Assembly (NCBI GenBank): GCA_021736575.1
Contig: JAIPFP010000043.1
Span: 1-33,069, forward strand
Reading direction: 5' to 3'
DNA length: 33,069 nucleotides
Source of the DNA: Pirellula sp.
GTDB taxonomy: Bacteria; Planctomycetota; Planctomycetia; Pirellulales; Pirellulaceae
The stretch's first letter is position 1, and each line of letters starts with the position of its first letter. The notes below the pieces were generated by a model. It made no database searches. It saw only the letters and a program-made list of their open reading frames with translations, and was not told where the DNA came from. Shown here in pieces: positions 1 to 33,069 of the stretch. Both the position numbers and the translations under genes were made by a program.

Positions 1-253
1 GGCGAGAGCGCATTCCGGAACGCACTTCGATGTGCGGTCCATAGGTTGGTTTCAATCCCATCGATTTTGCGATCGCAATCGCAACAGCTTCCACATCTTC
101 GATCACTTCTTCATTGGAGAATCGAAGAACTCGCCATCCCTGTTCTTCAAGATACTGCTGCCGATGAGTATCGTCCTCGTACGTATAGTCGGTGCATGCC
201 TGGCACCTGCTGGCTATCGATCGCTTCACTGCACGGTTGGCGTTGAGACACAT
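1..253 (-). pseudogene. DUF559-type endonuclease-like C-terminal fragment, cut by window edge
   Basis: Reading leftwards from an ATG at 253, an open frame runs off the left edge. From about residue 32 it shows DTHRQQYLEEQGWRVLRFS followed by NEEVIEDVEAVAIAIAK, which matches the end of the DUF559 (very-short-patch-repair-like) nuclease domain, where a charged segment and 'GWRVLRF.N.EV' close the fold. The first 30 or so residues (MCLNANRAVKRSIAS...) do not look like DUF559, and the upstream half of the domain with its catalytic residues is absent. It is probably a truncated or chimeric gene, possibly fused to a dispersed repeat. The true end lies outside the window. An alternative is a divergent short intact protein. 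Confidence 0.45.
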
Positions 254-678
254 GACCAGAATTCGAGGAAGGATGTAGGTTGGTCGGCGAGCGGAAGACG
301 CGATGGAATCCCTTGGGTATCCAAAAGCAAGATGTTTTGCACTTTGCCCTCCCCTCGCTACGCCGGACGTCCAGAGGGTATCTGAGCTTGCTTGTTTTTC
401 CTTTCCGGTTTAACTGGATGGTAGCAACGTTTTTGAGCGTGTCGGCCACGTGCTTCCGCTGGCACAAGGCCAACGGAGTGCTTGTAGTAAAGGGCATTTC
501 AAGGTAGCTGCTAATTGCAGCCTCCGCCCGGGCAAGCCGGACGGAAGGCAATTCGAATTCGTGAAGCTGGATGGAAGCCTTCTGAGTTGCCCCTTCCTTG
601 CGACGACGATAATTTGCTAAGATGCACACCGCGCTGGCTTGCTTCACAATAGTAACTTTAACCGTTCGCGACCGTTCT
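254..678. other. Intergenic stretch without a convincing gene
   Basis: Open frames exist on both strands here, including two overlapping reverse frames, but none has a recognisable domain, signal peptide or ribosome binding site. The reverse frame of the DUF559 fragment stays open to about 410 without a start codon. This suggests that a dispersed repeat, rather than a gene, lies upstream of the fragment. Confidence 0.4.
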
Positions 679-1746
679 ATGCCAAAAAAACTTTATGTCG
701 CTTCCGTGGCTTGGTTGTTCATCACCAGCGTTTATGTTGGTTCGGCTGTGGCACAAACCAATTCGCTTTCCTTTCAAGACCCGGCTCCAAAACGTTATGA
801 ATTGTCTGCCCGCGCTAGCGCAATCGATAGCCGAGCCCAAGCCCACCCGGAAATTGACTTTCTGTTCGAGAAAGATGGAAAGCCCCAAGATCTGCAGCAC
901 GCTTCCGTGGACACTCGCGTCCAACCTAAAGGAAAGCTCGTCATCTGGCTGATGGGGAATAGTCCCGGACTATTCGAGCGGGTCAATTCGTATGGCTATC
1001 ATGCCATTCGAGTTCATTACGCAAACGGATGGTTTGCAAAATTCGGCAAAGAACCACCCCCTGCCGATCCCATGCATCTTGGCAAGATTCGACTCGAGGC
1101 AACCACGGGCGAGGACTTTAGCGATTTGGTCGCGATCCCAAAACCTGACGGCATGAAAGAGCGTGCTCTCCAATTTGTGAAATGGCTTGCCAAAGAAAAC
1201 CCACAGGGCAAGTGGGAAATGTTTCTCGCTTCGGACGGCAAAGACCTCGATTGGGATAAAGTCGTCATCTCGGGAAGTTCACATGGCGCTACATCCGCCG
1301 CTCGATTTGCCATCCATCAAAAGGTCGATCGTGTGGTTATGTTTTGTGGGCCTCGCGACCAGTACGAAACCTGGCAAGGCCTACCATCCGCGACTCCGGC
1401 AAATCGGTTCTTCGGCTTTAGCCATGTTCTCGATACCGGTTGGTCGGGCGATCATTACTGCCGCTCTTGGCAATTGCTCGGCCTGAACAAGTTTGGACCT
1501 ATCGTCGATGTCGATAAAACAAAAACTCCTTTCGATAACTCTCGCCGCTTAATCACCGAAGCCGACGTCAAGGGAGATGCCAATCGAGCCCATGGTTCGG
1601 TAACGCCGGGCGGATCCGCCGTTAAGGATTCGTCTGGCAAATTTGTTCACGAAGATGTCTGGCGTTATCTCTTCACGCACCCGGTTGATCAAGTTGGAAT
1701 GCCGGTATCCGCCGAATCCGATTGTCGACTCGAGTTGCGCCGGTAG
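679..1746 (+). CDS. Secreted alpha/beta-hydrolase-like protein, BPSS1187 family
   Basis: The 355-residue protein starts with a signal peptide (MPKKLYVASVAWLF..., cleavage near AVAQ), so it is exported. A nucleophile elbow GSSHG (serine at about residue 201) sits after a beta strand (VVISGSSHGAT). It is followed by VMFCGPRDQYETW, GDHYCRSW and a C-terminal HEDVWRYLFTHPV, an arrangement I recognise from BPSS1187-type secreted hydrolases. The frame is open from 622, but that start would put 19 residues before the signal peptide, so ATG 679 was chosen; neither start has a strong ribosome binding site. The substrate is unknown. It precedes a DUF1080 protein on the same strand by 73 bp and could share its transcript. 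Confidence 0.75.
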   Translation: MPKKLYVASVAWLFITSVYVGSAVAQTNSLSFQDPAPKRYELSARASAIDSRAQAHPEIDFLFEKDGKPQDLQHASVDTRVQPKGKLVIWLMGNSPGLFERVNSYGYHAIRVHYANGWFAKFGKEPPPADPMHLGKIRLEATTGEDFSDLVAIPKPDGMKERALQFVKWLAKENPQGKWEMFLASDGKDLDWDKVVISGSSHGATSAARFAIHQKVDRVVMFCGPRDQYETWQGLPSATPANRFFGFSHVLDTGWSGDHYCRSWQLLGLNKFGPIVDVDKTKTPFDNSRRLITEADVKGDANRAHGSVTPGGSAVKDSSGKFVHEDVWRYLFTHPVDQVGMPVSAESDCRLELRR

Positions 1747-1819
1747 TGTCGTCCCGGCGGTTGCCGCATCCATCCTCCTTTTTTTGATATGCATTCAATC
1801 CTTTGGAAAGTAAATTTTC

Positions 1820-3193
1820 ATGAACCAAATTTTTCGAAGCATCGCAATGAGTTTGGCAATTGCTTGCTCAGTTCAAGCACAATCGTCGGACGATTCCACG
1901 CAATGGAAACCATTGTTCAACGGCAAAGACCTTAGCGGCTGGGAAGCGGTCAACGTCGCGCCCGATACCTTTACGGTACGCGACGGAATGATCATTTCGA
2001 CAGGGAAGCCCACCGGTGTGCTACGAACAGACCGAATGTTCGAGAATTGCATTGTGGAACTCGAGTGGCGGCATATGAAAGAGGGTGGCAACGCAGGCCT
2101 GTTTCTTTGGGGAGATGGAATTCCTTCCGTGGGAATCCCTTTTACGCGAGGGATCGAAGTCCAAATTTTGGATAACGCCTACAACGCGAGTGGCAAGAAC
2201 GAGCGATTCACAACGCATGGCGACATATTCCCTATCCATGGTGCCAAGATGACGCCGCTAGGCAAGATCGCCAAAAATGGCGTTCGAAGTTTTCCAACTC
2301 AAGAACTTTCGAAAAGCTCACCCGAATGGAATCACTATCGTGTTGTGGCGAAGGATGGGGAAATTCGACTCAGCGTCAATGGACAAGAAGTTACATCTGG
2401 AAAAGATTGTTGGCCACGCAAAGGATATATTTTCTTGGAGTCCGAGGGTTCGGAATGTCATTTCAAAAACATTCGCATTCGTGAATTGCCAACCTCGGGT
2501 CCGAGGGCTGACGAAATCGCAGTTTCAGGTGAAGGTTACGTTCCACTGTTCACCGGCATTAATTTAGATGGATGGAAGATCCCTGAGGGGGACAACGGTC
2601 ACTGGAAAGTACTCGGGGAAGTCTTGGACTATGACGCCATGAGCGAAGCGCCAGGCGAAAAATCGCTTGTGTCCCAACGTGAGTTCACTGACTTTAGCTT
2701 GATTGCAGACTGGCGAATCAAGGAGACTCCTTACATCAATCCCCGTGTCGCGAAGATCTTGCCCGACGGATCCGAAGCAGTTGACGCAGACGGCAAACCA
2801 ATCACCTTGTCCGTGCCTGATTCGGACTCAGGGATCTATCTTCGCGGCAGCGGCAAACATCAAGTGAATATTTGGTGCTGGCCGATTGGCTCGGGCGAAA
2901 TGTACGGTGTACGACGGGACCCAAATATGCCCGCAAAAGTGCGTGCTGCGGTAACGCCTCGTTTGAAAGCGGATAAAGAGGTGGGCAAGTGGAATCGCTT
3001 TGAAATCACCGTTCGCGGAAACGTGGTGACCGTAGTGTTAAATGGCGAAACGGTCATTCAGGAAGCATCCATACCCGATTTGCCCTCCAAGGGCCCGATC
3101 GTTTTGCAACATCACGGCAGCAAAAAGAACGGTCAATGGAACAGCCCGCCCTCGCTAGTGCAGTTCCGTAATATCATGATTAAAGAACTTTAG
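1820..3193 (+). CDS. Secreted protein with two DUF1080 (3-keto-disaccharide hydrolase-like) domains
   Basis: The 457-residue protein has a signal peptide ending at SVQAQ. Its first jelly-roll DUF1080 domain begins at WKPLFNGKDLSGWEAV (about residue 29) and runs to FKNIRIREL (about 226). A second begins at YVPLFTGINLDGWKIP (about 241) and ends with VQFRNIMIKEL at the C terminus. DUF1080 domains are concanavalin-like sandwiches, abundant in planctomycetes, and some members cleave 3-keto-glycosides. The duplicated fold suggests carbohydrate binding or hydrolysis outside the cytoplasm. A GGAAAG lies about 9-10 nt before the ATG. The substrate cannot be told from sequence. Confidence 0.88.
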   Translation: MNQIFRSIAMSLAIACSVQAQSSDDSTQWKPLFNGKDLSGWEAVNVAPDTFTVRDGMIISTGKPTGVLRTDRMFENCIVELEWRHMKEGGNAGLFLWGDGIPSVGIPFTRGIEVQILDNAYNASGKNERFTTHGDIFPIHGAKMTPLGKIAKNGVRSFPTQELSKSSPEWNHYRVVAKDGEIRLSVNGQEVTSGKDCWPRKGYIFLESEGSECHFKNIRIRELPTSGPRADEIAVSGEGYVPLFTGINLDGWKIPEGDNGHWKVLGEVLDYDAMSEAPGEKSLVSQREFTDFSLIADWRIKETPYINPRVAKILPDGSEAVDADGKPITLSVPDSDSGIYLRGSGKHQVNIWCWPIGSGEMYGVRRDPNMPAKVRAAVTPRLKADKEVGKWNRFEITVRGNVVTVVLNGETVIQEASIPDLPSKGPIVLQHHGSKKNGQWNSPPSLVQFRNIMIKEL

Positions 3194-3257
3194 TATTGAA
3201 TCGCCCCAGTCGCTTGCGGGTCTGCTACTGACGCCCACACCCTCTTTCGGATTCTCA

Positions 3258-4424
3258 ATGAAAAACAAAGCGACCAAGCTTTTTAACGAGTTCTTTCATA
3301 GCGAACAAGCCTCTGGAATCATCCTATTGGTGTTCACCCTCGCGGCGCTCGCCATCGCGAATTCCTCGCTAGGCGAAGCAACCATCCATTGTTTTCACAC
3401 CAAGTTTTTCGGCCTATCGATCGAGCATTGGGTCAACGATGCCTTGATGGCCGTTTTCTTTTTGTTGGTGGGCCTTGAACTCGAGCGAGAGCTCTATGCC
3501 GGTGAATTGAGCGATGTTCGAAATGCAATCCTACCCATTTGTGCGGCCGTCGGTGGATTGCTTGTGCCTGCAGCCATTCACTTTTCGATTTGCAACGGCT
3601 CTATCTATCAACGAGGCGCTGGCATTCCCATGGCAACCGATATTGCCTTTTCGCTGGGAGTGCTTTCCTTGGTTAGCAATCGCGTCCCGTTTTCGCTCAA
3701 GGTTTTTTTGACGGCGCTCGCGATTGCGGACGATCTAGGTGCAATTCTTGTGATCGCGGTTTTTTACACCAAGTCGATATCGATGACCTATTTGGTGGGA
3801 GCGATTACCGTCTTCGCAGGATTATGTGTGCTGAACCGGCTGCGGGTCAATGCAATTTGGGTATACATGTTGGGTGGGGTAGCGATGTGGTATTGCATGC
3901 TACACTCAGGTGTTCATGCAACCATATCCGGTGTGCTGCTGGCATTTGCGTTGCCGTTTCGCGACGGTGGAGAGTCATCACCTTCGTATCGACTGCAGCA
4001 TTGGCTTCACAAACCAGTCGCGTTCGGCATTTTGCCTGTCTTTGCGATTGTGAATACTTGCATCCGTATTGATTCCGATTGGCTGGCAGGTTTGAGCCAA
4101 CCGAATAGCATCGGGATCTTTCTCGGGTTGGTCGTTGGCAAGCCTGTTGGAATCCTGCTTTTTTGCTTGATTGCGATCAAGTTGAAACTTTGTACATTGC
4201 CTGACGAAGTCAACGTTTCGCATTTAGTCGGTGCAGCGCTACTAGCTGGCATCGGATTCACGATGTCGATTTTCGTGTCGCTTTTGGCGTTCGAGGATGA
4301 AGCCCTCGTCAAGAACTCCCAAGTTGTGGTTCTGATTGCATCCGTCTTCTCAGCGATGATTGGGTTAGGCTGGTTTTTGGTATTCGTGCCAAAGAAACCA
4401 CATGTAGAACCGAACGCGGAATAA
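3258..4424 (+). CDS. nhaA: Na+/H+ antiporter NhaA
   Basis: The 388-residue, very hydrophobic protein has the same length as the E. coli protein. Family signatures are clear: MATDIAFSLGVLSL places an aspartate at residue 128, and TALAIADDLGAILVIAVFY gives the adjacent aspartates 158 and 159 that bind Na+/H+ in this family. The helix ending LLAGIGFTMSIFVSLLAF is also typical. It acts in the inner membrane, exchanging internal Na+ for external H+ in pH and salt homeostasis. It starts 64 bp after the DUF1080 gene, without a strong ribosome binding site, so read-through transcription is possible. An inverted repeat at 4484-4558 separates it from the converging sulfatase. Confidence 0.96.
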   Translation: MKNKATKLFNEFFHSEQASGIILLVFTLAALAIANSSLGEATIHCFHTKFFGLSIEHWVNDALMAVFFLLVGLELERELYAGELSDVRNAILPICAAVGGLLVPAAIHFSICNGSIYQRGAGIPMATDIAFSLGVLSLVSNRVPFSLKVFLTALAIADDLGAILVIAVFYTKSISMTYLVGAITVFAGLCVLNRLRVNAIWVYMLGGVAMWYCMLHSGVHATISGVLLAFALPFRDGGESSPSYRLQHWLHKPVAFGILPVFAIVNTCIRIDSDWLAGLSQPNSIGIFLGLVVGKPVGILLFCLIAIKLKLCTLPDEVNVSHLVGAALLAGIGFTMSIFVSLLAFEDEALVKNSQVVVLIASVFSAMIGLGWFLVFVPKKPHVEPNAE

Positions 4425-4483
4425 GCGGGAGCGATCGTGCCCCGAAAAACGGTTGCGGAATTATTCTTAGGCGATCACATCAC

Positions 4484-4558
4484 GTAGCACAGGCTGCCAG
4501 CCTGTAATAGTGTAATAGTGTAATAGTGTAAAAAGCACAGGCTAGCAGCCTGTGCTAC
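4484..4558. repeat. Head-to-head REP-like inverted pair between convergent genes
   Basis: The arms GTAGCACAGGCTGCCAGCCTGT (4484-4505) and its near-perfect reverse complement (4537-4558, one mismatch in 22) are separated by three copies of the octamer AATAGTGT (4506-4529). The right arm is itself a hairpin: AGCACAGGCT and AGCCTGTGCT around a 3-base loop. The repeat lies only 4 bp from the sulfatase stop codon and 59 bp from the nhaA stop, so it may act as a bidirectional terminator or as a mobile REP pair. Confidence 0.8.
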
Positions 4559-4562
4559 GGAG

Positions 4563-6419
4563 TTACTCTAACAGCGTAATGGTGATTCGCCGCAGATCCA
4601 TCACCGACTTGCCAGGGATATTCGTGGCTCGCACGACAAGTTCGCCTTGACCGGCCTCCAATCTCATTTCGCCAAGATTGAGCGAATGAAAATCTTTCAT
4701 CTGACTCTCGGCAGGCGGGCGGGGCAGCGTATCTTGGTTGGTGTAGAGCGGAGGATCCCAAGCCGCTGTTACTTTCCCACTAAGTTTTGATTGCCGAAAC
4801 GCAAGCTCAATCGACGAACCGACATCGGACGCTGGGCAAGTATAGTCAATGCTCACACTGTAGCGGCCGGTTGTATTCACATCGAGCAGCCAAACAAGCC
4901 TATCGTCTTGGCTTGTCCAGTTCACAAAATAGGAACAGTTTGGCGCTGAGCTGCTGCGTTTCACGCCTCCGCGAGGTTCACCATCGCGAGCAGGCAACAT
5001 CGTAATCGGAAACACGCTGTATCCAACTGGAATCGGACGAGGGTCAACTTCATTGCCCGAACGTTTTCCCTTGGTTTCGCTAGGGGCTTCTGGGAACATC
5101 TCCGCTCGCCAATCCGCAATCTCCTTGATGAGCTTGGCTGCGATTGCGGGCTCGCGTTCATTGATAGGCATGGTTTGGCCAGGATCGTCTAGCATGTCAA
5201 ATAGTTTGCCATTATCATCGAGTCGATAGCGTTGTGTACGAACGCTGGTACTCAAGCCCCACTTGGAGAAGATCATTCGATCCGGCCACTCGTTTGCGGT
5301 CGTCGCTCGCAACAATAGCGGCGACAGATCTTTGCCGTCGAGCGGTTTGTTACCGATTCGCGAGATGTTGATCAAGCTGGCGATGGTTGGGAGTAAATCG
5401 ATTACCCCGGCGATTTGCGAAACGCTATGACCAGCGGGTAATTTACCCGGCCAGCGCAGGTAGCATACCGAACGCACCCCGCCTTCATTGGTCGTTCCCT
5501 TCTTACCTTTCATACCGCCTGTCCATCGAGCCGTGTTGGGACCGTTATCGGAAAAATAGAGAACGAGTGTGTTGTTGGTTAAGTTGTGGTCCTCGAGTTT
5601 TTTCAGTACTCTCCCGACGTTTGCATCTTGATTCTCCAGCATGGCGAGGGCGCAGCGCGTTTGATCGAGCACTTCTTCTTTGGGGTTGGTGGCGGTTTGG
5701 CGAATAACCTTGTCCTTGAACACAGCCCAGTTCGAAGCGGGAGCGGCCCATGGTGAGTGGGGAGTCGTGAATGGAACATAACATAGAAAGGGTCTGTCTT
5801 TGTTTCGATCGATGAAGTTGATTGCGCGATCGGTGCAGACATCGACGATGTAACCCTTGGTTCGAATCATGCGACCATTTTCTTCTAAGGGCGCGTCGAA
5901 GTACTCGCCCCAGTGACCAGACGAGTGCCCAAAGTATTCATCGAAACCGCGAGCCATCGGGTGGTAAGGCCACTGAGTGCCATTGTGCCATTTGCCGAAC
6001 GCGCCCGTTGCATAACCGGCAGCCTTAAACGCATCGGCAATCGTCTTTTCGTCGAGATTGAGACGCTCTTGTCCCGTCGAAACTCCGCGGACCCCACCTC
6101 GCGGATGATACCGGCCTGTCAAAAACTCGGCTCGTGTCGGTGAACAAACAGGGCAAACATAAAAACGGTCTAGCGAAACGCCCCCCGTAGCAATGGAGTC
6201 GATGTTCGGCGTCTGCACTTGATCGTTACCGGAATGGCCATAGTCTCCCCACCCTGCGTCATCCGCCAAAAAGATAACGACGTTTGGACGAGGGGGCTCG
6301 GCATAGAGCTGGGCAACAGGCGGACTTGCGACCAAACCGGCCAGCGCAAAGACGCAAAGGCGAAAGCGTTGAATCGGGTTTGGGATCATTCTCTTCGCTA
6401 AGGAGTTTCGAAAAGTCAT
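4563..6419 (-). CDS. Secreted type I sulfatase with C-terminal beta-rich domain
   Basis: The N-terminal catalytic domain starts with PNVVIFLADDAGWGDYG (metal-binding aspartates). It carries the formylglycine signature CSPTRAEFLTGRYHPRGG, in which the cysteine of C-S-P-T-R (residue 92 from the chosen start) would be converted to formylglycine. FGKWHNG, FTTPHSPW and YFSDNGPN are further active-site blocks of the family. A hydrophobic leader (RLCVFALAGLVASPPV) indicates export. After about residue 450 comes a domain (CSYFVNWTSQDDRLVWLLDV to the end) resembling the accessory beta-sandwich of planctomycetal sulfatases. The frame opens at a GTG (6428); ATG 6419 was preferred because GGTGA precedes it, and ATG 6389 is possible. 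It probably desulfates a sulfated polysaccharide. Confidence 0.92.
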   Translation of the reverse strand: MTFRNSLAKRMIPNPIQRFRLCVFALAGLVASPPVAQLYAEPPRPNVVIFLADDAGWGDYGHSGNDQVQTPNIDSIATGGVSLDRFYVCPVCSPTRAEFLTGRYHPRGGVRGVSTGQERLNLDEKTIADAFKAAGYATGAFGKWHNGTQWPYHPMARGFDEYFGHSSGHWGEYFDAPLEENGRMIRTKGYIVDVCTDRAINFIDRNKDRPFLCYVPFTTPHSPWAAPASNWAVFKDKVIRQTATNPKEEVLDQTRCALAMLENQDANVGRVLKKLEDHNLTNNTLVLYFSDNGPNTARWTGGMKGKKGTTNEGGVRSVCYLRWPGKLPAGHSVSQIAGVIDLLPTIASLINISRIGNKPLDGKDLSPLLLRATTANEWPDRMIFSKWGLSTSVRTQRYRLDDNGKLFDMLDDPGQTMPINEREPAIAAKLIKEIADWRAEMFPEAPSETKGKRSGNEVDPRPIPVGYSVFPITMLPARDGEPRGGVKRSSSAPNCSYFVNWTSQDDRLVWLLDVNTTGRYSVSIDYTCPASDVGSSIELAFRQSKLSGKVTAAWDPPLYTNQDTLPRPPAESQMKDFHSLNLGEMRLEAGQGELVVRATNIPGKSVMDLRRITITLLE

Positions 6420-6499
6420 TGCTTTCACCGTATCGAGCAGGGGGGGGTCGATCGAATTCGTAGAGTTAGGCGAGCGACAGACTGAAAACTACCAATCAT

Positions 6500-6558
6500 A
6501 ACCCGATACGTAAGTGAGGGACCTGCGAAATTATCCCTCGCTTACGCTTCGGATTGGG
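6500..6558. repeat. Degenerate inverted repeat (AACCCGA...CGCTTACG type)
   Basis: The left arm AACCCGATACGTAAGTGAGGGA (6500-6521) and the right arm TCCCTCGCTTACGCTTCGGATT (6534-6555) are imperfect inverses. The same arm family (AACCCGAAGCG, then GCGAGGG) recurs at 14710-14762, so this is a dispersed planctomycete-type repeat. The rest of the 6420-6771 divergent intergenic region shows nothing else clear; it must hold the promoters of the sulfatase and the 6772 operon. Confidence 0.65.
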
Positions 6559-6771
6559 ATAATGCAATCTGAGGCTGACCTTATTATCTTAGCCAGTATT
6601 GCGCCCGGCTGGAAACACGTTCCATTTCCTCATTCACGTTCGATTTCCACATCGCGGCGTGACGCGAGCCGCCCGGTGAATGCCCGTGGCTTCCTCGACG
6701 TAGCTGTACTGTCGTAGGAATTCAGCTATAAATACCGCTTTGAGCTCGGGTAATCGAAAATTAGTTAGGCC

Positions 6772-7071
6772 ATGTTGAATCGACTCTTTGCATCCGTATT
6801 GCTTCTCGCAGTCATTGCGTTTACCTGCGTTGCACAACAAGAAAAAACAGAACCGACTAAGCCTGGAGAAATAGTTGCTCGATTGGTCGGTGACGTCGCT
6901 GATACGGAGTCCGTCGTATCCAACGCGTGGGTCGTCGACAATGCCGAGGCAAGGCGTTTGGCCCATGCTTTGAGCTGGGATGGTCCAGGCGGAATGACGC
7001 TTGAAACGGATTTGTTTGCTTGGTACACCATTGTTCGCAAGAAGGCGAACGCGGAACGCGAAAATCCATGA
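6772..7071 (+). CDS. Small secreted protein of unknown function
   Basis: The 99-residue protein has a clear N-terminal signal (LFASVLLLAVIAFTCVAQQ), followed by a short acidic region (PGEIVARLVGDVADTESVVSNAWVV) and no recognised domain. Its stop overlaps the next start in an ATGA at 7068-7071, so translation of the two is probably coupled. It opens a three-gene operon ending with the FhcC-like gene. I do not recognise the family. The start is set by the signal peptide; only a weak TAGG lies upstream. Confidence 0.65.
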   Translation: MLNRLFASVLLLAVIAFTCVAQQEKTEPTKPGEIVARLVGDVADTESVVSNAWVVDNAEARRLAHALSWDGPGGMTLETDLFAWYTIVRKKANAERENP

Positions 7072-7745
7072 AGCTCAACGAGTTACTAGGTGATCCATCG
7101 TGGCTTTTTGACTTGGGATTTCCAATCCAAAGCATTATCGAGCCCCGCAGTGTCATGAAACCCGAGCGACTAGAATGGGAGCTTGGCGACGAATGTCGCG
7201 TCCCACCTCTCAGTTCGTTAAGTAGTGAGCCTCGCTTTGCGGACGTCTCCCTTGCATGGAGCGACGCCGGACTGTTTATTCACGCGACGATTCAAACCAA
7301 GGGTGCAAAGGTGAGTAATGCACCAAGTCAGGCACTTTTTTTCACGTTTTATCTCGATACCCGCTGGAGTCCAGGTGTTCATCGCGCCACCAACTATTGC
7401 CACCGATTCGAATTTTTCCTGAATCGTCCGCCTACGACGCAATTGGTTCGCGGCCATGGCGAATTGTCGACCATTCAGCGTGCCCGCGATTTTCCAACTG
7501 CGATTCATCCCACGGATATTGCCGTCGGAACGCTGAAACGTGAGTTTGGTTATGAGATCAAGCCATTTGTTAAGGAGGATACCTTGACCGGTTTCGAACC
7601 GATGGAGTTTCAAGAGATTGGCGTGTTCTATGTGATCAATGATGTGTTGCTCGGTAGTCAGTGCATGGCGCGAACCAGACAAAGTCCTTTTTTCGAAGAT
7701 CCAAGTCTTTGGTGTCGCGGCAAACTCATTCAACCGATTGCATAG
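7068..7745 (+). CDS. Conserved hypothetical protein with carbohydrate-binding-like fold
   Basis: The 225-residue protein has no signal peptide, so it is predicted cytoplasmic. The start at 7068 was chosen because it overlaps the previous stop (ATGA). The segments FADVSLAWSDAGLFIHATIQ, FFTFYLDTRWSP, CHRFEFFLNR and GYEIKPFVKEDTLTGF follow the strand pattern of CBM9/DOMON-like beta sandwiches, where 'a tW.d.GLyi' and 'l.iDtr' motifs recur; this is only a fold-level resemblance. It lies 6 bp upstream of the FhcC-like gene, so a role linked to that protein is plausible but unproven. Confidence 0.7.
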   Translation: MKLNELLGDPSWLFDLGFPIQSIIEPRSVMKPERLEWELGDECRVPPLSSLSSEPRFADVSLAWSDAGLFIHATIQTKGAKVSNAPSQALFFTFYLDTRWSPGVHRATNYCHRFEFFLNRPPTTQLVRGHGELSTIQRARDFPTAIHPTDIAVGTLKREFGYEIKPFVKEDTLTGFEPMEFQEIGVFYVINDVLLGSQCMARTRQSPFFEDPSLWCRGKLIQPIA

Positions 7746-7751
7746 AAAACC

Positions 7752-8714
7752 ATGCTTGTACTTCGTAAAACCACAGGTTTCTTTGGTACCATCGACGGTT
7801 CTGGCATTCGTCCGGATTTGCTATGCAGTTTATCGATTTCAGAAATCGAAGCGACGGTGATAACCACCGAACTCGGGCCGGTAATGCTCGGCCAAGTCTT
7901 CGATATTTCGGGTGTTCCGTCAATTCTGGAGCAGTCCATTTTGATGGTTGGCGACTGCGAGGCGATCGACAATCTTGGTCAAAACATGGAGAGCGGAATT
8001 CTCTGCGTAGTCGGTAGCGTTGGGAACTATGCGGGGCGAGAAATACGAGGCGGAAAGATGATCATCGCAGGAAACGCTCGCGACCATATGGGCTCCGGCA
8101 TGCAAGACGGGTTCATTTACATTTCAGGTAATTGCGAAAACGGACTCGCATCTCCGCGACCGGGTCGGAAATCGGGCATGCGGGGCGGAGACATTTTCAT
8201 TGCCGGAAATGTTGGGGCTCGCGCTTGCGAACGCATGAGACGCGGAACTGTGTTTGTCTCAGGCGACGCGGGGTCCTTTGCCGCATCTCAGATGATCGCG
8301 GGCAGTTTCGTGGTGATGGGGAGACTTGGCGGTCAGTGGGGCGGCGGAATGCGTCGCGGCAGCATCATCCTCGGGACGGATCCATCTCGAGACAATACGA
8401 GCCAACCAACTGCTTCGTTTTCTGCACCTCGCGATTTCGAATTGAGTTTCTTGCCTTTAGTTTGGAGCCACATCGAACGAAACCAGTCCGACGCATTGGA
8501 GATTCTCGGAATCGCGATGGCCATTTCAGAGGAGTGGTCGCTTACGACGGCTCGCCACATTCCGACGCCGGTCAAAATCCCGCGCACGCGTTGGGTTCAA
8601 CGGCAAATTGGCGATTTGAATTTCAATGGGCGAGGAGAAGTTCTCGTGCTGAGACGAATTTCATCTCCGGGGGTGGTTGGGTGGCATCGTCCGCAAGAAT
8701 TGATCCGTGATTAG
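7752..8714 (+). CDS. fhcC: Formyltransferase/hydrolase (formylmethanofuran dehydrogenase) subunit C-like GXGXG protein
   Basis: The middle of the 320-residue protein is a right-handed GXGXG beta-helix with repeating turns: GILCVVGSVGNYAGREIRGG, KMIIAGNARDHMGSGMQDG, DIFIAGNVGARACERMRRG, TVFVSGDAGSFAASQMIAG and RLGGQWGGGMRRGSIILG. This is the pattern of FwdC/FmdC and of FhcC in bacterial tetrahydromethanopterin-linked formaldehyde oxidation, a pathway present in many planctomycetes. The complex transfers the formyl group to release formate; subunit C is structural and sits with A, B and D. Those partners are not in this window, so the assignment rests on the fold. The glutamate synthase C-terminal domain shares GXGXG, but the protein's size fits FhcC better. 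Its last 54 bp overlap the opposing peptidase gene. Confidence 0.75.
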   Translation: MLVLRKTTGFFGTIDGSGIRPDLLCSLSISEIEATVITTELGPVMLGQVFDISGVPSILEQSILMVGDCEAIDNLGQNMESGILCVVGSVGNYAGREIRGGKMIIAGNARDHMGSGMQDGFIYISGNCENGLASPRPGRKSGMRGGDIFIAGNVGARACERMRRGTVFVSGDAGSFAASQMIAGSFVVMGRLGGQWGGGMRRGSIILGTDPSRDNTSQPTASFSAPRDFELSFLPLVWSHIERNQSDALEILGIAMAISEEWSLTTARHIPTPVKIPRTRWVQRQIGDLNFNGRGEVLVLRRISSPGVVGWHRPQELIRD

Positions 8715-10940
8715 GCCATACAAATGCTTGGTGGTATTGGTCCCCTCGGAAATACTGTGAGATCGATTGGGATATGCAAACATCGAGAATTTTTTGTTCA
8801 ATCGAATCAACTCATCGATCAATAGTTCGGTGGTTTGATAATGACAATTGTCGTCGCCCGTACCGTGAATCAAGAGCAAATCTCCCTTGAGTTGACCTGC
8901 AAAAGTAATAGGAGATCCTTGTTTGTAACCTTCCGCATTTTCGGTCGGTAGGTCCATGTAGCGTTCCTGGTAAATGGTGTCGTAGTACAACTGGTTAGGA
9001 ACGGGAGCCACGGATACACCGGAACGATACAAGTCAGGGTATCGAAACATGGCATTGAGTGTCATCGAACCGCCACCGCTCCACCCCCAGACGCCGATGC
9101 GTTCCGAATCGACAAACGGTTTAAGTTTGATAAATTCGCGAACTGCACTCGCTTGATCGGCAGATGCAAGAATGCCAACTTGGCGGTAGATACTTTTGCG
9201 CCATGCCCGTCCTTTGGGTGCAGGCGTTCCTCGGTTATCAATCGACAAAACGATGTAGCCCATTTGAGCAAGCATTCGGTGCCACATATCCCGTTCTCCG
9301 TTCCATTGGTCAAGAACCGATTGAGCTGCCGGTTCACAATAAACGTAGACAATCAAGGGATACTTTTTGCTTGGATCTAAATCGGCGGGTGTCATACACC
9401 AACCGTCAAACCAGTTTGATTCGTCGATAGGTATACGAAAGAACTCCGTTTTCGGCAACGCAAGCGAACTCAATCGCGTTTTAAGTGCTTGGTTCTCTTC
9501 CAGCACGAAAGTGTTTGCATGCGAATCGAGCTTGATCAAACGAGTCGTGGGAGGTTGCGTGAATTGCGAATGCGTGGCGATTGCGTATTCGAAGTCCGGC
9601 GAGAGTTTGTAGGTGTGAATGCCTGGCTGATCGCTGGGTGTAAGCCGAGTGAATTTCGTGCCGTCGATTTGGCATCGATACAGGTATTTTTGAGTTGCAT
9701 TTTCCGGACTTGCAATCAGGTAAACATGACTCTGTTTTGGATCGTAGCCAAGCAAATCGATGACGTCGAACGCGCCCGTCGTAACATCTCTAGCCCCCGT
9801 ACCGTCGAGGGCAATACTCACGATTCGTCTCCAGCCGGACTTTTCGCTGAGTGTTAGGAAACGTTGGTTGTCGTCGCACCACAGTACTTTTGGATCCGCA
9901 TCGAGCCATGCGTCATCCGTCTCTTCGAAGATTTTGCGCACGCTTTTTAACCGGGTATCTGCAAGCCAAAACCGATTGATCTTTTGACGACGGTCGAGTT
10001 GCTGAATCAGTACCTCGGAGCGACCGGGAACCCACTGCATGGCGTGAACGTAATGCTCCCGCGAATCGCCGGGTAGTTCGACCCACCACGTGTCATTCGA
10101 CTGCTGCGATGCGATTCCAATCCTTGCGGATGGGTTCGTGGTTCCAACTTTCGGATAAGGGATGTACTTAGGGCGAGGATAAAGCGCTGTGACTTGGTTT
10201 AGAAGTGGAAACTCGCCGATTCCAGATGGGTCGATTTGCCAATATGCAATTTGGCTTCCATCCTCGTTGAATTGAAAGCCATCTCTCAAGGAAAATTCCT
10301 CTTCGTAGACCCAGTCGAACGTCCCGTTGATCGTGAGTTCGTTGTCGGTTGTTGTGACCGCCTTTACTTGATCATCAACAAGGGAATGGAGATAGATGTT
10401 TCTGTCGGAGACAAATCCGACTTTGGTACCGTCTGGATTAAATTTGGCAAACATCAAACTTGCTTCCGGCAGTCGAGGAGCGACTTTTCGGAGTTGCTTG
10501 TTTGCCAATTCGAGTACCCAATAGTCGCCTCGAGTTGCGAATCGCCAAACTTTTTGACTGTTGGAAAAGATCAATATCTTGGTTTGGTCCGGCGACCATT
10601 CGTATCCATCGATGTGCAGAGGTTTTGTGGCACCAGGGGGCACAAGCCATTCGGATGCAACCAAGACCGTCTCCTTGGTTGGTTGCTCAACGTCCAGGCG
10701 AACAATGCGACTGCCCGACTCATCATGCCTTAATATCTCGAGACCGCGTCCGTTCTTTTGCCAATGACCGGTAAACGCTTTCGGACGAAAAACACGTTCA
10801 CCAAATATGGAATCCAAATCGAGCGCAGCAGCTTTGGGAGTTGGTTCCTTGATTGTCTTTTCTTGGGCCAAGGCAACATAGTTGGCGCAATCCAATAGAA
10901 GCAGCAGCGCCAAGAATGGTATGGATTTAGGCCATCGCAT
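8661..10940 (-). CDS. Secreted S9-family prolyl oligopeptidase (dipeptidyl-peptidase IV-like)
   Basis: The 759-residue protein has an N-terminal signal (RWPKSIPFLALLLLLDCANYVALAQ), then the eight-bladed DPP-IV N-terminal beta-propeller (about 50-520; GTFDWVYEEEFSLRDGFQF is a typical DPP-IV block). The catalytic domain carries GWSGGGSM (Ser about 621), HGTGDDNCH (Asp 696 or 697) and NRSHSIS (His about 728). It should cleave N-terminal dipeptides, often X-Pro, from peptides outside the cytoplasm. The frame is open from 10982, but ATG 10940 was chosen because GAGGAAA lies about 9 nt upstream and the signal peptide follows. The C-terminal coding end overlaps the convergent FhcC-like gene by 54 bp. 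Confidence 0.93.
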   Translation of the reverse strand: MRWPKSIPFLALLLLLDCANYVALAQEKTIKEPTPKAAALDLDSIFGERVFRPKAFTGHWQKNGRGLEILRHDESGSRIVRLDVEQPTKETVLVASEWLVPPGATKPLHIDGYEWSPDQTKILIFSNSQKVWRFATRGDYWVLELANKQLRKVAPRLPEASLMFAKFNPDGTKVGFVSDRNIYLHSLVDDQVKAVTTTDNELTINGTFDWVYEEEFSLRDGFQFNEDGSQIAYWQIDPSGIGEFPLLNQVTALYPRPKYIPYPKVGTTNPSARIGIASQQSNDTWWVELPGDSREHYVHAMQWVPGRSEVLIQQLDRRQKINRFWLADTRLKSVRKIFEETDDAWLDADPKVLWCDDNQRFLTLSEKSGWRRIVSIALDGTGARDVTTGAFDVIDLLGYDPKQSHVYLIASPENATQKYLYRCQIDGTKFTRLTPSDQPGIHTYKLSPDFEYAIATHSQFTQPPTTRLIKLDSHANTFVLEENQALKTRLSSLALPKTEFFRIPIDESNWFDGWCMTPADLDPSKKYPLIVYVYCEPAAQSVLDQWNGERDMWHRMLAQMGYIVLSIDNRGTPAPKGRAWRKSIYRQVGILASADQASAVREFIKLKPFVDSERIGVWGWSGGGSMTLNAMFRYPDLYRSGVSVAPVPNQLYYDTIYQERYMDLPTENAEGYKQGSPITFAGQLKGDLLLIHGTGDDNCHYQTTELLIDELIRLNKKFSMFAYPNRSHSISEGTNTTKHLYGLITDQFLRTMPPNHPRR

Positions 10941-11535
10941 TTTCAAGTTTCCTCGTTTCCGCAAGTATAGGGTTTGTCCCATCCGGTAAGGCCGGAGAGT
11001 TCCATTTGGATTGGCCGGTTGGATGTATTCTAGCGGAATCTTGCGTTGCGGCTCAAAGTGACGGATTCAGGATGGAGGCTGGACTAACTCCAGGCGCAGA
11101 ATCGCTGGTGATGAACAGGTTGTTGGGTCACGAGTTACCCGTTACCCAGGTGTTACGAATTACCCAAGTGTTACGCAAAAGTAATGCAGAAACAGTTTCC
11201 GAAAGCAGTATGTGAAAAAATTGCGTATTTCTGCAAAATTCTTGAGGGGGGGTGCGAAGTGGATTCTTGCAAAAATCATACAACATTGGCGATTTCTTAA
11301 CCCTAGGCCCATCCTTGGCTGTGAAATCGCCCTAAAAAGTGCCAAACAGACGATTGACGGCGGAAAGTGATTTGGTTTAAATGAGTGGTTGCACACACGC
11401 CTTGACAAACGTTTTTCCACAGACGGGTCTCTCCCCCCGAAGTGGCGAATGTTTGGTCGTTCTTCCAACGGGTGATTTTCATCCCCCAAAGATCCGTCGT
11501 TTATTTTTTTCTTTCTTTGGTTTGAGAGGCTTTTC
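10941..11535. other. Intergenic region with a short direct repeat
   Basis: No supported gene lies here. An 18-bp unit beginning TTACCCAGGTGTTACG occurs twice in tandem (11142-11159, 11160-11177), with an extra GTTACCC just before it. A GAGG about 8 nt before 11536 is the likely ribosome binding site of the DUF1559 gene. The long leader may hold its promoter, but no hexamer pair is convincing. Confidence 0.5.
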
Positions 11536-12606
11536 ATGTCAGTTCAGTTTCGGTCACGAAAAAGGGCGTTTACCCTAGTTGAGTTACTGGTGGTGATTGC
11601 GATCATCGGTATTTTGGTTGGTTTGCTGCTTCCGGCAGTTCAAGCGGCTCGCGAGGCGGCTCGGCGAATGCAGTGCAGCAACAACGTGAAGCAGCTGGGT
11701 CTTGCTACCCACAACTTCGAGTCCGCAATGAAAAAATTGCCCTACGGTAAACATCGTTGGACCTACGGTGGTCCTCTTGCACAAATCCTACCGTATCTCG
11801 AGCAGAGCACTATTTACAACCAATTTAATCCTCTGGTTTTGACTGTGACCCCTGAATCAAACACGGTCAATCCCTGCGGGGGAGATGCGGTGAATTCGTT
11901 TTGGCCCACTACCTTCAATACTATGAGGCTTCGTGTCCCTGCATTCGAATGCCCATCAGACCCGTCACTCTACGAAGCTTCTGTCGCAATAGCAACAGAC
12001 ATCGGTCAAGGTAATATCACTCCTATCGGAGGGGCTACAATACGTGGTGCGGGCAGTATAAGCGGATACACTTCAGCTTCACTAAGAAACGCGGGTGGAC
12101 TCCCGGGATTGACGAATTACATGCCCACGGCTGGCACGTTGGGTAAGTATAACATCACTAATCCTTCGTCCCTCACTCATCCTTATTACGCGACCCATGA
12201 TGGACCATTTTCACTGGAGAAAGGTCTGAGTTTTGCAGCATTAACGGATGGAACGTCGAATACGGTCATGTACGCCGAAGTAACAGGAGCTTTTTCGTTG
12301 TCGGGGGATGCGACGACAGCAGCGCTAGGGACTCGTACATGGTCCATCGCTTGGTTCGCCGCTTCGGCAATGCCCTCTTACTGGTCTGCGACAAGGAAAC
12401 CAGATCTCTTTTCCTACTCCAGCTTCCATACGGGAATCATCAATGTTGTGCTAGCCGACGGATCCGTTCGTAGCCTCCGTTCCGGCAACACCCTGCCAAC
12501 CAGTGGTGCGGAGATTGCAAACCGAACGAATACAGGTTGGGATGCCATTCAAAAGGCTTGCGCAAAGTCTGACGGAGTGGTTTTGCCTGACGATGTTTTG
12601 AATTGA
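11536..12606 (+). CDS. DUF1559 protein with type IV pilin-like N-terminal methylation motif
   Basis: The 356-residue protein begins [20 protein letters not shown], a prepilin cleavage/methylation motif followed by the hydrophobic helix, then [20 protein letters not shown], the hallmark of the planctomycetal DUF1559 family. Near the C terminus [20 protein letters not shown] holds the H-x9-DG motif. Such proteins occur in dozens of paralogs in planctomycetes and are thought to be exported pseudopilin-like surface proteins; their substrate or partner is unknown. A GAGG precedes the start. It is followed after 63 bp by a small lipoprotein gene and a strong terminator, which suggests a two-gene unit. 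Confidence 0.95.
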
Positions 12607-12669
12607 AAACGTTGGTACGCCTCAGTTCGATTTTTGAATATTTTTTTCTATGATTTTTGAAAGTTCACA

Positions 12670-12834
12670 ATGAAACTAACACTTCTGGGATTGTTTTTGA
12701 TCGCAGTGGGATTTTCGGTCGGATGCGGGAATGAGGATATTAACAAGGGTTTTAAGCCCGCATCAGCAGATACGCCTAGGCCAACAGCTGCGGGCGCTTC
12801 TGGTCCGGCAGCTTCAGCCCCAACACCACCGTGA
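12670..12834 (+). CDS. Small lipoprotein downstream of DUF1559 gene
   Basis: The 54-codon frame encodes MKLTLLGLFLIAVGFSVGCG: a hydrophobic leader with a lipobox-like SVGC (cysteine 19) that would be lipidated. The mature part is only about 35 residues and rich in Pro, Ala, Thr and Ser (DTPRPTAAGASGPAASAPTP), so it is probably unstructured. Small lipoproteins with Pro/Ala/Ser-rich tails commonly follow DUF1559 genes in planctomycetes. The -3 lipobox residue is serine rather than leucine, which weakens the lipoprotein call slightly. Confidence 0.7.
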   Translation: MKLTLLGLFLIAVGFSVGCGNEDINKGFKPASADTPRPTAAGASGPAASAPTPP

Positions 12835-12887
12835 TTCGATAAGCAGCGACAAATTACTGGAAATTGCGCCTAACAGCGGTTAATGAA

Positions 12888-12918
12888 AGCAGGCCAGAGA
12901 AACTGGCCTGCTTTTTTT
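12888..12918 (+). terminator. Rho-independent terminator
   Basis: A perfect 10-bp stem AGCAGGCCAG / CTGGCCTGCT with a 5-base AGAAA loop runs into seven T residues. It lies 54 bp after the lipoprotein stop and ends the DUF1559-lipoprotein unit. Confidence 0.92.
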
Positions 12919-12983
12919 ATTTTGGTGCGTACAAGGCTGCGGGATTCAAATACCCACAGGACTGACTTCACACAGGCTCGACT

Positions 12984-14438
12984 TCAAATTTGATGGATGT
13001 TTGGTAATTGGAATCCAGCGTTTCTGGGGTCGCTGAGCAATGCATTGGCTGCATCGGAGTGATCCCCCGTGTGCCGCTCGGTTTTAGGATCAAAGGTAAG
13101 CCAGGGACCGACGGTGTACTCGGCTTTATCTTCCGGAACACCCACCCCCTTGCTCATGATTTCATGAAGTCTCGCGAAGTGTTCATAGGCATCTTTGTTG
13201 TCACCGAATTGGCCAGCCCTTGAATTGAAAGGGACTTTCTTTCCCAATCGATACGAGTTGTTGATCAGATGTCCAAGCACACAGCCATAATGCGCTTCGG
13301 ACGCATTTCCATTGGCCATCATTGGATCTCGACTGCGGCAAGCCGCAATGAAGCTAGCCCAGTTTCCGCCTGGAGTGACCTTGCCCTTGGGAAGCGATAG
13401 CGGCTGACCCTCCTTGCTTCCCTTTGCGAAGTACTTGTCGCCGATGATCTTGCCGCCATCTTCGAAGTAGTACTCGTTCTCGACTTGTTTTTTGTAGCCA
13501 GTGTAGTTCACGTTTCGGACGTTAAAGAACACGGACTGACCGTTCGGATACTCTGCGATTCCGAACATGGTGTTGGGCGTTTCTCCTTGATCCTCCCATT
13601 GGAACCGGCCTCCGATCGCCATCGCTCGAATCGGATGCGTCTGGTCTTTGTCGAGAGCCCAACGAGCGATATCGAGTTGATGCGTCCCTTGATTGTTGAG
13701 GTCTCCATTGCCTGTTTTCCAAAACCAGTGCCATTTGTAATGAACGTAGTTCGAATGATATGCATCGATCATGGCAGGCCCCTTCCAGAGGTTCCAGTCT
13801 AACTCCGATGGGGGCGAACCCGCTTTGTTGGCACCGATCGTGTCGCGTTCTTTGCAGCAGTAACCATAGGAGATTTTCAGTTTGCCAAACTTCCCTGCCT
13901 GGATCGCTTCGTGAAGACCGGCTCGTTTTGCGTCGCTGCGACTTTGTGTTCCGTGCTGAATGACCACCCCATATTTCTTTTGGGCGGCAAGTACGACACT
14001 ACCCTCATAGACATCATGACTCATAGGTTTCTCGACATACACGTGCTTGCCAGCCTGTGCCGCCCAGATGGTGATCAACGAATGCCAGTGATTGGGAGTA
14101 GCAACGGAAATCGCGTCTAGCGTCTTGTCTTCCAACGCCGTTCGAACATCGCGTACGCCAACCGTCTTGAATCGACCTTTCGATTTCTCTTCAAGGTTTT
14201 TGAGAGATCGGTCCAAAACGTTTTGGTCTGGATCGATCAAATAAGCGATCTCCACGTTTTCCTGATCGAGCCAACCACTGATGTGGCTTTTCCCTCGGCC
14301 ATTCAAACCCGCAACCGCAATTCTCAATCGATCATTGGCGCGGTCGATGTTGCCACTCGCGCGAGTCCCGGTGATCAATAACGAGGCACCGAGAGCCGCT
14401 GCTCCCTTTCCAAATCCTCTTCGATTCAAGTCCGCCAT
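12984..14438 (-). CDS. Tat-exported Gfo/Idh/MocA family oxidoreductase
   Basis: The 484-residue protein begins MADLNRRGFGKGAAALGASL, a twin-arginine signal. The Rossmann domain follows (LRIAVAGLNGRGKSHISGW, normally GxGxxG-like; here GLNGRG), then DAISVATPNHWHS and the family's EKPMSHD motif. The C-terminal alpha/beta domain contains WFWKTGNGDLNNQGTHQLDIARWAL and ends with a region typical of planctomycetal members. These enzymes are NAD(P)-dependent and act on sugars or sugar acids; the real substrate is unknown. The frame is open to 14471, but ATG 14438 puts the Tat motif at the N terminus and has GGAG about 10 nt upstream. Confidence 0.93.
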   Translation of the reverse strand: MADLNRRGFGKGAAALGASLLITGTRASGNIDRANDRLRIAVAGLNGRGKSHISGWLDQENVEIAYLIDPDQNVLDRSLKNLEEKSKGRFKTVGVRDVRTALEDKTLDAISVATPNHWHSLITIWAAQAGKHVYVEKPMSHDVYEGSVVLAAQKKYGVVIQHGTQSRSDAKRAGLHEAIQAGKFGKLKISYGYCCKERDTIGANKAGSPPSELDWNLWKGPAMIDAYHSNYVHYKWHWFWKTGNGDLNNQGTHQLDIARWALDKDQTHPIRAMAIGGRFQWEDQGETPNTMFGIAEYPNGQSVFFNVRNVNYTGYKKQVENEYYFEDGGKIIGDKYFAKGSKEGQPLSLPKGKVTPGGNWASFIAACRSRDPMMANGNASEAHYGCVLGHLINNSYRLGKKVPFNSRAGQFGDNKDAYEHFARLHEIMSKGVGVPEDKAEYTVGPWLTFDPKTERHTGDHSDAANALLSDPRNAGFQLPNIHQI

Positions 14439-14666
14439 TGTGTTTGTCTCCAAAAAAATAGTGCAGTCCATATGAGGGATTACGTTTCAACCGCTTTATG
14501 ATAGCCAATTCAAGTACCGAAATTGCCCGTTTAGGGAAATATAGTCACCGGAGGCGAGCGGCGAGTTTAGCCCACATCTTTACCCACATTTTGCAGCACG
14601 CCAGACTCGAAATCCCAATGGATTTGCGTGATCCCAGCGCGTTTTCTCCCCCTCTCCCCGAGTAGA

Positions 14667-14789
14667 GACTGCTGATTTAGTGGATTTGCCGCAGGGAAAG
14701 GTTCTATCACAACCCGAAGCGTTAGCGAGGGGCAAACCATCCCTCGCTCACGCGTCGGGTTGGGATTAATGCGGATTAAATCAGCAGTC
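14667..14789. repeat. Nested inverted repeat, MITE-like
   Basis: The outer arms GACTGCTGATTTA (14667-14679) and TAAATCAGCAGTC (14777-14789) are perfect 13-bp inverses. Inside them sit 22-bp arms (14710-14731 and 14741-14762) that begin CAACCCGAAGCG and pair with 20 of 22 matches. Beyond the outer arms, CTCCCC and GGGGAG extend the symmetry loosely. A degraded relative of the inner arms lies at 6500-6558. The rest of 14439-14839 shows nothing else. Confidence 0.75.
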
Positions 14790-14839
14790 TCGAGTACAGG
14801 GCGAGGGGAGCAAGATCAAAAAAGTGAGTGCCGTTTGGC

Positions 14840-16168
14840 TCACGCCAACAAAAGGCTTTCCAGCGGACGTGCACTCGTCTTCGTCGACAGAATGGCGTCG
14901 TAAAGTTCGCCGTCGGAGCTGCCCACATTCGGACAGGTCAAACATTGGATTGCGGTCAAATTTGCCGGTCCACCGACGCTCAAGTCTCCGTAGCGATCGC
15001 CAATCGCCAGAAAATTTGCAGCGTCCGTAGTGACCATTCGAAGAATCTGTTGAGATGCGATTCCTGGATGATTTGCGCGAACGGCTTGAGCTTCGCTCCA
15101 TAGATTCAAATCGGGATTGGAAGCTCGCGAATCGGTGCCAAGCAAATGACGAACGCCCGCCGACATTCGCTCGGCCAACGGGTAATGCTTTGATGTTTCA
15201 TGCGCGTGACCAAAGTATCCGTGCGTGCGTGGACAGTGCACCACGGCCATCGACGCCGAATGTTGCGACAGAATCGCAAGATCGCGAACCGAAAGGTAAT
15301 TGCCATGCACAATGAGCGCCCGCCAAGCCTGACTCAAAAATTTGAGATGCTGCTCGACGCTACCCAGTGACTTGAAATAATCCTCGCCAAGGATCGGGGA
15401 CAGAAGTTCCGAGAAAGGCCCGGAGTGAGTACGGATCCATTCCATTTCTTCCACCGATTCGGCAAGATGCATTGAAACGAGGCGTTGTTCCTCTTTTGAT
15501 GTGTTAACGCACCGTTGAGTCAAGCGAGGCGAAGCGGTATACGTTGCATGAGGTGCCAAGCCCCCGCGTCCTCTCCAATTCGACTCTGCTCCTGCACATT
15601 GACTATTTGCAAAGTCGAGCGTTTGTTCGCATCGTGTCTGAGAAATGTCGATTAGCTCAAAACAAGGTTGAACAACGATCTGCGGTTGAGGCATTCCTCC
15701 CAGCACGGATGGTGTCGCGATCGACAAATCATCGACCGCGGAATCAATCCATCCGGAACTCCAAGGCTGGGTGGTCATGTCGACCACCCACCGAACGCCA
15801 GCGACATAGGACTCGACAATTCCCTTGGATAGCGAGGCCTGTCGAGCTTCTGCCAATCGTAACGAATCGACATCGATCGATTTGCGTCGATCGATTACGC
15901 TTCGAATCCAAGATGGAAAAGATGCACCTACCGGAATGGGCTCGATCAAGTCGCTGAATTCGAGATGGCAATGCGAATTGACAAGGCCCGGCAATATGGC
16001 GGTGTCCGCTAATCGAACTTTTGGAATCGAAGTGAACTTAGCGGGGAGTTCAATTCCAACAAACGCGACCCGTCCTCGTTCGACCACTAAATAACCGCGA
16101 TGTATAGGCGGGGACTCGATCGGTACCAGCCAGTCTGGCTCGATAGCGACACAGGGAATAGGGTTCAC
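14840..16168 (-). CDS. Amidohydrolase, ATZ/TRZ-type deaminase (possibly aminodeoxyfutalosine deaminase-like)
   Basis: The metal-dependent hydrolase motifs are in order: LVNSHCHLEF (His 66, 68), SMHLAESVEE (His 234), VHGNYLS (His 288) and LLGTDSRASNPD (Asp 346). They fit the subtype III amidohydrolase barrel that deaminates purine or pyrimidine-like compounds. The C-terminal GDLSVGGPANLTAIQ is the usual composite beta-domain. GLAPHATYTASPRL and the MHLAE block recall aminodeoxyfutalosine deaminases of the futalosine menaquinone route, but that is only a suggestion. The frame is open to a TTG at 16225 overlapping the upstream gene; GTG 16168 was preferred because it puts the beta-domain (AIEPDWLVPIESPP) near the N terminus, 22 bp after the DUF1573 stop. 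Confidence 0.8.
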   Translation of the reverse strand: MNPIPCVAIEPDWLVPIESPPIHRGYLVVERGRVAFVGIELPAKFTSIPKVRLADTAILPGLVNSHCHLEFSDLIEPIPVGASFPSWIRSVIDRRKSIDVDSLRLAEARQASLSKGIVESYVAGVRWVVDMTTQPWSSGWIDSAVDDLSIATPSVLGGMPQPQIVVQPCFELIDISQTRCEQTLDFANSQCAGAESNWRGRGGLAPHATYTASPRLTQRCVNTSKEEQRLVSMHLAESVEEMEWIRTHSGPFSELLSPILGEDYFKSLGSVEQHLKFLSQAWRALIVHGNYLSVRDLAILSQHSASMAVVHCPRTHGYFGHAHETSKHYPLAERMSAGVRHLLGTDSRASNPDLNLWSEAQAVRANHPGIASQQILRMVTTDAANFLAIGDRYGDLSVGGPANLTAIQCLTCPNVGSSDGELYDAILSTKTSARPLESLLLA

Positions 16169-16190
16169 GTAATCGTTGTTCTCGGTCACT

Positions 16191-17234
16191 TTACTGAACG
16201 ACACGACCCGCGACGATCGTCTCAACCTTCATATCGTCACCGAGCGAAGTACGAACCGTGATCTTTTGGTTGAGCGATCCATCGTCATTTTCGTCAAGCA
16301 AATCCCCTTTGAATGTAAAGGGTACGACATGGACAGTCTTGCTACCCGATGGAATGGGAAATTCAAATCGACCGTCTTGGCATTCGATGCCCGTGATGCT
16401 GAAGGGCGTCTTTGACCGAACGATCAACCGCTGCTGCAACGAGTTCCCTTTGACGACATCCCCTAACGAAACAAAGGTTGGAGAGATCGAAACGGGTGGA
16501 ACGACGCGACCAGAAACAGGCAGAGTGAACTGATCATTCTTTTCATCATTGGTCACGACCAACAACTCGTCCAAAATCTCGCCTACTGGCGCGTTGTCCT
16601 TGAGCTTGATATGCAACAGGTAGTTAGTCATCGTGCCATTGCGCTTGACTGGGTCCAGGCGGACTTCGAGGAAGTTACTGTCACCTCGAACGTCTTTGAT
16701 TTTCCAGTCCTGTCGTCCTGCATAGGATATTTTCAAATCGACTGTTCTCGACATTCCTAGATCCACATCGCCAAAACGAATTTCGCCAGGTTCGACAACG
16801 ATGTCCGAACGGATCGTCCCACCGACCGTCAGTTTAACCTCAGCGTAATAGGGTCGGTCGATGACCACCGTAATCTCGGCGGTCTTGGTACCGATGAAGG
16901 CTCGGGTATTGAATTGGGCAATAATTTCCCCTTTCTCCCACGACTTCAGAGTCTTTTTGGTCAAAACAGGATTTGTGCAACCGCAACTGCTACGCACTGC
17001 GACAATATGCACGTCTTCTTCAAAGCAGTTCTCGATGACGAACGAATGCTCTGTCTTGGCATTGCGGCTGACAGCACCAAAATCATGATGCGTTTCGGTG
17101 AACATCTTGCGCGCCCATTGTTCCGCGTTAACGCTCGCTACCAAATTTGCGGTGAACAGAATGGAACAGGCAAAAAGCGTCAACAAACGTACGTTTGTGG
17201 GGGCCACAGAAGTTTGAAATGCTCGAAAAATCAT
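16191..17234 (-). CDS. Secreted DUF1573 protein
   Basis: The 347-residue protein has an N-terminal signal (LLTLFACSILFTANLVASVNA). A DUF1573 Ig-like domain follows, with HDFGAVSRNAKTEHSF and the diagnostic VRSSCGCTNPVLTKK (paired cysteines), then further Ig-like strands (GGTIRSDIVVEPGEIRFGDV). DUF1573 proteins are exported and widespread in Bacteroidetes and planctomycetes; their role is not established. AGGAGAG about 10 nt upstream of the ATG is a strong ribosome binding site. The downstream amidohydrolase is on the same strand and close or overlapping, so they probably form one operon without an obvious functional link. Confidence 0.9.
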   Translation of the reverse strand: MIFRAFQTSVAPTNVRLLTLFACSILFTANLVASVNAEQWARKMFTETHHDFGAVSRNAKTEHSFVIENCFEEDVHIVAVRSSCGCTNPVLTKKTLKSWEKGEIIAQFNTRAFIGTKTAEITVVIDRPYYAEVKLTVGGTIRSDIVVEPGEIRFGDVDLGMSRTVDLKISYAGRQDWKIKDVRGDSNFLEVRLDPVKRNGTMTNYLLHIKLKDNAPVGEILDELLVVTNDEKNDQFTLPVSGRVVPPVSISPTFVSLGDVVKGNSLQQRLIVRSKTPFSITGIECQDGRFEFPIPSGSKTVHVVPFTFKGDLLDENDDGSLNQKITVRTSLGDDMKVETIVAGRVVQ

Positions 17235-17716
17235 CCGTACTTACTCTCCTGCTCAGGTGGAGTCAAAACACAATCAGCTCGGCCCTTCGGCCCTTAGGAT
17301 CTTTCTGTTTTCGTGGCCATAGTCGTGAGACTTCGGGTCATGCACAGTCCATTTTGAACTTGAACGAGTCCGGCTACGAAAGTTGTTTTTCGAAAGATCC
17401 TTAGAGTCGTATTGATCGGCACGACCAGTCCATGAGATTTGGTTTGTTTGGCAAATTCCGATCGCGATTAATATCTCTAAGTGCCTATCTTGCGTAAGCC
17501 CCCTAAAAATTCACAACGGCACGACCCTTCAGCAAAAATATTCAGCCTTGTTCAGCCTTATTCAGCCAAGTGTTCCACATGACTTTGACAGCATTTCCAT
17601 CGGAAGTTTGGAAGCAGACCTGTTGATTGGGGGACAAGGGACAGCACAGGACGTTTCTCGATTATGCTATCCTAACACCCATTCCTTCCAATGCCGTTTT
17701 CCTGAGGTGAATCACA
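17235..17716. other. Divergent intergenic region
   Basis: No gene is supported. GGATCTTTC (17292 region) and GAAAGATCC (17393 region) form a 9-bp inverted pair about 90 bp apart. TTCAGCC occurs three times at 10-bp spacing near 17540-17566. GAGGTGA about 8 nt before 17717 is the sulfatase ribosome binding site. The region must hold the divergent promoters for the DUF1573 and sulfatase genes. Confidence 0.45.
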
Positions 17717-19114
17717 ATGTTGAGATTCGTGCTGACTTGTGTCGTCTTTTTCCTTGCGTTCAACGACAAAACCTTCAGTGCCGAAGGTAAACCGAATATT
17801 CTTGTGATCCTCGCCGACGACCTTGGCTGGGGTGAACTGAGTTGCCAAGGGTTTACACAGCAGATACCGACACCAAATATTGATTCGATCGCGAATAACG
17901 GCGTGCGCTTCACGAGCGGCTACGTTAGCGGACCTTATTGCAGCCCTACGCGAGCTGGATTGATGACGGGCCGTTACCAACAACGCTTTGGTCACGAATT
18001 TAATCCTGGTCCGGCTGCGTCAGCCCCAAAAACGTTTGGTTTGTCGTTGAATGAAACGACTATTGCGAACCATCTTAAGACGGCTGGTTATGCTACCGGT
18101 TGGTTTGGCAAATCACATCTTGGATACGAACCGCCGTTTCACCCGCTCAAACGCGGCTTTGACGAATTCTTCGGTTTTCTGGGTGGTGCCCATTCGTACT
18201 TTGACGCGATCGCAGATTCAACCAATCCAATACTGCGCGGTACCGAATCCGTAAAGCACCTAGATTATGCGACGGACGATTTTGGTAACGCGGCGGCGGC
18301 CTTCATCGACAAGCACAAGGACCAGCCTTGGTTTTGCTATTTGCCTTTCAACGCCGTGCATGCACCGCTCGAAGCTCTCGATAAATATGAAAGCCGATTT
18401 AAGAGTATCGATGACAAGAAACGTCGGACATTCGCAGCAATGCTCTCGGCCATGGATGATAATGTCGGAACTGTGCTCAATAAACTTCGTCAGCACAAGC
18501 TAGAGGAAAACACGCTCATTTTCTTCTTCAGTGACAATGGCGGCCCAACTCCATCCATCACGTCTGGGAATGGTCCGCTGCGAGGCTTCAAAGCGCAAAC
18601 GTGGGAGGGCGGTATTCGAGTCCCGTTTATGGTCCAGTGGAAAGGACGTATTCCGGCTGGCAAAGTCGACGATCGGCCGATCATCCAATTGGATATTTTA
18701 CCAACGTCCTTGGCAGCCGCAGGGGTGACCGTCAAGCCGGATCTTAAGTTGGATGGAGTGAATTTGCTCCCCTACCTGACAGGCCAGAACGCGGGCTCGC
18801 CGCATGAGATGCTTTACTGGCGTTTCGGACAACAAATCGCCATTCGCATGGGCGATTGGAAATTGGTCAAGGCGGTCGGCAACCAAGGCGTCGAAGGGAT
18901 TGAACGCAATAATGTCGCCAGTACGGCAGGTGCCGAACTGTACAACCTCAAGAACGATATCGGCGAGAAACAGAATCTGGCGGAGAAAGAGCCAGCCAGA
19001 TTCAAGCAAATGGCTGCAGCCTGGGACGAATGGAACAGTCAGCTTGTCGAGCCATCGTGGACGCCGAACCGAAACGCCGGCGCGAAAGCCAAAGCAAAAC
19101 GAAAACAGCAATGA
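17717..19114 (+). CDS. Secreted type I sulfatase
   Basis: The 465-residue protein has a signal peptide (RFVLTCVVFFLAFNDKTFSA), then PNILVILADDLGWGELSCQG with metal-binding aspartates. The formylglycine signature CSPTRAGLMTGRYQQ has its target cysteine at residue 75. WFGKSHLGYE, PFNAVHAPLE and FFSDNGGPTPS are the other active-site blocks, and WEGGIRVPFMVQWKGRIPAG is typical of the family. It should hydrolyse sulfate esters outside the cytoplasm. The lysine-rich C terminus (AGAKAKAKRKQQ) is low complexity. Its activation requires a formylglycine-generating enzyme; the FGE-like proteins at 23494-28578 lack a key cysteine and are unlikely to supply this. Confidence 0.95.
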   Translation: MLRFVLTCVVFFLAFNDKTFSAEGKPNILVILADDLGWGELSCQGFTQQIPTPNIDSIANNGVRFTSGYVSGPYCSPTRAGLMTGRYQQRFGHEFNPGPAASAPKTFGLSLNETTIANHLKTAGYATGWFGKSHLGYEPPFHPLKRGFDEFFGFLGGAHSYFDAIADSTNPILRGTESVKHLDYATDDFGNAAAAFIDKHKDQPWFCYLPFNAVHAPLEALDKYESRFKSIDDKKRRTFAAMLSAMDDNVGTVLNKLRQHKLEENTLIFFFSDNGGPTPSITSGNGPLRGFKAQTWEGGIRVPFMVQWKGRIPAGKVDDRPIIQLDILPTSLAAAGVTVKPDLKLDGVNLLPYLTGQNAGSPHEMLYWRFGQQIAIRMGDWKLVKAVGNQGVEGIERNNVASTAGAELYNLKNDIGEKQNLAEKEPARFKQMAAAWDEWNSQLVEPSWTPNRNAGAKAKAKRKQQ

Positions 19115-19125
19115 GCGATTGAGCG

Positions 19126-19332
19126 TCAGGGGCGGAGAAGCGGCAGTGTTTTTAATCGAGAGGAGAGTTCATCAGTAAATGCGCCGCCAAAATCACGCAG
19201 ATCGTCCGCCATAAGCAGGAGGACATTCAGCTTGGTTGGAGTTGCACCCATTGAGAAGCTCCCAACGAAAAGGGACATGAAAACGGCTGTGAATACACAC
19301 CGGACAAAAGTCGCGTGAAGAGTTAAACGCAT
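19126..19332 (-). pseudogene. Truncated sulfatase N terminus
   Basis: The 68-codon frame has a signal peptide (FTAVFMSLFVGSFSMGA) followed by KLNVLLLMADDLRDFGGAF, the start of an iduronate-2-sulfatase-like catalytic domain with the metal-binding DD pair. It then runs into unrelated residues and stops. The cysteine signature and the rest of the ~450-residue domain are missing. It lies tail to tail with the intact sulfatase and next to the 81-bp repeat array, so a deletion or insertion probably removed the remainder. Confidence 0.7.
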
Positions 19333-19361
19333 GTTGTGCTTTCGGATATCAAATGCTAACG

Positions 19362-19681
19362 CTTAAGACAGTTCTCACCTGTTTCTCAAGCAGGTACAAA
19401 CTTCACTTCAGATAAACGATTGGGACAATCGTGGTTCAGTGTAGAACAGTTGTCCTCAACTGTTTCTGAAGCAAGTACAAACTTCACTTCAGATAAACGA
19501 TTGGGACAATCGTGGTTCAGTGTAGAACAGTTGTCCTCAACTGTTTCTGAAGCAGGTACAAATTTCACTTCAGATAAACGATTGGGACAATCGTGGTTCA
19601 GTGTAGAACAGTTGTCCTCAACTGTTTCTGAAGCAAGTACAAACTTCACTTCAGATAAACGATTGGGACAATCGTTCTACA
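19362..19681. repeat. 81-bp tandem array of paired REP-like hairpins (3-4 units)
   Basis: The words TACAAA(C/T)TTCACTTCAG start at 19395, 19476, 19557 and 19638, an exact 81-bp period, with a degenerate half unit at the left end. Each unit holds two hairpins: AACAGTTG-TCCT-CAACTGTT and ACGATTG-GGA-CAATCGT. Read outward, both start TGTAGAAC at array ends and end in CTGAAG, so they are the same element in opposite orientation. Because 81 is a multiple of three, open frames run through on both strands; these are not taken as genes. Confidence 0.9.
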
Positions 19682-19696
19682 TTCGTTCGAATTCTC

Positions 19697-19900
19697 GATG
19701 AAGAGTCGTTACTGGCTTGCGCGGCGTACATCGATTTAAATCCAATACGAGCAGACATGGCCGAAACTCTGAGCAAAACGACTACACGTCGGTGCAGCGT
19801 CGTGTTCAAGCCATCAAGGCAACTGCCCTTGATGCGGGTTCGTGCGGGGAACTGTCACCTGACGTTGAAAGTGCCGCGTTTGAATCTGCTAGTCCTTGAT
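19697..19900 (+). pseudogene. RAYT/IS200-like (Y1) transposase C-terminal remnant, frameshifted
   Basis: The first frame reads DEESLLACAAYIDLNPIRAD then MAETL, matching the conserved 'YI/VDLNPIRA' block of REP-associated tyrosine transposases. After 19770 one base appears to be lost: reading on in the next frame gives EQNDYTSVQRRVQAIKA, the expected continuation. The catalytic HUH and tyrosine part is absent upstream, where the 81-bp repeat array begins. The fragment is therefore inactive. The remainder up to 19956 shows no other gene. Confidence 0.7.
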
Positions 19901-19956
19901 GGCGCGATGACCGATACTGCCAGCCTAGCGGAAGAAAGACTCGGAGACTTCATCCG

Positions 19957-22608
19957 CTACCGATTGCGTAACCATTCGACAAAATCGGGATCATCCATCT
20001 TAACCTTTGGCCCCTCTTTTCTGCGCCGCTCGAACTTAGGGTCCGTTGGATCAAACGTATCCTCAGGTTTAAACACCCGTGGATCAACGGGCACGTACTT
20101 GTACGGTGTGTAATCCGCCACATTCGCAAACATATCCGAAAGTTCGGTTGTAGTCGCATCGAACAGATTGTTGGGACCAAGGTCGAAAAGACCGTAAATC
20201 GTCTTGATGATGCTCATGATGGATGAGTGCGTGTGGGAAACATGCGAACGCTTGGCCCACGGACTAATGCACAAGACATACGAACGATGACGGTCGATGG
20301 AGTCGTTGTCTCCCCCTGAGTCGTCCTGCGTGACAAAGATCGCCATCTTGCGCCACTCCGGTAACGAGGATAGATATGCAACGACTTTCCCCAGTGCCAA
20401 GTCATTGTCTGCCATATAGCTGGCAACATAAGGGAAGCCATTTTTGGCAATCGGTGCGGCTCCGTGGTCATTGCAAAGAGTCATATTGAGAAACTTCGGA
20501 ATGGCGCCACCATGCTCGGCTCGATACTGTTCCAAGTCCTCGACAAACCAATCGACCCGAGCAATGTCCGGAATGTAATTGTTGTACGCGGGGTAGTCGA
20601 AGTCGGTGTTGTCGTACAACACTTTGGGCATCGGGAAATTGACTTGAGTATACGCACCCGACCGGTTGGTCATCGGTCCCTCGTCGTTGTCTGGAAATTC
20701 AAAGCCTTCGCCATAGTTGCGAAACGTGATTCCGCCACGCGAGAGATGTTCCCACATGGAACCGTTCTCTAAATAGTCTTCAGGAATCTGCGAACCATTG
20801 GACGTTATGGACACAACCCGTCCCTTAGCTGTCTCGCTCTTCTTGAATCCCCAGCCTGAGTAAAAAACGCGCGTTGTCCAGAGACTTGGATACACGCCGA
20901 CGAGCCATCGATGGCCATCCCCCGACGCTTGCGGCTCCATATAGAAATTGTCCGAGATGCTAAACTGCTCCGCGAGACGAACATGGTTTGGCATCATCGG
21001 CAGTCGTTCGTCTTTGCCCTTCTCCTTGATCCATCCGTTCACGCCAAACTCAGCGTACTCCGGTTCGCTCGTCGCCCCCTTTAGGCCGCCAAAGATGCCA
21101 TCGAAAGTATGATTCTCCTTGGTGATGAAAACGACGTATTCGACTTCCTTTGGCAATGGCGATTGAGGTGTCATGATGGGGTTCATGCCGTTGTTGCGAA
21201 GGATGGTCTCCACCCCAGGCTGAACGGATGCAAGGTCGACCGCACAAATCATTCCTGGCATATCCTGCAGTCCGTAACGTTCGTCGCTTTCGGGACGCTT
21301 GTGCTTGGGCCCTCGAGGACCTAGTCCAAGCCCCTTCTGTGTCGCGACATAAAGTTTCGATTGATCCGGCGACAGGCGGCAAGCGGTCGGGAACCAGCCC
21401 GTTGGAATCCAATTCTCTACCGTCCCACTTGCAACATCAAGAACCGCGACCGCGTTCAAACCCGAAGCACAAACATACAACTTTTTGCCATCGTTGGTTA
21501 TGCACATTCCAGACGGAATGACGCCGCGCAACATCGCGAGCGTTGGCTCCGGAGCTAGCTTCACCGTCTTTCGGATCTCAAGTGTTTTTGCGTCGATGTA
21601 CTGAACGGTGTCATTGTTGGCATTGGTGACAAAAAGCGTGTCTTTCGAGACAAGCAATGCATTGGGTGAACTGCCGCCGACGGCTTTGCCGCTATCTGCG
21701 GGAGCATGGATTAGAATCCCCGTTTTGACCTTCGCTGAAACAACGGGTTTCTCAGGGTTTGCGACGTCGATCATCCAGACTGAGTGCGCGTCCGGGACCA
21801 GCGGATCTCCTAAACCCGGCACCTGTTTCCCTTCACGAACCACTCCTTCCTCGGCTTCCTTGGATGGAAATCCGAAAGCGGGTACAGCAAGTCCACGTTT
21901 GTTCCCTTCGCCAGTCGGAATCTGCGAGTAGTCAAACACGCCGATATTTGCAACGAATAGCCGCTGCCCATCGTCCGAAAGTGCGAGCGAGAAAGGCTCG
22001 CGGCCAGCTGGAATATCCGCAACCACTTTCGCCTCGTTGATATCGAATACCACAATCCGTTGTCTCGCGACGTCCGCACCATATACCAAACGTCCATCCG
22101 GAGACACAACGATGTCATTGATGTAGGCTTCGCCATCCGCTTTGATCGACAAAGTCGCTTGCTGCTCTAGTGCTTCAAGCCTTTTTGAAGCGGGTTTGTA
22201 CCACAGGCTCGTTTCAAATACTTGAATGCCATGACCAGCGTCACCGCTCGAAGTGATCAGTTTGGTCCCATCCTTGGTAAAGACGCCACAAAAGGCAGCG
22301 TTACGCCATGGAATGCGCCACGAGTTTGACTTCGCGGTCGACGCATCGCTCGGATAAATCACAATTCCTGGATCGCATAGCCCAACGATCAACTTGCCAT
22401 CGGGACTCGGTACGACGTTCCAAAGATCGTCACCCGTGTAAAGTCGTTCGCCCACCGGAGTCAAGAATCTTCCGTTGGGAAGAACGGTTGTTCCGCCTGG
22501 AACGACTTTGGCAAACTCGCTTCCTGACGGCAATCGATAGCTCGGGGATTGAGCCGAAGCGCTGCTTGCGAAAAGCATCGCCACGACAAACAGATGTTTA
22601 CGAATCAT
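19957..22608 (-). CDS. Secreted YVTN beta-propeller fused to phosphoesterase domain
   Basis: The 883-residue protein has a signal peptide (KHLFVVAMLFASSASAQ). Residues about 20-480 form a YVTN/surface-layer-type propeller (SPDGRLVYGADVARQRIVVF, ALSDDGQRLFVANIG, KLYVCASGLNAVAVLD). Residues about 500-850 match the phosphoesterase family that includes acid phosphatases and phospholipase C: VEYVVFITKENHTFDGIFGG, MPNHVRLAEQFSISDNFY, FVTQDDSGGDNDSIDRHRSY and VSHTHSSIMSIIKTIYGLF. It should hydrolyse phosphate esters at the cell surface or periplasm, with the propeller giving binding. AGGAA about 12 nt upstream supports the start. The substrate is unknown. Confidence 0.9.
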   Translation of the reverse strand: MIRKHLFVVAMLFASSASAQSPSYRLPSGSEFAKVVPGGTTVLPNGRFLTPVGERLYTGDDLWNVVPSPDGKLIVGLCDPGIVIYPSDASTAKSNSWRIPWRNAAFCGVFTKDGTKLITSSGDAGHGIQVFETSLWYKPASKRLEALEQQATLSIKADGEAYINDIVVSPDGRLVYGADVARQRIVVFDINEAKVVADIPAGREPFSLALSDDGQRLFVANIGVFDYSQIPTGEGNKRGLAVPAFGFPSKEAEEGVVREGKQVPGLGDPLVPDAHSVWMIDVANPEKPVVSAKVKTGILIHAPADSGKAVGGSSPNALLVSKDTLFVTNANNDTVQYIDAKTLEIRKTVKLAPEPTLAMLRGVIPSGMCITNDGKKLYVCASGLNAVAVLDVASGTVENWIPTGWFPTACRLSPDQSKLYVATQKGLGLGPRGPKHKRPESDERYGLQDMPGMICAVDLASVQPGVETILRNNGMNPIMTPQSPLPKEVEYVVFITKENHTFDGIFGGLKGATSEPEYAEFGVNGWIKEKGKDERLPMMPNHVRLAEQFSISDNFYMEPQASGDGHRWLVGVYPSLWTTRVFYSGWGFKKSETAKGRVVSITSNGSQIPEDYLENGSMWEHLSRGGITFRNYGEGFEFPDNDEGPMTNRSGAYTQVNFPMPKVLYDNTDFDYPAYNNYIPDIARVDWFVEDLEQYRAEHGGAIPKFLNMTLCNDHGAAPIAKNGFPYVASYMADNDLALGKVVAYLSSLPEWRKMAIFVTQDDSGGDNDSIDRHRSYVLCISPWAKRSHVSHTHSSIMSIIKTIYGLFDLGPNNLFDATTTELSDMFANVADYTPYKYVPVDPRVFKPEDTFDPTDPKFERRRKEGPKVKMDDPDFVEWLRNR

Positions 22609-22740
22609 AAATCGAGTGTTCCTAGTTGATGGATCGTCTTTGCACGGTTCGCTTCACCTTTCGCATCGTCGCGACGTTGGCACAGTGTATTCAATGGAGA
22701 GCCCCTAGAAAAGAGCTGCGTCGCTGCGTCCTAAATTGCG

Positions 22741-22920
22741 ACTCCTTGCTGGGATGCCGGCAAATGAGGATGTCTGCGCCTGATTCGAATGATTGGTGTC
22801 GAAATTGTCGAAATAGAGATACAGGACCAATTTCGCGAGCAGTTCGTGCCGATTTATCTCAAACGTAGGGTCAGGAAGATCGAGACCGAGTACCAAAGTG
22901 TGGTGTCCCCAAGTTCCCCC
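22741..22920 (+). repeat. Dispersed ~170-bp repeat, copy A
   Basis: It begins ACTCCTTGCTGGGATGCCGG and ends GTGGTGTCCCCAAGTTCCCC. Copies B (23300-23466) and C (29774-29940) have the same orientation and share blocks such as GATTCGAAT, ACAGGACC, CCGATTTATCTCAAAC (A and C) and GTGTCCCC. No clear gene is encoded; similar short reading frames run through copies A and C but are probably by-products. The surrounding stretch 22609-23090 holds nothing else recognisable. Confidence 0.8.
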
Positions 22921-23090
22921 CCTTATGCTGTGATGGTATTGAAATTTCTTGGTTTGGTCATACGAAGGAGTCGGAACAACAGGTACACAGCACTTTCGAA
23001 CCAATCAATTCTTACGGAAATTTCCCTCGACATCCAATGTTGGTTTCTGCCACCATAATGGCAAAATGCGTCCCGGAAAATGTCGAAGCG

Positions 23091-23258
23091 GTTCAGTGTA
23101 GAACAGTTGTCCTCAACTGTTTCTGAAGCACGTACAAACTTCACTTCAGATAAACGATTGGGACAATCGTGGTTCAGTGTAGAACAGTTGTCCTCAACTG
23201 TTTCTGAAGCAGGTACAAACTTCACTTCAGATAAACGATTGGGACAATCGTTCTACAA
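23091..23258. repeat. 81-bp paired REP-like hairpins, two units
   Basis: It has the same unit as the array at 19362-19681, with the period again exactly 81 bp (word starts 23133 and 23214). It starts TGTAGAACAGTTG and ends CAATCGTTCTAC, i.e. the outer ends are inverted. It is flanked by inverted GGGGACACC-type sequences of dispersed repeats A and B. Confidence 0.9.
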
Positions 23259-23259
23259 T

Positions 23260-23466
23260 AGGGGGACCTTTGGGGACACCACTTATATTTGGGTGGGTAG
23301 TTACGGGAATGCCGGCAAAGAAGGATGTCTGCGCCTGATTCGAATAATTAGCATCGAGATAGAGAAACAGGACCCATTTCGCAAGTTGCCCGCGCTGATA
23401 ATCTCTCAAATCTAGGGTCGGAAAAACGGGACCGCAAATAAAAGTGTCGTGTCCCCAGGATTCCCT
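23260..23466. repeat. Dispersed repeat copy B with inverted ends
   Basis: The left end AGGGGGACCTTTGGGGACAC (23260-23279) is a near inverse of the right end, which contains GTGTCCCCAGGATTCCCT (23449-23466). The interior from 23300 matches copies A and C in the same orientation. With both ends present this may be the complete form of the repeat, a MITE-like element of about 207 bp. Confidence 0.65.
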
Positions 23467-23493
23467 AAGGAAAGGCGATCTTTCTACAAATCG

Positions 23494-24423
23494 TCAAAAA
23501 AAATCGCTCGCTGCGCGATCTCGCTCCGGCTTGGCTGCCTCGTCCCTCGTTGCCATGCCTGCGCTCGCCTGCTCCGCTCGTTCTGCCTGACCTGGGCACG
23601 GACCGAGGAACAGACAGACACGGAAGCCCTGGATCCCGTCACGGCCGCCGGGCCACCCCCTGTAGCGAAACGCAGAGCGGCAGTACCTGGGCGAGAAGTC
23701 CCAGCTGCCGCCACGGAAGACGCGGAAAGCGTAAATGGCACCATCAACGAAAGGATCGCAGACGCCATTCACTCGTTTCTTGTAAACATGCTCGTCAAAC
23801 GCGTCGGCGCACCATTCGTCGACGTTACCATGCATGTCATACAAACCAAAACGATTGCCAAGTTTCAGTCCTACGTCATGCGTTTCCCCGCCGGAATTGC
23901 CCTCGTACCAGCCAGCGTCTTGCAAGGCTGCTTCGCCATCGCCGGTGTAGTACTCCGCATCAATGCCGGCGCGGCACGCATATTCCCATTGGGCTTCGGA
24001 TGGCAAGCCAACATTGAGCTCACCTCCGCCGAGCCTTTCTTTGGCATCCTGAAGCAGCGGCTTGTTTTGTAGCAATCCACACCACTGAACCGCGTCGTGC
24101 CAACTGACGTTCTCGACGGGTCGTATGTCTCCTTTGAAATCGCTTGGACTGGGCTCCAAGTTTTCCTTCTTTTTTCTTCCAACGACCGTTCGATACTGAT
24201 GTTGTGTGGTGGGAAACGCCGCCATGTAAAACGGGCAAGTGATGCGTACGAGATGCCGTGGCTCCTCATCGGGGTATTCGCCGCGTGAACCCATCAAAAA
24301 TTCGCCAGCAGGGATGCGGCGAAAAGGCATGGGGACAGTGTCGGATAGCCATAGAGTCACATCGGCTTCGGCAAGTCCTTGTTCCCAACCGGGAGTTGGT
24401 TCGGTCCGTTTTCTGTGGCTCAT
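23494..24423 (-). CDS. FGE-sulfatase (SUMF1)-fold protein with DGR-like variable C terminus, copy 1
   Basis: The 309-residue protein has no signal peptide. The FGE/C-type-lectin fold starts at FRRIPAGEFLMGSRG (about 35) and includes VENVSWHDAVQWC, GLPSEAQWEYACRAG, FGLYDMHGNVDEWC and RVFRGGSWDFSPRYCRSAFR before GFRVCLF (about 266-272). A 37-residue tail (PGQAERAEQASAGMATRDEA...) lies beyond the fold. True formylglycine enzymes have two active-site cysteines (GGSYMCHRSYC in human); here the first is replaced (GGSWDFSPRYC), so catalysis is unlikely and ligand binding is more plausible. Its ATG overlaps the stop of the ROCO-TIR gene (ATGA, 24420-24423), indicating translational coupling. Residues about 230-268 form the variable region. 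Confidence 0.9.
   Translation of the reverse strand: MSHRKRTEPTPGWEQGLAEADVTLWLSDTVPMPFRRIPAGEFLMGSRGEYPDEEPRHLVRITCPFYMAAFPTTQHQYRTVVGRKKKENLEPSPSDFKGDIRPVENVSWHDAVQWCGLLQNKPLLQDAKERLGGGELNVGLPSEAQWEYACRAGIDAEYYTGDGEAALQDAGWYEGNSGGETHDVGLKLGNRFGLYDMHGNVDEWCADAFDEHVYKKRVNGVCDPFVDGAIYAFRVFRGGSWDFSPRYCRSAFRYRGWPGGRDGIQGFRVCLFLGPCPGQAERAEQASAGMATRDEAAKPERDRAASDFF
23620..23735 (-). other. Candidate DGR variable region, copy 1
   Basis: This aligns without gaps to 27847-27962. On the coding strand the two differ at 19 of 116 positions. Seventeen differences have A in one copy, the other two are T/G pairs, and C never appears at a variable site. Eighteen fall on codon positions 1 or 2 and change residues. 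The downstream 116 bp (23504-23619) has one difference, an A/C. Upstream of the region divergence becomes ordinary and includes other base changes. This is what adenine-directed mutagenic retrohoming from one template repeat produces. Confidence 0.8.
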
Positions 24424-27400
24424 TGTCCTTCACCCGGATTCGGCATCTTTGCGTCGGCACGACCTAGTTCCGGGAGATTCAATCGCTGTGCGAGCGCTTT
24501 CAGCGCTGACTGAGCCCCACGACTCCACTTGATGTCAAAATCAAGTTTATCGCTGACGTTTTTCCCAAAATCACGAATCAAAGATTTAGCAAAGTCCTTC
24601 AACTCGTCGCGTTCGGAAAAACAGCGAGAGGGCACTTCGCCTGAGTAGTTCTGCCAGAAATCAAGGAACGCATTTCGACTGACAACGTCCCCTATGTTGC
24701 TGTGGATATGCTCGATGGGGATCACGACCGAGACAAAACTTTTTTCTTCCTTACCTACGAGTTCGTCGAAGAGACATTTCAGTTCAAAAATGCAGTCTGG
24801 TGATCGCCAATATTTGTCGCTGTGTACAACGATCACGTGAGGATGCAACGCACCATTTTTCATGAAGTTGCGAAGACTATCGCCGAAGTTGACTACGTTT
24901 TTATCGCGAACCAGGCGAACCGACTTTCGTTTGTCGCCGTGCTCTAAGGTTACGGAATGTGACGTGAGATAACGCTCGATTTCGTCGACCGGTTCTTCAT
25001 AGCCAACCGGTATTCCCGAGTCACCGTCATGTTTCGGAGGGTTCCACGCATAGGAAACGAACACCTCAATGTGATCGAGTGGCTTGCCGAGCGCATTTTG
25101 TATACTTCGCTCTTCTTTGGATGTACTCGAATTGGTTTCGCCGAGGAACGACTTTACTAACGCTCGCGCTGAATCAAGTTGCTTCTGGGGTTCATGGCCC
25201 GAGACATGAATGGTAACCGTTCCGCTTAGGCCAGTCTCGTCGATATCGCACTCGATAAGTACAAGCGTTCCATTGTCGAACTCAGTCATTATGCCGTCAA
25301 TGGCGTAAGTCGCGTCCTTGCCAAACTCGCGACCTGCGTGGACAAGCAGATTCTGCCAGTTCTGCTTGTGCATCTTGGGGAAATGCAACTGCAATTCGTT
25401 TGGCACGAAGTTCCTTCGGCGATGATCGAACTCGCGAATCAATCGGATCTCTTTAGAAGTCGGAAGGTGCTCGAAGCTGACAAATAGGTCTTGTTCACGC
25501 CAAGATTCTTTCGCTGTGCGAAGTTGGAAGCAAAGTCCGCACTGTTGCATGTAAGACAGCAGAAGCTTTTGCTCTTCAGAGCCAAAGCCAAGTTGATTCC
25601 ATGCTAGATTTCCGAGATCTTCAAGCGTAAAGCGACCATCTTCTTTCGCCAGCCATCGGTACGTTGTGCTGTCGCGTCGTCGATCTAAGATCGTATAGAG
25701 TCCGTCCAAGGCCCATTTCTGCCCCACGATGACCCGTCCTTCAAAGAGATCCTTATCCCAATAAATCCAACCGCTATTCGTTAGGAAATTCAATGTTCGA
25801 CGCAACCGATCGTCATCCAATACAAAGGTTCCAGACTCAACTGCCTCCTTTAGCTTGATGAACTTTAGCCCATCGCTATGAATCGCTCGCTCAATAGCCT
25901 CAGACAACGAACTATGAAAACGCTCTAACTCAAGTTGATTGTGTGAATCGGCGAAGACCGCGTCGGTCGTAAGTCGCTTCACCCATTGTTCCACCATTCC
26001 TTGCGCAATTTCCCAGTATGACGGTACAGCCGTGCCTTGAGTGACAACAACATCTCCCACTTCGTCTTGCAACCATTCCTCAAGGCTCTCATCCCCGCGA
26101 AGCTGACCTGTCTTCTGAAGGGAATCGATGTAAAAGCATTTGACTTCGTCCTTGAGCGTTTCAGGAACTTGTTCGCGCCAGCGCGATTCTAGCTCGGGAG
26201 TCGATCGCGAATGGCGAGCACAGACGATGGCGACTCTCGGCTTGTGTGGACAAGCCATGTGGATGTACTCAAGCCAGTACCGGAGCGGGCGAAGCTCGTC
26301 TTCATATCCACACTCAGTGTGAATCGTTGTTTGTCCATCCTGTTCCGGATTCCAAACAACAATAAAGACTGCTCCTTTGCTCATGAACAATCGATGGGTG
26401 CTATGATAGATTTCTTGACCGCCGAAGTCCCAAACGTGAGTTTGAACGTCTTCCATACTTCCATCGAGGTTGGCCTTAAACTCGAAGTCCCAAAACTGGA
26501 TACCATGCGTGCTCCCCAGTTTTTGGGCTAGGGCTGGATCGCGTCCGGTTAAGGCCAACGACAAACAGGTCTTGCCAGCATCACCGTTCCCGAGAACTAA
26601 GATTTTGCTGCGTTTGACCTCGCCATCGCCGGTTAGTTCCCGATCGGCGAAATAGGCTGCAGTGCTTTGGGCAACGTTGTCCGTGGCCGATTTCCCGTGT
26701 TCGGAAGCTGGAGGAACCAACAGGCCGCTGCCATGCAGAAACAGCGTTCGTGGCTTGCCGCGTTCACTTGGCAACTGACGCAATGCCCGCATTCCCCCCA
26801 AGTCGATATAGTCCATCGCGGAAAGGAAGTTGTTAAGTTTGGAAATTCTTTCCGCTCCACGTAATTCCAGGCGACGCAACCAGGATGGCCAATTCGGTAA
26901 AGCAAGTAGGCCAGAGCAACCATTGAAGCGAGCGTCGACCAACTCTTGTGGCCATGCAGACACCCGCTTCAGTTGCGGGCATTCGCTGGCATCCACAACG
27001 CGAAGGCTTGAATTCTGGCCAAGAACATCATTGATCCAAGATGAATCGAGCGCCTTGCAGTTCTGGATACTCAGTTCTTGCAAGTTGTCGAAATGGACTC
27101 GCTTTGGCGACGGAAGTTGAATGCATTTATCTAGGACAAGGGCCTCAATCGTGGAGGGCAAATCGAACTGCGTATTGATGTTCTCGCAGCTTCGCACATC
27201 CATGCATTCGAGTTTCGGCGGCAGTGGTGGCAAATGGGTTAGGCTCTCAATTTGCCAAAGATGTAGGTGAGACAAATTTGGATATAGGTTGGCCAAGTCG
27301 TCTGGAATGAGCGTTGAGATCAACTTGGGTTTGCCGTCCTCACTTTCTAAAGTCCCGATGACAATCTTGGTGACTTGCTCATTGGCATTCCAGTCGATGG

Positions 27401-27491
27401 GACGTTTCGAATCGGGAGCGTCGGCGTCGAACCAATGCAATCCATCTCCGGAAAAAAGAGCGATCTCAGTTTCGGGGCAAATCGTTTTCAT
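24420..27491 (-). CDS. LRR-Roc-COR GTPase with C-terminal TIR domain (ROCO protein)
   Basis: The 1023-residue protein has leucine-rich repeats at about 65-255 (LSHLHLWQIESLTHLPPLPP, LQELSIQNCKALDSSW, LRRLELRGAERISKL). A Roc GTPase at about 295-460 has P-loop GNGDAGKT (301-308) and DFGGQE (355-360). The COR region spans about 490-770 (SGWIYWDKDLFEGRVIVGQK). The TIR domain runs from about 808 (IEVFVSYAW) with VIVVHSDKYWRSPDCIFELK; Glu 903 sits where TIR NADases place their catalytic glutamate. ROCO proteins switch on nucleotide state, and bacterial TIRs often deplete NAD+ or make signal nucleotides in defence. There is no membrane segment, so it is cytoplasmic. It lies between two FGE-fold genes on the same strand and overlaps the downstream one. 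NAD cleavage is inferred. Confidence 0.92.
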   Translation of the reverse strand: MKTICPETEIALFSGDGLHWFDADAPDSKRPIDWNANEQVTKIVIGTLESEDGKPKLISTLIPDDLANLYPNLSHLHLWQIESLTHLPPLPPKLECMDVRSCENINTQFDLPSTIEALVLDKCIQLPSPKRVHFDNLQELSIQNCKALDSSWINDVLGQNSSLRVVDASECPQLKRVSAWPQELVDARFNGCSGLLALPNWPSWLRRLELRGAERISKLNNFLSAMDYIDLGGMRALRQLPSERGKPRTLFLHGSGLLVPPASEHGKSATDNVAQSTAAYFADRELTGDGEVKRSKILVLGNGDAGKTCLSLALTGRDPALAQKLGSTHGIQFWDFEFKANLDGSMEDVQTHVWDFGGQEIYHSTHRLFMSKGAVFIVVWNPEQDGQTTIHTECGYEDELRPLRYWLEYIHMACPHKPRVAIVCARHSRSTPELESRWREQVPETLKDEVKCFYIDSLQKTGQLRGDESLEEWLQDEVGDVVVTQGTAVPSYWEIAQGMVEQWVKRLTTDAVFADSHNQLELERFHSSLSEAIERAIHSDGLKFIKLKEAVESGTFVLDDDRLRRTLNFLTNSGWIYWDKDLFEGRVIVGQKWALDGLYTILDRRRDSTTYRWLAKEDGRFTLEDLGNLAWNQLGFGSEEQKLLLSYMQQCGLCFQLRTAKESWREQDLFVSFEHLPTSKEIRLIREFDHRRRNFVPNELQLHFPKMHKQNWQNLLVHAGREFGKDATYAIDGIMTEFDNGTLVLIECDIDETGLSGTVTIHVSGHEPQKQLDSARALVKSFLGETNSSTSKEERSIQNALGKPLDHIEVFVSYAWNPPKHDGDSGIPVGYEEPVDEIERYLTSHSVTLEHGDKRKSVRLVRDKNVVNFGDSLRNFMKNGALHPHVIVVHSDKYWRSPDCIFELKCLFDELVGKEEKSFVSVVIPIEHIHSNIGDVVSRNAFLDFWQNYSGEVPSRCFSERDELKDFAKSLIRDFGKNVSDKLDFDIKWSRGAQSALKALAQRLNLPELGRADAKMPNPGEGQ

Positions 27492-27506
27492 GATCGTTGG
27501 TTTCCA

Positions 27507-27534
27507 AGTGTAGAACAGTTGTCCTCAACTGTTC
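27507..27534. repeat. Single REP-like hairpin
   Basis: AGTGTAGAACAGTTGTCCTC followed by AACTGTTC is one half of the 81-bp paired element found at 19362 and 23091. It lies 16 bp upstream of the ROCO-TIR start codon, inside its leader. Confidence 0.8.
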
Positions 27535-27576
27535 ATGGCGTTGTAGTTATCGTGCTCTCTGTCGCGACTGTTTTTA

Positions 27577-27653
27577 ATCTCTGCGTTCTCTGCGTTCTCT
27601 GCGTTTCCAAATCGAAATGATTAAAACGCAGAGATGCGGAGAGCGCCGAGAGT
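27577..27653. repeat. Inverted repeat of CTCTGCG type
   Basis: CTCTGCGTT repeated about three times (TTCTCTGCG units) on the left faces AAAACGCAGAGATGCGGAGA on the right, giving imperfect arms of about 28 bp. It could form a hairpin between the FGE-fold gene and the ROCO-TIR gene and act as terminator or attenuator. Confidence 0.65.
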
Positions 27654-27687
27654 AGACGGCAATTGTCTGTTGAAGTTCAGTCATCTT

Positions 27688-28578
27688 TCACCGAGGCGTA
27701 AATCTTGACTCTTCAAAATCGTCTAAAAAATCGCTCGCTGCGCGATCTCGCTCCGGCGTGGCTGCCTCGTCCCTCGTTGCCATGCCTGCGCTCGCCTGCT
27801 CCGCTCGTTCTGCCTGACCTGGGCACGGACCGAGGAACAGACAGACTCGGAAGCCCAGGTCCCCGAAACGGCCGTCGGGCCTCCTCCTGTAGCGAAACGC
27901 AGAGCGGCAGAACCAGGGCGAGTCGACCCAGCAGCCGCCACGGATGACGCGGTAAGCGTTATTGGCACCATCAACAAATGGATCACAAATGTTGTTCACC
28001 CGTTTTCTGTACGCATGCTCGTCGAACGCGTCGGCGCACCATTCGTAGACGTTGCCGTGCATGTCGTACAAACCGAAATCATTTCCCTGCAACTGGCCGA
28101 CGAGCTGCGTTTTTGATTCCGAATTTCCGCCATACCAGCCGGCCTCCGCTAGCGCCGATTCGCCGTCACCAGTGTAGTATTCCGTATCCGTGCCTGCGCG
28201 GCACGCGTATTCCCACTGTGCCTCCGTCGGCAAGCCAACTTTGTATCTCTCTGGCAATTGAATGCCGCAAACTATATTCAGCCAAGAACAATATTGAGTC
28301 GCGTCATGCCAATCCAAGTTCTCTGCAGGGTGAAGCGGATTGTTGGGAAAGCCGTTCTCATGTTCTGGCCTCCACTGGGCAAACTGTTGTTGAGTTACCG
28401 GAAAGGTCCCAAGATAAAACGGTCGCGTGATTCGAACCGGGTGCCGTGGTTCTTCGCGGTGAGAGTCGCCTCTGGATCCCATGCGAAAACTGCCCGCGGG
28501 AATCAACTGAAACGTCATCTCAATGCCGTTGCCTAGGTCAAGTTTGAAAGCTGGTTCCGTTTGCAGGTAGCTGGGCAT
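27688..28578 (-). CDS. FGE-sulfatase (SUMF1)-fold protein with DGR-like variable C terminus, copy 2
   Basis: The 296-residue protein has no signal peptide. The fold begins FQLIPAGSFRMGSRGDSH (about 23) and contains PVTQQQFAQW, AENLDWHDATQYCSWLN, VGLPTEAQWEYACRAG, NDFGLYDMHGNVYEWC and RVIRGGCWVDSPWFCRSAFR before GFRVCLF. As in copy 1, the position of the first catalytic cysteine is not cysteine (GGCWVDSPWFC), so sulfatase maturation is unlikely. Residues about 206-244 are the variable region. The tail after the fold is nearly identical to copy 1 but continues DFLDDFEESRFTPR because a T tract is shorter. It lies 196 bp upstream of the ROCO-TIR gene on the same strand. Confidence 0.9.
   Translation of the reverse strand: MPSYLQTEPAFKLDLGNGIEMTFQLIPAGSFRMGSRGDSHREEPRHPVRITRPFYLGTFPVTQQQFAQWRPEHENGFPNNPLHPAENLDWHDATQYCSWLNIVCGIQLPERYKVGLPTEAQWEYACRAGTDTEYYTGDGESALAEAGWYGGNSESKTQLVGQLQGNDFGLYDMHGNVYEWCADAFDEHAYRKRVNNICDPFVDGANNAYRVIRGGCWVDSPWFCRSAFRYRRRPDGRFGDLGFRVCLFLGPCPGQAERAEQASAGMATRDEAATPERDRAASDFLDDFEESRFTPR
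27847..27962 (-). other. Candidate DGR variable region, copy 2
   Basis: This is the partner of 23620-23735, with a constant offset of 4227 bp and no gaps. Codons at varied sites are mostly of the A-containing type (AAT AAC, TAC, AGG AGG, GAC). That suggests this copy is closer to the template than copy 1, where the same sites read ATT TAC, TTC, GGG TGG, GGC. Confidence 0.8.
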
Positions 28579-28680
28579 TGAGTCTTTTTCGATGGCAGTT
28601 CTGTCGTATGATGATGTCGACTAACCGACACGCATGGGTTGGGAATACGGTCCCGCAGTGTGGTGGCACGAATCGCCACT

Positions 28681-28722
28681 GTGTTCGGGCTGACGCGGCC
28701 AGTGTTCGGGCTGACGCGGCCA
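28681..28722. repeat. 21-bp direct repeat, two copies
   Basis: GTGTTCGGGCTGACGCGGCC plus A occurs at 28681-28701 and 28702-28722. It lies upstream of copy 2 of the FGE-fold gene; no function is visible. Confidence 0.85.
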
Positions 28723-28782
28723 GTTGCACATTGTACCTTGAAAAAAGGCACACGACCTGTGAATGCAGATCAAGCCCCCATA

Positions 28783-28908
28783 GCCACGAAGTGGCGAAAG
28801 GTTATAGTCATGGGCGTAAGCCCATGGAACATCGAGAACACAACGCGAAGAGTCCCGAAGGGACGAAAGGAATTCGGGCATTCACTTCCCCTTTCGGCCC
28901 TTCGGGGC
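28783..28908. repeat. String of four short-loop hairpins
   Basis: The hairpins are GCCAC-GAA-GTGGC (28783-28795), CATGGGC-GTAA-GCCCATG (28809-28826), GTCCC-GAA-GGGAC (28852-28864) and GCCC-TTCG-GGGC (28897-28908). GTAA (GNRA class) and TTCG are very stable RNA tetraloops. The string leads directly into the 90-bp array and is probably part of the same repeat locus. Confidence 0.7.
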
Positions 28909-28949
28909 TCCCCCGTTGTTCGTGCTACCGAATCCATGGGCTCGCGCGG

Positions 28950-29754
28950 GATAAACCCCAAGGGCATTCAAGGCGTGCCATCTGGCTTTATGCCAGTGGT
29001 AATTGACCTTCGCCCTAGCGTGAAGGTAACGATCCCCTGGGATAAACCCAAGGGCATTCAATGCATGCCATCTGGCTTTGCGCCAGTGGTAATTGACCTT
29101 CGCTCTAGCATGAAGGTAACGATCCCCTGGGATAAACCCAGGGGCATTCAATGCATGCCATCTGGCTTTACGCCAGTGGTAATTGACCTTCGCCCTAGCA
29201 TGAAGGTAACGAACCCCTGGGATAAACCCAAGGGCATTCAATGCATGCCATCTGGCTTTATGCCAGTGGTAATTGACCTTCGCCCTAGCATGAAGGTAAC
29301 CAACCCCTGGGATAAACCCAAGGGCATTCAATGCATGCCATCTGGCTTTATGCCAGTGGTAATTGACCTTCGCCCTAGCATGAAGGTAACCAACCCTTGG
29401 GATAAACCCAAGGGCATTCAATGCATGCCATCTGGCTTTATGCCAGTGGTAATTGACCTTCGCCCTAGCGTGAAGGTAACGATCCCCTGGGATAAACCCA
29501 AGGGCATTCAATGCATGCCATCTGGCTTTACGCCGGTGGTAATTGACCTTCGCCCTAGCATGGAGGTAACGATCCCTTGGGATAAACCCAAGGGCATTCA
29601 ATGCATGCCATCTTGCTTTACGCCAGTGGTAATTGACCTTCGCCCTAGCGTGAAGGTAACGATCCCCTGGGATAAACCCAAGGGCATTCAATGCATGCCA
29701 TCTGGCTTTATGCCAGTGGTAATTGACCTTCGCCCTAGCATGAAGGTAACGATC
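28950..29754. repeat. 90-bp tandem array, nine units
   Basis: The unit starts GATAAACCCAAGGGCATTCA and begins at 28950, 29041, 29131, 29221, 29311, 29401, 29491, 29581 and 29671; the first unit has one extra base. Each unit can form CCCTTGGG-ATAAA-CCCAAGGG across the junction, CTGGC-TTTAT-GCCAG, and ACCTTC...GAAGGT. Since 90 is a multiple of three, frames of 416 codons (forward) and 269 codons (reverse) remain open. There is no start context or domain to support either as a gene. Confidence 0.92.
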
Positions 29755-29773
29755 CGCCCAATTCTAAAATGGG

Positions 29774-29940
29774 ACTCCTCGCGGGAATGCCGGCAAAGGT
29801 GGTTGTCTACGCTTGATTCGAATGATCGGAATCGAAACAGAGAAACAGGACCTACGCAAGCAGGCCGTGCCGATTTATCTCAAACCTAGGGATAGGAAAT
29901 CGAGACCGAATACAAAAGTGTGGTGTCCCCAAGTTCCCCA
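29774..29940 (+). repeat. Dispersed ~170-bp repeat, copy C
   Basis: It begins ACTCCTCGCGGGAATGCCGG and ends GTGGTGTCCCCAAGTTCCCC, with the same orientation as copies A (22741) and B (23300). It is followed by two further CTTCCCCA words, then by the leader of the next gene. Together with A/B it brackets the FGE/ROCO-TIR cassette. Confidence 0.8.
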
Positions 29941-30016
29941 CTTCCCCAAGTTCCCCACTCTTCGAAATAAGATACAATCGATCGATGACGATTCCTCCCT
30001 CAACGATTTCCTCCCT

Positions 30017-33000
30017 ATGCAAATCAACGTCCTGCCTTATCGATTTTTCGTGTTAGGAGCCCTCGGGATTGGTTCCTTTCTGCAACCGACATGCAATGCT
30101 CAGCAAGCAGAGGACACCCGTTTCCTCGAGTTTGGTATCTTCGAGAAAACAGCGCCCCGTCCACCGATCGTTGCACCTGAGAAAACACAATTGCCATTGG
30201 AATTGAATCCTGGTGATCGCATCGCATTCATTGGAAACACGCTCTTCGAACGCATGCAACAGTTCGGCAGCTTCGAAACCATGTTGCATATGCGATACCC
30301 GAAACATCGCCTTTTGGTCCGAAACCTTGCATGGTCGGCCGATGCGATCAACATCCAGCCGCGACCGGAAAACTTTGCCGATATCGAGCAACATCTTTAT
30401 CGCGAGAAGATCGATGTTGTTTTTGCAGCTTATGGATTCAACGAGTCCTTTGATGGCATCGAGCAAGTGGATTCGTTTCGCGAACGGCTAGGGACTTTTC
30501 TAAACCGCATTCAGTCCCTCGCGTTCAACGGATGCAGTGCTCCGAAAATCGTTCTTCTCTCCCCCATAGCGAACGAAAACAAACCCAAGGTTCCCGCCGC
30601 AAATCTGAACAATGCTCGAATCGATGTCTTCGCCCAAGCCATGCGGGAGGTGGCCCAAAAAACAGGTGTGGGCTTCGTCGATCTCTTTTCGCCAACGCAC
30701 CAAGCTATGGCGAGCGTCGACGCAAACTATACCACCAACGGTTGTCACTTGAACGAACGCGGGGACGCGCTGTTTGCAAAATCCCTCTATCAACAAATTT
30801 TCCAATCCGAACCACCACTGCCGAACGAAAAATTGAGACAAGCAATCATCGATCGCGATCGACAATACGCTCGTCGCTATCGGCCTCTCAATACGTTTTA
30901 CTATACGGGTGACCGCAACAAACAATACGGCTATCTCGATTTCTTACCTGCCATGCGCAGCTTTGAACAAATGGTGGCGAATCGTGACGAACGCATTTGG
31001 GCTATCGCACGAGGAGAAACCGTACCGCAACGCATCGACGATTCGAATGTGCCACCCATGCCTCCTTCACTGCAATCTCGGGGGGTGAATGAATGGTTGA
31101 GTCCGCAGGACGAACAGAAAGCGTTTCAAGTCGACCCTCGCTTTGAAGTCAATCTCTTCGCTAGTGAGGAAGAGTTTCCCGAAATTGCGAATCCCATCCA
31201 AATGCGATTCGATGCAAAGGGACGTATGTGGGTAAGCACGTCCATCACGTATCCCCATATTTATCCAGGGAATGAACCGCAGGATCGCATCGTCATTCTT
31301 GAAGACACCAACCAAGATGGTCGGGCGGACAAATCCACGATCTTCGCTTCCAATCTGCATGTGCCTCTCTCGTTCGAACTCGGAGATGGTGGCGTGTACG
31401 TATCGGAGCAACCCGAACTCACGTGGCTGAAGGATAACGACGGCGATGACCGCATGGATGAGAAGACAACATTGCTAAGTGGTTTTGGTACCGAAGATTC
31501 ACACCATGCACTGCATGATTTCACATGGTCACCTGATGGAGATTTGATCATTCGCGAGTCGATCTTTCATCACTCGCAGATTGAAACGCCCTACGGCCCA
31601 GTGCGTCAACAGAATAGTGGATGGTTTCGGTATACGCCGCGAACGGATCGACTGATCTCCTTCGGTTCATACCCGAGCACCAATCCTTGGGGGGTTACGT
31701 TCGACGACTGGGGCAGACACGTTGCAAGCCATCCGATTTTTGCTGCTGCCTTCCATTCTCTCGATCCTCCGTACCCGGGACAGCACCCTTCCCCAAATGG
31801 TTTGCAAGCGTACTCGGGAACATGCGGCCATCAGTTTGTTGACTCGGATCACTTTCCGCTAGAGCTTCGCGGGACATTCATCAAAGCGCGATACAAACCG
31901 ACCAATCGCATCGAAATGCATCAATGGGTTCGCCAACCCTTTGGCTTCGAAGAGCAATACATGGGTGACTTGATATTTTCCACGAACTTAAGCTTCATTC
32001 CTGTCGATCTTCAGTTCGGACCGCGAGGCGATCTTTACATTTGTGACTGGTACAACCCTGTCAAAGGACATGCGCAATATTCACTGCGAGACACGCGACG
32101 AGACCGAAGCTCTGGTCGCATTTGGCGAGTAACCGCCAAAGACAGACCACTCGTAGAACCTCCCACCCTAGACGGCGCGACAATCCTGCAATTACTGGAA
32201 GTTCTAAAGCGTCCAGAATACGTGAACCGCTATCGAGCCAAACGAGAATTGGGAGACCATCCCTCGGATCAAGTCGTAGCCGAACTCAAAAAATGGATCG
32301 ACGCCTTGGATCGAAAAGATCCCCGTTTTCGGCATCATCAATTGGAAGCGATTTGGAGTTTGCGAACGGTAGGGCATTCCCATGCCGATCTGCTTCGGGA
32401 GTTGATCGGTTGCGAATCAGCCGACGCTCGCGGAGCGGCCGTTCAGCAATTGCGATATTGTTTTCAGGAAATGCCCGACGCACTCGAACTCCTTCAACGT
32501 TCGATTCACGACCTGGACAGCATGGTTCGAATGGAAGCAGCCATCACAGCCAGTTATATCGGAACCGAGGCTGCCCTCAGAATTTTATTGGAAGTGTTTC
32601 AGCATCCGATGGAGCAGCATTTGAGCTATGCGGTGTCATGTTCGCTCGGCTCTCACACGCTTCGTCCCATTTGGGAAGCTGACCCAAAGTACGGCGTCGA
32701 GCGGCTCTTGAAAAAGCTCAAAACATCGAATGCGATCGTTGAACCAAAAGCACAAAAAAAAGAAAAGGACTTTGACGAACGGCCCAATTTGAAGACGGTT
32801 CGCGTCAGTTGCGAGCCGGAACGTATGTTGTTTACGCTGAAAGAGTTCACGGCCGCACCGGGGCAACCCCTCAAGATTGTGTTTACGAACCCCGATGCAA
32901 CGGATCACAACTTGGTCATTGTCAAGCCGGGTGCACTCGCCGAAGTCGGAATCGCTGCCAACGAAATGGCCAAGGATCCGAAGAACGCGAACTCCGACTT

Positions 33001-33069
33001 CATTCCGTCAGATAAGAAGTCTTTGATCCTGCACGCCACTCCATTGATTGGCGCGAATCGAAAGTTAAA
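30017..33069 (+). CDS. Large secreted SGNH-hydrolase/PVC-type dehydrogenase/HEAT/cupredoxin protein, 3' end outside window
   Basis: The open frame runs to the window edge (1017 residues seen). A signal peptide (FFVLGALGIGSFLQPTCNAQ) is followed by an SGNH/GDSL-like domain at about 60-250 (GDRIAFIGNTLFERM, LLSPIANENKP, HLNERG). From about 370 (FQVDPRFEVNLFASEEEFPE) a planctomycete-type membrane-bound dehydrogenase/NHL propeller continues (IQMRFDAKGRMWVSTSITYP, DLQFGPRGDLYICDWYNPVK). HEAT-like repeats run at about 720-880. The last part (VRVSCEPERMLFTLKEFTAA, then IVFTNPDATDHNLVIV) resembles a plastocyanin/azurin-type copper domain. Such proteins often end in a CxxCH cytochrome c domain, which would lie beyond the window. 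Role: probably periplasmic sugar oxidation or electron transfer. ATG 30017 was chosen by the signal peptide. Confidence 0.88.
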   Translation, partial: MQINVLPYRFFVLGALGIGSFLQPTCNAQQAEDTRFLEFGIFEKTAPRPPIVAPEKTQLPLELNPGDRIAFIGNTLFERMQQFGSFETMLHMRYPKHRLLVRNLAWSADAINIQPRPENFADIEQHLYREKIDVVFAAYGFNESFDGIEQVDSFRERLGTFLNRIQSLAFNGCSAPKIVLLSPIANENKPKVPAANLNNARIDVFAQAMREVAQKTGVGFVDLFSPTHQAMASVDANYTTNGCHLNERGDALFAKSLYQQIFQSEPPLPNEKLRQAIIDRDRQYARRYRPLNTFYYTGDRNKQYGYLDFLPAMRSFEQMVANRDERIWAIARGETVPQRIDDSNVPPMPPSLQSRGVNEWLSPQDEQKAFQVDPRFEVNLFASEEEFPEIANPIQMRFDAKGRMWVSTSITYPHIYPGNEPQDRIVILEDTNQDGRADKSTIFASNLHVPLSFELGDGGVYVSEQPELTWLKDNDGDDRMDEKTTLLSGFGTEDSHHALHDFTWSPDGDLIIRESIFHHSQIETPYGPVRQQNSGWFRYTPRTDRLISFGSYPSTNPWGVTFDDWGRHVASHPIFAAAFHSLDPPYPGQHPSPNGLQAYSGTCGHQFVDSDHFPLELRGTFIKARYKPTNRIEMHQWVRQPFGFEEQYMGDLIFSTNLSFIPVDLQFGPRGDLYICDWYNPVKGHAQYSLRDTRRDRSSGRIWRVTAKDRPLVEPPTLDGATILQLLEVLKRPEYVNRYRAKRELGDHPSDQVVAELKKWIDALDRKDPRFRHHQLEAIWSLRTVGHSHADLLRELIGCESADARGAAVQQLRYCFQEMPDALELLQRSIHDLDSMVRMEAAITASYIGTEAALRILLEVFQHPMEQHLSYAVSCSLGSHTLRPIWEADPKYGVERLLKKLKTSNAIVEPKAQKKEKDFDERPNLKTVRVSCEPERMLFTLKEFTAAPGQPLKIVFTNPDATDHNLVIVKPGALAEVGIAANEMAKDPKNANSDFIPSDKKSLILHATPLIGANRKL

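What the first reader, a model, noticed from the sequence alone, without database searches (positions are those of the whole stretch)
23620..27962. Two FGE-fold genes carry paired variable regions with an adenine-mutagenesis signature: an undescribed DGR target pair
Seen: 23504-23735 aligns without gaps to 27731-27962. In the 116 bp of the variable half there are 19 differences; on the coding strand 17 have A in one copy, the remaining two are T/G pairs, and none includes C. Eighteen are non-synonymous at codon positions 1 or 2. The other half has one difference, again A/C. Known: diversity-generating retroelements copy a template repeat into a variable region with errors at adenines, and C-type-lectin/FGE folds are their classic targets, with the variable region at the C-terminal GGSW...GFRV segment as here. 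Inference: both genes are diversified by a DGR whose reverse transcriptase and template lie elsewhere in the genome.
Basis: partly seen in the sequence, partly recalled or inferred. Interest (0 to 1): 0.93.

Follow-up and report, generated by a model that had tools for sequence, protein, structure and literature searches.

The report
Retroelement-diversified sensor gene pair
Two neighbouring genes of an uncultured, likely planctomycete, bacterium carry matching hypervariable segments with the adenine-specific signature of a diversity-generating retroelement, and they likely act as fast-changing sensors for the Roc-COR GTPase protein encoded between them; the template and enzyme that would rewrite them were not found in the assembled genome.

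Summary
The block is sharply bounded; upstream the two genes differ at many synonymous sites. The DGR-target reading holds. Templates of four other DGRs predict which window sites vary (best: 15 of 19 on template A, against 4 variable among 89 non-A sites; p=1.5e-8). A close FGE1 relative is 206/228 identical upstream but 0/15 at the variable codons. The best sequence and fold match is TvpA, a DGR variable protein. A relative, L057, holds the whole set: two FGE targets, RT, HRDC-type gene and template (33 of 33 mismatches at template A), plus an LRR-Roc-COR-TIR gene related to the one between the window's targets; such a gene is present in 3 of 3 contigs found by the target's edge pattern. Missing is the cognate template: none found in this 94.8%-complete MAG. 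Its one DGR-type RT (contig C180) has its own template, which mismatches at non-A sites. So: a genuine DGR target pair, orphaned in this assembly, likely written in trans or recently orphaned.

The parts
23494..24423 (-). FGE1: FGE-sulfatase-domain protein, 309 aa, target gene 1
   Evidence: ORF; PF03781 E=2.3e-40
23620..23748 (-). Variable region of FGE1 (19 sites differ from the other copy between 23735 and 23620; 23736-23748 identical)
   Evidence: variable sites coincide with template A of other DGRs
23498..23619 (-). Near-identical tail after the variable region, 1 difference in 122 nt, coding the C-terminal extension
24420..27491 (-). Roco-type gene, 1023 aa: Roc and COR-A domains over Pfam cut-off; LRR-like N-terminus and TIR_2-like C-terminus below cut-off
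   Evidence: Roc E=7.6e-16, COR-A E=9.7e-12; TIR_2 E=2.7e-4; LRR families E about 1e-3; relatives in L055, L056, L079
27688..28578 (-). FGE2: FGE-sulfatase-domain protein, 296 aa, target gene 2
   Evidence: ORF; PF03781 E=2.8e-47; best PDB match TvpA 2Y3C
27847..27975 (-). Variable region of FGE2
27725..27846 (-). Near-identical tail after the FGE2 variable region

Best explanation
The two genes carry matched variable regions with the signature of a diversity-generating retroelement, whose reverse transcriptase would copy a template RNA with errors at adenines and likely write the cDNA into the C-terminal ends of both genes. Shown: A-pattern differences confined to a sharply bounded block; agreement of the variable sites with template adenines of four other DGRs; scrambling of the same codons in close relatives; a TvpA/FGE-like predicted fold; a complete sister locus with RT, HRDC-type gene, template, two FGE targets and an LRR-Roc-COR-TIR gene. 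Inferred: the cognate template and RT lie in unassembled sequence, or were lost recently, and act or acted in trans; the two FGE proteins are diversified sensors and the Roc-COR protein with its TIR-like end is their signalling partner, by analogy with published DGR-diversified conflict systems. The near-identical tail is likely a cis-acting element or a by-product of homogenisation.
For: Difference spectrum against the same genes upstream. Variable sites on template A: 15 of 19 (L057), 14 of 19 (L056), 14 of 19 (C180), 12 of 19 (L051), p=1.5e-8, 1.9e-6, 1.9e-6, 1.2e-4; no enrichment on template C, G or T. FGE1-like relatives P0024, P0026, P0035: 206/228, 208/228, 183/223 identical upstream but 0, 1, 2 of 15 at the window-variable codons. 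TvpA first in PDB by sequence (E=8.2e-26) and by fold (E=5.7e-21; model pLDDT 88.2). L057: TR/VR mismatches at template A 17 of 17 and 16 of 16, with an RT bearing the DGR-type motif IGALTSQ (motif meaning recalled). Roc-COR relatives in 3 of 3 contigs found by the edge pattern. DGR-type RT native to the genus: RT matches at E<=1e-20 in 12 of 27 genomes (not all shown to be DGRs).
Against: No cognate template or RT found. The best template of any tested agrees at 67 of 89 non-A sites (L057), where a true template should match at all of them (criterion in PMC10907252 section 8, read). Only two copies in one assembly, no reads, so present activity is not shown. The window tails do not fold into the hairpin seen in one L057 tail (z=-0.24 and -1.00 against -5.20; the other L057 tail z=-0.23). 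TIR and LRR parts of the window protein are below Pfam cut-offs. No PADLOC match for the three proteins.
Confidence: 0.87

Rival explanations
1. DGR relic: the pair was diversified by a DGR that this lineage has since lost; the regions are now frozen and only drift.
For: No cognate template or RT in the assembly. A related assembly, G397, has a template and three targets on a 35.9-kb contig while its RVT_1 matches lie on other contigs and lack the DGR-type motif, so separation or loss of the RT occurs, or assemblies miss it.
Against: Synonymous drift inside the 251-nt block is nearly absent (one synonymous codon), so homogenisation is recent; both reading frames are open. The MAG is incomplete.
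Confidence: 0.3
2. The DGR on contig C180 of the same assembly writes the window pair in trans with its own template.
For: It is the only DGR-type RT found, a 98%-identical RT occurs in sister genome G454, 14 of 19 window sites align with its template A, and overall identity is 67 and 70 of 116, over the 50% threshold used for remote variable proteins in PMC7517822 (passages read).
Against: 25-26 of 86 non-A sites mismatch, while its own targets on C180 and C269 match it at 81-89% overall and in the one checked 14 of 14 mismatches over 126 nt are at A (14 of 18 over 136 nt). Only with another, unseen template could this RT be responsible.
Confidence: 0.07
3. No retroelement: recent gene conversion between two FGE genes followed by diversifying selection on the exposed C-terminal surface.
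For: The near-identical 122-nt tail, outside any template homology known here, fits conversion; selection could favour non-synonymous changes.
Against: Selection does not explain the absence of C among the differences, nor why they fall on template A of DGRs in other genomes and not on template C, G or T, nor the sister locus where the same region is demonstrably TR-copied (33 of 33).
Confidence: 0.04

Closest known systems
TvpA of Treponema denticola (PDB 2Y3C) and other C-type-lectin/FGE-fold DGR variable proteins
   Same: Best sequence and fold match; variable region at the C-terminal end of an FGE-like fold.
   Different: Window proteins carry a conserved tail after the variable region, come as a pair around a Roc-COR gene, and have no template in the assembly.
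[quoted passage not shown] PMC7159879: passages read)
   Same: FGE/CLec targets, often two per locus, beside NTPase and TIR-type genes; some loci with targets written in trans or lacking an intact cassette.
   Different: Partner here is a Roc-COR (Roco) GTPase encoded separately from the targets, not a STAND NTPase fused to them or a MoxR-vWA set.
Remote variable proteins of cyanobacteria (PMC7517822, passages read)
   Same: CLec-fold targets away from the RT.
   Different: There they are assigned to a DGR of the same genome by TR identity over 50%; here only C180 passes that loose threshold and it fails at non-A sites.
L057 locus, Planctomicrobium MAG CAMATH010000049.1
   Same: Two FGE targets and an LRR-Roc-COR-TIR gene related to the window's.
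   Different: RT, HRDC-type gene and template are present at the locus.

Membership tests
DGR target (variable protein) | Variable region near the 3' end of a CLec/FGE-fold gene | tested here: met
DGR target (variable protein) | Differences confined to sites that are A in the template | tested here: inconclusive
   Cognate template not found; with templates of other DGRs 12-15 of 19 sites fall on A
DGR target (variable protein) | A cognate template repeat matching at non-A sites in the genome | tested here: not met
   the assembly is incomplete (94.76%), so this is absence from the assembly, not from the organism
Complete DGR cassette at the locus | DGR-type RT and accessory gene beside the targets | tested here: not met
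   RVT_1 matches in the assembly only on C347 and C180; HRDC-type query matches only C180 and weakly C274
Active DGR target | Population variation limited to template-A sites | not testable with these tools
   No reads; nearest proxy is scrambling among close relatives
Catalytic formylglycine-generating enzyme | The two active-site cysteines (positions recalled) | not tested
   No alignment to the catalytic residues was made; only the Pfam and PDB matches
Roco protein | Roc GTPase followed by COR | tested here: met
   Roc 58.9 bits (cut-off 27) and COR-A 45.4 bits (cut-off 35.3)
Known anti-phage defence system | Match to a PADLOC-DB model | tested here: not met
   0 families for 3 of 3 proteins

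The most novel reading that the evidence does not exclude
A bacterial Roco (Roc-COR, LRRK2-like) GTPase with LRR-like and TIR-like ends is the signalling hub of an immune module whose antigen sensors are separate FGE-fold proteins, hypermutated in pairs by a retroelement acting in trans: a diversified-receptor immune system built on a Roco GTPase instead of a STAND NTPase.
Probability: 0.38. Interest if true: 0.78.

Novelty: new variant of a known kind. Interest (0 to 1): 0.55.

Why it matters
It gives a recurring, testable locus (hypermutated FGE-fold sensors beside a Roc-COR-TIR gene; the window and 3 of 3 contigs found by the edge pattern) for the open question of what cellular DGR targets recognise. 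It also shows that DGR targets can be recognised without RT or template in view; surveys of metagenome contigs that start from the RT miss remote targets, as Roux et al. state (PMC8144416, passage read).

Tried and rejected
C180's template as template of the window pair: rejected on non-A mismatches. A hairpin in the window tails like that in one L057 tail: not supported. Phage or plasmid origin: 21 phage and 491 plasmid records match the FGE2 protein, each below 60% identity, i.e. general FGE relatives. PADLOC models: no match. First AlphaFold model from 30 sequences: low confidence (pLDDT 56.2), replaced by one from 81; residues 267-285 stay below pLDDT 50. Hits in G385, G138 and G368: FGE-type genes without a TR/VR pair under the same filter in the stretches taken. 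A tetranucleotide comparison of C180 with the window was indecisive; the 98%-identical RT in a sister genome is better evidence that C180 is native.

Corrections on the way: the C180 and L051 templates were mis-registered by gaps; one search repeats them in register and is the one cited. The C180 count 14 of 14 covers 126 nt; over 136 nt it is 14 of 18 (fraction 0.78). L056 has a third, diverged target with only 18 of 33 mismatches at A. One search found A-biased TR/VR pairs in 10 of 19 loci given (6 of them new there; fractions 0.78 to 1.0).

Full report
1. The observation. The two stretches align without gaps over 232 nt with 20 differences; 19 lie in the first 116 coding-strand bases, 17 include A, two are T/G, none includes C. 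By codon, 9 are at position 1, 9 at position 2, 1 at position 3. The rest of the gene pair is the internal control: over 201 aligned codons there are 227 differences, 114 at position 3, 113 including C, with 55 synonymous codons. Homogenisation starts abruptly after the 225th codon of FGE1 (last upstream difference TTC/TTT) and runs through a tail of 122 nt with one difference to a T run. This is well beyond chance and different in kind from the divergence just upstream.

2. Which sites vary. If the regions are copied from a template with errors at A, templates of related DGRs should have A where the window copies differ. Four were compared: L057 (Planctomicrobium MAG), L056 (Verrucomicrobiia MAG), C180 (the window's own assembly) and L051 (genome G237, same family). 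In register, 15, 14, 14 and 12 of the 19 variable sites fall on a template A, out of 27, 30, 30 and 29 template A in 116 sites (p = 1.5e-8, 1.9e-6, 1.9e-6, 1.2e-4); template C, G and T show no enrichment in any of the four (lowest p 0.46). None is the cognate template: agreement at non-A sites for the two window copies is 66 and 67 of 89 (L057), 61 and 62 of 86 (L056), 60 and 61 of 86 (C180), 65 of 87 twice (L051). One search looked at 19 loci, many from the genus, with a looser gapped comparison and found no better template than L057's (86 of 110).

3. Relatives. The protein search scored 7995 candidates (a capped list), 7994 at E<=1e-3, 120 listed. Twenty-nine sequences, FGE1 among them, were aligned with FGE2. 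Over 70% identical upstream to FGE1 are P0024 (206/228 upstream, 0/15 at the window-variable codons), P0026 (208/228, 1/15) and P0035 (183/223, 2/15). Over 70% to FGE2 are ten, with 143-166 of 203 upstream and 2-5 of 15 at the variable codons. Other codons of the variable region keep 18-20 of 24. So the same codons are scrambled between otherwise close genes. The genomic context of these proteins was not seen.

4. The fold. FGE2's best PDB sequence match is TvpA (2Y3C, E=8.2e-26), ahead of true FGEs; the AlphaFold model from 81 sequences (pLDDT 88.2) also has TvpA as first Foldseek match (E=5.7e-21). No coordinates were examined, so the surface position of the variable residues is not shown here.

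5. The sister system. An exact pattern for the conserved edge of the variable region (GFRVCLF[L/P]GP) found 3 stretches in genome contigs, none in viral contigs, and in the window's family only the window's own genome, 1 of 241. L057 holds two FGE targets, an RT, an HRDC-type gene and a template; mismatches are at template A in 17 of 17 and 16 of 16 cases, A to C in 1 of 33, which fits the lack of C in the window. L056 holds a template and three targets (17 of 19, 22 of 23, 18 of 33 mismatches at A); RVT_1 matches of its genome lie on two other contigs with PQGAPTSP motifs, not the IGxxxSQ motif of DGR RTs (motif meanings recalled). All three contigs carry a relative of the window's Roc-COR protein (27-31% identity). 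In Pfam these three match LRR_4, Roc, COR-A and TIR_2; COR-A in L055 and L079 and TIR_2 in L056 are below cut-off. In the window protein Roc and COR-A pass, TIR_2 (E=2.7e-4) and LRR families (E about 1e-3) do not. The Roc-COR protein itself was found at E<=1e-30 in 1 of 396 genomes of the order, the window's own, which has a second, diverged copy, so it is sporadic.

6. Missing parts. The own-genome DNA search found only the two copies, and so did the edge pattern. RVT_1 matches lie on C347 (PQGGVVSP, group-II-intron-like by recall) and C180 (PIGSLTSQ, DGR-type). C180 is a DGR with HRDC-type gene, template, and targets on C180 (two) and C269 (one); its RT is 98% identical to one in sister genome G454. 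The assembly is 94.76% complete, 3.24% contaminated, in 353 contigs. Neither absence nor presence of the cognate cassette in the organism can be concluded.

7. Mechanism. Most likely a DGR copies a template into both genes with errors at adenines, giving FGE-fold proteins with new binding surfaces; 'in trans' is inferred. Precedent: in Thiohalocapsa PB-PSB1 some targets match the template of another locus at all non-A sites, and those of one locus (DGR 7) have no perfect match in the genome, long reads showing variants with an intact cassette (PMC10907252, section 8 read). The functional reading (sensors for a Roc-COR signalling protein with TIR-like end) rests on linkage in the window and 3 of 3 contigs and on analogy with DGR-diversified conflict systems (PMC10907252 section 12 read; PMC7159879 passages). 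It is untested.

8. The tail. In L057 the two targets also share a tail beyond the template-matching part. One of these tails folds strongly (z=-5.20), the other does not (z=-0.23), nor do the window tails (z=-0.24, -1.00). A cis role is plausible, not shown; conversion between the genes is the alternative.

9. Mutation spectrum. In a reconstituted Bordetella-phage DGR the A-to-N spectrum depends on context (PMC12875486, passages read), and A to C is not rare there at AC sites; so the lack of C in the window is matched by the sister DGRs here (L057 1 of 33, C180 1 of 14, L056 4 of 39 in its two close targets and 4 of 18 in the diverged one), not by a general rule.

10. Novelty. FGE-fold targets, paired targets and remote targets are in print. 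Searches of the held open-access library: DGR with Roc-COR, 1 paper; DGR with Roco, 2 papers; in both the Roc/Roco terms shown were in the reference lists; a five-term Roc-COR/TIR search, 0 papers. Subscription papers and preprints are not covered. Papers on TaqVP and archaeal DGR proteins were seen in the listing only.

Noticed in passing
G000 contig C180 (L005): RT 10382-11461 (-), TR about 10317-10452, targets 12163-12288 and 7152-7278; C269:2713-2837: A second DGR in the same assembly, with HRDC-type gene, three FGE targets and, beside it, a TIR-domain gene with a weak AAA match.
   Followed up: partly
G397:C7 (L056; JAUICH010000040.1): Template with three FGE targets on a 35.9-kb contig; the RVT_1 matches of that assembly lie on other contigs and lack the DGR-type motif.
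   Followed up: partly
G000:C43:12404-14266 (L073, L083): A diverged Roc-COR relative (29% identity) with one stop codon inside the match; no PF03781 match was listed on that contig.
   Followed up: no
window 19445-19464, 19526-19545, 19607-19626, 23102-23121, 23183-23202, 27514-27533: Six exact copies of the palindrome-like 20-mer AACAGTTGTCCTCAACTGTT in three clusters, two of them at the edges of the FGE1/Roc-COR block.
   Followed up: no
window 28948-29755 and 28782-28827: Nine copies of a 90-bp tandem unit (95% matches) next to an Acido-Lenti-1 RNA match (RF01687), upstream of FGE2.
   Followed up: no
Genus of the window, 27 genomes: C180-type RT relatives at E<=1e-20 in 12 of 27 genomes; several of the loci taken show A-biased TR/VR pairs, so DGRs are common in this genus.
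   Followed up: partly
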